Part shown: piece by piece, positions 1 through 64,000 of the stretch
Layout: every line of letters begins with the position of its first letter
How positions within the stretch are numbered: position 1 is the stretch's first letter
Origin: an uncultured Flavobacteriales bacterium
GTDB lineage: Bacteria; Bacteroidota; Bacteroidia; Flavobacteriales_E; Vicingaceae
Direction: 5' to 3'
Length of the DNA stretch: 64,000 bases
Assembly (NCBI GenBank): GCA_905479995.1
Contig: CAJQON010000024.1
Span: 1-64,000 of the forward strand
Position numbers and translations under genes: made by a program
The notes under the pieces: model-generated
Databases searched by the model: none
The model's input: the letters and a program-made list of their open reading frames with translations, nothing else
What the model was told of the DNA's origin: nothing

Positions 1-422
1 GCGATTGCAGCAGAAGCTGCAAAACATGCTAAAGCATCGGCTTTAACTTCAGGATCATGAGAAATTAATTGTAATTCAACTTGTGTGTTAGCATGATAAT
101 CATCTGGAAAAAGCGGTCTTAATGCTCTATCTATTAAACGACATACTAATATTTCGTTATCATTTGGTCTTGCTTCTCTTTTTAAGAAACCTCCAGGGAT
201 TCTACCAGCTGCAGCAAATTTCTCTTTGTAATTTACTGTTAATGGTAAGAAGTCCATATCTTCTCCGGCAGTTGCATCAGATACAACAGTAGCTAGGATC
301 ATGGTTTTACCCATTGTTAATACAACAGCTCCATCAGCTTGTTTAGCTAATTTTCCTGTTTCTAATTCGATGGTCCTTCCATCACCTAACGTGTAGGATT
401 TTTTAATTCCAATTTTTGACAT
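1..422 (-). CDS. pnp: Polynucleotide phosphorylase, N-terminal part (runs off window)
   Basis: The reverse strand reads from an ATG at 422 to the window edge without a stop, about 140 residues. It starts [20 protein letters not shown] and carries the PNPase first RNase PH domain signature, including [10 protein letters not shown] and the [15 protein letters not shown] stretch that contacts RNA and phosphate. PNPase is a phosphorolytic 3'-5' exoribonuclease and degradosome component. It lies downstream of rpsO on the same strand, the conserved rpsO-pnp order. The C-terminal PH domain, KH and S1 domains would be outside the window. Identification is secure; completeness cannot be judged. Confidence 0.95.
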
Positions 423-437
423 ATTATTTGTTTGTGT

Positions 438-481
438 TCCGAACACTCGGAATGATTTATATTGGTGCACCATGCACCTTT
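438..481 (-). promoter_or_regulatory. Two hairpins in the pnp 5' leader
   Basis: Two short perfect inverted repeats sit just before the pnp start: GGTGCA-CCA-TGCACC (464-478) and TTCCGA-ACAC-TCGGAA (438-453). In the pnp transcript both would form stem-loops within 60 nt of the AUG. In enteric bacteria PNPase autoregulates through structured leader RNA; whether this leader works that way is inference. On the plus strand the first hairpin is followed by a T run, so it could also act as a weak terminator in that direction. Confidence 0.4.
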
Positions 482-502
482 TTTAATTGTTTACTATTTA
501 AT

Positions 503-540
503 AAAAAAGGGGAGTGGCAAATTAATTTGCAACTCCCCTT
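503..540 (-). terminator. Intrinsic terminator downstream of rpsO
   Basis: A GC-rich stem AAGGGGAGT / ACTCCCCTT with an inner GCAAAT-TA-ATTTGC stem is followed, on the minus strand, by a run of six T. It lies 35 bp after the rpsO stop and before pnp, so it should reduce readthrough from rpsO into pnp. Confidence 0.75.
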
Positions 541-574
541 AATTTTATGCTTGAAGTAATGTTGTTTTCAACGC

Positions 575-844
575 TTACTTTCTAATTCCTAATTCTTTAA
601 TCAACTCTCTGTATTTTACAATATCTTTTGCTTTACAGTAGTTCAATAAGCTTTTTCTCTTACCAACTAAATCCAATAAAGCTTTTTGAGTATGCTTATC
701 TTTTTTGTTTTTCTTTAGGTGTTCTGTAAGGTGAGCAATTCTAAAGGTAAATAATGCAATTTGACCTTCTGCAGAACCTGTGTTTTTTTCGTCTCCTCCG
801 AATTTTTTAAAAAATTCTTGTTTTTTTTCTGTTGTTAAATACAT
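575..844 (-). CDS. rpsO: 30S ribosomal protein S15
   Basis: This 89-residue protein is the exact usual length for S15. It begins MYLTTEKKQEFFKKFGG and has the conserved GSAEGQIALFTFRI and HTQKALLDLVGKRKSLLNY regions that bind 16S rRNA in the platform of the small subunit. It is transcribed away from accD and towards pnp. A TACATTTG promoter-like element lies about 45 bp upstream and an intrinsic terminator follows. Confidence 0.97.
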   Translation of the reverse strand: MYLTTEKKQEFFKKFGGDEKNTGSAEGQIALFTFRIAHLTEHLKKNKKDKHTQKALLDLVGKRKSLLNYCKAKDIVKYRELIKELGIRK

Positions 845-887
845 TCCAAAATTAGTTTTAATGTTTATTATGTATGATAATTGGCTG

Positions 888-895
888 CAAATGTA
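888..895 (-). promoter_or_regulatory. Putative -7 element for rpsO
   Basis: The reverse strand reads TACATTTGC, a match to the Bacteroidota -7 consensus TAnnTTTG, 44 bp before the rpsO start. No convincing TTTG -33 box is seen at the usual spacing. Confidence 0.4.
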
Positions 896-931
896 GTAAA
901 ATTATTAATGCTACAGTGCTTCCTTGTTTTT

Positions 932-1777
932 TTAATTGTTAAAGAGTTTTAAAGAGAGTGAAATCTTTTCTTTAAGTTGATCCCTTCCTACGATATAGTC
1001 TAAGAAACCATGCTCTAATACAAACTCTGATGTTTGGAAACCTGCTGGTAGGTCCTTACCAATAGTTTCTTTAACTACACGTGGTCCGGCAAAAGCGATT
1101 AAAGCTCCAGGTTCCGCTATATTAATATCTCCCAACATAGCGTATGATGCTGTAACACCACCAGTAGTTGGATCTGTTAATAAGGAGATGTAAGGAACTT
1201 TTGATTTAGCCAATAAAGATAGTTTTGCAGAAGTCTTTGCCATTTGCATTAATGAAAATGCGGCTTCCATCATTCTTGCGCCACCAGATTTTGATATCAT
1301 TAAAAAAGGAGTTTTTGTTTCGATAGAATAATCAATAGCTCTCGCTATTTTTTCTCCAACAACAGATCCCATAGATCCACCAATAAAGCCAAAATCCATA
1401 CAAGCTACCACTAAGTTTTGCTTGTCAATTTTACCAATGCCAGTTCTAACAGCATCTTTTAGGTCTGTTTTTGCTTGCGTGGCTTTAACTCTGGCAGTAT
1501 ATTTTTTAGTGTCTTCAAATGTAAGAGGATCACCAGAAACTAAGTTTGCGTCTAATTCCTTGTATTTGTTTCCATCAAACAATATTTTAAAGTATGCTTT
1601 AGAATCTATTCGTCCATGATGTGAACATTCTGAACAAACACAAAGGTTTTCTAGATATTCTTCGTTAGAAACAACGTGTTTACATTCCGGACATTTATAC
1701 CAAAGTCCTTCAGGTGTTTCTTTCTTCTCTTTAGTAGGAGTAACAACTCCTTTTTTACTTCTCTTAAACCAACCCAT
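932..1777 (-). CDS. accD: Acetyl-CoA carboxylase carboxyltransferase subunit beta
   Basis: 281 residues, normal for AccD. It has an N-terminal zinc ribbon with C29-x2-C32 and C48-x2-C51, followed by the crotonase-like carboxyltransferase fold ([20 protein letters not shown], then [16 protein letters not shown] for CoA and carboxybiotin). With AccA it transfers the carboxyl group from biotin to acetyl-CoA to make malonyl-CoA, the first committed step of fatty acid synthesis. It lies 21 bp downstream of fbaA on the same strand, suggesting cotranscription. Confidence 0.96.
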
Positions 1778-1798
1778 TGTTAAAGTTTTGTTAGTGTT

Positions 1799-2875
1799 TT
1801 AAGCTAATGTATTTACATTGTTTAAATCTTCAAAAGCTTGTTTTAATCTAGCTTTAAAAGTTAATTCTCCTTCACGCAACCATTTTCTAGGATCATAATA
1901 TTTTTTATTAGGAATATCAGCTCCATCAGGGTTACCTATTTGTGTGTTTAAATAACCTGATTTACCGGTAATGTAATCTCTTACACCTTCAGTAAAAGCA
2001 AATTGCATGTCAGTATCAATATTCATTTTGATAACTCCATAGCCAATTGCTTCTCTAATTTCTTCCACTGTAGAACCAGATCCTCCGTGAAATACAAAAT
2101 CTACAGGATTAGCTCCAGTATTGTATTTTTCTTGAATGTATTCTTGAGAGTTTTTTAAAATTTTTGGTGTTAAAACTACGTTTCCTGGTTTGTACACACC
2201 GTGAACGTTACCAAATGCAGCAGCGATTGTGAATCTGTTGCTAATTTTAGAAAGTTCTTCATAAGCGAAAGCAACTTCTTCTGGTTGAGTGTATAGTAGA
2301 CTGTTGTCTACGTCAGAATTGTCAACACCATCTTCTTCACCACCAGTAATACCTAACTCAATTTCTAAAGTCATACCGATTTTATCCATTCGTGCCAAAT
2401 ACTTTTTGCAAATTTCAATGTTTTCTTCAATAGGTTCTTCCGATAAATCTATCATGTGAGAACTGTATAGTGGTTTTCCAGTTTCTTCAAAATGTTTTTC
2501 TCCAGCATCTAATAAACCATCAATCCAAGGCAATAATTTTTTTGCACAATGGTCTGTATGAAGGATAACAGGAATTCCATAAGCTTCTGCCAATAAATGA
2601 ACGTGTTTTGCTCCAGCAATAGAACCTAAAATGGCAGCTTGCTCATTTTCGTTACTTAAACTTTTACCAGCATTAAATTGTCCACCTCCATTCGAAAATT
2701 GAATGATTACTGGTGCATTTAGATCTTTTGCTGTTTCCATAACACCGTTAACGGAATTGTTTCCTACAACGTTAACTGCAGGTAATGCAAAGTTTTTAGC
2801 TTTAGCTAATTGAAATACTTTTTGAATATCATCTCCTGATACTACTCCTGGTTTAATTTTATCACTCATATTCAT
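1799..2875 (-). CDS. fbaA: Class II fructose-bisphosphate aldolase
   Basis: 358 residues, matching zinc-dependent FbaA (about 359 in E. coli). The motif HTDHC at 106-110 supplies the catalytic aspartate (D108) and a zinc-ligand histidine (H109). FGNVHGVY and DFVFHGGSGS are the later metal- and phosphate-binding loops. It interconverts fructose-1,6-bisphosphate with DHAP and glyceraldehyde-3-phosphate in the cytosol. Two ATG codons lie two residues apart (MNM); the first is taken but the third codon is equally plausible. A TAACTTTG promoter-like element lies 15 bp upstream. Confidence 0.96.
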   Translation of the reverse strand: MNMSDKIKPGVVSGDDIQKVFQLAKAKNFALPAVNVVGNNSVNGVMETAKDLNAPVIIQFSNGGGQFNAGKSLSNENEQAAILGSIAGAKHVHLLAEAYGIPVILHTDHCAKKLLPWIDGLLDAGEKHFEETGKPLYSSHMIDLSEEPIEENIEICKKYLARMDKIGMTLEIELGITGGEEDGVDNSDVDNSLLYTQPEEVAFAYEELSKISNRFTIAAAFGNVHGVYKPGNVVLTPKILKNSQEYIQEKYNTGANPVDFVFHGGSGSTVEEIREAIGYGVIKMNIDTDMQFAFTEGVRDYITGKSGYLNTQIGNPDGADIPNKKYYDPRKWLREGELTFKARLKQAFEDLNNVNTLA

Positions 2876-2889
2876 TGAAATTTGGAAGC

Positions 2890-2897
2890 CAAAGTTA
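2890..2897 (-). promoter_or_regulatory. Putative -7 element for fbaA-accD
   Basis: The reverse strand reads TAACTTTG, matching TAnnTTTG, with its last base 14 bp before the fbaA start codon. This would give a very short leader. Confidence 0.4.
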
Positions 2898-2947
2898 ATA
2901 TAAAATTGAAAGCCTTTGTAGTTCTTAATAAAGAAATTGAAAAGAAA

Positions 2948-3307
2948 TTAATTTTCGAGGGCACCATTTTCTACCCAGCAGATTAAAAGATTTTTTTCAG
3001 CCTCTGTTAATGCTGCAATTCCGAAGCTGTTAGGAATTTGAGGCATTGATTGATCTAAGATAGTTGTTTGCAACAAGGTGCCGTTTTCAACTGCGCCTTT
3101 TAAACCATTGTAGGTTAGTATCCAGGCATCATGACATCCGGTGCCAGAACCTAATCCTGTAGAGCATTTTGCTTTAATTAATGGTGCGATATCGGTAGTG
3201 TATGAAGTTACTGTTCCATCACAAGGGGGAATTGGACTTACGTCAATTCTGTTCTTTGTGCATGCAAAAAATAGGAGGGAAACAAAAAGAAAAAAGGTAA
3301 GTTTCAT
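2948..3307 (-). CDS. Small cytochrome c-like lipoprotein
   Basis: 119 residues with a lipoprotein signal: hydrophobic segment then FFAC, with lipidated Cys16. The mature part has DIAPLIKAKCSTG...GCHDAW, like the DI-P-I--KC...CH opening of the cytochrome c-type domains common in Bacteroidota, and a late MPQ that could supply the distal Met. The heme site is unusual: nine residues separate the two cysteines before His, compared with two in the classical motif and usually a few in related lipoproteins. Heme attachment is therefore uncertain. It lies 13 bp downstream of the TamL-like gene on the same strand. The role is unknown. Confidence 0.6.
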   Translation of the reverse strand: MKLTFFLFVSLLFFACTKNRIDVSPIPPCDGTVTSYTTDIAPLIKAKCSTGLGSGTGCHDAWILTYNGLKGAVENGTLLQTTILDQSMPQIPNSFGIAALTEAEKNLLICWVENGALEN

Positions 3308-3320
3308 TTAACTAAAATTA

Positions 3321-5639
3321 CTAGAAAGGATATCCAATTCCTAAGTTTAAAGTGGGCTTATTCCAAATTAGGTCAAATTTTTCTGGATTAGTGCTAGAAG
3401 GATCTTTAAGTTTTGCTGCCAAATCAAACCGAATTAAAAAGAAGTTAAAATCAAGTCTTAAACCAACTCCAACTCCAATAGCAATGTCTTTCCAAAATTT
3501 ATCGGTAGCAAATTCAGCGTTAGGCCTAGCTTCATCTTCTTTTAGTATCCAAATGTTACCAGCATCAACAAATGCAGCTCCTTCAACTATTTTTGTAATA
3601 TCGAATCTATACTCAATGTTACCTTCAATTTTTAGTTCACCAATTTGGTTTAATGAATTTTCAGTTAAACTGTCAGGAATAGATCCAGGCCCTAAAGACC
3701 TTGCTTGCCAGGCTCTAATGTCGTTGGCGCCACCGCCATAATAACTTTTTTCGAAAGGCAATACGTCTAGGTTTCCATATGGTTTTCCTATACCAAGGTT
3801 TAATCTACTTACAAAAGCTGTATATTTTGATTGTTGATAGAACCTAAGATCAATATCTGTTTTAGCAAACTGAGCGTATCTAATGTTAAAAACGTTGTAG
3901 CTTTCTGTTTCAATATTGTCATATGTTTGGTTGGTTATCTTGTTATATGCGGAAGCTATGTTTCCTGCTAATTCTAAATTAAAACGAAAAAACATGAAGT
4001 CTTTTAGTTTATTAATTCTTTGATTGTTATAAATAAAGGTGTATGATGAAGAGTGGATGACATGATCTTTGTAACTGTTTAAGATAAAAGGATTGTTCTC
4101 TTCTTCTAGTTTTTCTTGAAATTCAACAGTAGGGTTTAGCTTAATAATACTGGAGTTTACAACATTAATAAAGTGTTTTTTAAAGGCAGATTCATTCCAG
4201 AAGTAACCGAAGGTTACTTGGATAAGGTTTCGTTCGTATTCTGGACGTTTTTCATAGTTAAGGAGTAAGGCCACATTTGTTTTTGGGTTGGTACGTCTAG
4301 AAAATCGATCTAATTTTATAGGTAACAAAAATCGAGGAAACTCTAAGTTTAGTTCTGGACCAAATTCTAAGGTATTAAAAGGTACGCCTAAAAACTTAAA
4401 TTCTTGCTGATCTTCTTGTTCATCATTAATTAACTGTTGAACTTCTAATCCTCCTTTTAGTTTTACGGTAAATTTTTCTCCGCCTCTAAATACGTTTTTG
4501 TTTTGATAAATAAGATTTCCTTCAACTCCGAGGTTTCCTCCGCTATATGTTCCGTTTCCTTCAATAGAAAAGGACTTTGTAAAAGCTGTTGTTAGGTCTA
4601 TTTTTGCATTTAACTTGTTGTCTCCAATGTCTTCGAATGTAATATTTACGCTTTTAAAAAGACCTAATTCAGAGAGGTGCTTGTAGGTGCTTTTTTGATC
4701 TTTTAATAAGTACAATTGATTTTTGTTTAAACCAACGGTATGATTTAACATTCGAGGACGATATTTCAGTTCATTGTCATAATGTATTCTGGTTTTTTTA
4801 AAAGTTACAGTGTCAAAACTAGCAATATTTTTGTCTTTAAAAGACTTAGTGACATACATGTCAATAGCATTAATAGCATATTTTTTATGAGGAACTTCAT
4901 AAGTAGTGTCTTTAAGATTGTCTTTTATTTGTTGTTTGTTAATGTTAATTTGAATTTTTATTTCTTTTGTTGTTTGACTACTATCTACTTTAAAGTTAAC
5001 GTATTCTTTATTAAAGTAATAGTAGCCTTCATTACGCATGTGTTCTTTAATTCGTTCTCTTTCTGTATCTAATAAATCTACGTCAAATGTTTTGCCGGCT
5101 CTAATATGAGACCTTAGTAGAATGAAAATCATAAGTTCTTTAATGCCCTCATCTTCAATATTGTATTTAACCTCTTTAATAAGGTATGGAGCACCAGCTT
5201 CAATCAAATACTCAATTTTAATTTTATTCTTTTTTAGTTTACTAGTGTAAGTAACCTTATTATCAAAATATCCTTTGTTTTTTGCGTATTGATTTAGCTG
5301 TTTAATTGTTCTTAAAGTAAGGGTTGAATCATATGCAACAGGCGGCTCTCCTGAATTTTTAAAAGTGGTTGCACCCTTTTTGTTAAAAGCATTATATACA
5401 GAAAGATGGTACCTGAAAAGACCTAATATTTTTCTATTAGTTTTTTGTTTAACCAATCCTTCAATTGCATCAGAATCAAGTTTTCTGGTATCAATTTTAA
5501 CTTTATTTTGTTTTAAAAATAATTCATTTGGGGCTAAGTGCTTTGTAGGCGAACAGCTATAAAAGCATACAACAAGGATGAGCAAGCCAATAATTTGGAT
5601 TACTTTAAAATTATTACTTATAAAAGGTTTTATATTCAA
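3321..5639 (-). CDS. TamL-like Omp85 outer-membrane lipoprotein
   Basis: 772 residues. The N-terminus has a membrane segment ending in a lipobox (CFYSC, Cys about 29), followed by POTRA-like repeats to about residue 350 and a C-terminal 16-strand-type barrel of the Omp85 / surface antigen D15 family. The barrel includes the lid-loop-like GGANDIRAWQARSLGPG and the terminal aromatic strand. Lipidated TamA homologues of Bacteroidota are called TamL and are thought to work with TamB in outer-membrane assembly. No tamB neighbour is in the window. It could also be annotated as a BamA-like translocation module. It is divergent from the PorE-like gene at 5712. Confidence 0.85.
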   Translation of the reverse strand: MNIKPFISNNFKVIQIIGLLILVVCFYSCSPTKHLAPNELFLKQNKVKIDTRKLDSDAIEGLVKQKTNRKILGLFRYHLSVYNAFNKKGATTFKNSGEPPVAYDSTLTLRTIKQLNQYAKNKGYFDNKVTYTSKLKKNKIKIEYLIEAGAPYLIKEVKYNIEDEGIKELMIFILLRSHIRAGKTFDVDLLDTERERIKEHMRNEGYYYFNKEYVNFKVDSSQTTKEIKIQININKQQIKDNLKDTTYEVPHKKYAINAIDMYVTKSFKDKNIASFDTVTFKKTRIHYDNELKYRPRMLNHTVGLNKNQLYLLKDQKSTYKHLSELGLFKSVNITFEDIGDNKLNAKIDLTTAFTKSFSIEGNGTYSGGNLGVEGNLIYQNKNVFRGGEKFTVKLKGGLEVQQLINDEQEDQQEFKFLGVPFNTLEFGPELNLEFPRFLLPIKLDRFSRRTNPKTNVALLLNYEKRPEYERNLIQVTFGYFWNESAFKKHFINVVNSSIIKLNPTVEFQEKLEEENNPFILNSYKDHVIHSSSYTFIYNNQRINKLKDFMFFRFNLELAGNIASAYNKITNQTYDNIETESYNVFNIRYAQFAKTDIDLRFYQQSKYTAFVSRLNLGIGKPYGNLDVLPFEKSYYGGGANDIRAWQARSLGPGSIPDSLTENSLNQIGELKIEGNIEYRFDITKIVEGAAFVDAGNIWILKEDEARPNAEFATDKFWKDIAIGVGVGLRLDFNFFLIRFDLAAKLKDPSSTNPEKFDLIWNKPTLNLGIGYPF

Positions 5640-5662
5640 TTTTAAAAAACTTTATAAATGCT

Positions 5663-5670
5663 TAGTTTTG
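5663..5670 (+). promoter_or_regulatory. Putative -7 element for the PorE-like gene
   Basis: TAGTTTTG matches TAnnTTTG and lies 41 bp upstream of the start codon in the divergent intergenic region. No -33 TTTG is seen at 19 bp spacing. Confidence 0.35.
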
Positions 5671-5711
5671 CAGGCTAAGATTTGCAAATTAACAACTATT
5701 AACCAAAGAAA

Positions 5712-7859
5712 ATGAATCATTTCGTAAGATTATTAACTATTTTTTTGTTGCTCACTGTAAGTATCACATTAAATGCACAAGAAGACAAAAAGCTTACCAA
5801 AAAAGAAGCTGGAGTTTTATTGGAAAAAGCAGAGATGAATTTTGAGCTTAAAAACTACTTGGATGCTTTAGATCAATATACTGCATTGTATGAATACAAA
5901 AAGAATGATTTGTATTACAAATTGATGATGGGAATTTGTTTAACCTATGATCCTGATCAAAAATTGAAGGCTATAGAAATTATTGAACAAGTTAAGGTAA
6001 CTAACCCCGAGTATAATTTGGTTAACTTTTATTTAGGTAAAGCTTATGCGGTTAATTATGAGTTTGACAAAGCAGTCAACTTGTTTAATATGTTTTTATC
6101 TGCAGCTACAGCTGAAGATGCAGGGCAAAAAGTTTTGGCCGATCAAATGATACAAAATTGTAAAAATGCTAAAGAAATTTTAGCAGATACTGTAAAGCAA
6201 AATGTTATTGTAAATATTAAGTATCCTATAAATTCACAGTACTCTGAATATGTTCCAGTTATTTCAGCCGATGAATCGGTTATGATTTATACTTATAGAG
6301 GAGTAAAAAGTACTGGTGCTGATAAAGTAGATCAATCACAAGGTTCTGAAGGTTATACTGAAGATGTTTTTATTTCGTATAAAAATAATGGGGAATGGAC
6401 AGAACCTAAAAGTATAGGTGATAATATTAACTCTGATGGACATGATGCTGCTATAGCACTTTCTGTAGATGGTCAAACCTTATTTATTTATAAAAGTGAA
6501 GGGAATAATTTAGGAGATATTTATGTAAGTTATTTAAAAGGAAAAGAGTGGAGTAAACCAGAAAAATTAAAAGGAGACATCAACTCTAACAAAAGTTGGG
6601 AAGGAAGTGCATCTTTAGCTGCCAATGGTAATACATTATATTTTGCTAGTGATAGAGACGGTGGTTTTGGTGGAAGAGATATATATAAGGCGGAATTGCA
6701 AGAAAACGGAGAATGGGGAAATGTAATGAACCTTGGGCCTAATGTTAATACGACTTATAACGATGATGCTCCGTTTATTCACCCAGATAATATTTCATTA
6801 TACTTTAGTTCTCAAGGACACACTAGTATTGGTGGTTATGACATTTTTTCGACAACCAAAGATGAGTATGGTGGGTTTTCAACTCCTGTAAATATGGGCT
6901 ATCCAATTAATACAATTGATGACAATAGATATTTTGTATTATCAGCTAGTGGTAAAACAGGTTATTATTCTGGTGGTGGTGAAAACAGTATTGGAGAACA
7001 GGATATCTTTAAAATTGAAGCAGGAAAAATTGATAAACCTGTACTAGCCCTATTATTAGGAAAGGTATATTTTGATGATGTTGAAACAGGCTCTTTTATG
7101 AACTTATACAATAATGAAGAAGGAGAATTAGAAGGGACATTTAAATCTAACGATGAAACAGGTAAATATGTAATGGCATTAAAGCCTGGGAGGTATGAAA
7201 TAGAGGTAGAGTTAGAAAGTGGGCAAATTGTAAGGGATTCAATTCGCTTAGATGAAATTACAGAATACGTTGTGTTGAAAAAAGATTTTAGAATTTATAG
7301 CGACACTAACATGGTAGCATCTAATAATAAATCTTTAGAAGATATATTAGCCGCAGAATTGGCCAAGGATGGTAAAACAATTGATACGCTATTTACCGAC
7401 AATGTAAAGACAGAAATTAAGCTGGAAGGAATGACAGCCGGTAGAAGTATTAAATTAGAAAATATTTTATATGACTTTGATAAAGCTACGTTAACTACTA
7501 CTTCTAAAGTTGAGTTAGATAGATTGGCTACAATTTTAGAAGAGCAGTCTGAAATTAAAATAGAAATTTCTAGTCATACTGATGCTAAACGAAATATTGA
7601 AGCAGCAAAAAGGATCTTTAAGCGAAAAGGAGTTCCTTATACAAAGGAAGCTCACGATAAAATGAGTGGGACTTACAACCAGCGTTTATCTCAGCGTAGA
7701 GCTCAGTCGGTTGTAAATTACTTGGTTAAAAAAGGAATTGCAAAAAGCAGGTTAGTAGCTAAAGGCTACGGAGAAGCGAAACCTGTAGCAACAAATGATA
7801 CCGATGAAGGAAGACAGTTGAATAGAAGAACTGAGTTTAAAGTATTGGAAGACAAATAA
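5712..7859 (+). CDS. PorE-like OmpA-family protein (TPR, PD40 propeller, CRD, OmpA)
   Basis: 715 residues with a signal peptide ending near LNAQ. The order of domains is TPR-like helices (about 30-155), PD40/WD40-like propeller repeats (about 165-440, with FASDRDGGFGGRDIY and LYFSSQGHTSIGGYDIF), a carboxypeptidase-regulatory-like domain (about 445-520), and a C-terminal OmpA peptidoglycan-binding domain (ENILYDFDKATLT, SHTDA, NQRLSQRRA, ARLVAKGYGE-like end). This is the architecture of PorE, a T9SS component that anchors the secretion machinery to peptidoglycan. Similar proteins outside T9SS exist, so the assignment is by architecture. The stop codon overlaps the next start (TAATG). Confidence 0.75.
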   Translation: MNHFVRLLTIFLLLTVSITLNAQEDKKLTKKEAGVLLEKAEMNFELKNYLDALDQYTALYEYKKNDLYYKLMMGICLTYDPDQKLKAIEIIEQVKVTNPEYNLVNFYLGKAYAVNYEFDKAVNLFNMFLSAATAEDAGQKVLADQMIQNCKNAKEILADTVKQNVIVNIKYPINSQYSEYVPVISADESVMIYTYRGVKSTGADKVDQSQGSEGYTEDVFISYKNNGEWTEPKSIGDNINSDGHDAAIALSVDGQTLFIYKSEGNNLGDIYVSYLKGKEWSKPEKLKGDINSNKSWEGSASLAANGNTLYFASDRDGGFGGRDIYKAELQENGEWGNVMNLGPNVNTTYNDDAPFIHPDNISLYFSSQGHTSIGGYDIFSTTKDEYGGFSTPVNMGYPINTIDDNRYFVLSASGKTGYYSGGGENSIGEQDIFKIEAGKIDKPVLALLLGKVYFDDVETGSFMNLYNNEEGELEGTFKSNDETGKYVMALKPGRYEIEVELESGQIVRDSIRLDEITEYVVLKKDFRIYSDTNMVASNNKSLEDILAAELAKDGKTIDTLFTDNVKTEIKLEGMTAGRSIKLENILYDFDKATLTTTSKVELDRLATILEEQSEIKIEISSHTDAKRNIEAAKRIFKRKGVPYTKEAHDKMSGTYNQRLSQRRAQSVVNYLVKKGIAKSRLVAKGYGEAKPVATNDTDEGRQLNRRTEFKVLEDK

Positions 7860-8587
7860 TGGTTACTGCAAATCAAAAAAAGTTTGTAAAATCGTTAACC
7901 TTAAAAAAAAACAGAACAGCCCATGGCTGTTTTGTTGTTGAAGGGGTTAAGTTGGTTGACGAATTGTTGTTGTCTAACTTTGAGGTTAAGGCCATTTATG
8001 CTACATCTAATTGGTTAATGGATAATTTAGGTGTTGAGGCACAAGAAGTGTCTAATAAAGATTTGGCTTCTATGTCCTCCTTTAAAACTTCTAATGAAGT
8101 TTTGGCTGTTGTAAATCAAAAGCAACCAAATATTATTGATCTTACTAATGGATTAGTCATTGCTCTTGATAATTTACAGGATCCTGGAAATTTTGGAACA
8201 ATTATTAGAACTGCTGATTGGTTTGGGATTAAAAACATTGTTTGTTCTACTGGTTCGGTAGATATCTATAATCCTAAAGTTATTCAGGCAACAATGGGGT
8301 CATTGTTTCGTGTGAATTTGGTTTACACTGATTTAATGGAATTGTTTAGTCAAAATGAAAAAATAACTGTTTACGGAGCAGTTTTAGATGGTGAAAACAT
8401 ATATGCTAAAACATTATCGACAAAAAGCGCTGTAATACTAATGGGAAATGAATCTAAGGGTATTTCTAGTGACTTACTTCCTTTTGTTACCGACAAAATA
8501 AAGATACCAGGCTTTGGTAGTGCAGAGTCGTTAAATGTAGCTACCGCTACAGCTGTTATTTGCTCCGAATTTAAAAGAAACGCTTAA
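7859..8587 (+). CDS. TrmH/SpoU-family RNA 2'-O-methyltransferase
   Basis: 242 residues. An N-terminal substrate-binding domain is followed by the SPOUT domain with its three motifs: LDNLQDPGNFGTIIRTADWF, LMGNESKGIS and IPGFGSAESLNVATATAV, which form the trefoil-knot SAM site. It methylates ribose 2'-OH in rRNA or tRNA; the exact target cannot be told. The start codon overlaps the stop of the upstream OmpA-family gene by one base, indicating translational coupling. Confidence 0.9.
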   Translation: MVTANQKKFVKSLTLKKNRTAHGCFVVEGVKLVDELLLSNFEVKAIYATSNWLMDNLGVEAQEVSNKDLASMSSFKTSNEVLAVVNQKQPNIIDLTNGLVIALDNLQDPGNFGTIIRTADWFGIKNIVCSTGSVDIYNPKVIQATMGSLFRVNLVYTDLMELFSQNEKITVYGAVLDGENIYAKTLSTKSAVILMGNESKGISSDLLPFVTDKIKIPGFGSAESLNVATATAVICSEFKRNA

Positions 8588-8908
8588 AAAAATTGGAGTT
8601 GAATAACTCCCATTTTTAGAACACCTCAAGCTATAAATATTGAGGTATAATCAGCTACCACACTAATATTTATTGAATGGCTAAATTATTATTAGGTGAA
8701 CAGATGTAGGTTAAAATCATCTCAACATATTCTAGACAAGCACTAAACATCTTATGTATTGAACCAATTTCTGACAGTGTATTCGTGTCAATATTTCGTT
8801 TGTATAGTATAATTTCGGTCAATCTGTCATTAAAAATGGCATGGCATAGCCTTTGACATAAGTAAAATCAAAATAAATAAGCAAATAACACACCAAAATA
8901 AGTACAAA
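8588..8908 (+). other. Intergenic region before htpG: hairpins and TGACA/TGTCA boxes
   Basis: No gene is seen here. A hairpin GGAGTT-GAAT-AACTCC (8595-8610) followed by a short T run may terminate the methyltransferase transcript. A second hairpin ACCTCAA...TTGAGGT spans 8623-8646. Closer to htpG, TGACA (8772), TGTCA (8786), TGTCA (8825) and TGACA (8854) form inverted pairs, the first being TGACA-N9-TGTCA. These resemble repressor or stress-operator half-sites; a similar palindrome follows htpG at 10812. Confidence 0.4.
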
Positions 8909-10804
8909 ATGGCAAAAGGGAAAATTCAAGTAAATACGGAAAACATCTTTCCTATTATCAAAAAATTTTTATACTCAGATCACGAAATATTTTTAAGAGA
9001 ATTGATTGCAAATGCAACTGATGCGACTAAAAAATTACACGCACTATCTTCTATGGGCGAGTTTAAAGGTGATATAGGAGATGACTTTATTGAAATTTTA
9101 CTAGATAAAGATGCTAAGACAATAACGGTAAAGGATAGAGGTCTTGGAATGACTGGTGAAGAAGTGAAAAAATACATCAATCAAATTGCTTTTTCTGGAG
9201 CTGAAGAGTTTGTAGATAAGTTTAAAGATCAAGAAGAATCTGCCGGTATTATTGGGAAGTTTGGTCTTGGATTCTATTCTTCATATATGGTAGCAGAAAG
9301 AGTGGAAATTATTACAAAGTCGTTTAAAGACGAAACAGCAGTAATATGGGAATGTGATGGTAGCCCAGAATATTCGTTAAAAGACCACAAGAAAGAAGAA
9401 AGAGGAACTGAAATTGTATTACACATTGCAGAAGATTCTGTTGAATTTTTAGAAGAAGCACGTATAACTACATTGCTAACAAAGTATTGTAAGTTTATGC
9501 CGGTAACTATTAAGTTTGGACAAAAATCAGACTGGATAGATAATGCTGAAGGCAAAAAAGATAAAGACGGAAACGTTGAAAAGGAAGAGGTTAAAGTTGA
9601 CAACATCGTTAATAACCCTAAACCAGCATGGACAAAATCTCCATCAGAATTAAAGGATGAAGATTACAAAGGATTTTATAAGGAATTGTATCCTTCAAAC
9701 TTTGAAGATCCATTGTTTCATATTCACTTAAATGTAGATTATCCGTTTAACTTAACTGGAATCTTGTACTTCCCAAAAATTAGTGCCAACATGGAAGTGC
9801 AAAAAGACAAAATTCAATTGTTTTCTCGTCAGGTATTCATTACTGATTCAGTAGAAGGTATTGTGCCAGATTTCTTAACACTATTGCATGGTGTTATTGA
9901 TTCTCCAGATATTCCATTGAACGTTTCAAGGTCTTATTTACAATCAGATGGAGCAGTTAAGAAAATTGCTAGTCACATTTCTAAAAAAGTATCTGACAAG
10001 TTAGAAGAACTGTTTAAGAAAGATAGAGCAGACTTTGAAAGCAAATGGGATGATATTAAGATCTTTATTGAGTACGGAATTCTATCAGATGAAAAATTTG
10101 CTGAAAGAGCGAAGAAATTTACCTTGTATAAAACTACCGATGGTAAATATTATACGATTGATGAATTAACTGAGAAAATTAAACCATCTCAAACAGATAA
10201 AGACGACAAACTAGTTTTCTTGTACACAAATGATTTAGAAGCTCAGCATACATTTATTAGTGCTGCAACTAACAAAGGTTATGAAGTATTGGTGATGGAT
10301 ACTCACTTGTCAAGTCATTTTGTAGGAAAATTAGAGCAGACTATAGAAAATTCAACTTTTGCTAGAGTAGATGCTGATACAATTGATAAGTTAATTAATA
10401 AAGACGAAGAAATTCCGAGTAAATTAACTGACGAAGAAAAAGAGCTCTTAAAACCAGCTATTGAAGAAGTAGTGGAAAAAACTAAGTTTACTGTTCAGTT
10501 TGAAAGTATGAACGAAACTGATTCACCAATGACAATTGTTCAACCAGAGCTTATGAGAAGAATGAAGGAGATGCAAGCTACTGGTGGAGGCGGAATGGCT
10601 ATGTTTGGTGGAGCTATGCCAGATACTTATAATTTGGTGGTTAATGTAAACCATCCAATAGTAGGTAAAATGTTGGCCGAAAAAGATGCTGCCAAACAAA
10701 AGGATTTGATCAAACAAACATCAGACTTAGCGTTATTGTCACAAAGCATGTTAAAAGGACAAGAACTAACTAACTTTATTAACCGAAGTTTAGATTTAAT
10801 ATAA
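8909..10804 (+). CDS. htpG: Molecular chaperone HtpG (Hsp90)
   Basis: 631 residues, normal for bacterial Hsp90. The N-terminal GHKL ATPase domain shows FLRELIANATDATKKL, KDRGLGMTGEE and GKFGLGFYSSYMVA. The middle domain (LFSRQVFITDS, PLNVSRSYLQSD) and the C-terminal dimerisation domain follow. A charged linker with many Lys/Glu/Asp lies near residues 210-235. It is an ATP-dependent cytosolic chaperone. TGACA/TGTCA inverted repeats upstream may be its regulatory sites. Confidence 0.97.
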   Translation: MAKGKIQVNTENIFPIIKKFLYSDHEIFLRELIANATDATKKLHALSSMGEFKGDIGDDFIEILLDKDAKTITVKDRGLGMTGEEVKKYINQIAFSGAEEFVDKFKDQEESAGIIGKFGLGFYSSYMVAERVEIITKSFKDETAVIWECDGSPEYSLKDHKKEERGTEIVLHIAEDSVEFLEEARITTLLTKYCKFMPVTIKFGQKSDWIDNAEGKKDKDGNVEKEEVKVDNIVNNPKPAWTKSPSELKDEDYKGFYKELYPSNFEDPLFHIHLNVDYPFNLTGILYFPKISANMEVQKDKIQLFSRQVFITDSVEGIVPDFLTLLHGVIDSPDIPLNVSRSYLQSDGAVKKIASHISKKVSDKLEELFKKDRADFESKWDDIKIFIEYGILSDEKFAERAKKFTLYKTTDGKYYTIDELTEKIKPSQTDKDDKLVFLYTNDLEAQHTFISAATNKGYEVLVMDTHLSSHFVGKLEQTIENSTFARVDADTIDKLINKDEEIPSKLTDEEKELLKPAIEEVVEKTKFTVQFESMNETDSPMTIVQPELMRRMKEMQATGGGGMAMFGGAMPDTYNLVVNVNHPIVGKMLAEKDAAKQKDLIKQTSDLALLSQSMLKGQELTNFINRSLDLI

Positions 10805-10811
10805 ACCCTAT

Positions 10812-10828
10812 TTGACAAATTTTGTCAA
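10812..10828 (+). promoter_or_regulatory. Palindrome TTGACA-N5-TGTCAA between htpG and lemA
   Basis: A 17-bp inverted repeat with 6-bp arms lies 7 bp after the htpG stop and 17 bp before the LemA start. It lacks a following T run, so it is more like an operator than a terminator. Its half-sites match the TGACA/TGTCA boxes upstream of htpG. The regulator is unknown. Confidence 0.3.
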
Positions 10829-10844
10829 GTATAAAACATAAAAA

Positions 10845-11438
10845 ATGGACAAGAAAAAAATGATTAAATACGGAATTATTGGTGGTATTTTATTGCTATT
10901 TATCTTTTCAATATTCGGTTCTTATAATACGATGGTTGAACTGGATGAGAATTCAACTACTCAGTGGGCCAATGTAGAGAGTTCGTACCAAAGAAGAGCA
11001 GATTTAATTCCTAACTTGGTAAACACTGTTAAAGGATATGCTGCTCACGAAAAAGAAACGCTAACAGAAGTGATGAATGCGAGAGCAAAAGCGACAAGCA
11101 TTAATATTGATGCTTCAAAATTAGATGCGGCAGCAATTCAAAAATTTCAAGCGGCACAAAGCGGTATTTCTGGAGCTTTAGGTAAATTAATGATGGTTTC
11201 TGAACGATATCCTGATTTAAAAGCAAATCAAAACTTTTTAGAATTGCAAGCACAATTAGAAGGAACAGAAAATAGAATTAACGTTGAACGGAACAAATTC
11301 AATGAAATAGTTGGAGCTTTTAATAAAAAGATAAAAAAACTACCCGGTAAACTATACAACATGTTGTTTGGTTTTGAAGAACGGGCAAGGTTTGAATCTA
11401 AAGAAGGAAGTGATGTAGCACCAACAGTAGAATTTTAA
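10845..11438 (+). CDS. LemA family protein
   Basis: 197 residues. One N-terminal membrane segment (about 8-26) is followed by the LemA helical domain, with the signature YQRRADLIPNLVNTVKGYA and a later ENRINVERNKFNE-like helix. LemA proteins are membrane-anchored with a long periplasmic helical bundle of unknown biochemical role. It is followed by two TPM-domain genes, a conserved LemA-TPM neighbourhood. Confidence 0.92.
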   Translation: MDKKKMIKYGIIGGILLLFIFSIFGSYNTMVELDENSTTQWANVESSYQRRADLIPNLVNTVKGYAAHEKETLTEVMNARAKATSINIDASKLDAAAIQKFQAAQSGISGALGKLMMVSERYPDLKANQNFLELQAQLEGTENRINVERNKFNEIVGAFNKKIKKLPGKLYNMLFGFEERARFESKEGSDVAPTVEF

Positions 11439-11450
11439 GTAGTAGATAGT

Positions 11451-11885
11451 ATGGCAAAAGATTTATTTTCAAAAGAAGAGCAACAACTAATAGTCGATGC
11501 TATTAAGCAAGCAGAAATCAATACTTCAGGAGAAATCCGAGTACACATCGAAAGAAAATGTAAAGAGGATGTGTTAGATCATGCCGCATTTATGTTTGAG
11601 TCCTTAGAAATGCAGAAAACTGAATTGCGTAACGGTGTACTGATCTATTTAGCTGTACAAGATCGTCAATTAGCAATTTTAGGCGATGCAGGTATAAATA
11701 TGAAAGTGCCCAAAGGATTTTGGGATGAAAGCCGAGACTTGATGATTAACCATTTTAAAACAGGTGATTTTGCCAAAGGGCTAAGTGCTGGAATTATTAG
11801 AGCTGGGGAACAATTAAAAGAACATTATCCTTACCAAAAAGATGATGTGAATGAATTATCAGATGAAATCTCCTTTGGAGTGTAA
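11451..11885 (+). CDS. TPM-domain protein, soluble
   Basis: 144 residues without signal peptide or membrane segment. It matches the TPM domain (formerly DUF477): KQAEINTSGEIRVHIE at the start, then NGVLIYLAVQDRQLAILGD and a GLSAGIIRAGEQLKEHYP C-terminal helix. The domain is known from chloroplast thylakoid phosphatase/Psb32 proteins. It sits 12 bp after lemA in the same direction. A lone cytosolic TPM protein next to a membrane-anchored one is common in Bacteroidota; its function is not established. Confidence 0.85.
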   Translation: MAKDLFSKEEQQLIVDAIKQAEINTSGEIRVHIERKCKEDVLDHAAFMFESLEMQKTELRNGVLIYLAVQDRQLAILGDAGINMKVPKGFWDESRDLMINHFKTGDFAKGLSAGIIRAGEQLKEHYPYQKDDVNELSDEISFGV

Positions 11886-11959
11886 TTTTTTTTGTTCCAC
11901 TGAGCTTGCCGAAGTATAAGAGAAAAATGAAGTCACTCTGAGGAATGCTTTCTGAGTAA

Positions 11960-12064
11960 TGTCACCCTGAGCTTGTCGAAGGGCAAACATCGCTAAAGAT
12001 TACATTAAGATTTAACAGGACTACAAAAAATCAAAAAGATACCTCCGCTGTGGTCGGTATGACA
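11960..12064. repeat. Dispersed TGTCA...TGACA intergenic element
   Basis: The sequence begins TGTCACCCTGAGCTTGTCGA and ends GGTCGGTATGACA. A related fragment, CACTGAGCTTGCCGAAGT, lies just before it at about 11896. The same kind of element recurs at 16462-16625. Such degenerate sequences with TGTCATTCTGA-like ends are widely scattered between genes in Bacteroidota; mobility is not shown. Confidence 0.5.
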
Positions 12065-12075
12065 AAAATAAAAAA

Positions 12076-12852
12076 ATGAAAAAACTACTTACAATACTAT
12101 TACTAGTATTAGCATTTACGGGAGTAAGTGCTCAAGATTGCTTGTTAGAAAAAGCACCTGTACCAGATTTGGTTCAAGATTATGCTGGAATACTCTCAGA
12201 AGGAGAAGAGCAAGCGTTAAGGCAAGCTTTAATTGCTTTTAACGATACGGTTTCTAATGAAATTTTAATTGTTACTGTAACCGATTTATGCGGATACGAT
12301 AAAGCAAAATTTACTTATACTTTAGGTGAAAAATGGGGAGTTGGAAAAAAAGGAAAAGACAATGGAATAGTAATAATGGTAAAGCCTAAAGAAATTGATG
12401 GACGAGGAGATGCATTTATTGCAACAGGAAGAGGTTTGGAGGGTGTTTTGCCCGATGCCATTGCCAAGCGAATTATCGAAAATGAGATGATTCCTTACTT
12501 TAAACAAAGGGATTATTACAGTGGAATTTCTAGTGCTGCTGCAACTGCTATGGAGATTACTGCTGGAGAATACTCGGCAGATGAATATGTTCAACCAAAA
12601 TTATCTCTAAAAAAATTCATGCCTTTTATTTTTGGCATCATTGCCTTTATTTTTATTATGAGTATGAAGGTTGGACAAACGCGGAGATATGCTTCTTCTA
12701 ATGGATTGGGTTTTTGGGCAGCATGGTCGTTAATGAGTGCCGCTAGCAGAAGTCATAGTGGTTCTTATGGAAACTTTAGTTCAGGTGGCGGAAGCTTTGG
12801 TGGTTTCGGAGGAGGATCTTTTGGTGGCGGTGGAGCTGGTGGAAGTTGGTAA
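12076..12852 (+). CDS. TPM-domain membrane protein with Gly-rich tail (YgcG-like)
   Basis: 258 residues. A signal peptide ending near VSAQ is followed by a TPM domain (about 30-165, with VQDYAGILSEGEEQALRQAL and NGIVIMVKPKE), a membrane segment (about 183-197) and a C-terminal tail very rich in Gly and Ser that ends GGAGGSW. This is the standard layout of YgcG/TPM membrane proteins. Together with LemA and the soluble TPM protein it forms a three-gene set, although 190 bp with a dispersed repeat separates it from the previous gene. Confidence 0.87.
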   Translation: MKKLLTILLLVLAFTGVSAQDCLLEKAPVPDLVQDYAGILSEGEEQALRQALIAFNDTVSNEILIVTVTDLCGYDKAKFTYTLGEKWGVGKKGKDNGIVIMVKPKEIDGRGDAFIATGRGLEGVLPDAIAKRIIENEMIPYFKQRDYYSGISSAAATAMEITAGEYSADEYVQPKLSLKKFMPFIFGIIAFIFIMSMKVGQTRRYASSNGLGFWAAWSLMSAASRSHSGSYGNFSSGGGSFGGFGGGSFGGGGAGGSW

Positions 12853-12868
12853 ATTTAATTTTAGAGTA

Positions 12869-13765
12869 ATGAAGTACGATATAACAATACTTACAGAAGC
12901 ATGCTACATTAATCCAATAGAGCGAGATGTGTACATTGATAATGTAATGTTAGAAGATAAGCTTATTATTGATGCTTTGGAAGCAAAAGGGTTAAACGTT
13001 CACAGAACCAATTGGGATAATCCTGATTTTGATTTTACCACTACCAAATACGTGTTGTTTCGTGCTATTTGGGATTATTTTGATCGTTTTCCAGAATTCT
13101 CTAAATGGTTAGGAGAAGTTACTCAAAAAACAAAATTGATTAATCCTGCAGAACAGATTGTCTGGAATATGGACAAACATTATCTAAGAGATTTAGAAAA
13201 TGCTGGAGTAAACATTGTAAAAACTGATTTTATTGAAATTGGTGATACCAGATCTTTACTGCAAGTGGTTTCCGATTCAGGTTGGGGTCATGTTATTTTA
13301 AAGCCTGCCGTATCTGGCGGAGCAAGACATACCTATAAAATTAAACCAGGAGAATCAGATCAACATGAAACTGTTTTCAAAGAGTTGATAGCTGAAGAAG
13401 CGATGTTAATTCAACCTTTTATTAATAGTATAATGGATAAAGGTGAAGTTTCTTTTATGGTATTTGGTGGTAAATACAGTCATGCTGTACTGAAAAAAGC
13501 TAAAGCTGGCGATTTTAGAGTGCAAGATGATCATGGCGGAACTGTGCATGATTATGAAGCTTCTGCACAAGAAATTGAATTTGTACAGCATGTTGTTTCA
13601 AAATGCAAAATAGTTCCAATTTATGGTAGAGTAGATGTGGCTTGGGATAATGAAGGAAACCTAGCCTTGGTAGAATTAGAAATAATTGAACCAGAGTTGT
13701 GGTTTAGAAAATCTGAGGAATCACCAAAAATGTTTGCCGAAGCTGTTGTGGATTATATAAACTAA
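12869..13765 (+). CDS. ATP-grasp enzyme (RimK/glutathione-synthetase-like)
   Basis: 298 residues from the ATG at 12869. An upstream start at 12737 in the same frame would only add an out-of-frame copy of the TPM Gly-rich tail, so it was rejected. The ATP-grasp fold is visible as ILKPAVSGGARHTYKI (ATP-binding loop), MLIQPFI (hinge), GEVSFMVFGGKYSHAV and the metal-binding end VPIYGRVDVAWD...LVELEIIEPELWF. Relatives ligate a carboxylate to an amine using ATP; the substrate is unknown. It may be cotranscribed with the TPM gene, 16 bp upstream. Confidence 0.8.
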   Translation: MKYDITILTEACYINPIERDVYIDNVMLEDKLIIDALEAKGLNVHRTNWDNPDFDFTTTKYVLFRAIWDYFDRFPEFSKWLGEVTQKTKLINPAEQIVWNMDKHYLRDLENAGVNIVKTDFIEIGDTRSLLQVVSDSGWGHVILKPAVSGGARHTYKIKPGESDQHETVFKELIAEEAMLIQPFINSIMDKGEVSFMVFGGKYSHAVLKKAKAGDFRVQDDHGGTVHDYEASAQEIEFVQHVVSKCKIVPIYGRVDVAWDNEGNLALVELEIIEPELWFRKSEESPKMFAEAVVDYIN

Positions 13766-13932
13766 AGAAAAACTAAAATTGGTATCTTTTTTAATTTTTC
13801 TCACAAATCATATCTGCTAATTTCTGAGGCTTTAAAAGGCTTAAAGGAGGAATATCATAATTAGTCGCTTATCTTTTTACGTTAAGCTAATACTTTTAAA
13901 AAATCCAAAATTATAACATATATTGCTAAAAT

Positions 13933-14307
13933 ATGAGTGATATTGATATAAAAGGAACATTAAATACTCCGACCATTTTATTTAAAGAAGCCAACAATTA
14001 TTTATTAATTGAAGGGCGGTCTACAATTGAAGATCCGATAATATTTTATAAACCACTTATTTCAAAATTAAAAAATGTTATAAAGTCTTCATCGGGTAAG
14101 ATGGAAATTGATTTTAAGTTAGAGTATTTTAATACCACTTCTTCATTAGCAATATTAGATGTACTAAGACACTTACAATCACTAAATACAGTAACTAATG
14201 AAGTTGTAATTAACTGGCATCACAATGCAGATGATGACGATATTTTGGAAATAGGAGAAGATTATAGTACTATTCTTAAATTTCCATTTAATATAATCTC
14301 AAATTAG
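13933..14307 (+). CDS. SiaC-family (DUF1987) regulatory phosphoprotein
   Basis: 124 residues resembling SiaC/DUF1987: TLNTPTILFKEANNYLLIEGRS, then DFKLEYFNTTSSLAILDVL, then an acidic DADDDDILEIGEDYS-type C-terminus. In Pseudomonas, SiaC is a phosphoprotein that partners with a kinase and phosphatase (SiaB/SiaA) to control c-di-GMP output. No partner gene is nearby, so a similar partner-switch role is inference. The conserved Thr/Ser pair in the NTTSSL motif is the likely phosphorylation area. Confidence 0.75.
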   Translation: MSDIDIKGTLNTPTILFKEANNYLLIEGRSTIEDPIIFYKPLISKLKNVIKSSSGKMEIDFKLEYFNTTSSLAILDVLRHLQSLNTVTNEVVINWHHNADDDDILEIGEDYSTILKFPFNIISN

Positions 14308-14507
14308 AATTGTATTTACTTCACCTGATTTAAGGCGATCATTATTATTTATTTCGTTCTCGATGAAATTTAAGCAGCTTATTTTTAGGTAGTTAACTAG
14401 TTCTGTGCACTTTTTGTGCAAGGCTATTTTATTGTTTTAGTTCAAATTGTAAGTAATTTGTTATGGATTAGTTGAAAAACAGCTAGGACTCTATAAAAAG
14501 ACAAATT

Positions 14508-16445
14508 ATGAACAACATTAAAATCGCTTTAACATTACTTTCTATACTCTTTACAGTAAACCTATCCGCTCAAGGTGATCACGTTTTTGATTGGACACAT
14601 TCTAACGGAGGAATATCTCCTACAATTGGAGAAAGTATTGCTACGGATGCGCAAGGCAACGTTTATACGGTAGGCACATTTAGTGGCACCCTAGATCTAG
14701 ATCCAACTTCTGGATTAGATCTTCATATTTCCGCTGGAGGTGATGATGTTTTTATACAAAAGTTAACTGCTTCAGGCAATTTTGTGTGGGCAAAATCTTT
14801 TGGGGGAAAGGCAAACGAAGTTGTTAAGTCTATTTGTATTGATACTAGCGGCTATATCTATACTACGGGGCAATTTACTGATACCGTAGATTTAGACCCT
14901 TCTTCGTCAATAGACCTTCATACTGAGAATGGAGGTAGGTTTAGTTTTATTCAAAAGTTAGATACTTCTGGTAATTTTGTGTGGGCGAAGTCTTTTGGAG
15001 GGTTGGGTGTTTCAGATCGTGTATATGCTACTGCTTCTGTAGTAGATTTTAAGGGAAATGTTTATACAACAGGATATTTTAGAGATACTATAGATTTTGA
15101 TCCTGATACTTCTTTAACAACTATAGACAATCATGTTTCAACAAAAGATGACAATGCTTTTGTTCAAAAGTTAGATGCTACAGGAAGTTTTGTGTGGGCA
15201 AAATCTTTTGGAGGAAAATATTACACAAGAGGAGAAAGTATTGCTATAGATGGGCAAGGGAGCATTTATAGTGCAGGAATTTTTGAAGATACTACAAATT
15301 TAAATCCTTCTGGACAACCAGACAATCACATTTCATTAGGAAGTAGTGACTTCTTTATTCAAAAGTTAGATGCTTCTGGTAATTTTAAATGGGGAAAGTC
15401 TTTTGGGGGAATAGATGAGCAATACGATATATTTATTGCTGCAGATTTTAGAGGGAATATATATACTACTGGGGTATTTGAAGATCCCATAGATTTAGAT
15501 CCTTCAGCAGTTATAGACAATCATATTTCAGCAGGAGGAGGAGATGTTTTTATTCAAAAATTAGATACGTTGGGTAGTTTTAAATGGGCAAAATCTTTTG
15601 GAGGAGTGGGGAATGAGGGCTCAGTATCTTTAGTGATTGATTCGTTCGGAGCTATTTATACGATTGGTAATTTTAATCGAACAGCAGATTTTGATCCTTC
15701 TGTCGGTACAGATATTCATACTCCATTGTCGTTTCTGGGTTATGGGTTTATTCAAAAGCTAGATGAAATGGGTGGTTTTGTCTGGGCAAAATCTTTTGGA
15801 GGAACAGGTTCTAGCCAAGTTTTTTCTAACTCTGCTGCAATTAATTTTAGTGGGAATATTTATACGACAGGTAATTTTAGTGGTACAATAGATTTTGATC
15901 CTTCTTTAACAGGTATAAATAATCATGCTTCAGCAGGTTCAATTGATGCTTTTGTTCAAAAATTTCAGTTTTGCAATATAGATACAAGTACAACAATATC
16001 AGGATTAAAGCTTACTGCTAATCAAACAGGAGTAGTTTATCAGTGGATAGATTGTGGCAACAATAACTCCCTTATTGCCAACGCAACTGGTCGGAGTTAT
16101 ACTGTAACAGCAAATGGAGATTATGCAGTTGTACTTACAAATGGTATTTGTGTTGATACATCGGCTTGTGTAAACATCAATTCTGTCGGAATTGAAGAAA
16201 GTAATTCTGTCAATGGAATAACGCTTTATCCTAATCCATTCAACGACAATATTAATGTTTCCATTACCAAGTTAGCCAACAATTCTTCTATTAGCGTTTT
16301 AGATGTGTTGGGCAAAGAAGTTTATTGGGTAGAAATTACAAGTCCAACAACTGTTGTTCAACTAGAAAAAGAAGCGAAGGGAGTATATTTTGTTCAAATC
16401 CAAAATGGAGCTCAACTAACAACTCAAAAAGTAATTAAACATTAA
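14508..16445 (+). CDS. T9SS cargo with SBBP-type beta-propeller repeats
   Basis: 645 residues. A signal peptide ends near LSAQ. About seven repeats of 65-70 residues follow, each with a GNIYTTGNFSGTIDFDPS-like part, an FIQKLD part and a VWAKSFGG ending, consistent with blades of a beta-propeller. After residue 490 comes a short Ig-like domain, then a T9SS type A sorting domain (LYPNPFNDN, then a GVYFVQI end). It is expected to be exported through the outer membrane and attached to or released from the surface. Substrate or ligand unknown. Confidence 0.88.
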   Translation: MNNIKIALTLLSILFTVNLSAQGDHVFDWTHSNGGISPTIGESIATDAQGNVYTVGTFSGTLDLDPTSGLDLHISAGGDDVFIQKLTASGNFVWAKSFGGKANEVVKSICIDTSGYIYTTGQFTDTVDLDPSSSIDLHTENGGRFSFIQKLDTSGNFVWAKSFGGLGVSDRVYATASVVDFKGNVYTTGYFRDTIDFDPDTSLTTIDNHVSTKDDNAFVQKLDATGSFVWAKSFGGKYYTRGESIAIDGQGSIYSAGIFEDTTNLNPSGQPDNHISLGSSDFFIQKLDASGNFKWGKSFGGIDEQYDIFIAADFRGNIYTTGVFEDPIDLDPSAVIDNHISAGGGDVFIQKLDTLGSFKWAKSFGGVGNEGSVSLVIDSFGAIYTIGNFNRTADFDPSVGTDIHTPLSFLGYGFIQKLDEMGGFVWAKSFGGTGSSQVFSNSAAINFSGNIYTTGNFSGTIDFDPSLTGINNHASAGSIDAFVQKFQFCNIDTSTTISGLKLTANQTGVVYQWIDCGNNNSLIANATGRSYTVTANGDYAVVLTNGICVDTSACVNINSVGIEESNSVNGITLYPNPFNDNINVSITKLANNSSISVLDVLGKEVYWVEITSPTTVVQLEKEAKGVYFVQIQNGAQLTTQKVIKH

Positions 16446-16461
16446 AGTTATTTAAGTAGGA

Positions 16462-16625
16462 TGTCATTCTGAACGAAGTTTTTCTGAAAATTAATTTTCA
16501 AGATAAAACGAAGTGATGAATCTTGCTGTTCAATTAAAAGTAATAATATTTAGATACGTCACTTTAACTAAAATTGAAGTAAAACATTCCTTCGACTTCG
16601 CTCAGGACATGCGTTTTGAATGACA
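16462..16625. repeat. Dispersed intergenic element with TGTCATTC ends
   Basis: The region starts TGTCATTCTGAACG and ends CGTTTTGAATGACA, giving imperfect terminal inverted repeats about 160 bp apart. It contains CCTTCGACTTCGCTCAGGA. It fills the gap between two convergent genes and relates to the element at 11960-12064. No coding capacity. Confidence 0.5.
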
Positions 16626-16632
16626 AATAAAC

Positions 16633-17745
16633 TTACTTAACCTGATTTAAGCTTATCGCTAGGTTCTTTTCTAAATAACGTAATTGTTTCAGTTCATAGG
16701 AGGTAACCAAACTTAAAGAAACACCTTTTTTTCCAGCCCGAGCAGTTCTACCACTTCGGTGTGTGTAATATTCTTCTTGATCTGGTAATTGATAATGCAC
16801 TACATAAGAAAGAGCATCCACATCAATTCCTCGGGCTGCAATATCTGTAGCAACTAATAACTGAACGTTTTTATTTTTAAAGGCACGCATCGCTTTATCT
16901 CTTTCCTTTTGTAATAAATCACCATGAATACAGTCGGCAGGAACGTTTTTAGCAATTAATTGTTTGGTTAATTTTTGAGTTGCGGCTTTAGTTTTGCAAA
17001 AAACAATACCTCTATTTTCTCCTTGACTCTTTAAAAAATTAATAAGTTCTTGGAGTTTCTCAATTTCATCGCAAACAATATATTGGTGTTCAATGTTTTT
17101 ATTTACTGTTTCTTTATTACTTACTTCCACACGATAAGCATCATCTTTCATGTGTTCGTTTATAATTTGTTTAATTCCATGTGGAATAGTTGCTGAAAAT
17201 AACCACGTTTGTTCTGCATTTGGAGCAAAAGACAATACCTGATCTAATTCTTTTTTAAAACCCATGCTTAACATTTCGTCAGCTTCGTCCATTATTACAG
17301 TTTTCACATTTCTAAGGTCTACCGCTTTTCTGGCAACCAAATCAATTAAACGACCAGGAGTAGCTACCACAATGTGAGTTGGTCGTGTTAAATTTTTAAT
17401 TTGCTTGTCAATAGGCGCTCCACCATAAACTGCTTCAGCAAATATTTGGTGGGTGTATTTGGTAAAACGAAACAATTGTTTGGCAACTTGCTGACCCAAT
17501 TCTCTAGTTGGGCAAAGTATAATACCTTGTACTGATTTATCCTTAATATTTATGCTTTGTAATAGAGGTAAACCATAAGCTGCAGTTTTTCCAGTTCCAG
17601 TGTTGGCTTGTCCAACCAGATCCATTTTATTTTCTAATAATAAGGGAATAACTTCTGCCTGAATTGGAGTTGGGTTAATAATACCTAATTCGTTTAAGCC
17701 TTTTACAAAATCTTTAGTAATTCCTAATTCTTCAAATGTTTTCAA
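16633..17745 (-). CDS. DEAD-box RNA helicase (TTG start)
   Basis: 370 residues. All helicase motifs are present: Q motif (GIINPTPIQAEVIP), [50 protein letters not shown] and HRSGRTARAG. The chain stops soon after the RecA2 core, so it is a minimal helicase without an RNA-binding tail. The start must be TTG at 17745: an in-frame TAA lies five codons upstream and the next Met is beyond the Q motif. It lies 20 bp downstream of a second DEAD-box gene on the same strand, so the two are probably cotranscribed. Confidence 0.92.
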   Translation of the reverse strand: MKTFEELGITKDFVKGLNELGIINPTPIQAEVIPLLLENKMDLVGQANTGTGKTAAYGLPLLQSINIKDKSVQGIILCPTRELGQQVAKQLFRFTKYTHQIFAEAVYGGAPIDKQIKNLTRPTHIVVATPGRLIDLVARKAVDLRNVKTVIMDEADEMLSMGFKKELDQVLSFAPNAEQTWLFSATIPHGIKQIINEHMKDDAYRVEVSNKETVNKNIEHQYIVCDEIEKLQELINFLKSQGENRGIVFCKTKAATQKLTKQLIAKNVPADCIHGDLLQKERDKAMRAFKNKNVQLLVATDIAARGIDVDALSYVVHYQLPDQEEYYTHRSGRTARAGKKGVSLSLVTSYELKQLRYLEKNLAISLNQVK

Positions 17746-17764
17746 AACAGTGTTTATTTAATTT

Positions 17765-19027
17765 CTAGTTGGCGTTTGATCTTCGCTTAGAATTGTTATT
17801 TGATCTTTTATTTTTCCAATTACCGCCACCATTGTTGTTTCTCGGTTTTCTTGGAGAATGATTTTGTGGTTTTTTCTCCTCTGGAGGAGGAGGAGAGCCT
17901 TGTTCAAAACCTTCAATTACTCCAGTTGGCAATTGTTTTTTTAATAGTTTTTCTATATCTCTTAAATATGCTGCTTCATCATGTGATACTAGTGAAATTG
18001 CAATTCCATTCGCACCAGCTCTTCCTGTTCGCCCAATTCTGTGTACGTAATCTTCTGGAATGTTGGGTAACTCAAAGTTAACTACGTGAGGTAATAAAGG
18101 GATGTCCAAACCTCTTGCAGCAATATCTGTTGCTACCAACACCCTTACCGATCCATCTTTAAATCCTTTTAGTGCTTTGGTTCTTGCTCCTTGAGTTTTG
18201 TTTCCATGAATAGCCGCAGCGGTAATGTCTGCTCCAATCATTTTTTTACAAAGGTTGTTGGCTCCATGTTTGGTTCTAGTAAAAACCAATACTTGTTGCC
18301 AGTTTCCATCCTTAATCATTTTAATAATTATGGCTCTTTTCTTTGGCTTATCTACGTGGTATATTTTTTGGTTTACTTTTTCGGCTGTTGAGTTTTCTGG
18401 TGTAGCTTCAACAAGAACAGGGTTGTTTAAAAAACTATTGGCTAATTTTTTTATGTCTTTAGAAAAAGTTGCCGAAAACAATAGGTTTTGTCTTTTCTCA
18501 GGAATTAGTGCCAATACTTTTTTAATATCCCTTAAAAAACCCATGTCTAACATTCTGTCTGCTTCATCTAAAACTAAAATTTCAATTTTATTTAACGACA
18601 GTAAACCTTGATTGTGTAAATCCAATAAACGACCAGGAGTTGCTACTAATATGTCAACACCATTTCTAAGTGTGTTGACTTGTGGGCCTTGTTTTACTCC
18701 ACCGAATATAACAGTACTCTTTATTTTTAAAAAAGTGCTGTATTCATTTACATTCTCTAATATTTGAGCTGCCAACTCTCTAGTAGGAGTTAGTATTAAT
18801 GCTCTAATAGGTCTTTTATGAGGTTGTTGTTCACCAGCCAGTAATTGTAAAATAGGCAAGGTAAATCCAGCAGTTTTACCCGTACCTGTTTGTGCAGAAG
18901 CCAAAACATCTTTACCATCTAATACAACAGGTATACACTTTTGTTGAATAGGAGAAGGCGTGGTATAACCTTTTTTGTTTATTGCTTTTAATATTGGATC
19001 TGATAATCCTAAAGAGTCAAACGACAT
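17765..19027 (-). CDS. DEAD-box RNA helicase, RhlE-like
   Basis: 420 residues. The motifs are [15 protein letters not shown] and [11 protein letters not shown] (Q motif), [58 protein letters not shown] and [10 protein letters not shown]. After the core a basic, Asn/Arg/Lys-rich tail (about 375-420) probably binds RNA. The sequence and tail resemble RhlE-type helicases of Bacteroidota, which act in ribosome assembly or RNA decay, often in the cold. A cold-shock protein gene lies divergently 209 bp away. Confidence 0.93.
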
Positions 19028-19199
19028 ATAATAGTTTTAAGAAATGTGAGTTGATAAGAACAGCACTTCTGATTTTAGGCAAAGGTAGTAGTAAAAACGA
19101 CTATAAGACACTAATGATTCATTAGTTGTAAATAATGAAAAGTCAATAATTAAATTGAAGAAAGTCATTAAAAAAATAGTTGGGTATTGCTTTTAAAGT

Positions 19200-19207
19200 T
19201 ACTTTTG
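19200..19207 (+). promoter_or_regulatory. Putative -7 element for the cold-shock gene
   Basis: TACTTTTG matches TAnnTTTG and lies 28 bp before the start codon. Confidence 0.45.
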
Positions 19208-19235
19208 CCGTAATATTAATTTAATAAATAGAATA

Positions 19236-19427
19236 ATGAATAAAGGAACAGTAAAATTCTTCAACGATACCAAAGGGTTCGGATTTATTTCAGAAGAAGG
19301 AACAGACAAAGAACATTTCGTACACGTTTCAGGTTTAATTGATGAAATTAACGAAGGTGACGAAGTTGAATTCGAATTACAAGAAGGTAAGAAGGGTTTG
19401 AACGCAGTAAACGTAAAAGTAGTTTAA
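19236..19427 (+). CDS. Cold-shock domain protein (CspA family)
   Basis: 63 residues forming one cold-shock domain: GTVKFFNDTKGFGFIS carries the RNP1-type KGFGFI motif and HFVHVSGL the RNP2-type motif. It binds single-stranded RNA or DNA as an RNA chaperone. It has its own promoter-like element and is followed by a clear terminator, so it is monocistronic. It faces away from two DEAD-box helicases, a functionally fitting neighbourhood. Confidence 0.95.
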   Translation: MNKGTVKFFNDTKGFGFISEEGTDKEHFVHVSGLIDEINEGDEVEFELQEGKKGLNAVNVKVV

Positions 19428-19447
19428 GTATATATACTTTAAATTCT

Positions 19448-19480
19448 AAAAAGCCTGTCAGCAATGACGGGCTTTTTTTT
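19448..19480 (+). terminator. Intrinsic terminator after the cold-shock gene
   Basis: Stem AAGCCTGTCA / TGACGGGCTT with a GCAA tetraloop and one G-T pair is followed by eight T. Confidence 0.85.
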
Positions 19481-19560
19481 ATTTAATTTTTTAAGATTAG
19501 TTGTTAATTACTAGTTAATTAAATCTTTAAATATAAATAGACAAACTAAAAGCCCTTGTT

Positions 19561-19568
19561 TATCTTTG
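19561..19568 (+). promoter_or_regulatory. Putative -7 element for purC
   Basis: TATCTTTG matches TAnnTTTG and lies 20 bp upstream of the purC ATG. Its position also argues against the upstream in-frame start at 19556. Confidence 0.5.
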
Positions 19569-19588
19569 TCTTTATAAAATTAAAAACT

Positions 19589-20542
19589 ATGCAAACAAAC
19601 GCAATAAGAGAAACAAATTTCAATTTTCCTGGTCAAACAAAGTACTATGAGGGAAAAGTAAGAGAGGTTTATACAATTGATAACAGCCTATTGGTAATGA
19701 TCGTATCGGATCGTATATCGGCTTTCGATGTTGTATTGCCTAAAGCAATCCCATTTAAAGGGCAAGTATTAAATCAAATCGCAGCTAAATTTTTAAAAGC
19801 TACAGAGGATATTGTTCCTAACTGGGTAACGGCTGTGCCAGATCCAAGTGTTACTATTGGTAAAATGTGTGAGCCTTTTATGGTAGAGATGGTAATAAGA
19901 GGATACTTATCAGGTCATGCATGGAGAGAATATAAAGCAGGAAAAAGAATGCTGTGTGGCGTTGCTATGCCAGAAGGAATGAAGGAGAATGATAAGTTTC
20001 CTGAGCCAATTTTAACACCTACTACTAAGGCATTAGTTGGACACGATGAAGACATTAGTAGAGAAGATATTTTAGCTCAAGGTTTGGTTAGTGAGGCTGA
20101 TTATTTAGCTTTAGAAGATTATACCAGAAGAATTTTCCAGAGAGGAACAGATATAGCTGCAGAAAAAGGCTTAATACTAGTAGATACTAAGTATGAATTT
20201 GGGAAAGTAGGAGATGATATTTTTTTAATTGATGAAATTCATACACCAGATTCTTCAAGGTATTTTTATTCTGAAGGCTATCAAGCAAGACAAGATGCCA
20301 ACGAAAAGCAAAAACAATTGTCTAAAGAATTTGTAAGAGAATGGTTGATTGAAAATGGATTTCAAGGGAAAGAAGGACAAGCTATTCCAGACATGAGTGA
20401 AGACTTTATTAATGAAGTTTCTGAACGATACATTGAGTTGTATGAGCACATTACAGGTGAAAAATTTGTAAAGTCTGATGTGAGTGATGTAATGAAACGT
20501 GTTGAGACAAATATTAATGAAGCGATAGTTCAATACGCTTAA
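19589..20542 (+). CDS. purC: Phosphoribosylaminoimidazole-succinocarboxamide synthase (SAICAR synthetase)
   Basis: 317 residues from the ATG at 19589. The family signatures [28 protein letters not shown]-type start, [17 protein letters not shown] and LVDTKYEFG are present. It ligates aspartate to CAIR with ATP in de novo purine synthesis. The length fits the longer form common in Bacteroidota. A 33-nt upstream extension exists in frame but overlaps the -7 element and is not credible. A nested palindrome follows the stop and may act as terminator. Confidence 0.95.
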
Positions 20543-20551
20543 AATTAATTT

Positions 20552-20630
20552 AACGTCATTGCGAGGAATAACGCAATCTATTTAATCTAAATAGATTGCT
20601 TCAATTTTACTTTCTTCGCAATGACGTTTT
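20552..20630. repeat. REP-like nested palindrome after purC
   Basis: The outer arms AACGTCATTGCGA / TCGCAATGACGTT enclose inner arms GCAATCTATTT / AAATAGATTGC, so nearly the whole 79 bp folds into one long stem. The right end runs into seven T, so it can serve as a terminator for purC. GTCATTGCGAGG-type sequences are scattered through many bacterial genomes. Confidence 0.7.
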
Positions 20631-20651
20631 TTTATAATTATTTCAATTAGA

Positions 20652-20670
20652 TGTATATACATTTAATGTT
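20652..20670 (+). promoter_or_regulatory. Operator-like repeat upstream of the MarR gene
   Basis: TGTATATACATTTAATGTT occurs here and again, identical over 19 bp, at 21171 before the pirin gene. It contains the palindrome TGTATATACA. It lies just upstream of TATATTTG (20677-20684), a TAnnTTTG -7 match, so a bound repressor would block the promoter. This is a likely MarR autoregulatory site. Confidence 0.55.
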
Positions 20671-20676
20671 TTTGTA

Positions 20677-20684
20677 TATATTTG
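20677..20684 (+). promoter_or_regulatory. Putative -7 element for the MarR gene
   Basis: TATATTTG matches TAnnTTTG, 18 bp before the chosen ATG and 6 bp after the operator-like repeat. Confidence 0.45.
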
Positions 20685-20702
20685 TATTGTAAAACAATTA
20701 TC

Positions 20703-21152
20703 ATGAAGTTAGAAGAGGAATTAAAACAAGATAAGTTTCAATCGGAATACCAAAAAGCGGTATTGAATGTCTTATTTACAAGCAATTGGTTGGAATCTGA
20801 TTCTGCACGAATTTTAAAACCTTTTGACATCAGCTCTCAACAGTATAATGTGTTACGAATTTTAAAAGGACAGGGAAATAATGCTATTTCGGTGAATGAG
20901 ATTATGACTCGAATGATAGATAAAATGTCAAATGCAAGTAGGTTAGTTGAGAAGCTTAGAAAAAAGGAATTGATTGAACGGGTGACTTGTGAACACGATA
21001 GAAGGCAAGTAGATGTAATCATAACCAAAAAAGGATTAGCGCTTCTTAAAGAAGCCTCTAAAGAAATGAATGTTTTTGATAACTTAAAAGAAAGAATAAC
21101 AGAAAAAGAAGCGAAAGTTTTAAACGAAGTATTAGAGAAAATTAGAGGATAA
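20703..21152 (+). CDS. MarR-family transcriptional regulator
   Basis: 149 residues from the ATG at 20703; a TTG seven codons earlier lies inside the -7 element and is rejected. The winged helix is visible in SSQQYNVLRILKGQGNN, DKMSNASRLVEKLRKKELIE (recognition helix region) and the wing CEHDRRQVDVIITKKG. It is the first gene before a pirin and a nitroreductase gene, and a 19-bp repeat precedes both transcription units. It probably represses itself and the downstream pair in response to a small molecule or oxidant. The ligand is unknown. Confidence 0.88.
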   Translation: MKLEEELKQDKFQSEYQKAVLNVLFTSNWLESDSARILKPFDISSQQYNVLRILKGQGNNAISVNEIMTRMIDKMSNASRLVEKLRKKELIERVTCEHDRRQVDVIITKKGLALLKEASKEMNVFDNLKERITEKEAKVLNEVLEKIRG

Positions 21153-21170
21153 AAAATTTAAACAAATACG

Positions 21171-21189
21171 TGTATATACATTTAATGTT
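21171..21189 (+). promoter_or_regulatory. Second copy of the MarR operator-like repeat
   Basis: TGTATATACATTTAATGTT is identical to 20652-20670 and lies 13 bp upstream of the pirin start codon. Both copies are also followed shortly by AAAACAAT. Confidence 0.55.
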
Positions 21190-21202
21190 AAAACAATAAA
21201 TT

Positions 21203-21955
21203 ATGTCAGTACAAATAACATCAAAACAAGATCAGGCTAGAGGAGCCTTTGCTGGTGGAGCCATATTAGAAAATAAGCCCATTGGTTTTCCACAAGATGG
21301 TGGATTACAAAAACCATATTCTAATCTATTTTATTGGGCAAATGCTTGGTCCGATCATGGAGGCGAAATAGGAGAGCACCCACACAAAATGTTTGAAATA
21401 ATGTCGTTTGTTTTAGAAGGTGAAGTGGAACATTACGACAATAAATTTAAACGTTGGTTGCCTTTGCAAACTGGCGATGCACAGATTATTCGTTCTGGAA
21501 GCGGCATTTCACATGCTGAACGATTGTTAGAAGGAAGTAGAATTTTTCAGATTTGGTTTGATCCAAACATTGAAGCAACAATGAATAAGGAAGCTACTTA
21601 TGACGATTACCGAAATAATGACATGAAATTTACTACCGATTTAGGAATTGCTCACAAGCACTATGTTGGAAATGGTGGGCCTGTACAAATGGATTCAGAA
21701 GGAGTAGAAATTAGTGAAGTAACATTTTCTCCGGGAGCACATAATATTCAGTCGGATGCTAGCAAAATACATTCTTACTACGTATTGAGTGGAGAAGCTC
21801 AATTGGGAGATGAACATTTAAGAGAACATGACTTTATTAAAGTAGAGAATGAAACTGAATTGAGTATTGAAGTAACTGAAGAGACTAGATTGTTTAGTAT
21901 TTCAGTTCCTCAAAAATTAACATATAAAACTTATTTAGAACACGTAAAATTTTAA
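21203..21955 (+). CDS. Pirin family protein (bicupin)
   Basis: 250 residues. The N-terminal cupin carries WSDHGGEIGEHPHKMFEI with the His residues that bind metal, then HYDN and a GISHAE motif; a second, weaker cupin follows (about 155-250). Pirins are iron-binding, redox-related proteins, some with quercetinase activity. The gene lies between a MarR regulator and a nitroreductase, with a 4-bp gap to the latter, which suggests a redox or electrophile response unit. Confidence 0.9.
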   Translation: MSVQITSKQDQARGAFAGGAILENKPIGFPQDGGLQKPYSNLFYWANAWSDHGGEIGEHPHKMFEIMSFVLEGEVEHYDNKFKRWLPLQTGDAQIIRSGSGISHAERLLEGSRIFQIWFDPNIEATMNKEATYDDYRNNDMKFTTDLGIAHKHYVGNGGPVQMDSEGVEISEVTFSPGAHNIQSDASKIHSYYVLSGEAQLGDEHLREHDFIKVENETELSIEVTEETRLFSISVPQKLTYKTYLEHVKF

Positions 21956-21959
21956 AAAA

Positions 21960-22484
21960 ATGGAAGTATTAGATTTAATAAAAGAAAGATTCAGTCCCTA
22001 TGAATTTACGGACAAACAATTAACTGAAAAAGATTTAAGCACCTTGTTTGAGGCAGCTGGAAAAGCGGCATCGGCTTTCAATGAACAGCCTTGGCGTTTT
22101 GTTTACGCTTTAAGACAGAACGAAGAATCATTTAAAGCAATCCATGATTGTTTGGTTGATGGAAATAAAGGCTGGACAGCTGGAGTAGCAGCTTTGGTAA
22201 TTACTGTAGTTAGCAAAAATTATGCTAAAAATGGAACCGAAAACACTGTTGCAAAGCACGATTTAGGTTTAGCTGTTGGTAATTTAACTGTTCAGGCGCA
22301 AGCTATGGGAATATCTTTGCATCAAATGGCTGGAATAATTCCTGAGAATGCAATTAATAACTTAAATATTCCTGAAGGATTTGAGCCTGTAACAGCTATT
22401 GCCTTAGGTTATTATGAAGGTGAATCTGGAGTAAAAGAAAGAAAGGCAGTAAATGAAATTGCATTTAACGGATCTTGGAATTAA
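21960..22484 (+). CDS. Nitroreductase family flavoprotein
   Basis: 174 residues. RFSPYEFTDKQLTEKDLS is the family N-terminus, AGKAASAFNEQPWRFVYA the FMN-binding loop, and DLGLAVGNLTVQAQAMGI and GYYEG follow. It is expected to use FMN and NAD(P)H to reduce quinones, nitro compounds or other electrophiles. It is coupled to the pirin gene and probably under the MarR regulator. The physiological substrate is unknown. Confidence 0.9.
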   Translation: MEVLDLIKERFSPYEFTDKQLTEKDLSTLFEAAGKAASAFNEQPWRFVYALRQNEESFKAIHDCLVDGNKGWTAGVAALVITVVSKNYAKNGTENTVAKHDLGLAVGNLTVQAQAMGISLHQMAGIIPENAINNLNIPEGFEPVTAIALGYYEGESGVKERKAVNEIAFNGSWN

Positions 22485-22512
22485 TTTCTTTTATAGAAAG
22501 ATAAACTTTTCA

Positions 22513-22549
22513 AAAAAAAAGCTTCTTAGGATTATCCTGAGAAGCTTTT
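22513..22549. terminator. Bidirectional terminator between convergent genes
   Basis: Stem AAAAGCTTCTTAGG / CCTGAGAAGCTTTT with an ATTAT loop, flanked by A and T runs, lies between the nitroreductase gene and the T9SS gene on the other strand. It can serve both. Confidence 0.8.
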
Positions 22550-22572
22550 ACATTTTTACTAATAAGTTTACT

Positions 22573-23511
22573 CTAATCAATCAATAGAAACTTTTCAACC
22601 TTTGCTTGAGAATTAGTAGATTTCATGAAGTATGCTCCTGAAGGGAATCCACTCATATCAAGTTTTAAGTGTGTTTCTTTAATAGAAAGAGATTTTACTT
22701 TTTTTCCAACAACATTGTAAAAGTCAATTTTACTTTCAATTCCTTGAGCATTATAAATGTTAATGATACCATTTGATGGATTTGGGTATATTTTTAAAGA
22801 GCTTCCTTCTGATTGGCTGTTTGCTATATTTGTGGTTACCGGTACAGGAATAGTTAAGCTATCAAGATAAAAATCAGCATTTACACCAAATTGATCAACA
22901 GTTGTTGGATTTGAAGAGTAAAAAATAGTTGTTATAGTATCTGGGGTAATAGAAGGCATTAAATCGACTAATGGAATTGAAAATCCAGTATACTTAACAT
23001 TTGCTACAAAATTATATTCCGTATAACTTACCGTATCTCTTTTGTTCGTAACTGTATTATACTTAGACAGCAAAACTTTTGCCATTGGTAAATTGTTTCT
23101 TGATGTGGTTGGAGTTTTATAAAAACCTCTAATTTCAATTGGTTTATATGATATAGGTGTACCTCCTCCCGAAACATATGTAGCGTTACTTGGTCCGCTA
23201 CCACCTGCATATGCAAATTCAGCGATTCCATTAACTAAAAGTCCAAGAGTAGAGTAGTTAACAATACCAAAAGGTCTAGTAGCTAAATGTGCAGCAGCTT
23301 TACCTTGGTATGGGCTTGTGGTTTCGTTGTACAATGAAATAGTAGGTGTTGTTACAACAATATTAGTTGAAGACCAACCTTCTAGTGAGTCAGTTCTGTT
23401 TGAGGCTGAAGTCCAGTCTTCAAAATTTGAATTGGGAAGTTGTCCATATGCATTACTATACATGAATGTAATAACAAATAATGAATAGCTAAATAACTTG
23501 ATAGTTTTCAT
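22573..23511 (-). CDS. T9SS cargo with PCMD-like domain
   Basis: 312 residues. A signal peptide ends near YGQ. The main domain opens LPNSNFEDWTS and includes IEIRGFYKTPT and DFYLDSLTI, a pattern like the putative carbohydrate metabolism (PCMD) or jelly-roll carbohydrate-binding domain. The C-terminus is a T9SS type A sorting domain (LKIYPNPSNGIINIYN, then FPSGAYFMK). It is expected to reach the cell surface. The ligand is unknown. Confidence 0.8.
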   Translation of the reverse strand: MKTIKLFSYSLFVITFMYSNAYGQLPNSNFEDWTSASNRTDSLEGWSSTNIVVTTPTISLYNETTSPYQGKAAAHLATRPFGIVNYSTLGLLVNGIAEFAYAGGSGPSNATYVSGGGTPISYKPIEIRGFYKTPTTSRNNLPMAKVLLSKYNTVTNKRDTVSYTEYNFVANVKYTGFSIPLVDLMPSITPDTITTIFYSSNPTTVDQFGVNADFYLDSLTIPVPVTTNIANSQSEGSSLKIYPNPSNGIINIYNAQGIESKIDFYNVVGKKVKSLSIKETHLKLDMSGFPSGAYFMKSTNSQAKVEKFLLID

Positions 23512-23673
23512 AAGATTTTTTTTAATTGATAAGTTAGTTGCAAATTAAAAGAAAATGGTAGGATTAAAAGTCCCATCGTGTAGGGACAAACTTAAATAAT
23601 TACAGACTATAAACTAACCGTTTGAAATTCAAGGTTTTCCTATAATTGCAAGAAGACATCTTAAAATTTATTG

Positions 23674-24894
23674 TTAAGACAGGCTTTTTAGTACAATCTC
23701 TTTAGATCGAGTGTTTGGGTAAAATGCTAAAATTTTATCCAGCACTTCATCTACCATTGTGTCGGGACAAGAAGCTCCACTGGTTAATATAATTCGTGTT
23801 GGATTAATTTGAGGTAGAAAATCATTGGTTAACAATCGTTCATTTTTATGAAAGTTAAAATGATTGATAGACTTGTTGTCCTCAATTTCTTTTACCGAAT
23901 TAATAAAATAAGTGGGTAGTTTTTCTTCACACAATTCTGCAATATGAGAAGTGTTAGAGCTGTTGTAGCCTCCAATAACGATGGCTAAATCTGCTTGTTC
24001 TTTTAGTAATCCAATCGTAGCTTGCTGATTGTCGTTTGTAGCGTAGCAAAGCGTATCTCTAGTGTCAGCAAAATGATCTTTATGCGCATCAATACCAAAC
24101 TTTTTGATCATCGTATCTTTTAAGAAATCAGAAATCTCTTGCGTTTCGGTAGCCAGCATAGTTGTTTGATTCACCACTCCAATCTTCACCAAATTCTTTT
24201 CAATGTTAAAACCTTCAGAATAGCGCCCTTTAAAAGTTGCTTCAAAATCTGCTAAAGATTTTTTCCCTAAAATAACTTCTTCTAATATTCTGGCTTCATT
24301 AATGTCTTTTATAACAATAGAAGGAGCGTTTTTATCGCTGTGAGAAAATGTAGCTCTAGTTTCTTCATGATTGTGTTTTCCATGAATAATGATGGTATGA
24401 TTGGAGGCGCCTAGCTTTTCAGACTGTTTCCAAACACGCTCCACAAAAGGACAAGTTGTATTGTATTTTTGAATTTCAATCCCCATGTTGATTAACCTGT
24501 TCTCAATAGCTATAGTAGTCCCAAAAGCAGGAATAATTACGATATCTTCTTTACTTAACTTATCCCAATCTATAAATTGGTTACCTGCTGTATCCATTAT
24601 AAAACGAATTCCTTTTTTCTCTAAATCAGCATTAACTATAGGGTTGTGAATCATTTGACTTAGCAAATAAATATTTTTATTTGGGTTTTCCTCTACTGCT
24701 TTATAAGCAATCTCTATAGCGTTTTCTACACCATAACAAAAGCCAAAATGACGAGCAATTAAAAACTGAACACTCCCAAAATCTAAAAGAGTAGGAGAGA
24801 AATCTTTTTTACGTGGATCAGTTTCCTTTCTTAAGTTTTTTATGGTAGAAATAAAAGAACTTCTATAATATGTTGGAATATCAAATGTTTTCAT
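23674..24894 (-). CDS. ispH: 4-hydroxy-3-methylbut-2-enyl diphosphate reductase
   Basis: 406 residues, longer than the E. coli enzyme (316) because of an N-terminal extension of about 40 residues and insertions, as in related Bacteroidota. The three iron-sulfur ligands are visible as C53 (GFCYGV), C148 (TTCPFV) and C283 (DTLCYATNDNQ). HGKHNHEE supplies substrate contacts. It performs the last step of the MEP pathway, making IPP and DMAPP. It is divergent from rpsA. Confidence 0.93.
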   Translation of the reverse strand: MKTFDIPTYYRSSFISTIKNLRKETDPRKKDFSPTLLDFGSVQFLIARHFGFCYGVENAIEIAYKAVEENPNKNIYLLSQMIHNPIVNADLEKKGIRFIMDTAGNQFIDWDKLSKEDIVIIPAFGTTIAIENRLINMGIEIQKYNTTCPFVERVWKQSEKLGASNHTIIIHGKHNHEETRATFSHSDKNAPSIVIKDINEARILEEVILGKKSLADFEATFKGRYSEGFNIEKNLVKIGVVNQTTMLATETQEISDFLKDTMIKKFGIDAHKDHFADTRDTLCYATNDNQQATIGLLKEQADLAIVIGGYNSSNTSHIAELCEEKLPTYFINSVKEIEDNKSINHFNFHKNERLLTNDFLPQINPTRIILTSGASCPDTMVDEVLDKILAFYPNTRSKEIVLKSLS

Positions 24895-24982
24895 AATTCA
24901 GAGCAAATTTATGTTTTGGTTTTTGATAATTCAATAAGCATTAACATTTTTTCACTTTTAAGGCATTAAAACCTTGATATAG

Positions 24983-25013
24983 TTTGCTTTGAATTAAAAT
25001 AAACCTATTTTTG
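24983..25013 (+). promoter_or_regulatory. Promoter for rpsA (TTTG-N19-TATTTTTG)
   Basis: TTTG at 24983-24986 and TATTTTTG at 25006-25013 match the Bacteroidota -33 and -7 elements with 19-bp spacing, the best full match found in the window. The predicted transcript would carry a leader of about 90 nt. Confidence 0.6.
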
Positions 25014-25108
25014 TCGCTCTTAAAAAAAGAACAGTCAGTTATCAGCAATTGACAAACTAACAAATCTCTCGTTATAGCTGACATTGAACGGGATACAAAG
25101 AATACAGA

Positions 25109-27124
25109 ATGGCAGAAAAAAAAGAAGATGCTGCAGAGAAAAAAACTCCAGCAAAAAAAGCGGCTCCTAAAGCAGCAGCAAAGAAAGCAGCTCCTAAAAA
25201 GGAAGTAGCTAAAAAAGAAACTCCAAAAGCTAAAAAAGCTGAGCCAAAAGCGGCAAAAGTTGAGAAAGAAGTAGTAGCAGAAGAAACTCCAAAAGCAAAA
25301 GCTCCAGCAAAACCAGCAGCTCCTAAAAAGAAAAAGGGAGAAATTAAACCTTTAGCAGATTTCGATTGGGATAAAATCGGAAAATACGAAGATGGTTACT
25401 CTGCAGAAGAGCAAGCTGATATGGAGAAAGTTTACGATGAAACGTTAACTTCAATCTCTGAACAAGAAATACTAGAAGGAACTGTAGTTGCTAAAACCAA
25501 TAGAGATGTTGTAATTAACATAGGCTACAAATCTGAAGCAGTAATTTCTATATCAGAATTTAGATATAACCCTGATTTAAAAGCAGGTGATAAAGTAGAA
25601 GTTTTTGTTGTTACACAAGAAGATAGAAATGGGCAACTAATTTTATCTCACGGTAAAGCAAGAGCATTAAAAGCTTGGGATAGAGTTAATGAAGTATTGG
25701 CTACTCAAGAAGTTATTAAAGGTTACGTTAAGTGTAGAACTAAAGGTGGTTTAATTGTTGATGTTTTCGGAATTGAAGCATTTTTACCTGGTTCTCAAAT
25801 TGATGTTAAACCAATTAGAGATTACGATGTATACGTTGATAAAACAATGGAATTCAAAGTTGTTAAGATCAACAACGAATTTAAAAACATCGTTGTTTCT
25901 CACAAAGCATTAATTGAAGCTGAATTAGAACTTCAAAAAGCACAAATTATTTCTAAATTAGAAATTGGTCAAGTATTAGAAGGTACTGTTAAAAACATTA
26001 CTTCTTACGGTGTGTTTATTGATTTAGGTGGTGTAGATGGATTAGTTCATATTACAGACCTTTCTTGGGGTAGAATTAACCATCCAGAGGAATTCTTAGA
26101 ATTAGATCAAAAATTAAATGTTGTAATTCTTGACTTTGATGACGATAAGAAACGTATTGCATTAGGTGTTAAACAATTACAAGATCATCCTTGGGATAAA
26201 TTAGACGAAAAATTAGCTGTTGGTGACAATGTGAAAGGAAAAGTTGTTGTTGTTGCAGATTACGGTGCATTTATCGAAATTATTCCTGGTGTTGAAGGTT
26301 TAGTACATGTTTCAGAAATTACTTGGTCTAATCACTTAAAACCAGCACAAGAATTCTTTAACGTAGGTGAAGAAATTGATGCACAAATTTTAACACTAGA
26401 TAGAGAAGAAAGAAAAATGAGCTTAGGTGTTAAGCAATTAACTGAAGATCCATGGGAAGGTGTTGAAGCAAAATATGCTGTAGAATCTAAACACAAAGGA
26501 AAAGTAACTAACATCTCTGATTTTGGAGTATTTGTTGCTTTAGAATTAGGTGTTGATGGATTGATTCATATTTCTGATTTATCTTGGAGTAAAAAAATAA
26601 ACCATCCTTCTGAAATCACTAAAGTAGGTGAGGAGATTGAAGTGGTTATTTTAGATATCGACAGAGAGAACAGAAGATTGAGTTTAGGACATAAACAATT
26701 GGAAGAAAATCCTTGGGATGTATTCGAAACAGTATTTACTGAAGGATCAACTCATGAAGGAACTGTTTCTGAAATTACTTCTAAAGGATTAACTATTGCA
26801 ACTTTACAGTATGGTGTTGAAGGTATTATCAACAAGAAAAATGCTGAAAAGGAAGATGGTTCTACTTTAGTAATGGATGAGAAGGTAAACTTCAAAGTAA
26901 TAGAGTTTAATAAAAACGCTAAGAAAATTGTTTTATCTCACACTCAAACATTTAAAGAAGTAGAAGAGGAAGCAAAAGCTCCACGTAAAGCGAAAGCAAA
27001 AAGCGGTGGTGGATCTAGTAGCGCAGCAGTTAAAAAAGTAAATGATAACGTTGAAAAATCTACCTTAGGTGATTTAGATGCATTATCATCTTTAAAAGCT
27101 GACCTTGAGAAAGGAGAAAAATAA
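25109..27124 (+). CDS. rpsA: 30S ribosomal protein S1
   Basis: 671 residues. An N-terminal extension of about 85 residues, very rich in Lys, Ala and Pro, precedes six S1 (OB-fold) domains. The third to fifth contain repeated signatures such as GVFIDLGGVDGLVHITDLSW and GVKQLQDHPWD. It binds mRNA and supports translation initiation, which matters in a phylum with few Shine-Dalgarno sequences. The low-complexity N-terminus is the unusual part. A strong terminator follows. Confidence 0.95.
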   Translation: MAEKKEDAAEKKTPAKKAAPKAAAKKAAPKKEVAKKETPKAKKAEPKAAKVEKEVVAEETPKAKAPAKPAAPKKKKGEIKPLADFDWDKIGKYEDGYSAEEQADMEKVYDETLTSISEQEILEGTVVAKTNRDVVINIGYKSEAVISISEFRYNPDLKAGDKVEVFVVTQEDRNGQLILSHGKARALKAWDRVNEVLATQEVIKGYVKCRTKGGLIVDVFGIEAFLPGSQIDVKPIRDYDVYVDKTMEFKVVKINNEFKNIVVSHKALIEAELELQKAQIISKLEIGQVLEGTVKNITSYGVFIDLGGVDGLVHITDLSWGRINHPEEFLELDQKLNVVILDFDDDKKRIALGVKQLQDHPWDKLDEKLAVGDNVKGKVVVVADYGAFIEIIPGVEGLVHVSEITWSNHLKPAQEFFNVGEEIDAQILTLDREERKMSLGVKQLTEDPWEGVEAKYAVESKHKGKVTNISDFGVFVALELGVDGLIHISDLSWSKKINHPSEITKVGEEIEVVILDIDRENRRLSLGHKQLEENPWDVFETVFTEGSTHEGTVSEITSKGLTIATLQYGVEGIINKKNAEKEDGSTLVMDEKVNFKVIEFNKNAKKIVLSHTQTFKEVEEEAKAPRKAKAKSGGGSSSAAVKKVNDNVEKSTLGDLDALSSLKADLEKGEK

Positions 27125-27145
27125 TCTCTAATCCTTATTGATATT

Positions 27146-27177
27146 AAAGCCTTACTGGAAACAGTAAGGCTTTTTTA
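27146..27177 (+). terminator. Intrinsic terminator after rpsA
   Basis: Perfect stem AAAGCCTTACTG / CAGTAAGGCTTT with a GAAA loop, followed by a T run. Confidence 0.9.
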
Positions 27178-27191
27178 ATAAATTTGATTTA

Positions 27192-27413
27192 ATTAAAAAG
27201 AACCTTGTATTAATCGCAATCATTATACTATTTGTAATTATTTCGTTTGGAGTTTTTGTTTGGGCTATCCAGCAAAAAGTATTGGCCGATAAACAAAGTA
27301 TACAGTTTGAGTATAATTTAGAGTCTGAAAGGAAGCAGTCTACTCGTATAGCAAATGAATTAAATAATAAATTAGACTCTTTAAAAATAGAGTTGTCTAA
27401 GCAGTGTTCATAG
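27192..27413 (+). CDS. Small membrane protein with coiled-coil tail, possible ATT start
   Basis: An open frame from 27168 to a TAG at 27411 encodes a protein-like sequence but has no ATG, GTG or TTG at a sensible place. From the ATT at 27192 it reads (M)KKNLVLIAIIILFVIISFGV, a typical N-terminal membrane anchor, then WAIQQK and a charged helical stretch with NELNNKLDSLKIELSKQ ending in Cys-Ser. That gives 73 residues. Either ATT is the start codon (known for infC in E. coli), the start codon was lost by mutation, or the gene is a remnant. The hydrophobic pattern and helix periodicity argue that it was coding. It lies between the rpsA terminator and pyrR. Confidence 0.4.
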   Translation: MKKNLVLIAIIILFVIISFGVFVWAIQQKVLADKQSIQFEYNLESERKQSTRIANELNNKLDSLKIELSKQCS

Positions 27414-27463
27414 AAAAAATAGAACGTTTTTTTATTAAATAATTAAATTATCAATAATTAGTA

Positions 27464-27471
27464 TATCTTTG
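27464..27471 (+). promoter_or_regulatory. Putative -7 element for pyrR-pyrB
   Basis: TATCTTTG matches TAnnTTTG and ends only 7 bp before the pyrR ATG. Transcription from it would start within a few bases of the AUG, giving a nearly leaderless mRNA. Confidence 0.45.
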
Positions 27472-27478
27472 TGCTTTA

Positions 27479-28033
27479 ATGAAACACAGTGATCGAATAA
27501 TACTAGACTCAAAGCAATTTGATCTGACCATTAAAAGACTCTCCCATCAACTTATTGAGAATTACAACGACTTTTCTAATACTATTATAATTGGCTTACA
27601 GCCTCGTGGCACCTTTTTAGCCAAAAGAATTCAAGAAGAACTTCATTCCATTAATAAAGATTACTCTATTCAGTTGGGTGCTTTAGATGTTACTTTTTAT
27701 AGAGATGATTATAGAAGACAAGGAGATCCTTTGGTGCCGAATGAAACCGAAATGAATTTTGAGATTGAAAATAAGAATGTAATATTGGTAGACGATGTAC
27801 TATTTACAGGAAGAACAATAAGGTCTGGTTTAGATGCCATGCTTTCTTTTGGAAGACCAAGCAAAGTAGAGCTTATGGTGCTAATTAATAGACGATATGA
27901 AAGGCATTTACCAATACAAGCTGATTATATAGGGAAAAACGTTCATTCAGTAGTTTCTGAAAGGGTAAAAGTAACCTGGAAGGAAACCGATGGTAACGAT
28001 GAAGTAACTTTATACACACCAGACAATGAGTAA
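27479..28033 (+). CDS. pyrR: PyrR bifunctional pyrimidine regulator / uracil phosphoribosyltransferase
   Basis: 184 residues. IIIGLQPRGTFLAKRI and the PRPP-binding motif VILVDDVLFTGRT are typical of PyrR. In Gram-positive bacteria PyrR attenuates pyr operons by binding leader RNA and also makes UMP from uracil. Here it overlaps pyrB by 8 bp. The predicted leader is too short for PyrR-type attenuation upstream of itself, so in this organism enzymatic activity or another target is more likely. Confidence 0.92.
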   Translation: MKHSDRIILDSKQFDLTIKRLSHQLIENYNDFSNTIIIGLQPRGTFLAKRIQEELHSINKDYSIQLGALDVTFYRDDYRRQGDPLVPNETEMNFEIENKNVILVDDVLFTGRTIRSGLDAMLSFGRPSKVELMVLINRRYERHLPIQADYIGKNVHSVVSERVKVTWKETDGNDEVTLYTPDNE

Positions 28034-28952
28034 ATTGAGTGTAGAGCATTTATTAGGCATTAAACATCTTCAAAAAGAAGATTTAGAACTAATATTTAGT
28101 ACGGCAGATAATTTTAAGCAAGTTATTAATCGTCCAATAAAAAAAGTGCCTTCTCTTAGAGATATTACAATTGCCAACTTATTTTTTGAAAACTCTACTA
28201 GAACCAAGCTTTCCTTCGAATTAGCCGAAAAACGATTGTCTGCAGATATCATCAATTTTTCATCAGCAAACTCATCAGTAAAAAAAGGAGAAACATTAAT
28301 AGATACCGTAAACAACATTCTTTCAATGAAAGTTGATATGGTGGTAATGCGTCATCCTAATCCTGGAGCTGCTGAATTTTTATCTAAACACGTTGACGCC
28401 AAAATAGTTAATGCTGGAGATGGAGCACATGAGCATCCAACCCAAGCTTTATTAGATGCTTTCTCGATAAGAGAGAAATATGGAGACGTAAATGGAAAAA
28501 ACGTAGTTATAGTTGGAGATATACTTCACTCAAGAGTGGCATTATCTAATATATTCTGCTTGCAAAAGTTAGGAGCAAACGTAAAGGTTTGTGGACCATT
28601 AACCCTAATTCCAAAGCATATAAAAACCCTTGGAGTTGAAGTTGTAACAAACTTAAAAGAGGCACTAAAATGGTGTGATGTAGCAATGATGCTAAGAATT
28701 CAGTTGGAAAGACAGGATATGAAATTTTTTCCATCGCTTAGAGAATATTCTATGTTGTATGGATTAGACAAACAACTACTGGATAGTTTAGATAAGCAAA
28801 TAACAGTAATGCATCCTGGGCCTATAAATAGAGGTGTAGAAATAACATCAGACGTTGCAGATAGCAAACAGTCAATTATATTAAATCAAGTAGAAAATGG
28901 AGTAGCGGTAAGAATGGCCGTGCTTTATTTGTTAGCAGGTAAAAAAGAATAA
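28026..28952 (+). CDS. pyrB: Aspartate carbamoyltransferase, catalytic subunit
   Basis: 308 residues. The carbamoyl-phosphate loop FFENSTRTKLSFE, HEHPTQALLDAF and the aspartate-domain HPGPINRGVEI are intact. It joins carbamoyl phosphate and aspartate in the second step of pyrimidine synthesis. It overlaps pyrR by 8 bp, indicating coupling. No pyrI regulatory chain follows. Confidence 0.96.
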   Translation: MSKLSVEHLLGIKHLQKEDLELIFSTADNFKQVINRPIKKVPSLRDITIANLFFENSTRTKLSFELAEKRLSADIINFSSANSSVKKGETLIDTVNNILSMKVDMVVMRHPNPGAAEFLSKHVDAKIVNAGDGAHEHPTQALLDAFSIREKYGDVNGKNVVIVGDILHSRVALSNIFCLQKLGANVKVCGPLTLIPKHIKTLGVEVVTNLKEALKWCDVAMMLRIQLERQDMKFFPSLREYSMLYGLDKQLLDSLDKQITVMHPGPINRGVEITSDVADSKQSIILNQVENGVAVRMAVLYLLAGKKE

Positions 28953-29029
28953 ATTATTTATGTTTCGTTTTGGTGTATGGATACATCTCTAACCAAACAC
29001 TAAATACAATAAACTAAATACTAAAAAGA

Positions 29030-29461
29030 ATGAAAGCAGTAATTAAAACAAACAAAGGTGACATGACCTTGGAGCTTTACAGTAAAGATGCACCAAAAAC
29101 AGTTGAAAACTTTACAACTTTGGCAAAAAAAGGATTTTACAATGGATTGAGTTTCCATAGAGTAATTCCTGATTTTGTAATTCAAGGTGGTTGCCCAGAT
29201 GGAACGGGTGCTGGTGGACCAGGACATCAAATTGATTGTGAGTTAGATGGTGATAACCAATACCACGATAGAGGAGTATTGTCTATGGCACATGCAGGAA
29301 GAAATACTGGAGGCTCTCAGTTTTTTGTGTGTCACAGCAGAAATAACACAGCTCACTTAGATGGAAACCATACTTGTTTTGGGAAAGTAGTAGATGGTTT
29401 AGATGTAATAGATGCTATTACTGAAGGGGATGTAATGAACAGCATAGAAGTTGAAGATTAA
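29030..29461 (+). CDS. Cyclophilin-type peptidyl-prolyl isomerase
   Basis: 143 residues, a minimal cyclophilin without signal peptide. The motif [20 protein letters not shown] carries the catalytic Arg and hydrophobic pocket, with GGSQFFVCH and [15 protein letters not shown] following. It isomerises X-Pro bonds in the cytosol, PpiB-like. An intrinsic terminator follows it. Confidence 0.94.
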
Positions 29462-29482
29462 TAAGAACTATTTTTAGATTTA

Positions 29483-29517
29483 AACTCCTTAGCAAATGTT
29501 GCTAGGGAGTTTTTTTT
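29483..29517 (+). terminator. Intrinsic terminator after the cyclophilin gene
   Basis: Stem AACTCCTTAGC / GCTAGGGAGTT followed by eight T. Confidence 0.82.
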
Positions 29518-29584
29518 GTCTTAATTTTAAGATTGTACTAGGTATTATTGCTGTTATTAAACAACACTTTAGGGATTTTAAACT

Positions 29585-30187
29585 ATGAACAAATTAGCTA
29601 TCATACTATTGTTATTTATCGGTAAAGGAGTTTTTGCGCAGGATACCATTAGAGTTCAATGGGCAGACACTACCTATTCTTACTTATTGTTTAGTGAAAA
29701 TGGAAGTGTTATAGATACCACTTGGTTATTAAAACCAGAACTGAAAGATGCATTTTACAAGAGGTTTGGTGAAAATACCGTTTTGGCTGAACAGGGTTTA
29801 ATTGAAGATGGAGAAAAACAAGGCCAATGGGCATATTGGGGAGCAAATGGAGCTCTAAGAATGACGGAAAACCATTTGAATGGTAAATTACATGGTTCAA
29901 GAAAGGTATATTGGGATGAGGGCTCGTTGAGAGAAAATTTTAATTACATTAATGGAGTTGAAGTTGGTTTTCAAATGAAGTTTGATTACGCTGGAAAAAT
30001 GTGGTACAAGAAAAAGATTGATGAAAAAGGAAATGGAACGTTTTGGGAGTGGAAAAAAACAATTGTACAAACAGGTAATTTGAAGAATTGGCAAAAAGAT
30101 GGAGTTTGGAAAATGAAATCAACTGTTAACGGTCATCTTATTAAAGAAGAATATTATGTTAAAGGTAAGCTGTCAAGAAAACCTTAG
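29585..30187 (+). CDS. Secreted MORN-repeat protein
   Basis: 200 residues. A signal peptide ends near VFAQ. Residues 75-200 hold several MORN-type repeats, with QGQWAYWGANGALR, GKLHGSRKVYWDEGSL and KDGVWKM-like units, as in the large YwqK-like family of Bacteroidota. The family is sometimes labelled antitoxin, but no toxin is seen here and a periplasmic or surface role is more likely. It is convergent with ribH and its stop is 1 bp from that of ribH. Confidence 0.75.
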   Translation: MNKLAIILLLFIGKGVFAQDTIRVQWADTTYSYLLFSENGSVIDTTWLLKPELKDAFYKRFGENTVLAEQGLIEDGEKQGQWAYWGANGALRMTENHLNGKLHGSRKVYWDEGSLRENFNYINGVEVGFQMKFDYAGKMWYKKKIDEKGNGTFWEWKKTIVQTGNLKNWQKDGVWKMKSTVNGHLIKEEYYVKGKLSRKP

Positions 30188-30188
30188 G

Positions 30189-30677
30189 CTATAGCTCGTT
30201 TTTAAATGCTACCATTTTTATAGCTGTAATAGCAGCTTCATCTCCTTTGTTTCCATGTTTTCCGCCAGATCGATCAATGGCTTGTTGAAGAGTATTGTCG
30301 GTTAAAACACCAAATATTGCAGGTTTGTTGTATTTAAGACTAACATCTTTAATTCCTAATGCAGCACCTTCGCAAACAAAATCAAAATGCTTTGTTTCTC
30401 CCTGAATAACACTGCCTAAACAAATGACTGCATCCACCTCAGTTTTTTCAAAGAATAGTTGAGCTGCTAAAGGCAATTCAAATGCACCTGGAATAAACTT
30501 CACATTAATATTAGCTTCTAGTGCTCCGTGTTTTAGTAGAGTAGTGTGAGCACCATTAAGCAAGCCTTTGGTAATTTTTTCGTTCCACTCAGAAACAACA
30601 ATTCCGAAAACCATATTGCTGGCATTCGGAATTGAATTAATATCGTATTCAGATAAATTTTTATTTGCTGTAGCCAT
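30189..30677 (-). CDS. ribH: 6,7-dimethyl-8-ribityllumazine synthase
   Basis: 162 residues, normal length. VPGAFELPLAAQ-type (here IPGAFELPLAAQLF), ICLGSVIQGETKHFDFV and GVLTDNTLQQAIDRSG are the substrate- and phosphate-binding regions; the catalytic His lies in the ETKHFD segment. It condenses the pyrimidine and butanone-phosphate precursors in riboflavin synthesis, usually as an icosahedral or pentameric assembly. Its start overlaps the stop of the upstream TPR gene (TAATG). Confidence 0.96.
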   Translation of the reverse strand: MATANKNLSEYDINSIPNASNMVFGIVVSEWNEKITKGLLNGAHTTLLKHGALEANINVKFIPGAFELPLAAQLFFEKTEVDAVICLGSVIQGETKHFDFVCEGAALGIKDVSLKYNKPAIFGVLTDNTLQQAIDRSGGKHGNKGDEAAITAIKMVAFKNEL

Positions 30678-31363
30678 TATTGTTTTAATGCTTCTGTTCT
30701 AGCAATGTACTTGTCAATGGTTAATGCTTCTTTAGAATCTGGATAATCTGCTTTAATAGCTTTGTATTTTGCCTCTGCTGAAGCAAAGTCACCTTTGTCT
30801 TCATAAGCAATACCAGCTTTAAATAAGTAGATAGGAGATGTTAAATTGTTTGAATTTTTTAACGAAGCTTTCTCATAATAAGAAATAGCATTGTCTATAT
30901 CATTTAATTCAGAATAACAATCACCAATTGCACCAAGAGCAACTGCGCTAATCATTACATCCTCAGAGCTAAATGTTTTTAATTCATCAATAGCATATTC
31001 AAACTCACCTGAATTTCTATAACATAACCCTAGGTAATAATGAGCTAAGTTGGCAGATTTTGTTCCACTGTAATTCTCAGCAATGTCAATAAAGCCTAAA
31101 TTGTCTCCAAAACCGTTAATTGCCATTTGTAATGAATCTTGCTCAAAATATTTTTCAGCCATATACATTTCCTCTTGAGCTTCAATTTCCATTGGAGCAA
31201 TAATTATAGTTTTATAGGCATAATAACCACCAATTAAAGCTATAACCAAAAGAACGCCAATTAAAAGTCTCTTTTTATTGGCCTCAATAAAGTTTTCTGT
31301 TTTGCTATATACCTCCTGAACGTCAATAAGAGTCTCAGTATTTTCTGTTGTGTTTTTACTCAT
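30677..31363 (-). CDS. Membrane-anchored TPR protein (YfgM-like)
   Basis: 228 residues. A cytosolic N-terminus of about 33 residues is followed by one membrane segment (about 34-52) and TPR repeats (about 75-225), including LAHYYLGLCYRNSGEFEYAI and ALGAIGDCYSELNDIDNAIS. It resembles YfgM-type inner-membrane proteins that take part in handling of exported proteins. It is coupled to ribH by a 1-bp overlap. The link to riboflavin synthesis is probably only genomic. Confidence 0.8.
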   Translation of the reverse strand: MSKNTTENTETLIDVQEVYSKTENFIEANKKRLLIGVLLVIALIGGYYAYKTIIIAPMEIEAQEEMYMAEKYFEQDSLQMAINGFGDNLGFIDIAENYSGTKSANLAHYYLGLCYRNSGEFEYAIDELKTFSSEDVMISAVALGAIGDCYSELNDIDNAISYYEKASLKNSNNLTSPIYLFKAGIAYEDKGDFASAEAKYKAIKADYPDSKEALTIDKYIARTEALKQ

Positions 31364-31450
31364 TGTGCTTTACATATATTATAAGAGTGGCAAAAATAGT
31401 TTTTTTTTAACTTTGATAACAATTATAATGCTTAAATCTATACATCTTTT

Positions 31451-31458
31451 TAAATTTG
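31451..31458 (+). promoter_or_regulatory. Putative -7 element for recF
   Basis: TAAATTTG matches TAnnTTTG and ends 4 bp before the recF ATG, implying a leaderless or nearly leaderless transcript if used. Confidence 0.35.
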
Positions 31459-31462
31459 TAGC

Positions 31463-32566
31463 ATGTATTTAAAATACCTTTCCGTACTTAATTTCAAAAA
31501 TTACGATGAAGCTCAATTAGAGTTGTCGGAAAAAGTGAATTGTTTTCTAGGAAATAATGGTGGAGGAAAAACCAATTTATTGGATGCTATTTATTACCTA
31601 TCTTTTTGTAAGAGTTACTTTAATCCAATTGATAGCCAGAATATTAGGCATGAATCTCCTTTTTTTGTTATAGAAGGAAAGTACCAAAATAAACAGGATG
31701 AATTACAGCTATATTGCGGGCTAAAAAAGAGTCAGAAAAAGCAATTTAAGTTGAATAAGAAGAGTTATGAGCGCTTAGCAGATCATATTGGTAAAATACC
31801 ATTGGTTATTATTACTCCTTTGGATATTTTATTAATTATTGATGGCAGCGATGTGAGGCGGAAGTTTGTGGATGGTATAATCTCTCAATATGATAAAACC
31901 TATTTAAATAACCTTATTCAATACAATAAAGCGCTAAACCATAGGAACTTATTGCTTAAGTCTTTTTGGATTAATCGAAATTTTGATCAAGAGACCCTGG
32001 AAGCTTGGAATGTACAGCTTATTCAGTATGGAAGTTTAATTTATGAAGCACGAACTAAATTTGTTGAAGATTTTAGTTCCATTTTTCAAAAGTATTACGA
32101 AAAGTTAAGTGGCAACAAGGAAGTGGTTGAGTTGGTTTATAGATCTCAATTGCACGATGGAACGTTTGCTGAATTACTTGAAAACAATATTGCAAAAGAC
32201 CGAGCGAACCATTATAGTAATGTAGGTATTCATAAAGATGATTTATTGTTTAATATCGGGGAGCTCTCTTTAAAAAAGTTTGGGTCACAAGGTCAGCAAA
32301 AGACTTATCTATTGGCTTTAAAGTTAGCTCAGGCAGAACTTATACAGAAAATTAGCAAAATTAAAGCTATTATTTTGTTGGATGATATTTACGATAAATT
32401 GGATGGAGAAAGAATGAACCAATTGTTGAGCATTGTTGGTGGTGGAAATTTTGGTCAAATCTTTATTAGTGATACTAATTTAGAGCGTATTCCGAATATA
32501 TTATCCGCTGAAAAGATTAATTTTAAGGCTTTCCATATTAAAGATGGAGGAGTGATAGATGTCTGA
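31463..32566 (+). CDS. recF: DNA replication/repair protein RecF
   Basis: 367 residues. Walker A GNNGGGKTN is at 30-38, the signature region FGSQGQQKTYLLALKLAQ and Walker B IILLDDIYDKLD follow, as in RecF. It is an SMC-like ATPase that, with RecOR, loads RecA at gaps. In many Bacteroidota recF is followed by a DUF721 gene, as here with an 8-bp overlap. Confidence 0.95.
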   Translation: MYLKYLSVLNFKNYDEAQLELSEKVNCFLGNNGGGKTNLLDAIYYLSFCKSYFNPIDSQNIRHESPFFVIEGKYQNKQDELQLYCGLKKSQKKQFKLNKKSYERLADHIGKIPLVIITPLDILLIIDGSDVRRKFVDGIISQYDKTYLNNLIQYNKALNHRNLLLKSFWINRNFDQETLEAWNVQLIQYGSLIYEARTKFVEDFSSIFQKYYEKLSGNKEVVELVYRSQLHDGTFAELLENNIAKDRANHYSNVGIHKDDLLFNIGELSLKKFGSQGQQKTYLLALKLAQAELIQKISKIKAIILLDDIYDKLDGERMNQLLSIVGGGNFGQIFISDTNLERIPNILSAEKINFKAFHIKDGGVIDV

Positions 32567-32840
32567 AAAACCATTAAAACAAGCTATAAACCAATTGCTA
32601 AGAGCCTATGGTTACGGAGGGCAGTTAGATGAAATGGAATTGCTTAGAGTATTTGAAGAGCAGATTGGAAAAATGTATGTTAATCATACAAAAGAAGTTT
32701 CGTACAAAGATAAAATGCTATACATACATTTGGATTCCGCTTCACTTAAGCAGGAATTGAGTTATGCTAAAGAAGATATTAAGGAACGTTTAAATAAAGC
32801 TATGGGCAAAATAATGGTGGAGAAGATAATGATAAAATAG
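32559..32840 (+). CDS. DUF721 (DciA-like) protein
   Basis: 93 residues. It matches DUF721: LRAYGYGGQLDEMELLRVFEEQIG, then a basic stretch and SASLKQELSYAKEDIKERLN. DUF721 includes DciA, a loader of the replicative helicase DnaB in bacteria without DnaC. The gene overlaps recF by 8 bp. Assignment as DciA itself is inference from family and context. Confidence 0.82.
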   Translation: MSEKPLKQAINQLLRAYGYGGQLDEMELLRVFEEQIGKMYVNHTKEVSYKDKMLYIHLDSASLKQELSYAKEDIKERLNKAMGKIMVEKIMIK

Positions 32841-32841
32841 T

Positions 32842-33384
32842 ATGGCTTCAATTAAACAAATACAAGAAAAAGTTGGGCGTTTTAAACTGAAGAAGAAATT
32901 GGCTGGTTTGGATCGAAATGTGAAAGCGTTTAATTTAGAGAAGGCTAGTAAGATAGGTGTTTTATATAATGCCACCAATAGAGAAGATGCTGAGTTAGTG
33001 AAAAAGTTCGTTCAATATTTAAAGGAGGAAAGAAAAGAGGTGATTTCTTTGGGGTACATTAATTCTAAAGATGCCTCAGAAATGGTTAAAACTCATTTAA
33101 ATTATACTTACTTCGATAATAAAGGCTTGTCTAAAATTCAAATCCCTAATACACCTGATGCGTTAAGCTTTATGTCTACCTCATTTAGTGTTTTAATAGA
33201 TATGAATCGTTTAGATTGTTTTCCCTTGGAATATATTGCCTCACTTTCTAATGCTAAGTTTAAAGTTGGTGCATCAGGAAACTATAGGGATGCTGCTTGT
33301 GATCTTATTTTGGATATACCAAAAGATGAAGGGTTAGATTATTATATCATTCAAGTAAAGCATTATCTTCAAATGATTAATTGA
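32842..33384 (+). CDS. Conserved Bacteroidota protein, DUF6913-like
   Basis: 180 residues without signal or membrane segment. A basic N-terminus (QEKVGRFKLKKKLAG) precedes a mixed fold with IGVLYNATNREDAELVKKFV, DMNRLDCFPLEYIASLSNAKFKVG and a C-terminal YYIIQVKHYL. It resembles the family annotated DUF6913 in Bacteroidota, from memory. It starts one base after the DUF721 stop, so it is in the recF operon. No catalytic motif is recognised and no function is proposed. Confidence 0.6.
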   Translation: MASIKQIQEKVGRFKLKKKLAGLDRNVKAFNLEKASKIGVLYNATNREDAELVKKFVQYLKEERKEVISLGYINSKDASEMVKTHLNYTYFDNKGLSKIQIPNTPDALSFMSTSFSVLIDMNRLDCFPLEYIASLSNAKFKVGASGNYRDAACDLILDIPKDEGLDYYIIQVKHYLQMIN

Positions 33385-33402
33385 TAAGATTTTTTTGCAA
33401 TA

Positions 33403-33434
33403 AAAAAGGGCCTCAACTGAGGCCCTTTCTTTTT
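33403..33434. terminator. Bidirectional terminator
   Basis: Stem AAAGGGCCTCA / TGAGGCCCTTT with a short loop lies between the recF operon and the convergent subtilisin gene, with A and T runs on either side. Confidence 0.88.
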
Positions 33435-33450
33435 GTTGTTTAATATGTAC

Positions 33451-36400
33451 TTATTGTTTAACCACTTTAAAAGACTCAATTCCACTAGTTGTTTCTACTT
33501 GTATAAAGTATAAACCTTTACTTGCGTTAGTCATGTCAATTTTTAATGTGTTTTCATTTAACTCAGTAGTGTTGTATATAATTTTACCTGTAACATCTAT
33601 CAAAGTAAGTTGTTTTGCATTGGCTAAACCATCAATGTTTAACACATTACTTGTAGGGTTAGGGTAAATACTATATCCAGCATTACTAATTGGATCACCA
33701 ATTCCAGTACAAGGATCTACTGTAATGGTTACATGTGCAGTATCTGGACAGCCAGTAGTTGTGTTTGTACCTGTAGCAATGTAAGTTGTTGTAGCACCTG
33801 GTACAAATGGCACACCGTTAACAACACTGTTCGTCCATGAGTAAGTATCGGCTCCAATTGCAGTTAATGTAACTGTGTCGCCTGCACAAATAGTAGTTGC
33901 AGGACTAGCACTTGCTGTAACTACTGGAGATAATATAACTGTTAAACTTCCATTGTCAACTGCAGAACCACATGTATTGGTTACCGTTAATGAGTATGGA
34001 TGTGTTCCGGCAGCACCAAAATTCATAGCAGGAAATCCTCCTGTAGCAGTTGGGCTTGCAGGCGAACCAGCAGGAAAGCTCCAGTCTAAACTGTTTCCTC
34101 CAGTAGAAGCCGACCCATCAAAATAGACATCTCTTCCAGAACAGATGTTACCTGAAGGAGTGTGAGTTGCTACGGCTGTTGGAGCAACATCTACATAGAT
34201 GGTTTTAGAAGCTTGTCCGAAACAACCAGCAACAGTAGAAGAGACGCTATAAGCGCTATTTACTGTAGGACTAGGAGATATTGAAGTTCCCGCACCACCT
34301 GGTGTCCAATTGTAAGTTCCACCACCAGAAGCAGTCAATGTAACTGAACTACCAGAACAAATTGTGTCAGCAGTTGCTGATATGTTTATTGTTGGAGTAG
34401 GATTAACAGTAATATCTACAGAGTCAATTCTGTATGTATTACAACCTCCACCTACAACTTGTAAATATGTTCTGTATGTTCCTGGAGAACTATAAATTAC
34501 ACTATCAATTATATTTATTGATTGGTTTGGTGTAACTCCTGGAAAAGACCATAGTAAAGTATCTTGATAGGTAGATCCAGATGCATCATAAGTTACCAAT
34601 TCTCCTTCACAAATTGTAGTAGGAGAGGCTGATAGACTAATAGTTGCAGGATCTGCTGTTAACACTGGAAAAATATAATGACTCAAAGAAGTAACTCCTG
34701 TCCATTGAACAGTGTAATCTTGCCAAGTTCCGTTTGTTAGTTTCTCATAGCCTGTAGTTGTACTTGCATTAGTATTGAATGTGTTGGTAACTACTGCTAA
34801 GGTGTCACCTGCAGCAATGTTTAGGTTTGAAAAATCTACACCTACAGCAATTTCTGATGAAGCAGGAAGTGGTACAGGAGTAGTAAATCTCCAATAGTAA
34901 ATGCTTCCTTGAGTTACATAGTCAGCTAAATTTAAAGTTCTTGTAGCTAAAGGCGCACCAGTAGGAGCTCCTCCAGTTGCATCCCAAACGTTAACTTCAA
35001 AAGTAGGATTTGTAGCGTTAGTTGCTACTCCAATCCAAATGTAAACACCTTCAACAAATTGGGCGTTAGAGCCAATTATTCCAGATGGAAAATACTCTGC
35101 TTTTGCATCTTGAGGCGCAGGCAATGTATATGCATTGTTTCCGGATAAATACCCACCAGCTGTAGCTCCATATAATCTTGAAGTCCAACCAACGTGTATT
35201 CCGGCAGTACTAGAAAAAGTATTGTCATCTAAATTAGGCTCATTACAAGAACCAGGTGTTGTAACAGTAATGTATGCTGTTTTTGTTTCAACATCGCTAC
35301 CATTGGCATTTGTAGCGGTTAATCTAACTTCGTATACACCAGGAGTGTTATAGGTAACAATATGTGGTCCCTGTGTGATAGCAGTAGCTGGTGATACACC
35401 ACCTAAGTTTTGATTATCAAATCTCCATGCCCATTGTGTAGGTCCAAATGTTGATTGATCGGTAAAGGTAACTGAACCACCCGCTGTAATCGTTGTAAAG
35501 TTTACCGTAAATAATGCATTAGGAGCACTACTTAGTGTAGCGCCAACACAATTCATGGCGGCTAGCGCGTTAATTCTACCAGCACCCAATTCTCCAATAT
35601 AGCTAGGGTTAACACCATCTATATTGTCAGCAGTACTGTAAAGGCAATTTAGCAAATCGTTGTTCGGCATGTTTGGGTTTAATGATTTCATTAAACCTAA
35701 TAAGCCAGAAACCATTGGACAAGCCATTGAAGTACCTTGCATATCTGCATAATTGTTAGTTGGTACAGTACTATGTATAAATGTACCAGGAGCAGCAATG
35801 TCTACTGAATTAGCACCATAACAAGAAAAACTTGCTTTTGCATCGTTAGTAGTAGTAGCAGCTACAGCTACAGCATTAGAGTAATTAGAAGGGTAGTGAG
35901 GAGTAACATCGTTATCTACATTACTGTTTCCAGCAGCAGCAACAACAATAGAACCTTGACCAGTAGCCCAGTTTACCATGTTTTGACCAGATGTTGAAAA
36001 TCCAGTACCACCCCATGAACAGTTAATAATGTCAGCTCCGTTTAAAGCTGAATAGTAAATACCGTCATATCCATTGTTTACTGAGTTTGAACCAGAACTG
36101 TTTTTTGTTGATTTAACAGCCATTATTGAAATACCAAAACCAATAGAAGAAACTCCTTGATTGTTATTTGTTTCGGCACCAGTTGTACCAGCAACGTGAG
36201 TTCCATGATCCCAAGAGTTAGTTAGTGGGTTAGGGTTATTATCGTTGTCTCCAACATCAAATCCATTTACATCATCAATGTAACCGTTGTTATCATCATC
36301 AACACCATTATTAGGAATTTCTCCAGTATTAACCCATAAAACATTGGCTAAATCTGGATGTGTAATTTGAATAGCATTGTCGGTAGTTGCAACTATAATA

Positions 36401-36909
36401 GATGAACTTCCAGTACCAACATTCCATGCATTTTCTGCATCAATTTTGGTTAAGCCCCACATTTGAGAAGCATGTAATGGATCGTTTGGTACTACAGCAA
36501 TTGTCATGTGCGGAACTTTTTCTGCAAATACCACTGCTCCAGATTCTTCTAATTCAGAAATAAATTGATCTACATTTTTAACGTCATCAAATTCAATGTG
36601 ATAAGTACTCATTAATGCATCTGAACCGTAAGCTCTAGGCCAAGGCTGGTTAAGCCGGGTTACAGAGTGAGCAGTAAAAACATCTCTTAAATAAGGCATT
36701 GAAGAAAGTTTCATGTTGTTTAGATCTGGCTTTACATCGCCATCTCTTGAAATCATTTGATGAACAAATTTATCGGCTCTCAATTGGAACCAAATTTCAC
36801 CATCAATAAAATCCTTGTGAACGTTTTGAGAGGTAGCATTACCAGCCATAAAAATGGATGATAATATTAAACTCGTTCCCATAACGATAGAACGTAACTT
36901 AATTTTCAT
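33451..36909 (-). CDS. Secreted S8 subtilisin-like protease, T9SS cargo
   Basis: 1152 residues. A signal peptide (ending near ATSQ) and a propeptide-like region precede an S8 peptidase domain with Asp in ATTDNAIQITHPDL, His in DHGTHVAGT and Ser in GTSMACPMVSG. A run of Asp/Asn (NGVDDDNNGYIDD) suggests bound calcium. The rest contains PKD-like and Ig-like domains (for example TFGPTQWAWRFDNQN) and a C-terminal T9SS type A sorting domain (YSIYPNPTSN, KGLYFIQVET). It should act outside the cell as an endopeptidase. A bidirectional terminator follows it. Confidence 0.93.
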   Translation of the reverse strand: MKIKLRSIVMGTSLILSSIFMAGNATSQNVHKDFIDGEIWFQLRADKFVHQMISRDGDVKPDLNNMKLSSMPYLRDVFTAHSVTRLNQPWPRAYGSDALMSTYHIEFDDVKNVDQFISELEESGAVVFAEKVPHMTIAVVPNDPLHASQMWGLTKIDAENAWNVGTGSSSIIVATTDNAIQITHPDLANVLWVNTGEIPNNGVDDDNNGYIDDVNGFDVGDNDNNPNPLTNSWDHGTHVAGTTGAETNNNQGVSSIGFGISIMAVKSTKNSSGSNSVNNGYDGIYYSALNGADIINCSWGGTGFSTSGQNMVNWATGQGSIVVAAAGNSNVDNDVTPHYPSNYSNAVAVAATTTNDAKASFSCYGANSVDIAAPGTFIHSTVPTNNYADMQGTSMACPMVSGLLGLMKSLNPNMPNNDLLNCLYSTADNIDGVNPSYIGELGAGRINALAAMNCVGATLSSAPNALFTVNFTTITAGGSVTFTDQSTFGPTQWAWRFDNQNLGGVSPATAITQGPHIVTYNTPGVYEVRLTATNANGSDVETKTAYITVTTPGSCNEPNLDDNTFSSTAGIHVGWTSRLYGATAGGYLSGNNAYTLPAPQDAKAEYFPSGIIGSNAQFVEGVYIWIGVATNATNPTFEVNVWDATGGAPTGAPLATRTLNLADYVTQGSIYYWRFTTPVPLPASSEIAVGVDFSNLNIAAGDTLAVVTNTFNTNASTTTGYEKLTNGTWQDYTVQWTGVTSLSHYIFPVLTADPATISLSASPTTICEGELVTYDASGSTYQDTLLWSFPGVTPNQSINIIDSVIYSSPGTYRTYLQVVGGGCNTYRIDSVDITVNPTPTINISATADTICSGSSVTLTASGGGTYNWTPGGAGTSISPSPTVNSAYSVSSTVAGCFGQASKTIYVDVAPTAVATHTPSGNICSGRDVYFDGSASTGGNSLDWSFPAGSPASPTATGGFPAMNFGAAGTHPYSLTVTNTCGSAVDNGSLTVILSPVVTASASPATTICAGDTVTLTAIGADTYSWTNSVVNGVPFVPGATTTYIATGTNTTTGCPDTAHVTITVDPCTGIGDPISNAGYSIYPNPTSNVLNIDGLANAKQLTLIDVTGKIIYNTTELNENTLKIDMTNASKGLYFIQVETTSGIESFKVVKQ

Positions 36910-37004
36910 AATAATAGGTTTTTTGTTTAGCGTGTGTAAGTTACATTATATCAGCTCAATAACAGAATTACAGCCGCTAGAGTTATAAACAATTGTTAAT
37001 AACC

Positions 37005-37691
37005 TTAAGAGATATCAGAGAATAAATACTTGAATTTTTGGCCATCGTGTTCATAGGACTGTTCAGAAACTCCGTTTATGGTAAATTCTAATTTTTTATG
37101 AAAAAGAGGTCCATCATAACAGTATGAATGGAATTCTCCATTCTCTCCACATGGATCAATGTTTATTGGTAGCTCCTTTAAAAACTCCTCACTATAATCA
37201 ACACCAATAAGATTGTTAGGTATTTTGGAAGCGTCTATACTACAGATGTGTGTTTTAAAGCCATTTTTAATAAACTTTAATGATAGTGCTGAAGTATCTC
37301 TTTTCCATAATGGGAAAATTGCCTCCATACCAACTTCTTGAAGTCTTTTAACTCGATAAGCTTTAAGATCTTCCAAAAAAATGTCGCCAAAAGCAACGTG
37401 TATAATGTTTTCAGCTTTAAATGCTAATAAAACGGCTTTCATTTTAATGTCGTATTCCTCATGTGTCGATTCAGAGATATAGATTATCTTAAGAGGAATG
37501 CCAATACTTTCTGCTTGCTGAATAATTAAGGTTTCAGGTACACCATGCATAGAAACCCTTTTGTTTGGGCCATAAATGGTAGTTAAAAGGTATTTTACGA
37601 CATAACGCTTGTCGTTTAATAATTGATGGAGTGCAAAGGCTGAATCTTTTCCACCACTCCACGACATGACTATGTCTATTTTGTTTTCCAT
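37005..37691 (-). CDS. PP-loop ATPase (Dph6/COG2102-like) in the B12 operon
   Basis: 228 residues. The PP-loop SWSGGKDSAFALHQL at about residues 10-24 binds ATP, and HGVPETLIIQQAESIGIPL, VAFGDIFLEDLKAYR and GENGEFHSYCYDGP are the other signatures of the diphthine-ammonia-ligase-like family. It is the last gene of the riboswitch-controlled cluster and its start overlaps the stop of the propeller gene by 1 bp. The family often accompanies B12 genes in bacteria, which have no diphthamide, so it probably adenylates and amidates a corrinoid-related carboxylate; that is inference. Confidence 0.8.
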   Translation of the reverse strand: MENKIDIVMSWSGGKDSAFALHQLLNDKRYVVKYLLTTIYGPNKRVSMHGVPETLIIQQAESIGIPLKIIYISESTHEEYDIKMKAVLLAFKAENIIHVAFGDIFLEDLKAYRVKRLQEVGMEAIFPLWKRDTSALSLKFIKNGFKTHICSIDASKIPNNLIGVDYSEEFLKELPINIDPCGENGEFHSYCYDGPLFHKKLEFTINGVSEQSYEHDGQKFKYLFSDIS

Positions 37692-38734
37692 TAGTTAATG
37701 AATAAGAAATTACCTGGAATTATACCTACATTAAATTGATGTTGCAAAACTCCAGATGCATTATATCTAAAAACTATACCGCTCTGAACGTAATCTATTG
37801 CATCGGCAACATAAATTTCATTGTCAAAAGGGTTTATTCCTAATCCATAAAAAGTGTTGTTATTGTTAGTAATAAAAGGAGTGGAGGGCAAGCTGCTAGC
37901 TGTAATATCCATTTTATATACATTATTATTAATAAAGTATAACTCATCTTTGTTTCCATTAATTTTTAAATTCCCTGGAGAATCTCCAATGTTAGGGAAG
38001 GTGTAGGTAGCTTCAATTGTCCTGTTTTGTGGGTTAAACCGTATTAATTGAGGGTTTGAGATATTAATTCCACCACTACATAGTATCCAAAGTTTATCGT
38101 TTTTATCTTTAACAATACTATTGGGTTGAATTCCAACTTTTACGCTATCAACCAAGTTGTTTGAGTTTGGGTTAATAATTAGGAGGTTGTTGTTGGTCAT
38201 GTCGCCAACATAAACAGTGTCTTTATGAAGTATCATCTGTTCTGTCCAGCCATTGGTTGGAATTGAAGTTGTAATAGTATTAGAAATTAAATTGACAACC
38301 TGTATTGCATTGGCATACAAATCGCTCACATAAGCTTTTGTAGCATTAATTGGTAAGAGAAAGCGAGGAGAATTTAATCCGGTAATTGAGCCTAAAGATT
38401 TAAAGTTGTTTTGATCTAGTACTTCTATTTTACTAGAATTATTAGCAACTACATAGATTTTAGAATTGTATTGATAAGCCGATTGAACTACGTCTCCTAA
38501 GGGAGTATTGCTGTTTGCACTACTATAAATTTGATTGGTAACAGCTTTTAAGGAAGGTTTATATAATGATAATGATCCATTTCCCCAGCCGAAATTACCT
38601 TCGTTTATAATCAATACATCAGCATTTTGGCTAGTTATACTGCCTTTTGGACATGAGATGCATTGTGGCCCTAATTCGTCTTTCTTGCAAGAGAAAAGTA
38701 TTAATAAGGTTAATATAATTATCCAGTTTTTCAT
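37691..38734 (-). CDS. BtuG-like surface beta-propeller lipoprotein
   Basis: 347 residues. The lipobox is LFSCKKDE (Cys16). A YncE/DUF5074-like propeller follows, with repeats such as NNSSKIEVLDQNNFKSLGSI, VSDLYANAIQVVNL and VGDMTNNNLLIINPNSN. In Bacteroides, BtuG is a surface propeller lipoprotein that captures B12 and caps BtuB. This gene overlaps the BtuB-like gene by 4 bp and lies under a cobalamin riboswitch, so a BtuG role is well supported by context, though not by a B12-binding residue set. Confidence 0.75.
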   Translation of the reverse strand: MKNWIIILTLLILFSCKKDELGPQCISCPKGSITSQNADVLIINEGNFGWGNGSLSLYKPSLKAVTNQIYSSANSNTPLGDVVQSAYQYNSKIYVVANNSSKIEVLDQNNFKSLGSITGLNSPRFLLPINATKAYVSDLYANAIQVVNLISNTITTSIPTNGWTEQMILHKDTVYVGDMTNNNLLIINPNSNNLVDSVKVGIQPNSIVKDKNDKLWILCSGGINISNPQLIRFNPQNRTIEATYTFPNIGDSPGNLKINGNKDELYFINNNVYKMDITASSLPSTPFITNNNNTFYGLGINPFDNEIYVADAIDYVQSGIVFRYNASGVLQHQFNVGIIPGNFLFIN

Positions 38735-40641
38735 CTAAATTGATAAGAGAATGTGAATAAGTAGTTTCTGCCAGGCATTGCTCTCCATGATATTGCTTGG
38801 TATTCTTGATTGAGTAAGTTGTTGACTTTTAAGCCAACAGTGAGCTTAGTTTTATTGCTGGCATTAATAGATTTTTGAAGCGCAATATTTGAAATAAAAT
38901 TGGCAGGTAAATACCAATTATTATCAGTTGATGTATATCTAAGTCCAGTGTAATTGTAATTGTAGGAGAGAAGGTAATTCTTAACTTGTAAGTTTAAGGT
39001 GTAGTTTAGTTGATGATAAGGTACGTAAATGAGTTGTTTGCTAACACTCTTATCATTGTTGTTTTGTGCTTTAAGATTAGTACTAATAGTATAACTATAG
39101 TTTCCATTAAACGAAATCTTAATTTTATTGAGTTTAGTTTTTACCGTTAAACTGTATTCTAGTCCTTTGTTTTCAACCTGTTTAAGGTTTGATGGTGACC
39201 AAATGTTAGTGCTATTTGGCATCCATATAATCCAATCATAAACATGAGAGTAAAAGGAAGTTAGTTCTGAAGATATAAGAGTGCTTTTGAATTTTTTTGT
39301 GTAGGAAAGGCCTGTTTCCAACATTTCTGATTTTTCAGGAAGTAAGTCCTCATTTCCTCCAACACTCCAGTATAAATCATTAAACGTAGGGTAGTTGTAA
39401 TTAATAGCTGCATTGGCTTTAATGCTAAGTTGTTCTTTTTTAAATAATTGATAACGAGCACCAACACTTGGTGAAAATCCATTGAAGTCATCTCCAACAG
39501 TTGTTAAACGATTAAAAACGGTAGCCTCAAGACGCATTAATCTTTTAGTTATACCAAACAGCCAGTAATTATTAAAGCGAGAATGAATGGTGTTAAACCC
39601 GCTAGATTCTGCTTGTTCAAATCGAATGGAAAGGTTATTGAGGATTGTGAAGTTATTGTTCAGGTAAGCCTTTGTACTAACCTTATTATCAATTGTTAAT
39701 GTTTTGCTTTTAGAATGTATGTTGCTAATTGTGTTTTCATAAATAAGTTCGTCTGCTAATACCGTTGAAGAAAGCTTATAATCAATCCTGTTGGCAAAGC
39801 CTTTCCATTCGAGCATTGCTCGATATGACTCATCTTTTTGATTTTCGGAGACTTTAAGTGATTCTTCTTTATTGTAGTTTAACATGTTTCCTGGTAAATT
39901 CCTATCGCTATTAAAATACCAAACCCTTAAGCCGAGCGTTCCGTTTTTAAGTTTTCTAAATACTTCTTGTTGTAAGCCGTATTGCTTGAGGTCAGCACTA
40001 AACTGTTCAACTATTGGTCTGTCAATCAAAGCTGTATTGGTGTATTTAAAGTTGTTTTGATTGGTCTTAAAGTAAAGTTTGGTAGTTGTAGTCCATTTTG
40101 TATTAGAGAAACCAATGTTTGCTGAACTAGTGTAATTGTTAAAGCTACCAATCGATTGTGTTAAGCCTACTTGAAGACCTTTGTTAAATTGAGAGTTGTT
40201 TTGAAGGTTAACACTTCCTCCTAAAGCACCATTTCCATTAATCAAACCACTAGCGCCATAGTTCAATTCAACGCCATCAATAAAGGCTGTCGGAAATAAA
40301 GAGAAATCAACTTGACCATTCATGGGGGAGTTGATGGCTATTCCATTCCATAAAACTGAAGTGTGTGATGCTCCAGTGCCTCTGAATGATACAGAAGCTA
40401 ATGAACCTGAACCATATGATTTTATAAAAACAGTTGAGCTAGAATTTAATAAATCTGATAAATTGGTTGCCTGTTTAATTGATGTTGAGTCAAGTTGTGA
40501 TATTTTGTAGGCATCGGGTAGCCTATCTGCAACAATCTCGATGGCTTTAAAATCTATCGTATCAATACTGTTTTGAGAATAAGAAACCCCTTGCCATAAT
40601 AGCATGAACATTAGGAGTTTCGTTATTCTAACCGTTTTCAT
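38731..40641 (-). CDS. TonB-dependent receptor, BtuB-like
   Basis: 636 residues. A signal peptide ends near VSYSQ. The plug domain includes SFRGTGASHTSVLWNGIAIN and GGSVNLQN, followed by a 22-strand-type barrel that ends in an aromatic residue near YLFTFSYQFR. Length and plug sequence fit BtuB. It imports cobalamin across the outer membrane with TonB energy. It sits in the middle of a cluster downstream of a cobalamin riboswitch, which identifies the substrate. Confidence 0.88.
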   Translation of the reverse strand: MKTVRITKLLMFMLLWQGVSYSQNSIDTIDFKAIEIVADRLPDAYKISQLDSTSIKQATNLSDLLNSSSTVFIKSYGSGSLASVSFRGTGASHTSVLWNGIAINSPMNGQVDFSLFPTAFIDGVELNYGASGLINGNGALGGSVNLQNNSQFNKGLQVGLTQSIGSFNNYTSSANIGFSNTKWTTTTKLYFKTNQNNFKYTNTALIDRPIVEQFSADLKQYGLQQEVFRKLKNGTLGLRVWYFNSDRNLPGNMLNYNKEESLKVSENQKDESYRAMLEWKGFANRIDYKLSSTVLADELIYENTISNIHSKSKTLTIDNKVSTKAYLNNNFTILNNLSIRFEQAESSGFNTIHSRFNNYWLFGITKRLMRLEATVFNRLTTVGDDFNGFSPSVGARYQLFKKEQLSIKANAAINYNYPTFNDLYWSVGGNEDLLPEKSEMLETGLSYTKKFKSTLISSELTSFYSHVYDWIIWMPNSTNIWSPSNLKQVENKGLEYSLTVKTKLNKIKISFNGNYSYTISTNLKAQNNNDKSVSKQLIYVPYHQLNYTLNLQVKNYLLSYNYNYTGLRYTSTDNNWYLPANFISNIALQKSINASNKTKLTVGLKVNNLLNQEYQAISWRAMPGRNYLFTFSYQFR

Positions 40642-40642
40642 T

Positions 40643-41629
40643 TTAATTTTTCACGATTCTTTTTACAATTTTCTCTGTTCCAGATTGTATAATCACTGCG
40701 TAAATACCTGATCTGAAGTGAGTAACATTTAACTGGTGGCTATTTCCTGATAATGTTTTAGATAAAATAATGCTACCGTTAATATCAATAATTTTAAGGT
40801 CATAAGTTCCAAAAGAACTTAAACCTATATTAAGCACGCCATTAACTGGGTTAGGGTAGGTGGATAGAGAAGTTGAGCTGAATTCATCAATGGAATTCGA
40901 ATTGATATGAATTGCTCCTACAGCGTCCAAATCAAAGCCACCTGTTGGAAAAGGGGTTGGCCAAGTATCGTTTACTGGTCTGTTTTGTGAATCACGCATA
41001 ACGAAAGGCTCAGTTAAGCTTCCAATTGCATCAACAACTCTAATGTGTGTAATATTAGAAATGTCCAATCCAGGTGTTCCTGCAAGTTCATTTAAATCAA
41101 ATGGGGTACCAAAACCAGCAGTATACTTTCCTGCCAAATTATGGACATCTGTAGCATCTACGGATCCAAAAGAACCTACCTGAACTGTTGTATCAGTTGC
41201 AGAGTGCGAATCAAATCGAAAGAAATTAATGCCATCAGAACTCACTTCAACAAAAGCTAATTCCAAAAAACTCCCAAAACCATTTTCAAAAACAGCAAAA
41301 TCAGCACCCAATCCATCATATAATGATCCTGGAAATGTTAACGTAGCTACTCCAGAATCACCTAAACTAACTACTCCATTTATTCCAGATTTTGCAGTAG
41401 CCGACACGGCAGTTCCAGCAGTTGTTTTACCCAAGCTTTTATTGGCTATGTTTTGCCAACCTCTTTCAATAATAGCATTGTTAGCCCAAGCCACAAATAC
41501 AATGGAATCTTTATGAATTGCTGTTGAGCCAGTTTGCCCAGCAGGCGGGGCATATGGGCCTGCCGGCTGAGCAATTAGCTTACTGTTTGATAATAATGTT
41601 AATAGTAGTATGGTAAGTACAACTCTCAT
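40643..41629 (-). CDS. T9SS surface protein in the B12 operon
   Basis: 328 residues. After a signal peptide (ending near LIAQPAG) the main domain has SLGDSGVATLTFPGSLYDGLG, ADFAVFENGF and ELAFVEVSSDGINF, a jelly-roll-like pattern common in Bacteroidota cell-surface proteins near btuB. A T9SS sorting domain ends it (LSTYPNPVNGVLNIG, SGIYAVIIQ). Its start overlaps the stop of the DUF4465 gene by one base. It probably binds corrinoid at the surface; this is inference from the operon. Confidence 0.7.
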   Translation of the reverse strand: MRVVLTILLLTLLSNSKLIAQPAGPYAPPAGQTGSTAIHKDSIVFVAWANNAIIERGWQNIANKSLGKTTAGTAVSATAKSGINGVVSLGDSGVATLTFPGSLYDGLGADFAVFENGFGSFLELAFVEVSSDGINFFRFDSHSATDTTVQVGSFGSVDATDVHNLAGKYTAGFGTPFDLNELAGTPGLDISNITHIRVVDAIGSLTEPFVMRDSQNRPVNDTWPTPFPTGGFDLDAVGAIHINSNSIDEFSSTSLSTYPNPVNGVLNIGLSSFGTYDLKIIDINGSIILSKTLSGNSHQLNVTHFRSGIYAVIIQSGTEKIVKRIVKN

Positions 41630-42660
41630 TATTGTTTAATGAATTTTTCGGTTACTACCTGATTAGCATTTTCAGCTTTTAAAAAATAAACTCCAGCAGT
41701 TAATTTACTAATGTCGATGTTGTTTTGAGTAGTTGTTAAAACCGTTTTTCCAGTTAAATCAATAACACTAACTAAACTTGTTTCAAAAGAAGTTTTAATA
41801 GAAACCATGTTTGTTGCAGGGTTAGGGTAAAGGTTAAGTGTTGGTTTAGCAGCTAGCTCATCAATAGCGTTTGGTCCAACACCATTAAAATCATCAAAAG
41901 CAAAGAAGTTAGGTGTATTCATACCAAAACCACCAGTAGTGTCAGAAGATGTTAAGAGAAATTGAACTGAATCAACATTTCCTAGAGCTGACAAATCCAT
42001 CCATTCCCATGAATCAACAATGTAATCTTGGGCATTGTTTGCAAATCTAAAGTCCGCTAAATAAAATTCAGCTTTATTAGAAGTTGGGCTTCCTCCAGAA
42101 TATCCAATAGCTGTTAATAAAAACCAGTCTTCACCGTTTGTACCGTCATTCACTCCTCCATAGTATGTTGTAGTAGTATCAGTTCCGAAAATTTTACCAA
42201 AAGTATCTCCATTCTTCATGCTCATTCCAGCATAAGTACTGTTGGTTAAATACATACCTGTTAACGTTGTTCCTTTTGTAGATCCTGATAAAACAACAGT
42301 TGATTTGTTTTTACCTATAGCATAAAGAGTTCCACTTGCTGCATTTCCAGCAAATGCAGAAAAGCCTTCGGTTGAAGTAGTGTTATCCGTTTTGTTACTA
42401 TAAGCAAATCCAGCAGGCATATAGCCCCATGCAGCATTTGTTCCAGTATCAAATACATTGTTGAAAATACCGTCACCACTGTTGAATGTTGAAATGAACT
42501 CTCCTGAATTATGAGTTCCAGAATAGTCTGAGCCATCCCAATGTGAGCTAGCAGAAAGCGTTAAGCTTTCAAAATCTGAAACTACTTGTGCGTTAATGTT
42601 TGTTAAGGATAACATTAATCCTGCGCAGATAAGACCTGCAGTTTTGTAATTTTTTCTCAT
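41629..42660 (-). CDS. DUF4465 T9SS protein, first gene of the B12 operon
   Basis: 343 residues. A signal peptide ends near INAQ, then a DUF4465 domain opens with SDFESLTLSASSHWDGSDYS and ends with FFAFDDFNGVG, and a T9SS type A sorting domain closes (LNLYPNPATNMVSI, AGVYFLKAEN). It is the first gene after the cobalamin riboswitch. A 10-bp inverted repeat lies directly against its AUG, so translation as well as transcription may be controlled. Role in B12 capture is inferred. Confidence 0.78.
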   Translation of the reverse strand: MRKNYKTAGLICAGLMLSLTNINAQVVSDFESLTLSASSHWDGSDYSGTHNSGEFISTFNSGDGIFNNVFDTGTNAAWGYMPAGFAYSNKTDNTTSTEGFSAFAGNAASGTLYAIGKNKSTVVLSGSTKGTTLTGMYLTNSTYAGMSMKNGDTFGKIFGTDTTTTYYGGVNDGTNGEDWFLLTAIGYSGGSPTSNKAEFYLADFRFANNAQDYIVDSWEWMDLSALGNVDSVQFLLTSSDTTGGFGMNTPNFFAFDDFNGVGPNAIDELAAKPTLNLYPNPATNMVSIKTSFETSLVSVIDLTGKTVLTTTQNNIDISKLTAGVYFLKAENANQVVTEKFIKQ

Positions 42661-42702
42661 CGGTTTAATTTTAAATGAGTTAATAATAAATTAATTAAAC
42701 CG
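42661..42702 (-). promoter_or_regulatory. Stem-loop abutting the start codon of the B12 operon
   Basis: In RNA sense the arms CGGTTTAATT (42693-42702) and AATTAAACCG (42661-42670) can pair over 10 bp, and the second arm ends immediately before the AUG. The stem would cover the ribosome-binding area. It is a candidate expression platform for the riboswitch. Confidence 0.5.
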
Positions 42703-42789
42703 GGATGTAAGTAGTGAAGGGTTTCTTGAATAATAAGAAACATATCTTCGCCTTTAGTCCCGAAAGCTTTGTTGAATAAATTCAACTAT

Positions 42790-42940
42790 TAAAGGCAGGT
42801 CTTCTGACTTACTCCGTATTTTTACGCCTTCCCGAGGATTAGTCAGTGGCTATGTGTAAAAACGTTTAGAGCTTACAGCTGCGGGTACAGTTTAGGAGTT
42901 ACACCTAATTCCCTATTAATTCCGAAAATCGGAAACCAAT
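42790..42940 (-). ncRNA. Cobalamin riboswitch
   Basis: On the minus strand the conserved elements of the B12 aptamer occur in order: GGTGTAACTCC-like early part, ACCCGCAGCTGTAAGC, GCCACTG, TCGGGAAGGC, and the closing AGTAAGTCAGAAGACCTGCC. It lies in the leader of the DUF4465-surface protein-BtuB-BtuG-PP-loop operon. It should reduce expression when adenosylcobalamin or a related corrinoid is abundant. Confidence 0.93.
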
Positions 42941-42947
42941 AATGAGG

Positions 42948-42955
42948 CAAATGTA
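42948..42955 (-). promoter_or_regulatory. Putative -7 element for the B12 operon
   Basis: The reverse strand reads TACATTTGC, a TAnnTTTG match, just upstream of the riboswitch aptamer. Transcription would start a few bases before the first conserved helix. Confidence 0.5.
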
Positions 42956-43005
42956 ATCCATAAAATTTTAAAAGGAAGAACTTTAGATTGTTTTTTTATC
43001 CACTA

Positions 43006-43854
43006 TCAAGGGAACACCTTTAAAGCCTGAATTAAGGATGCATCAAACGCTTTAGTATTTATGTTAAGGTCAATTTGATGGTCGGAAAAATACTTTACCA
43101 TATTTTCTGTTGCCATATTTCCGGTTAGATCATCTGCAGCCATAGGACAACCACCAAACCCTTTTATAGCGCCATCAAACCTTCTGCAACCATTTTGGTA
43201 GGCTGCATCAATTTTTTCTTGCCAAGTATCAGGAGTAGTGTGAAGGTGAGCACCAATTTCAATGGTTTTAAATTCAGGAATAAGGCTGCCAAACAAGTAG
43301 CTAATGTTCTCTTTGTTGGAAATACCAATGGTATCGCTCAAAGCAATTATTTCAACACCCATACTGGCTAACTTAGCAGTCCATTCTATCACCACATCAC
43401 TGTTCCAAACATCACCATAAGGGTTACCAAAAGCCATAGAGATGTAAACCACCATTTTTTTATTGTGTTTTACACACAGGTTTTGAATGTCTGCAACTCG
43501 AACTAAGGACTCTTCAATAGATGAGTTCGTGTTTCGTTGTTGAAATGTTTCTGAAATAGAAAAAGGAAAACCTAAATAATCAATTTCTTCAAATTGAACA
43601 GCCGATTCAGCACCGCGCTTATTCGCAACAATTGCTAGTAATTTACTTTTGGTTGTAGATAAGTCTAGTTTAGCCAAAACTGCTGTAGTGTCTCTTAATT
43701 GAGGAATGGCTTTAGGCGAAACAAAGCTTCCAAAGTCAATCGTGTCAAAACCAACTTTTAACAACTGATTGATGTAGTTGGCCTTTACATTAGTTGGAAT
43801 AAAATCATGCAGTCCTTGCATGGCATCTCTCGGACATTCAATTAGCTTAACCAT
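43006..43854 (-). CDS. Hydroxymethylglutaryl-CoA lyase
   Basis: 282 residues from the ATG at 43854; an in-frame TTG at 43863 is less likely. The TIM barrel starts [20 protein letters not shown] and includes GAHLHTTPD (metal-binding His pair) and [19 protein letters not shown], which contains the catalytic Cys loop. It splits HMG-CoA into acetyl-CoA and acetoacetate in leucine breakdown. It overlaps pyrD by 8 bp. Confidence 0.92.
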
Positions 43855-44884
43855 AATGCTCAATAATTTTCTTGTTAATCCGCTTCATTAAGCTAGGGCC
43901 TTCATAAATAAAGCCTGTATAAACCTGAACTAGGTCTGCTCCAGCTTCAAGTTTATCAATAGCATCCTGAGCAGAATGTATTCCGCCAACACCAATAATT
44001 GGGAAGGCTTTGTTCGATTTTTCGGACAAGTACTTGATAACTTCGGTAGATCTTTTGTTTGCAGGTTTTCCACTCAGTCCTCCATTGGCAATTTTTTCCA
44101 ATTCAGCAGCACTAGTCTTTAGGTTTTCTCGAGATGTACTCGTGTTTGTAGCAATTACACCGTCAATTTTGGTGTTGGCTACAATTTCGATAATCTCATC
44201 CAATTGGGAATTGTTTAAATCTGGTGCAATTTTAAGTAGTATTGGCTTTGGTTTGGCCTTGGTGGTGTTGATAGATTTTAACTCTCCTAACAAATTGAGT
44301 AGGAAAGGAGTGTCTTGAAGTTTTGTAAGGTCTTTAACATTCGGACAACTTACATTTACAACAAAGTAATCTACATAATCATGCAGTATATTGAAGCTAC
44401 TTACGTAGTCAGCTAAGGCGTTTTCATTGCTTGTAGCTGTGTTTTTACCTATGTTTCCACCAATAATAATATTGGTTTTTCTGTTCTTTAAGCGTTTAAT
44501 AGCATCTTCGGCACCGAGGTTGTTAAATCCCATTCGGTTAATTAAGCCTTCATCTTCAGTAATTCTAAATAAACGTGGTTTAGGATTTCCTATTTGTCCT
44601 TTTGGAGTGAGGGTACCAATTTCTATAAATCCAAAGCCTAAGTTGGCCAACTGGTTAAACCAACGGGCATCCTTGTCAAATCCTGCAGCTAAACCAACAG
44701 GATTCTTAAACTTTAAGCCAAAAAGCTCTTTTTCAAGTTTTGGATGTTTCACATTATACATTCCACGCATTAAGGCTGAAACTCCAGGTATAGCACAGAA
44801 AAAGCTAAGGCAATCTGTTGCAAAATAATGCGCCTTTTCAGGGTTCATGCTAAAAAAGAGTGGCTTTATTAAAAACTTGTACAT
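43847..44884 (-). CDS. pyrD: Dihydroorotate dehydrogenase (quinone), class 2
   Basis: 345 residues from the ATG at 44884; a TTG six codons earlier is possible but not needed. The N-terminal helical extension ([19 protein letters not shown]) is the membrane- and quinone-binding part of class 2 enzymes. [23 protein letters not shown] and the FMN-binding [11 protein letters not shown] follow. It oxidises dihydroorotate to orotate, linking pyrimidine synthesis to the respiratory chain. It shares an 8-bp overlap with the HMG-CoA lyase gene. Confidence 0.95.
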
Positions 44885-44950
44885 TGATTTCGGTTTTGGC
44901 AAAAATACGCATACTTTATACGTAAAGTAATATTTATACCGCTGAATTTA

Positions 44951-45307
44951 TCAGCTTGGTAAAAACTCATCAAAGGTGTTGTCGGTATAAAAAACAACCA
45001 TCTTTTTAATGGTTTTACCACTAGAAGGTGGTGGAGTGGGAGAGGACTCTTTGTTTTGAGCAGGCTTATCTTTAGTTTCCTCAGGTATAACAAGCTTTTC
45101 ATTGCTAGTTACTCCAGCAATTAACCAATCGGCACTAACTTTAGGGTATTTAGTTAGTACTTTTTGAATAAACTCTAGACTCGGTTTATTTCGTCCAGAT
45201 AAGATGTGGGAAATACTGGAGCGTTGTACGCCAATTTCATCTGCAAAAGCAGAAGCCGTTAAATTATTTAACTTCATTAAGTACTTAAACCTATCCACTA
45301 ATTCCAT
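44951..45307 (-). CDS. XRE-family HTH regulator
   Basis: 118 residues. The N-terminal helix-turn-helix is LMKLNNLTASAFADEIG plus VQRSSISHILSGRNKPSLEF. A proline- and lysine-rich linker (about 76-100) and a short hydrophobic C-terminus follow, of unknown role. Six TTACA-N2-TGTAA palindromes lie in the 275 bp upstream, so it is probably autoregulated. The sequence resembles XRE regulators common in Bacteroidota. Confidence 0.85.
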   Translation of the reverse strand: MELVDRFKYLMKLNNLTASAFADEIGVQRSSISHILSGRNKPSLEFIQKVLTKYPKVSADWLIAGVTSNEKLVIPEETKDKPAQNKESSPTPPPSSGKTIKKMVVFYTDNTFDEFLPS

Positions 45308-45319
45308 AATTATGAAGGA

Positions 45320-45581
45320 TTACATTTGTAATTACTACCGCTATTTACAAATGTAACAAATACTTCGGTTGCTTGATGTTTACAATTGTAATATCTTTGC
45401 GATTAGCACTAAATATAGCAAACCAAAATATTAAGTAAGCACATGTAACTACCTGATTATTAATGATTAATATAAAATATAGTGGTATAATGTTTGTTTA
45501 GTCACATTTGTAATTAAACCAATCGGTAGAATTAATATTTTGGTGCTAAAGATTGTTTACACTTGTAATTTACATTTGTAA
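45320..45581. promoter_or_regulatory. Cluster of six TTACA-N2-TGTAA palindromes
   Basis: The sites are TTACATTTGTAA (45320), TTACAAATGTAA (45345), TTACAATTGTAA (45380), TCACATTTGTAA (45502), TTACACTTGTAA (45557) and TTACATTTGTAA (45570). Three lie near the XRE gene and three nearer typA. Several contain TACATTTG, itself a TAnnTTTG -7 match, so protein binding would cover the promoter. A plus-strand TTG-N20-TATCTTTG pair at 45369-45399 overlaps the third site. The rest of the 389-bp gap has no credible ORF. Confidence 0.65.
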
Positions 45582-45667
45582 TTAGCCCATAACAAGAAGT
45601 GTAATAATTGTCCAAATTGCCACGAAATTAAAAACATCTAATAATTCGTTTATATGAAAAACAACAG

Positions 45668-45675
45668 TACTTTTG
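45668..45675 (+). promoter_or_regulatory. Putative -7 element for typA
   Basis: TACTTTTG matches TAnnTTTG, with TTCG (one mismatch to TTTG) 19 bp upstream at 45645. It lies 21 bp before the typA ATG. Confidence 0.5.
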
Positions 45676-45696
45676 CCAACTTAATAAATATAGGAT

Positions 45697-47457
45697 ATGG
45701 AATCAATTAGAAATGTAGCAATCATCGCTCACGTAGATCACGGAAAAACAACATTAGTAGATAAGATTATTGATGAATGTAAAGTACTTGACGAAAGAAC
45801 AGAAAGAACTGAGTTATTACTAGATAACAATGATTTAGAGCGTGAGAGAGGGATTACTATTCTTTCTAAGAACGTATCTGTTAATTATAAAAACACAAAA
45901 ATTAATGTTATTGATACTCCTGGTCACGCTGATTTTGGTGGTGAAGTAGAGCGAGTATTAAAGATGGCTGATGGTGTTGTATTGTTAGTTGATGCTTTTG
46001 AAGGAGCTATGCCTCAGACACGGTTTGTATTGGGTAAAGCAATTGAATTAGGATTAAAGCCTATCGTTGTTGTAAATAAAGTTGATAAAGAAAACTGTAC
46101 TCCTGGTTTAGTTCAGGATGCTGTATTTGATTTAATGTTCAGCTTAGATGCTACTGAAGATCAATTGGACTTTGTAACTGTATTCGGTTCTTCTAAACAA
46201 GGATGGATGAGCTTAGATCATACCAACGTAACAACTGATGTTACTGTATTATTAGATACTATTATTTCTGAAGTTCCTGCTGCTCCTTATCATGAAGGAA
46301 CTCCACAAATGCAAATCACATCTTTAGATTACAACAAGTTTGTTGGAAGAATTGCTGTTGGACGTATTTTTAGAGGAGATTTAGAAGTAAATAAAGATTA
46401 CATTCTTTGTAAAAAAGATGGTGTAAAAAAGAAAGTAAGAATTAAAGAATTGCACGTTTTTGTTGGAATGGGAAAAATGGCCGTTGACAAAGCAAGGAGT
46501 GGAGATATTTGTTCTATTGTAGGAATTGAAGGATTTGAAATTGGCGATACTTTAGCTGATGTTGAAAACCCGGAAGAATTACCTAGAATCTCTATTGATG
46601 AGCCTACAATGAGTATGTTGTTTACTATTAACAACTCACCATTCTTTGGTAAAGAAGGTAAATTTGTAACATCTCGTCACTTAAGAGATCGTTTAGAACA
46701 AGAATTAGAAAAGAATTTAGCATTAAAAGTTGAGCCAACTGATACGGAAGATAAATTTACTGTATTTGGTAGAGGAGTTCTTCACTTATCAGTTTTAATT
46801 GAAACAATGCGTAGAGAAGGTTACGAATTACAAGTTGGGAAACCACAAGTAATCTTTAAAGAAATTGATGGTAAAAAACACGAACCGTATGAGACTCTAG
46901 TAATTGATATTCCTGAAGAATATTCTGGAAAAGCAATTGATTTAGTTACACAGCGTAAAGGAGATATGTTGGTAATGGAGCCAAAAGGTGATTTACAACA
47001 TTTAGAGTTTGATGTTCCTTCTCGTGGATTAATTGGATTAAGAAATAACATGCTTACTGCTACAGCAGGAAACGCTGTTATGACACACAGATTTAGAGAG
47101 TTTGGAGTATTTAAAGGAGAAATTCCTGAAAGAAACAAAGGTTCATTCATTTCTATGGAAGCTGGTCAAGTTACTCCTTTTGCTTTAAATAGATTACAGG
47201 ATAGAGGTCGTTTCTTTGTTGATCCAGGAGCTGTTATTTATAAAGGACAGGTTATTGGAGAACACTCTAGAGATAACGATTTAGAAATTAACTTGGTAAA
47301 AGGAAAGCAATTAACAAACATGCGTAAATCAGGTACTGATGAAGCAATGAAAATTGCTCCAAAGGTAGATTTCTCTTTAGAAGAAGCAATGGAATACATT
47401 CAGGCAGATGAGTACTTAGAAGTAACTCCAGAAAGCTTAAGAATGAGAAAAATATAA
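45697..47457 (+). CDS. typA: Ribosome-associated GTPase TypA/BipA
   Basis: 586 residues. G1 is AHVDHGKTT, the switch I region holds RERGITI, G3 is DTPGHADFGGEVER, and G4 is VNKVDK. The EF-G-like domains III and V and the TypA-specific C-terminal domain (SRGLIGLRNNMLTATAG, GTDEAMKIAP) follow. It is a translational GTPase used in stress and cold growth and in ribosome assembly. The GNAT gene starts 3 bp after it. Confidence 0.96.
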   Translation: MESIRNVAIIAHVDHGKTTLVDKIIDECKVLDERTERTELLLDNNDLERERGITILSKNVSVNYKNTKINVIDTPGHADFGGEVERVLKMADGVVLLVDAFEGAMPQTRFVLGKAIELGLKPIVVVNKVDKENCTPGLVQDAVFDLMFSLDATEDQLDFVTVFGSSKQGWMSLDHTNVTTDVTVLLDTIISEVPAAPYHEGTPQMQITSLDYNKFVGRIAVGRIFRGDLEVNKDYILCKKDGVKKKVRIKELHVFVGMGKMAVDKARSGDICSIVGIEGFEIGDTLADVENPEELPRISIDEPTMSMLFTINNSPFFGKEGKFVTSRHLRDRLEQELEKNLALKVEPTDTEDKFTVFGRGVLHLSVLIETMRREGYELQVGKPQVIFKEIDGKKHEPYETLVIDIPEEYSGKAIDLVTQRKGDMLVMEPKGDLQHLEFDVPSRGLIGLRNNMLTATAGNAVMTHRFREFGVFKGEIPERNKGSFISMEAGQVTPFALNRLQDRGRFFVDPGAVIYKGQVIGEHSRDNDLEINLVKGKQLTNMRKSGTDEAMKIAPKVDFSLEEAMEYIQADEYLEVTPESLRMRKI

Positions 47458-47460
47458 GTA

Positions 47461-47988
47461 ATGGCTGCTGTTGAATTAAAAATAGCATCTACTAACGATA
47501 ACTTAGACTTAACGGCATTGATCACCATGATCAATGCCGTTTATCGTTCTGCCGAAGATTACATTTGGGAAGATGAGCACCTCAGAACCTCTGAAGAGCG
47601 TTTAGCAGAGGTTATTTCCAATAATGAACTACTGTTGGCATACATTAATAATGAGGTGGTTGGATGCATTCATTTAGAGAAAATGAATCAACAGCTATAT
47701 AAGTTTAAAATGCTTGCTGTTCCTGATGAACACAAAGGAAATAAGCTCGGTAGTAAATTAGTTGGTTTTGCTGAGGAAACTGCCCGCCTAAAAGGAGCTA
47801 CCACTATGCAATTAGAGCTTTTAATGCCTGTTGAAATAATTCATCCCAATAAGGAATTTTTAAAATCGTGGTACACCAAAATTGGCTATTTAAAACAAGC
47901 AACACACTCTGTAGATTATTGCCATGAGGGAATATCACAGTTTTTAAAAATTAACTGTGTAGCCGAAGTCTATCAAAAGGTTCTTTAA
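47461..47988 (+). CDS. GNAT family N-acetyltransferase
   Basis: 175 residues. The GNAT fold is seen as ELLLAYINNEVVGCIHLEKM, then FKMLAVPDEHKGNKLGSKLV, which is the acetyl-CoA pyrophosphate loop (Q/RxxGxG/A type, here HKGNKLG), and the C-terminal YTKIGYLKQ. The substrate is unknown. It is 3 bp after typA, so may be cotranscribed. Confidence 0.85.
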   Translation: MAAVELKIASTNDNLDLTALITMINAVYRSAEDYIWEDEHLRTSEERLAEVISNNELLLAYINNEVVGCIHLEKMNQQLYKFKMLAVPDEHKGNKLGSKLVGFAEETARLKGATTMQLELLMPVEIIHPNKEFLKSWYTKIGYLKQATHSVDYCHEGISQFLKINCVAEVYQKVL

Positions 47989-48015
47989 TTACTTTTACTC
48001 AAAATTATTAGTATT

Positions 48016-48885
48016 ATGGCTTCCGGTTTTTTTGCTCTTTTTGATGATATTGCTGTACTAATGGACGATGTGGCTGCAATGGGAAAAATTGCCACAAAAA
48101 AAACGGCTGGAATATTGGGTGATGATTTGGCGGTAAATGCCGAAAAAGCATCGGGATTCCTATCATCTAGAGAACTCCCTGTGTTGTGGGCTATTACAAA
48201 AGGATCTTTTTTAAATAAGCTCATCATTTTACCAATAGCATTTTTACTTAGCGCATACCTTCCTCAAGCTGTTATGTGGGCGTTACTTATAGGTGGAGTT
48301 TATTTGGCTTACGAGGGAGCTGAAAAAATTATCGAATTTATAGTGCCACACAAACAGGAGAAAGACACTTCAGAACTGCCTCATAGTAAGGAAGAGGTTT
48401 TAACCCAAGAAAAAAAGAAGATTAAATCGGCTATACTTACTGACTTTATCTTGTCGGTAGAAATAATAATAATTGCACTAGGAACAGTAGTTGGAAAACC
48501 TATAGTAACTCAAATTATGGTGGTAACTTTTGTGGCTATTGTTGCTACAGTTGGTGTTTATGGCATTGTTGCGCTAATTGTAAGAATGGATGACTTTGGG
48601 TACAAATTAATTGCATTAAGCAATAAAGAAAAGAGTATTTCTAAATCGATTGGCAATTTTTTAGTGCGGGCTCTTCCGGTAGTTATTAAAGGTTTAGGAT
48701 ACATTGGTACAGTTGCCATGTTGCTGGTGGCGGGCGGAATTTACGTTCATAACATTGAATTTCTTCATGAATTATTACACAGCATTCCATCTCTACTTGG
48801 AGAGTTTCTTGTTGGTTTAGTTGTTGGTTTTGTAGCGCTAGGACTACTTAAGTTATTAGGGCTTCTTTTCAAAAAGAAACCATAA
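48016..48885 (+). CDS. DUF808 membrane protein (YedI-like)
   Basis: 289 residues. The N-terminus SGFFALFDDIAVLMDDVAAM and GILGDDLAVNAEKASGF are the DUF808 signature. Several membrane segments follow (about 75-100, 140-160, 165-190, 230-250, 255-280) with a charged loop between the first and second. The function of DUF808 proteins is unknown. A C-terminal lysine-rich end closes it. Confidence 0.88.
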   Translation: MASGFFALFDDIAVLMDDVAAMGKIATKKTAGILGDDLAVNAEKASGFLSSRELPVLWAITKGSFLNKLIILPIAFLLSAYLPQAVMWALLIGGVYLAYEGAEKIIEFIVPHKQEKDTSELPHSKEEVLTQEKKKIKSAILTDFILSVEIIIIALGTVVGKPIVTQIMVVTFVAIVATVGVYGIVALIVRMDDFGYKLIALSNKEKSISKSIGNFLVRALPVVIKGLGYIGTVAMLLVAGGIYVHNIEFLHELLHSIPSLLGEFLVGLVVGFVALGLLKLLGLLFKKKP

Positions 48886-49096
48886 GCCCCTACAATTTCA
48901 TTATCATTTTGTTTTATTTTTAAAATAATTGAAACCTTTTGTTAAATAATTCGTTAATGACTATTAATTACAAGCAATAAAGCTTTAGCAATTTTATACC
49001 CCTCAACTATCGAAGCAAGTCTCTACTAAATTAAAGTACATGCAAATTCTACAAAGAACTCGCGTGTCCAATTGTTTAACTATTAAATAGAGCACT

Positions 49097-50476
49097 ATGC
49101 ATCGAGCAACCCTAACATCACTTCTTACCTTAATTCCAATGGCCAACCTTGTTGCACAAGAGAACCAAGGAGCAATTAACGACAATTACAATCCTATAAA
49201 CGGTCAATACATTAACCCTTCAAGTATTGTGGATGCCAAACCATGGTTAGACATTAATCTGGTTGGGGCTAGTGCTTTTGTGCGAAACAATTATGCTTTT
49301 TATCCTAACACCACGTTATTAAACTTTAGTTCTTTTGAGAATGAGCCAAACTTTGACAATACTGTAGGATCTATTAATGGTTATGCCGATTTTGATGTGC
49401 GTGGTTCTTCTGCTAGTTTGGTAGTAGGTCAACATTCTATTTCATTGTTTACTAATGTAAGAGGAATAGCCAACGTTAGCAATATACCTGGAGTAGTTGG
49501 CAAAATGGCAACCGAAGGAGGAATAACATGGGCAGATACCGGTACTTATAATGTTAACAATGCCCGTATTAAATCAATGAGCTGGGGAGAAGTTGGAGTT
49601 ACTTATGGTAAAATATTAAAAGCCAGCGGAAACAACATGCTAACTGGAGCCATAAGTGTTAAACGCTTGTTGGGGTTTCAAAGTGCTGCAGTAATGGTAG
49701 ACGATGCAAATGTTGATGTGTTTAACCTAGAAAGCGCAAACCTAATAAGTACAAATGCAAAATACGCTTATGCCGAGCCAGATTTTAATGCAGGTAGAGG
49801 ATGGGGAACAAACATTGGGGTTACTTATAAAAAAATGAAATCTGATGTAACGCATTATGTACCACATTCTAGGTTTAGTGGTTGTGAGCAAATTAACTAC
49901 AAATATAAAATTGGAGCGTCATTGTTAGATGTAGGTTACATTAACTTTAAAAATGGTGCTTACCACGGCACATATAGCGAAACAACTATTATTGATGAAA
50001 TTAATAGTGTTGATGATGTAAGTGATGAAACACAAGCTATTCAAGAAGGTGATAAATTTACTGCAACACTTCCAACTGCTGCTTCGGTGCAATTTGATTA
50101 TAATGTAAATGATCAGGTTTATTTGAATGCAACTGTTGTACAACGTGTGCCTATGGCAAATACCTTTGGAGTAGAAAGAGCAAACTTATTAGCTGTTTCT
50201 GCCCGATATGAAAGAAAGTATTTTGGTGTTGCCATTCCTATTAGCATGCAAAGCTACAATGTTACTACAACTCAAGTTGGTTTGGCATTTCGATTTGCTA
50301 ACATAACAATTGGATCTGATAATTTTTTACCAATAATTATTAAGCATGATGTAAAAGCAGCTGACATCTACTTTAGTTTAAAGTACACCATTTTTAAAAG
50401 TCCAGCATGTAAAGACAAAAAAAGAGGTAAATCTAAAAGACCAAGCTCAGTGAACTGTCCAGCATGGAATTTTTAA
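49097..50476 (+). CDS. DUF5723-like outer-membrane protein
   Basis: 459 residues. The N-terminal signal peptide ends near NLVAQ. The body is rich in alternating beta strands and Gly/Asn, with INPSSIVDAKPWLDINLVG and VGVTYGKI, consistent with an outer-membrane barrel of the DUF5723 type seen in Bacteroidota. The end is Lys/Arg-rich (KDKKRGKSKRPSS). Function unknown. A strong terminator follows. Confidence 0.72.
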   Translation: MHRATLTSLLTLIPMANLVAQENQGAINDNYNPINGQYINPSSIVDAKPWLDINLVGASAFVRNNYAFYPNTTLLNFSSFENEPNFDNTVGSINGYADFDVRGSSASLVVGQHSISLFTNVRGIANVSNIPGVVGKMATEGGITWADTGTYNVNNARIKSMSWGEVGVTYGKILKASGNNMLTGAISVKRLLGFQSAAVMVDDANVDVFNLESANLISTNAKYAYAEPDFNAGRGWGTNIGVTYKKMKSDVTHYVPHSRFSGCEQINYKYKIGASLLDVGYINFKNGAYHGTYSETTIIDEINSVDDVSDETQAIQEGDKFTATLPTAASVQFDYNVNDQVYLNATVVQRVPMANTFGVERANLLAVSARYERKYFGVAIPISMQSYNVTTTQVGLAFRFANITIGSDNFLPIIIKHDVKAADIYFSLKYTIFKSPACKDKKRGKSKRPSSVNCPAWNF

Positions 50477-50493
50477 AGAAAGCATTTGTTATT

Positions 50494-50528
50494 TGCCCCA
50501 AAACAGTATTGTTTTGGGGCTTTTTTTT
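50494..50528 (+). terminator. Intrinsic terminator
   Basis: Perfect stem GCCCCAAAACA / TGTTTTGGGGC (loop about GTAT) followed by eight T. Confidence 0.88.
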
Positions 50529-50604
50529 AGTGTTTCAAGTTCTTTGGCTTTGACATCACTTTAGCTATATTTACGCGTTTAAAATCACGCAACAAGCAAT
50601 ATAG

Positions 50605-52005
50605 ATGGCTATAGAATATAAGGAACTTAAAGGCCCAAAAGGGTTGCCTATTATAGGTAATATACACCAAATAGAATTGAGTAGTTTACACCAAAAACTG
50701 GAAGATTGGGCAATAGAGTATGGGGAGGTCTATAAACTTGCGCTAGGTCCTGCGAAGTTGACTATAGTAACCGATTCTGAAATTGCCGCTACTGTTTTAA
50801 AAGAACGGCCGGGTAAATTTAGAAGAATGGCAAAAATGAACGATGTGCTTGAAGAGGTTGGTGTTCATGGTGTTTTTAATAAAGAAAATGAAGAATGGAA
50901 GGCACACCGAAGAATTGTAAATAAAGGCTTAGATGTAAAACATCAACAACAGTTTTATCCAGAAATTATTACTTCTTTAGAACGATTGTATAATAAATGG
51001 AATAAAGAGGCTGGTAATAATTCTGCAACGGATGTAAAGCAAGATTTGGTTCGCTTTACAGTTGATGTAACTACTTCGTTGGCATTTGGATACCAAATGA
51101 ATACCTTAGAAGAAGAGGGAAGCGTTATTCAGGAGCATTTGGAAAAGATATTTCCAATGATTTTTAAACGCATTAACTCACCAATTCCTTTTTGGCGTTA
51201 CTACAAAACTAAAAACGACAAAAGCTTCGATTATTCTGTAGTAGAAATTAATAAGCTAGTAGATAGCTTTATTGCTAGTGGAAAGAAAAAGTTAATAGAA
51301 CAACCAAGTTTAAAAGAAAAACCTTCTAACTTTTTAGAGAGTTTATTGGTTGCTGCAGAAGGAGAGGATTCTATAACCGATGAGGATGTTAGAGGAAACT
51401 TGCTAACTATATTGATGGCAGGTGAGGATACGACTTCGCATACCTTAGCTTGGGCCATTTACTTATTGGCAACTGAGCCAGAGGTTCAAACAAAAATGCA
51501 CGAAGAAGCGGCAACTGTTTTAGGGAAGGACAATTGGCTTACGAGCTATGGCGACAACAATTCTTTGGTGTTTGCTGAAGCAGTTGCTTTGGAAACCATG
51601 CGCTTAAAACCTGTAGCACCTTTACTTTTTCATCAGGCAGAAGAAAACGTTGAAATGAATGGCTATTTATTTAGAAAAGGAGCAAAACTGTTGATTCAGT
51701 CTCGTTATATGGGAATGCAAGAAGAAAACTTTATAAACCCTCAAAAATTCAATCCTGCTCGCTGGATCAAACAAGAAAAAGGAAAATGTCCTATGGGTCA
51801 CGATACCAAAGCTTTTATTCCTTTTGGTGCTGGACCAAGATATTGCCCTGGAAAAAATTTAGCCATGTTAGAAATGAAATTAGTACTATCCATGCTAATG
51901 AAATCGTTTAAAGTGGAGTTGATAACACCCAAAGAAGAGGTGAAAGAGATTATGGCCTTTACCATGATGCCATCTAACTACAAAGTAAGGTTGGTTAAAA
52001 GATAA
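50605..52005 (+). CDS. Cytochrome P450
   Basis: 466 residues, full length. The I-helix LLTILMAGEDTTSHTLAW holds the oxygen-binding AGEDTT, the K-helix ETMR is the ExxR pair, and FIPFGAGPRYCPGKNLAM holds the heme-thiolate Cys. There is no signal anchor, so it is probably soluble. It resembles class I bacterial P450s of the CYP102/fatty-acid type. Redox partner and substrate are not evident nearby. It lies 62 bp upstream of a sigma factor gene. Confidence 0.93.
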   Translation: MAIEYKELKGPKGLPIIGNIHQIELSSLHQKLEDWAIEYGEVYKLALGPAKLTIVTDSEIAATVLKERPGKFRRMAKMNDVLEEVGVHGVFNKENEEWKAHRRIVNKGLDVKHQQQFYPEIITSLERLYNKWNKEAGNNSATDVKQDLVRFTVDVTTSLAFGYQMNTLEEEGSVIQEHLEKIFPMIFKRINSPIPFWRYYKTKNDKSFDYSVVEINKLVDSFIASGKKKLIEQPSLKEKPSNFLESLLVAAEGEDSITDEDVRGNLLTILMAGEDTTSHTLAWAIYLLATEPEVQTKMHEEAATVLGKDNWLTSYGDNNSLVFAEAVALETMRLKPVAPLLFHQAEENVEMNGYLFRKGAKLLIQSRYMGMQEENFINPQKFNPARWIKQEKGKCPMGHDTKAFIPFGAGPRYCPGKNLAMLEMKLVLSMLMKSFKVELITPKEEVKEIMAFTMMPSNYKVRLVKR

Positions 52006-52067
52006 TAGAACCATGATGTAACTTTTTTGCTATTTGTTACACTTACTAATTGAACACCGTTTTAATT

Positions 52068-52592
52068 ATGACCAATAAAAAGCAACAAGAAATTTTTCTA
52101 AAACTCTACGAGCCTATTCACAATAGGTTCGAACGCTTCTGCAGGGCCAGGGTTTATGGCAATATGGAGTATCAAGACTTAATGAATGATACACTACTTA
52201 TTGCTTTTGAAAAATTAGACCAACTACAAAATGAAAACGCTTTTTTATCTTTCTTAATTGGAATTAGTGTTCGAATATTAGCAAATAATAACAAAAAAAA
52301 GAAGGAAGATTCAATTGCTAAACCTGATAGTTTTGACCGAATAGATGTTAATGCAAATACCGAAAGAGATGCTGAAATTTATCTCCTTCATCAGGCTTTA
52401 GCTTTATTGCCAGATAGTCAGCGGGAATGTATTATTCTTTTTGAAATATCAGGATTTTCTATTAAGGAAATAGTTGAAATACAACATGTTTCCGAGTCTG
52501 CTGTAAAGCAACGCTTAAAGAGAGGAAGAGTAAAGCTAATGGAAATTTTAACATTTGAATCAGCTTATAAAAAGGAGGCGAATAATGGATAA
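52068..52592 (+). CDS. RNA polymerase sigma-70 family (ECF-like) factor
   Basis: 174 residues from the ATG at 52068; the TTG at 52050 is rejected. Region 2 is seen as YGNMEYQDLMNDTLLIAFEKLDQL and region 4 as LLPDSQRECIILFEISGFSIKEIVEIQHVSESAVKQRLKRG. The first regions are less typical, as in many Bacteroidota ECF factors. It overlaps the next gene by 8 bp. The downstream product may act as its anti-sigma or signal partner. Confidence 0.88.
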   Translation: MTNKKQQEIFLKLYEPIHNRFERFCRARVYGNMEYQDLMNDTLLIAFEKLDQLQNENAFLSFLIGISVRILANNNKKKKEDSIAKPDSFDRIDVNANTERDAEIYLLHQALALLPDSQRECIILFEISGFSIKEIVEIQHVSESAVKQRLKRGRVKLMEILTFESAYKKEANNG

Positions 52593-54669
52593 TAACAACA
52601 ACAGACTAGATAATTTATTCAATCAGGCTAAAAATGAAGCGCCAAAAACACCTTTTGAACAAACTAAAGAGCAATTTTTAAAATCTTCAGCATTTAGTAC
52701 AGCTAAAACAGGAGGGAAGCTAGCTCAATTTACCAACCTTAAAACCATTCTTATGATAGCAACAATAAGTACAATAACCGTTGGAACCATTTTATTCATT
52801 AACACATTTGGTACTGATAAATTAACTCCAAAAGAAAATGAATTCACCAACAACCCTTTAGCCGACTCAGCATTGATTATTCAAGAACATGAAAAGATTG
52901 TTAAAGAATATATAGAAACTGGTCAACTAGAAACAGTTGACCAATCGAAAGATGATCTACTTTTGGATGAGGAAGGAAAAGCGCTTAAAACAATAGAAAC
53001 TCAACCATTAGACACCATTAATGACAGAGCAAAACACAAAGAGGGCAAAATTGATATGAACTTAGGTATTAGTATTGACAACAGCTTTGTATTTCCAACA
53101 CTAAATGAAAAAGAGCAAAAAGCGCAAAGAAAGCAAAAGGTAACTATGATTAAATTGTCGGGTAAAGATGAAGTTTTTGGCTTCGTTTACATCCCTTCAG
53201 GCACCATTAAACTAAAAGATAAGAAGGTAAGCCTACAAAGCTTTTCCATGAAACAGACCGAGGTAACCAATTTGCAGTACCGTACTTTTTTGTTCGATTT
53301 ATTGGAGCAGGGGAGAAAAGAGGAATTTTTAAAAGCTAAGCCAGATCAAAGTAGGTGGATGAAAGATTATCCAAACAGCTACAACCAGCCAATGGAACTA
53401 AATTATTTTTCACATCCTGCCTATGATGAATATCCTGTAGTAGCAATAAGTCGGGAAGGAGCAGAGATGTATTGCGTCTGGTTAACCCAAGAGATTAATA
53501 AAGAGCGAATAGCCAAAGGAAAAACACCAATAAACGATGTTCGCTTACCAACATCAGAAGAATGGATGTATGCTGCATCTAGTGGAGGGAAAGAATTTCC
53601 TTATCCATGGGGAGGACCTTATATTCGTAATTCCAATGGGGTTTTTCTAGCAAATTTCCGTCCTAAGAAAAATGATTATAATTCTGATGGTGCCTTTCAT
53701 ACCGCAAAAGTTAACAGTTACAACCCCAATGATTTTGGACTGTTTTGCATGAGTGGTAATGTTGCTGAGATGGTTGATTTTGAAAACGGTAGAGTTGGAA
53801 CAAAAGGCGGAAGCTGGACCAGTGTAGGACAAGAACTTCAAATTATAGATGGAGAAGACCGATTTAAAGGATTGACTAAAGCTTCGGTAAATGTTGGGTT
53901 TAGACCTGTAATTAACACGCTAAAGGCACAAATTACAGTAACACCACCTGGAACGGTTAAGGTTGGAAACAACCTTTATTTTGACAAAGGTGAAGTAACC
54001 AATTTTGCATGGATGGAGTATGTGTATTGGCAAAAGAAAGCATATGGAATCACTTCTTCAGAATATAAAAATGCACTCCCAGACACCTTGGTTTGGAAAA
54101 GTAAATTGGCTTATAACGAAGCTTATTCTATTCACTATCACGCTCATCCTGCTTACAGGCAATATCCAGTGGTAGGAATAAGCTACGAACAAGCAATTGC
54201 TTATTGCAAATGGAGAACTGAGCGGGTGAAAGAATTGTATTCAATTGAAAAAAAGGAAAACAAAAAGAACGTTTACCCAAGTAATTTTGAATATCGATTA
54301 CCAACAAAGGCAGAGTGGGAAAGTGCTGCAAAAACTGGTTATTCTGAAAAAACCCTAAAAAAACTAGAAGGCAAATACAAGGGACAAGCTAGGGCAAATT
54401 TGAAACGAAATAAAGATAAAACAGAGCGTGTTGCCGAAAACTTAAACAACAATGGAGATATAACCGCACCAGTATTGTCGTATTGGCCCAACAAAGATGG
54501 TATACACAATTTAATAGGAAATGTAACCGAGATGACTAGTGTACAAGGGATTGCTAAAGGTGGCGCTTGGAATACTAGCAAAGATGAAGTGAGTGTGGAA
54601 AAAGATTTTTCCTACAAAACACCAGAATGTTGGTTAGGATTCCGTTGCATATTAGAAATTAAAGACTAA
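52585..54669 (+). CDS. Membrane-anchored protein with two FGE/SUMF1-like domains
   Basis: 694 residues from the ATG at 52585, after a strong AAGGAGG Shine-Dalgarno, rare in this phylum. A cytosolic N-terminus of about 54 residues, a membrane segment (about 55-73) and a charged linker precede two formylglycine-generating-enzyme-like domains. The first (about 190-450) has FSMKQTEVTNLQYRTFLFDL, VRLPTSEEWMYAASSGG and GLFCMSGNVAEMVD; the second (about 465-694) has RLPTKAEWESAAKTGY, LIGNVTEM and GFRCILEI. GldJ/GldK are lipidated relatives, but here the anchor is a transmembrane helix. Coupling to a sigma gene suggests an anti-sigma or sensor role. The two Cys of catalytic FGE are not evident, so a binding rather than enzymatic role is likely. 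The end overlaps hslR by 4 bp, convergent. Confidence 0.8.
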   Translation: MDNNNNRLDNLFNQAKNEAPKTPFEQTKEQFLKSSAFSTAKTGGKLAQFTNLKTILMIATISTITVGTILFINTFGTDKLTPKENEFTNNPLADSALIIQEHEKIVKEYIETGQLETVDQSKDDLLLDEEGKALKTIETQPLDTINDRAKHKEGKIDMNLGISIDNSFVFPTLNEKEQKAQRKQKVTMIKLSGKDEVFGFVYIPSGTIKLKDKKVSLQSFSMKQTEVTNLQYRTFLFDLLEQGRKEEFLKAKPDQSRWMKDYPNSYNQPMELNYFSHPAYDEYPVVAISREGAEMYCVWLTQEINKERIAKGKTPINDVRLPTSEEWMYAASSGGKEFPYPWGGPYIRNSNGVFLANFRPKKNDYNSDGAFHTAKVNSYNPNDFGLFCMSGNVAEMVDFENGRVGTKGGSWTSVGQELQIIDGEDRFKGLTKASVNVGFRPVINTLKAQITVTPPGTVKVGNNLYFDKGEVTNFAWMEYVYWQKKAYGITSSEYKNALPDTLVWKSKLAYNEAYSIHYHAHPAYRQYPVVGISYEQAIAYCKWRTERVKELYSIEKKENKKNVYPSNFEYRLPTKAEWESAAKTGYSEKTLKKLEGKYKGQARANLKRNKDKTERVAENLNNNGDITAPVLSYWPNKDGIHNLIGNVTEMTSVQGIAKGGAWNTSKDEVSVEKDFSYKTPECWLGFRCILEIKD

Positions 54670-55031
54670 TCATTAAGTGCATCCAAGTCTCTGCGGTCTT
54701 TTTTTGTAGGACGCCCTTTTATGCCTAGCATCTTATTATGACGGTTGACAAAGCTAATTTGCTCCAATTGAGCCAAGTCAACTTCAGAAGTAGTTTCTAT
54801 GAGGTAATCTGCCACCAGTTTAGCTCCAACACGAGACTTCGGTAACGATACCACAGTAAAACTTCGCCAAATTGGAATTGTTTTAATGCTAATGTTGTCG
54901 CCTATGACAACTGTTTTACTTGGTTTAACAAAGCTGTCATTCAGCTTAATCTTTTCCGAAGCACAGTTTTTACTAGCCAAAGAGCGTGTTTTAAAAAGGC
55001 GAGTAGCCCATATGTACTTGTCAATTCTCAC
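54666..55031 (-). CDS. S4-domain RNA-binding protein (Hsp15-like)
   Basis: 121 residues. The S4 domain MRIDKYIWATRLFKTRSLAS and the following VKPSKTVVIGDNISIK and a basic C-terminal tail (KDRRD) match HslR/Hsp15. Hsp15 handles stalled 50S subunits with attached nascent chain in E. coli; RqcP in Firmicutes is similar. The start overlaps the stop of the pseudouridine synthase gene (ATGA), and the end overlaps the FGE-like gene by 4 bp. Confidence 0.9.
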   Translation of the reverse strand: MRIDKYIWATRLFKTRSLASKNCASEKIKLNDSFVKPSKTVVIGDNISIKTIPIWRSFTVVSLPKSRVGAKLVADYLIETTSEVDLAQLEQISFVNRHNKMLGIKGRPTKKDRRDLDALND

Positions 55032-55750
55032 GGTAAAATCCAGTTGAATTCTTGAGCAACTTTATCCCAATCAAAAGGAAAACTAGCCTTAATAACCAGA
55101 GGTTTAGTGGTGATAGGATGGGTAAAACTGAGGCTAAAGGCATGTAAAAACAAATAATCACAATTGTATTCGGTCTCAAACATGCGATTATGAAAACGAT
55201 CGCCATATTTATAGTCTCCAACAATAGGGTGACTAACTTTATTCATGTGCTTCCGCAATTGGTGCATGCGGCCAGTTTGTGGCATTAGTTTTATTAAACT
55301 ATAACGAGAGTTGGAGTAAGGGCGAACAGGAATGGGCAATTCTACCTGATGAATTGATTCATAATAAGTTAAAGCTTCTTTATAAATTCCTGTATCGTCA
55401 TTTTTAATGGGCGAATCTATTTCTCCTTTTTCTTTGGAAAAGCCTCTAATAATAGCATAATAAAGCTTTTTAATTTGATTGTTTGTAAATAGATCCTGAA
55501 AAATAGCGACCTTTTCTTTGTTTTTGGCCAATAGAATAATACCCGAGGTTTTTCGGTCTAAACGATGTACCGGAAACAATGGATATCCAAACTGCTTTTC
55601 CAATAATTCCAATAAGGTAGGTTCATTAATGTTTCTGGCATAGTGGGAGTGGTGAATTAAGAAATTGTTTGGTTTATTTACTACAACAATGTGCTCATCT
55701 TCATGTATTACTGGGATATATGCTATGACTGGTTGCGAAGAAGTATTCAT
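55028..55750 (-). CDS. tRNA pseudouridine synthase, TruC-like (RluA family)
   Basis: 240 residues, no S4 domain. The catalytic Asp lies in HRLDRKTSGIILLAK, and TGRMHQLRKHMNKVSHPIVG is the second signature. Short length and absence of S4 favour TruC (tRNA U65) over RluC/RluD. Its stop overlaps the next gene's start by 4 bp. Confidence 0.85.
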   Translation of the reverse strand: MNTSSQPVIAYIPVIHEDEHIVVVNKPNNFLIHHSHYARNINEPTLLELLEKQFGYPLFPVHRLDRKTSGIILLAKNKEKVAIFQDLFTNNQIKKLYYAIIRGFSKEKGEIDSPIKNDDTGIYKEALTYYESIHQVELPIPVRPYSNSRYSLIKLMPQTGRMHQLRKHMNKVSHPIVGDYKYGDRFHNRMFETEYNCDYLFLHAFSLSFTHPITTKPLVIKASFPFDWDKVAQEFNWILP

Positions 55751-55794
55751 TTTGTTGCAAGATAGGATATTATTAGATAATGTAATATATTTGA

Positions 55795-56178
55795 ATGGTG
55801 TTGCCTACTAAAAATAAATCTATCAGAAACAAAAACTCTATCATTCAGGTTTTAGATAATGGCATATTGCATGTTTTATATCCAGAAGGAACTCAAATAG
55901 AAGTAGCCGATATTAAGGAATTGCAAACTCAGTTTAACAAACTGGATCCTAAACCCACAAAAGTAATACAAGAACTTCGGCCATATGTAAATATGACGAA
56001 TGAAGCTCGTAAATATGGAGCCGAACATTCTCCAGCACTAAAAGGAGTAGCCTATGTAATACATGGGTTGTCTCAGCGTTTGTTAGTACGGTTTTATATA
56101 AAAATGCTAAAACGCGACAAACCAACAAAGGTATTTGATGCTTTTAATGAGGCTTTAGCTTGGCTAGAAAAACTATAA
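55795..56178 (+). CDS. DUF7793-like small protein, copy 1
   Basis: 127 residues without signal. NGILHVLYPEGTQIEVADI, then VIQELRPYVNMTNEARKY, and the C-terminal VIHGLSQRLLVRFYIKML are the recognisable features. It is clearly paralogous to the 127-residue product on the other strand at 56180-56563 (shared GL-QRL--FY-K and AR-Y patterns). The fold looks like a STAS/SEC14-type alpha-beta domain; that is inference. DUF7793 assignment is from memory. Start chosen at ATG 55795; a TAnnTTTG-like element 1 bp upstream is unlikely to be its promoter. Confidence 0.6.
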   Translation: MVLPTKNKSIRNKNSIIQVLDNGILHVLYPEGTQIEVADIKELQTQFNKLDPKPTKVIQELRPYVNMTNEARKYGAEHSPALKGVAYVIHGLSQRLLVRFYIKMLKRDKPTKVFDAFNEALAWLEKL

Positions 56179-56179
56179 C

Positions 56180-56563
56180 TTAAAATGAATTAACCCATTT
56201 AATTGCATTTTTTACATTCCTAAAAACTTTTGAAGGGTGGTTGTGAGATTTAAATTTAAAGTAAAAAGATATAACCAAACGCTGTGCAAGGCCATCAATA
56301 ATTACAGCTTCACATATTGCCATTTCTTTATGTTTTTCAAGGTATTCACGAGCTTCTTGGGTTATGTTTGCTGCACGGCCAAATTCAACTATAACTTTTA
56401 GTGGACCATTAGAAATCTGCTTTTTATATTCATTAAATACAATTTCAATTTCCTTTGTACCAATTAAAGAATCCGGTTTGTAACGAGCGTAGAATATATC
56501 CTTTGCCGCTAAATGACAAATTACGCTTTCTGTTTCTATAGGGGTTGTAAATATTTCTACCAT
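56180..56563 (-). CDS. DUF7793-like small protein, copy 2 (convergent paralogue)
   Basis: 127 residues. It shares VEFGRAANITQEAREYLEKH and IDGLAQRLVISFYFKFKS with its neighbour, and the ends KVFRNVKNAIKWVNSF align with KVFDAFNEALAWLEKL of copy 1. The two genes are the same length, point at each other and are 1 bp apart. Function unknown; such proteins may bind or report a small ligand or partner. Confidence 0.6.
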   Translation of the reverse strand: MVEIFTTPIETESVICHLAAKDIFYARYKPDSLIGTKEIEIVFNEYKKQISNGPLKVIVEFGRAANITQEAREYLEKHKEMAICEAVIIDGLAQRLVISFYFKFKSHNHPSKVFRNVKNAIKWVNSF

Positions 56564-56641
56564 TAAATTTAATTAATGCTAATATAATATTTTTTTCAAA
56601 AGTTTTTAACTGGATATAATATATTATTAATACGCCTATTT

Positions 56642-56727
56642 AACATAATATTAATTATAAGACAAAACGATAGCTTTCTTTTATATAGTCGTTTGTAGTC
56701 GTTTAGTACTTATAATGTTTATTATGT
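56642..56727 (+). repeat. Palindromic element R1 (86 bp)
   Basis: Left end AACATAATATTAATTATAAG and right end CTTATAATGTTTATTATGT form long inverted ends. The 20-bp core ATTATAAGACAAAACGATAG (56654-56673) is identical in R2 and R3, as is the GTAGTCGTTTAG right-hand motif. R1 lacks the internal hairpin of R2 and R3. It marks the left edge of the accessory region. The 56564-57481 stretch between genes also holds the smaller repeats listed below and no coding sequence. Confidence 0.8.
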
Positions 56728-56784
56728 CTGCACCAAATAAAGGTTTGTAAGCTTTTATAAAAAGCAACAAAACTATTATTAGGT

Positions 56785-56815
56785 TTGCTTTGCTTTTTGG
56801 CAGCAAAGTAAATAG
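56785..56815 (+). repeat. 31-bp repeat shared after R1 and R2
   Basis: The sequence starting TTGCTTTGCTTTTTGGCAGC and ending AAGTAAATAG is identical at 61086-61116. It lies 58 bp after R1 and 18 bp after R2, so the repeat unit extends beyond the palindrome. Confidence 0.7.
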
Positions 56816-56877
56816 AACGCACAATCCAACGCTTCTTAAAATTGTGCTATAATGTACAATCGTACATCAATTTAAAA

Positions 56878-56946
56878 ATATGCGATTCTAAGCGATTAGT
56901 ATTTTTATAAGGTTTATCATTTTGATCTTATAATTAGTCATTATGT
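56878..56946 (+). repeat. Diverged fourth copy of the R element, right half
   Basis: ATGCGATT...GATCTTATAATTAG...CATTATG resembles the right end of R3 (63233-63271), with changes in between. It suggests decay or rearrangement of an additional copy next to R1. Confidence 0.45.
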
Positions 56947-57019
56947 AAAATTGCCGCACAAGGCTCAACATCTTTAAAAATTAATTCTTTTTCCAGCGCT
57001 CAAAAAATTTTATGATTGT

Positions 57020-57094
57020 AGTTTACTTGTATACGAAAAAATACGTTTGCCTTAATAAGGCTTTAACTTGTATTTTTCTATACTTGCGTAAACT
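57020..57094. repeat. Imperfect 75-bp palindrome
   Basis: AGTTTAC...CGAAAAAATAC at the left pairs with GTATTTTTC...GTAAACT at the right, with GCCTTAATAAGGC in the centre. It would fold into a long stem. It is noncoding and unlike R1-R3. Confidence 0.55.
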
Positions 57095-57107
57095 GGGTTT
57101 GTTTATT

Positions 57108-57150
57108 TGTTCTTTTTGCCTTGATGCAAAAGAACCAAAAAATCAAGATA
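57108..57150 (+). repeat. Bacteroidota-type dispersed repeat
   Basis: TTCTTTTTGCCTTGATGCAA followed by AAGAACCAAAAAATCAAGA is a degenerate form of a scattered intergenic repeat that I recognise from many Bacteroidota genomes; the two parts are mutually inverted (TTCTTTT... / ...AAGAA). It marks a site rich in repeats before the defence-like genes. Confidence 0.5.
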
Positions 57151-57481
57151 GCGTTAGATGTCCTGTGGACATATAAGCCTATGCTATCCACGCGCTCTGT
57201 ACAAATGCTAAAACAATACTAAAATAATTGTTTGCTCCGCAAACAAAAGGACAAGCCCCTTTTGTTTGTTTTTACGCATTTGTCCATTAGCTCACTCCTT
57301 ATTATTGTTTCGGGTGTTCGTGAACTCCAAAGAGATTGTTTGCCTACGGCTAACTCTCTTTGTTCGTTTCACAGGCCATCGCTGGCCCGCATTTCTTTCG
57401 GGCTTACGCACAATACCTTTATTATTATGTTAAATAGACTTCTTAATGTTTGTTTTCGTTCTTTATTGGTATAAGTTTAGC

Positions 57482-57489
57482 TAAATTTG
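57482..57489 (+). promoter_or_regulatory. Putative -7 element for the ATPase-HNH pair
   Basis: TAAATTTG matches TAnnTTTG and lies 27 bp before the ATG at 57517. A TTG start at 57487 falls inside it and is therefore rejected. Confidence 0.45.
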
Positions 57490-57516
57490 ATTGCAAAATC
57501 TTTATATCTTGAGTTT

Positions 57517-59763
57517 ATGGCAATACTTAATCACAATAATAATCAAATCCCAATATTTCCAGTTTATAAAAATGGAATAGATGCGCTTCACCTTAATAAA
57601 ACATTGATACAAGGTAAGCCCATCAAAGAAATCCCACCCGAAATATCAAATTTCAAACCGATAAGTAAATTAGATATATCAAATAATCAAATAGAGGTTT
57701 TACCAAAGGAATTATTTGAATTAACTAACCTAACTCTACTCTATTTTTATAATAACAAAATTAAGGAAGTACCAAGTGAAATTGGCCTTTTGACTAAGTT
57801 AACACATTTAAATATAAAGGATAATGATATTGAATTCCTTCCTCCAGAAATTTCTAACCTTAAACATTTAGTTCATTTTGATATTTCTAACACTAAACTT
57901 CCAAAACCACCTAATTACAAAGCGAATACACCTCAAGATACCATAAAATACATACTTGAAAACCAGGTTCTTCCAGTCCCTCCTGCTCCTCCAATTAGTT
58001 TTGATAAAGCATACTTTTTTAAAAATATTCAGAAAAAGAAAATTGAGGATAGGTTTAATGAAAAATTACTAGAATATTCAAAGGAAGTTGAAGTTCAATT
58101 TATTGATATACATTCCTTAGAGGATATTAATACTTCAATTAATATAATATTCATTCTATTACCATTCGATTCCCATGAAAATCATAGATTAGTTTTTGAT
58201 ATTCTAAAAAAATGTAAAGAGCTAAAAATTAATTTTTATGTTCTTTTACAAACTGGCTTTATTGAGCAAAGTTTTAGTTATATAAATCGTTTGGTTGGTG
58301 AAATAAACGAAAAAAATGAAACTGAAATTGAGGAAAACTATATTGATAGGACTCTAGAGTTTAGTTCTTATGATGAATTAAAAGGGAATATTCTTTCTGG
58401 ATTAAAACAACATAACCCTAAAGTAAGGTTAGAAAAACTGACCTTAATAAATATTGGACATTTCGAGCATATTGTGCTTGATTTTGATGAAGATATCACT
58501 TTATTAGTAGGAGAAAATGGAACTGGTAAGAGTACCATTTTGCGTTCTATCGGATTAGGTTTAATTGGTTCAAAACATAGAGGAGTTAAAACCGAAAATC
58601 TTGAATCTTTATTAAGGATTACGGGTATTGACGCTGACGGAAAATCATTATATGAAAAGGGATTAATTTCATTAGACTATTTCATTGATGGTGAAAAGCA
58701 CACTAATGAAATAACATTTATTCCCAATCCCGAAGGAACTTTTATTGATATTGTCGACTTAGAAAAATCTCAAATAGTTTCCGGAGAGTATAATTTGAAA
58801 TCACTTATTGTCGGTTTTCCACAATTAAGAAGTGAAATTATAAAATCCACAGTACCATCTACAAATAAAATTACTACTCCTAACATTAGTGATATATCTC
58901 CTATCATTTATTCAAATGAACAAGATTATAGATTAAACTCATTTATAAGCTGGATTGTAAATCTAGATGTTAAGGCGCTACAGGAGGAAGAAAAGCACGC
59001 ATCAAGTCCCGATGATGTAAAAAAGGACAATAAGGAACGAGCTATAATAGAAATGGTATTCAATATCATTTCATCAATAACAAAACATGATATATAATAT
59101 ATTAAAGTCAAAAATGCTTCTCCACCAGATGTTTGGGTATCAACTTATGACTCTCCTCATGGAGTTCCTTTGAGTATGGTGAGTCAAGGTTTCAAAATTA
59201 TTATGAGTTGGGTTGGATATTATTTGGAAAGAATAATTGAATCATTTCCTGCTTTAGGTGCTGCTGAAGCTATGATGCAACCAGCGATCTTAGTCTTAGA
59301 CGAAATTGACACTTCAATTCACCCTAAATGGCAAGCAGAATTCATAAGTATACTAAGGGATAACTTTACAAATACTCAATTCGTATTTAGTACTCACTCA
59401 CCATTAATTACATCTAGATTAAATAGGGAACAAATATTAGAATTGGAGTTGAATGAGGATAATGTTGTATCGTTAGTGAAAAATGGGATAGATACTTGGT
59501 CATTATCATATGATGATATTTTAAACAAAATTTTTAATACACAAGAACTTCCTCCACTCTACAATTTAGAACAGTTAGAGGATGAGTTAAAATTATTGGA
59601 TAAATCTGATGATAAAACAAAACACGAAATTCAGGAAAACATTAGAAGGTTGATAGAAAGTGAACAATATAAAGATCGACTGACTAAGTATGAAAATGAA
59701 CTAAAACAAAAGAAAATAGAATTGGATGATATTATCAAGGAACTCAAATCAAGTAAGAATTAA
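57517..59763 (+). pseudogene. LRR-ATPase, PtuA-like (Septu-type), interrupted by in-frame TAA
   Basis: The frame encodes 748 residues plus one internal TAA at 59095-59097. Order: leucine-rich repeats (about 25-130, e.g. ISKLDISNNQIEVLPKELF), a linker, an alpha-beta domain (about 170-310, VEVQFIDIHSLEDINTSINI), then an SMC/AAA-type ATPase with Walker A VGENGTGKST (about 331-340). After the TAA the same frame continues YIKVKNASPPDVWVSTYDSP and gives a signature-like LSMVSQGF, Walker B ILVLDEIDTS (about 591-600), the H-loop FSTHSPL and a C-terminal coiled coil. The stop separates Walker A from Walker B, so the enzyme works only by readthrough, by reassembly of two pieces (internal ATG at 59176) or not at all. 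The downstream HNH gene overlaps by 1 bp. PtuA of Septu is the closest match in context, but the LRR domain is not part of classical PtuA. Confidence 0.75.
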
Positions 59764-60557
59764 TGCATTTTTTTGATCGTACCCAATTTCATTCAAAGCC
59801 TACCTCTAGGCTAAAATCCTTGCATGATTCTCAACAATCAAAATGGCTTGCCTATAAGGCTTATCTGTTAGAAAAAGAAAGTTATATATCTAAAGGTAAA
59901 ATTGGTGCAGCTCCAAAAACAGTTAATTCACCAACTGGTTATTGGACAGAGGATGTGATTAGAGAGCCATTGAAAGATAATTTTGATTCAAACTGTGCGT
60001 ATTGCGGTATATATTGCGATGATGAGAGAGATGGTCAGGTAGATCATTATTTCCCAAAATCATGTGATAAAAATGCTGATCACATCTATAGTTGGGAAAA
60101 TTATGTTTGGTCGTGCCCTTCATGTAATAACAAAAAAGATAATTTTTATTATGTACTAGACCCATGCTCACAAATCGACATGAATAATGTGTTATTTAAT
60201 CCGACAAATGGTAAATATCAATTAGATAGAAATGCTCCTGATGCTATTTCTAGGAAATTCGATTTAACTGATTTAAAGACTTTTATGAATGGTAAAAAAC
60301 GCCATAAATCACGAAGACTTATATACAAACAAATGAAAACCATTTATTTGGCTAAAATTAGAGAGTGTAAAGAGTTACTGCCTTTGCTTTCTGCAGGTAC
60401 AAAAGTACATATAGAAATAACTTCAAATTTAGTTGCCGCGGAAGCTGATTTAAAAGAATTCATTCAAGAGCCTAATTTCATAGGCCTTAAGAGAAAAATA
60501 TTTAATAGATATAAATCAGATTATTTAATTACAAATACTTTTGAGGATTACATTTGA
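59763..60557 (+). CDS. HNH endonuclease, PtuB-like
   Basis: 264 residues, starting inside the ATPase stop (TAATG). The HNH core is CAYCGIYC...QVDHYFPKS...WSCPSCNNKK: C78-x2-C81 and C118-x2-C121 hold structural zinc, D94-H95 is the catalytic pair and N122/N123 the metal-binding end. This matches the TIGR02646-type nuclease used as PtuB in Septu and in retron-linked systems. With the ATPase it would cut DNA or tRNA on phage infection; the target is not known. All catalytic residues are intact, in contrast to the ATPase. Confidence 0.85.
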   Translation: MHFFDRTQFHSKPTSRLKSLHDSQQSKWLAYKAYLLEKESYISKGKIGAAPKTVNSPTGYWTEDVIREPLKDNFDSNCAYCGIYCDDERDGQVDHYFPKSCDKNADHIYSWENYVWSCPSCNNKKDNFYYVLDPCSQIDMNNVLFNPTNGKYQLDRNAPDAISRKFDLTDLKTFMNGKKRHKSRRLIYKQMKTIYLAKIRECKELLPLLSAGTKVHIEITSNLVAAEADLKEFIQEPNFIGLKRKIFNRYKSDYLITNTFEDYI

Positions 60558-60943
60558 AGCTTTTTCTAATTTAAATAGACTTAAGATTTACTAAGGCTAA
60601 TCTAAATTATTGGGGCGTGTCCTTAAAAGGTCGGGCTATTCGCATTACGCGATAATTGCTTCAAATAAGCGAAGCGATCCACGAATACAATAACAAAACA
60701 ATAGCAAATAATGAGTAATCCCTCACGCAGCATCTAAATAAGTAAATACAAAACACCTCTTCTACTCTATTTTAAGTGTTTGGTCTTTACCCATTTATCG
60801 CTTTACTTAAGCGGTATTGTAAGAGTTGTCCATTTATTTGTAGTGAAACGGGTAGTATAAATCTCCAACACTTACGCTTTAATAAACCATAAAATTTGAT
60901 CTCCCGCCCTTTAAGAATAAATCCTTAAAGCCCTAAGCTAAGT
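60558..60943. other. Noncoding stretch with degenerate intergenic repeats
   Basis: No gene is supported. It contains GGGGCGTGTCCTTAAAAGGT followed by CGGGCTATTCGC, a form of another intergenic repeat that I recognise from Bacteroidota, and some short inverted pairs. It leads into R2. Confidence 0.4.
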
Positions 60944-61068
60944 AACATAATGCAATACATTATAAGACAAAACGATAGTTTTGTTATTTAATGGTTTTAT
61001 AGCATATATTGCAGCTTTACAGCTAATATGCGTTTGTAGTCGTTTAGATCTTATAATGTTTATTATGT
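60944..61068 (+). repeat. Palindromic element R2 (125 bp)
   Basis: It carries the same core as R1 at 60959-60978 and the right part GTAGTCGTTTAGATCTTATAAT, with outer ends AACATAAT / ATTATGT. Inside is a hairpin GCATATATTGCAGCT-TTAC-AGCTAATATGC also found in R3. It separates the PtuAB-like pair from the T9SS gene. Confidence 0.85.
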
Positions 61069-61085
61069 CTGCGTTCGTTCCTCAC

Positions 61086-61116
61086 TTGCTTTGCTTTTTG
61101 GCAGCAAAGTAAATAG
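61086..61116 (+). repeat. 31-bp repeat, second copy
   Basis: Identical to 56785-56815. It follows R2 by 18 bp and lies in the 160 bp between R2 and the T9SS gene, which has no other feature seen. Confidence 0.7.
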
Positions 61117-61228
61117 ATTGCAACATTCCGAAGCAGTTGGTCGGCTATTTGTTGGGATTCGTCTAAAAAAATAAGGTTACTGACCAAATTCCACGTATTA
61201 TTAACCAAATTTCATGTAATATTACCCT

Positions 61229-63091
61229 ATGCTACGTATACCATTAGTTATAATATTTAGCCTTTTTCTAGGTTTGTCTATGGGACAAACGGGTCCTGGA
61301 GGTGTTGGTAGTGTTGCTTCTAATGGTTTGTGGCTACGAGCAGACAACCTCTCCTTGAACAACAACGACCCTGTTGTAACATGGAATGATGCTTCTGGCA
61401 ATACCAATAACGCTACTGCTGCTGCAACAGAACAACCATTATTTATCTCATCTAGTGCTTTTAACAATATGCCTGCCATTAGGTTTGATGGCAACAACGA
61501 CATTATGACGGTTGCAGATGCTGCAATACTAGACGGATCTACTGGCTTAACCTATTTTGCAGTTTTAAGACCCAATAATTTAGACAACTCACCACGACCA
61601 ATTATGGGGAAACGACTAGCTTATACCAGTACAGATTATGCCTACACCTGGTTCTTTTTCAGTAACAACTACCTCAACCTTGATCTTAACACTTCCAACA
61701 ACAGATTTGATACCAACCCTACCGCTTTTAGCAACGCAACCAACTACTTGCTATCGTTTAACTACGATGGATCCTTAACCCCTTCACAACGTTCAAAAAT
61801 ATACACTTCCGGCACATTAAATTCAACCTCTACCGAATCTTCTTCCACTATCCTTAACTCTTCGGCAGATTTAATTATAGGTACTTTAAATGCTAGCGAC
61901 CCAAGACAGCTTGGAGCTGACTATGCAGAGCTTATCCAGTTCAATTTTTCTTTAAACACATCACAAACCATTCTAGTTAACAATTACCTATCGGCTAAAT
62001 ACAACATTGCTTTAACTTCAAACGATTTGTACGATGAAGATGACAATGGCGATTATGATTATGATGTTACTGGTATTGGAAGAACTTCTGCTACGGATTT
62101 GAATAATGATGGTCAAGGATCGGGAATGGTTAGAATACTAAACCCTTCAGATTTAGATGACGATGAATTTTTAATTTGGGGGCACGACAATGGTTTGGCA
62201 CAAGCACAAGAAAGTACGGATGTTCCGACTAGTGTTGCAAGTAGATTTGTTAGGGTTTGGAGAGCAAGCGAGGTAAATACTTCAGTTAGCGCAATTGATG
62301 TAGGCGATCTTGACATTCGTTTTGACCTATCTAACCTAGGTGTAATTAATGCTTTAGATTTGAGGTTATTAATTGATGTAGACAATGATGGAGTTTTTGC
62401 GGATGAAACACCAATAGCTGGAGCAACCAATGTTGGCGGCAATGTTTATCAATTTGCCGGAGTTGATGGAGATAGCCTTTCCAATAACAGGCGTTTTACT
62501 ATTGCTACTATTGATAAAATAGAGACGCCACTTCCAATTGAACTGTTAAGTTTTACTGCCAATATAAATGAGGACAAAGTAGACTTAAAATGGATTACAA
62601 TTACCGAGGTAAATAACAAGTTTTTTACCATAGAAAGAAGTGCCAATGGAAGTGTTTGGGAAGATGTGGCTATGGTTGCTGGAGAAAGAAACAGCTCGAG
62701 TTATATCGAATATATGGATGTTGATTATAATCCTTACGAGGGAGTTTCTTACTATCGATTAAAGCAAACTGATTTTGATGGCAAATACACCTACTCCAAT
62801 GTAGTCCCTGTTAATTTTGTAGCAAAGGGCAATGGATCAATTAACCTATTCCCTAACCCAGTACAGGCTGGCGAATCAATCAACATTTCTTTTGATGATG
62901 TATCAGGTACTGAAGTGCTCGTTGTACTTCAAGATATTGTTGGAAAAGAATACTACACTAAGCTTATTGTAAATGTTAATGAAGGTGAATTGATTGCTCT
63001 ATCTATCGACAGCGAAATTCCTGCTGGAATATATTTAATAACGGCTTCTTCTAACAATTCTATGTATAGCCAAAAGTTGATTGTTAGATAA
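61229..63091 (+). CDS. LamG-like T9SS surface protein in the repeat-bounded region
   Basis: 620 residues. A signal peptide ends near SMGQ. A LamG/concanavalin-like domain follows (about 25-260, with LWLRADNLS, VTWNDASGN and IRFDGNNDIMTV), then a domain with YDVTGIGRTSATDLNNDGQG and FLIWGHDNG found in many Bacteroidota surface proteins, a fibronectin-like part and a T9SS type A sorting domain (INLFPNPVQAGES, GIYLITASSN). It lies alone between R2 and R3. Codon use looks similar to the rest. Ligand unknown. Confidence 0.82.
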   Translation: MLRIPLVIIFSLFLGLSMGQTGPGGVGSVASNGLWLRADNLSLNNNDPVVTWNDASGNTNNATAAATEQPLFISSSAFNNMPAIRFDGNNDIMTVADAAILDGSTGLTYFAVLRPNNLDNSPRPIMGKRLAYTSTDYAYTWFFFSNNYLNLDLNTSNNRFDTNPTAFSNATNYLLSFNYDGSLTPSQRSKIYTSGTLNSTSTESSSTILNSSADLIIGTLNASDPRQLGADYAELIQFNFSLNTSQTILVNNYLSAKYNIALTSNDLYDEDDNGDYDYDVTGIGRTSATDLNNDGQGSGMVRILNPSDLDDDEFLIWGHDNGLAQAQESTDVPTSVASRFVRVWRASEVNTSVSAIDVGDLDIRFDLSNLGVINALDLRLLIDVDNDGVFADETPIAGATNVGGNVYQFAGVDGDSLSNNRRFTIATIDKIETPLPIELLSFTANINEDKVDLKWITITEVNNKFFTIERSANGSVWEDVAMVAGERNSSSYIEYMDVDYNPYEGVSYYRLKQTDFDGKYTYSNVVPVNFVAKGNGSINLFPNPVQAGESINISFDDVSGTEVLVVLQDIVGKEYYTKLIVNVNEGELIALSIDSEIPAGIYLITASSNNSMYSQKLIVR

Positions 63092-63160
63092 TAACTAAAA
63101 AGATAGTGAAGGAATAGACACTACCCCTCCCACCAAACTTATTGAACATATTGCTTGTAG

Positions 63161-63260
63161 CATTATAAGACAAAACGATAGTTTTGTTATTTAAAGGTAT
63201 TATGGCATATATTGAAGCTTTACAGCTAATATGCGATTGTAGTCGTTTAGATCTTATAAT
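63161..63260 (+). repeat. Palindromic element R3 (100 bp)
   Basis: It carries ATTATAAGACAAAACGATAG at 63162-63181, the internal hairpin GCATATATTGAAGCT-TTAC-AGCTAATATGC and the right end GTAGTCGTTTAGATCTTATAAT. It is the same orientation as R1 and R2. The 63092-63301 gap holds nothing else. Confidence 0.85.
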
Positions 63261-63301
63261 TAGACATTATGCTAAATAACCCGTGGTAGTAAATTGTGGT
63301 T

Positions 63302-64000
63302 TTATCGCACATCTAATAGATTAGCTTTTGAAGAAGTTTCTAAAATAGTCTTTAGTTGGTCAGGTATAGCAAAGTGTATAGAAATCATTTCAAAGCTTCC
63401 TCTATAAACCTCTGCATCATGTGATATGCCTATATTAATTATCATATAATCTTCTTTTACATCTCCAAAAGAAAAGGAATAAAAATCTAATGAATATTGA
63501 GCTTCTACATTCATGAAAAACTTACCTCTTAATTGTGATAAATTATTGGTGTTGGCTGGATTGACATAATTCAAAATAAACTCATTATTGATTAATACTT
63601 CAAATAATTCTTCTTCACTAAAAAAATCTAAAAGGCTGAAGTTTTTTTTAGTTTCAATATTATATGTGGTGAAACCTACTCCGTATGATGGATGAGCTCC
63701 CCCCTCAGAATAATACTCATATCTATATGATATATATGGACCAACAATAGATAAAATGGATGAGTTTTCAATGGTTTTATAATGTTGCCCTGTAGAGATT
63801 ATATCATTAAATAATTTGGGGCTTGTTGATTTTAATTCCTCGATCTTAATCATTGATATTTTTAAACCTTCTGGTGTTAAATAATACTCATCATCAATAT
63901 CATGAAATATGGTGTCATTTATCTGTTTTTCATTATTAAATACAATTAAAAGGCTATCTGAAATATGAACATCATGGCCATTATATTTATAGTTGACCTT
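63302..64000 (-). CDS. DUF3298-like protein, C-terminal part (runs off window)
   Basis: The reverse frame is open from the stop at 63302 to the window edge, 232 residues, so the start lies outside. An internal ATG at 63853 is not likely to be the true start because coding-like sequence continues upstream of it. The segment YYSEGGAHPSYGVGFTTYNI, then KKNFSLLDFFSEEELFEVL, is like the C-terminal domain of DUF3298/RsiV-type proteins, which are often periplasmic. The N-terminus would decide between a secreted and a membrane form. Confidence 0.65.
   Translation of the reverse strand, partial: KVNYKYNGHDVHISDSLLIVFNNEKQINDTIFHDIDDEYYLTPEGLKISMIKIEELKSTSPKLFNDIISTGQHYKTIENSSILSIVGPYISYRYEYYSEGGAHPSYGVGFTTYNIETKKNFSLLDFFSEEELFEVLINNEFILNYVNPANTNNLSQLRGKFFMNVEAQYSLDFYSFSFGDVKEDYMIINIGISHDAEVYRGSFEMISIHFAIPDQLKTILETSSKANLLDVR

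Follow-up and report, generated by a model that had tools for sequence, protein, structure and literature searches.

Organization of the locus

The window, that is the whole stretch of 64,000 nucleotides from an uncultured Flavobacteriales bacterium analyzed here, carries on its forward strand a gene coding for a leucine-rich repeat (LRR) - alpha/beta - PtuA-like ATPase with one in-frame stop (57517..59763), followed by a complete gene coding for a PtuB-like HNH nuclease of 264 amino acids (59763..60557). The ATPase start was placed at ATG 57517 by alignment with intact relatives, TTG 57487 being a possible upstream start. From 57487 to 59763, this frame contains a single internal stop in 758 codons, a premature TAA at 59095..59097, against 30 to 112 stops in each of the other five frames over the same stretch, and neither a second lesion nor a frameshift was detected in it. 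The encoded protein begins with an LRR domain (57517..57933; Pfam LRR_14, LRR_8 and LRR_4), in which alignment gaps indicate that, compared with the relatives, about one to two repeats are missing, followed by a middle alpha/beta domain of flavodoxin/TIR-like type without a Pfam family match (57934..58428).

In the ATPase part, the Walker A motif GENGTGKS (58510..58533, approximately residues 332-339 counted from ATG 57517) lies upstream of the stop, while the ABC-type signature region PLSMVSQGFK (59167..59196), located just after it, the Walker B region AILVLDEID (59284..59310, with ILVLDE at approximately residues 591-596) and the switch His all lie downstream. The initial annotation had placed a single TAA between Walker A and Walker B, and both the positions and the motif residues agree with that description. 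It had also regarded the frame on the two sides of the stop as one continuous ATPase, which is borne out by Pfam AAA_21, matched as one domain over residues 337-641 of the read-through translation (E 7e-18), whereas the two halves taken separately cover just the corresponding parts of the profile. Translation stopping at the TAA gives a chain of 526 residues, which lacks the signature motif and Walker B, so that a complete ATPase cannot be made from the sequence as it stands.

The HNH gene follows without any spacer, its ATG overlapping the ATPase stop (TAATG) so that it begins on the last base of this stop. Its catalytic residues are intact, as previously proposed: the V-D-H motif, two Asn and the CxxC pairs are all kept and common to both intact relatives, and the Pfam HNH profile is matched above its cut-off for 59763-60557. 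The more precise designation of the protein as PtuB of family TIGR02646 holds in part, since the score of 32.9 bits falls below the cut-off of 52.15 for that family, but the PADLOC PtuB models do match (E 1.4e-20).

Intact relatives

Searches of whole genomes and contigs retrieved two independent intact loci, one from a groundwater Bacteroidetes MAG (L026, to which the G040/L003 copy is identical) and the other from a Bacteroidales MAG (L025). The window ATPase is about 39-41% identical to these relatives from other Bacteroidota, in which the ATPase is a single ORF of 769-774 amino acids with the HNH gene directly after it, and the order LRR - alpha/beta - ATPase then HNH is thus common to the three loci. 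In the alignment of the window protein with the two relatives, the column of the stop is occupied by Ser in both of them, without gaps around it. A split of the homologues at the same site was considered and rejected, since both relatives are single ORFs. The TAATG overlap is also found in the Bacteroidales locus, while the groundwater locus has a one-base gap between the genes. With the overlap present in two loci, the overlapping start may couple translation of the ATPase and the HNH protein.

The distribution of the module is patchy: no other copy was found among 13 other members of the genus, the other genomes of the family that were searched yielded one copy, the groundwater one already mentioned, and the source genome contains no other PtuA-like match. 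Besides, the Bacteroidales pair adjoins a type ISP restriction-modification gene, which is typical defence-island company. A phage or viral origin was considered and set aside, no full-length match being present in viral contigs or phages, and so was a plasmid origin, as plasmids gave no full-length match and only the ATPase part was matched, at 22-29%.

Nature and age of the stop

The initial annotation had left three options for the interrupted ATPase, namely recent inactivation, readthrough of the stop, and production in two pieces. The last one would involve a chain of residues 1-526 carrying Walker A together with a restarted C-terminal chain carrying Walker B. Split ABC/SMC-type heads can work in this way, both halves are conserved equally, in-frame starts exist at TTG 59170 and ATG 59176, and the TAATG overlap suggests that the operon uses coupled translation. 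Such an arrangement nevertheless appears improbable: the two relatives are both unsplit, the stop coincides with no start codon and is followed by the first in-frame ones after 72-78 nt, the stretch upstream of these codons contains only 15% A versus 50% at the HNH start, and a chain begun there would be missing the conserved residues that directly precede the signature motif. A re-start at ATG 59176 is thus unsupported. Programmed readthrough yielding a full-length ATPase would agree with the open frame before and after the stop, but is very improbable, given that the relatives have an uninterrupted frame, that the local RNA around the stop is no more structured than shuffled sequences (z +0.5) and hence offers no recoding structure, and that the TAA is followed by T. 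In E. coli, this TAA-T context terminates translation strongly.

The intact relatives and the single lesion make recent inactivation the best of these three options, and the divergence of the window copy provides an estimate of its age. Counted at the positions where both relatives agree, the window ATPase differs at 39% before the stop versus 45% after it (Fisher p 0.38), and the window HNH protein at 46%. There is consequently no apparent sign, at the sequence level, of relaxed constraint past the stop, and this equal divergence on the two sides implies that the loss would be recent. In addition, approximately 4.6% of random substitutions in the ATPase frame would make a stop, so that a neutral divergence of 3% would be expected to produce a further stop with about 96% probability; as no second stop is present, neutral change since the first one would be below roughly 2-3%. 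Such a low divergence is compatible with a nonsense mutation that arose recently, with a polymorphism and with a base error of the assembly alike.

A base error in a draft or metagenome assembly, the gene being intact in the living cell, is an alternative explanation, and a search for another genome of this strain, with which the base could be compared, found none. The genome is a draft of 59 contigs, the stop site lies in an AT-rich stretch (ATATATAATATATT), and a lone substitution-type difference in an otherwise intact gene has the look of an error. This explanation is unlikely all the same, as a short-read consensus rarely has substitution errors and as the other genes of the window, read by eye, show no obvious interruption, which indicates that the error rate is not high. 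Conversely, downstream of the stop and in the HNH protein alike, every active residue is conserved, which speaks against gene loss and would fit a gene that is still used. Weighing these data, a single recent nonsense mutation, arisen in this genome or population, has probably deprived the Septu-like two-gene module of its ATPase. The stop itself would then be ordinary gene loss, defence genes being often lost, and no special mechanism is needed to account for it.

The N-terminal LRR and alpha/beta domains

The approximately 300 N-terminal residues of the ATPase, made up of the LRR domain and the TIR/flavodoxin-like alpha/beta domain, were absent from the initial annotation. Among the PADLOC PtuA matches listed, the best stretches all lie inside the ATPase part and none covers the N-terminus. 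Fold prediction for the full-length groundwater relative gave a confident LRR part and a poor ATPase part (mean pLDDT 57), while the model of residues 150-312 reached a pLDDT of 72; with this model, VIA-align gave its best Z score, 10.5, to a plant TIR, but other Rossmann-like folds scored equally well. Inspected by eye, the three sequences do not share the Glu found near the position expected for TIR catalysis. Assignment of the middle domain to a known family was attempted and gave no Pfam match for the window copy. Weak profile matches to this domain in other genomes did not provide supported relatives either; of two such loci that were read, one is that of a receiver-domain kinase.

From its sequence, the LRR-bearing pair appears to be a divergent Septu-like variant, possibly sensing through the predicted LRR. 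Going one step further, we tentatively view the family as a retron-free, NLR-like Septu variant, in which the LRR and the TIR/flavodoxin-like domain of PtuA would sense infection and license the HNH nuclease, a reading that is plausible though somewhat short of an even chance. No literature joining LRRs with Septu was found, in a search that was incomplete, hence novelty is not proven. The architecture is more useful than the stop: by means of an LRR-carrying PtuA and its HNH partner, it could be tested whether the variable N-terminal region serves PtuA-type ATPases as their sensor module.

Surroundings of the module

Several repeats were noticed around the module. A structured repeat of about 100 nt, located at 56654-56731, 60958-61057 and 63161-63260, flanks the defence pair together with the gene that follows; it has complementary ends (ATTATAAG...CTTATAAT), its two full copies are 95% identical, it folds better than shuffled sequences (z -2.1 to -3.5) and almost no further copies exist in the genome. 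It is possibly a mobile or recombination element. An integron cassette, suggested by these flanking structured repeats, was considered and rejected, no match in the genome exceeding the integron integrase cut-off. Besides, a 37-nt direct repeat (95%) is present on both sides of the module (56785-56821 and 61086-61122), which supports an insertion or duplication around it.

The intergenic region downstream of the module (60722-60896) has a counterpart of 85% identity at one site of contig C43 in the source genome, and a second piece resembling the upstream flank of the module lies there too. Further upstream, 55795-56178 and 56180-56563 are two adjacent, facing DUF7793 (SpoIIAA-like) genes, and in another genome of the genus (G005) three consecutive DUF7793 genes adjoin the same S4 and pseudouridine-synthase genes. 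The G+C content of the module (57487-60557) is 29.8% versus 33.8% for the whole window, consistent with a foreign origin.

Proposed mode of action and state of the window copy

In the intact form, the first gene would give one protein combining the LRR, the flavodoxin/TIR-like alpha/beta domain and the PtuA-type ABC ATPase, and the second one the HNH nuclease. By analogy with PtuAB, an oligomer of the ATPase would hold or license the nuclease, the LRR region would presumably receive an infection signal, and the signalled complex would, again as in PtuAB, cut nucleic acid so that phage growth stops. In the window copy, the HNH protein would probably be present at a lower level and be inactive without its ATPase partner: with the HNH start overlapping the ATPase stop, premature termination is expected to reduce HNH translation as well. 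The initial annotation had raised the concern that an intact nuclease beside a broken ATPase might be toxic. This concern is weakened by retron-Eco7, in which neither PtuA alone nor PtuB alone caused growth arrest, whereas both together did (PMC11555353), and in Septu EcB88, which requires intact Walker A/B and HNH motifs, Walker mutations and HNH mutations each abolished defence (PMC13096335). Transferred by analogy to the divergent pair of the window, these data suggest that, next to the broken ATPase, the nuclease is most likely silent.

Comparison with Septu and retron systems

The assignment of the pair as a Septu-like ATPase and HNH nuclease is supported by PADLOC models and by alignment with a solved PtuA. 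As in Septu, an ABC-type ATPase gene is directly followed by an HNH gene; the PADLOC PtuA model is matched with an E of 4e-43, the window ATPase aligns in two stretches with PtuA of structure 8ee4 (E 6e-24), and, when the frame is translated through the stop, it contains the Walker A, signature and Walker B motifs as well as the switch His. It differs from Septu by the approximately 300 extra N-terminal residues with their LRR and alpha/beta domain, by an HNH protein under the TIGR02646 cut-off and by the broken state of the ATPase. Since the NCBIfam cut-offs are not reached, the pair is best described as divergent and Septu-like rather than as a certified Septu member.

The type I-A retrons (Eco7/Ec78, Ec83), whose effectors are PtuAB, share the ATPase and HNH pair, and the ATPase chains of retron Ec78 (9vh1) align with the window ATPase at an E of 1e-22, but the latter scores 135.8 bits against the cut-off of 500 for NF041760. 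No reverse transcriptase was found among the neighbouring ORFs of the window pair or of the pairs of the two relatives, and a retron RNA was sought in 56000-64000 without any Rfam match. In retrons, the sensor role that the N-terminus of PtuA may hold is supplied separately, by the reverse transcriptase and msDNA.
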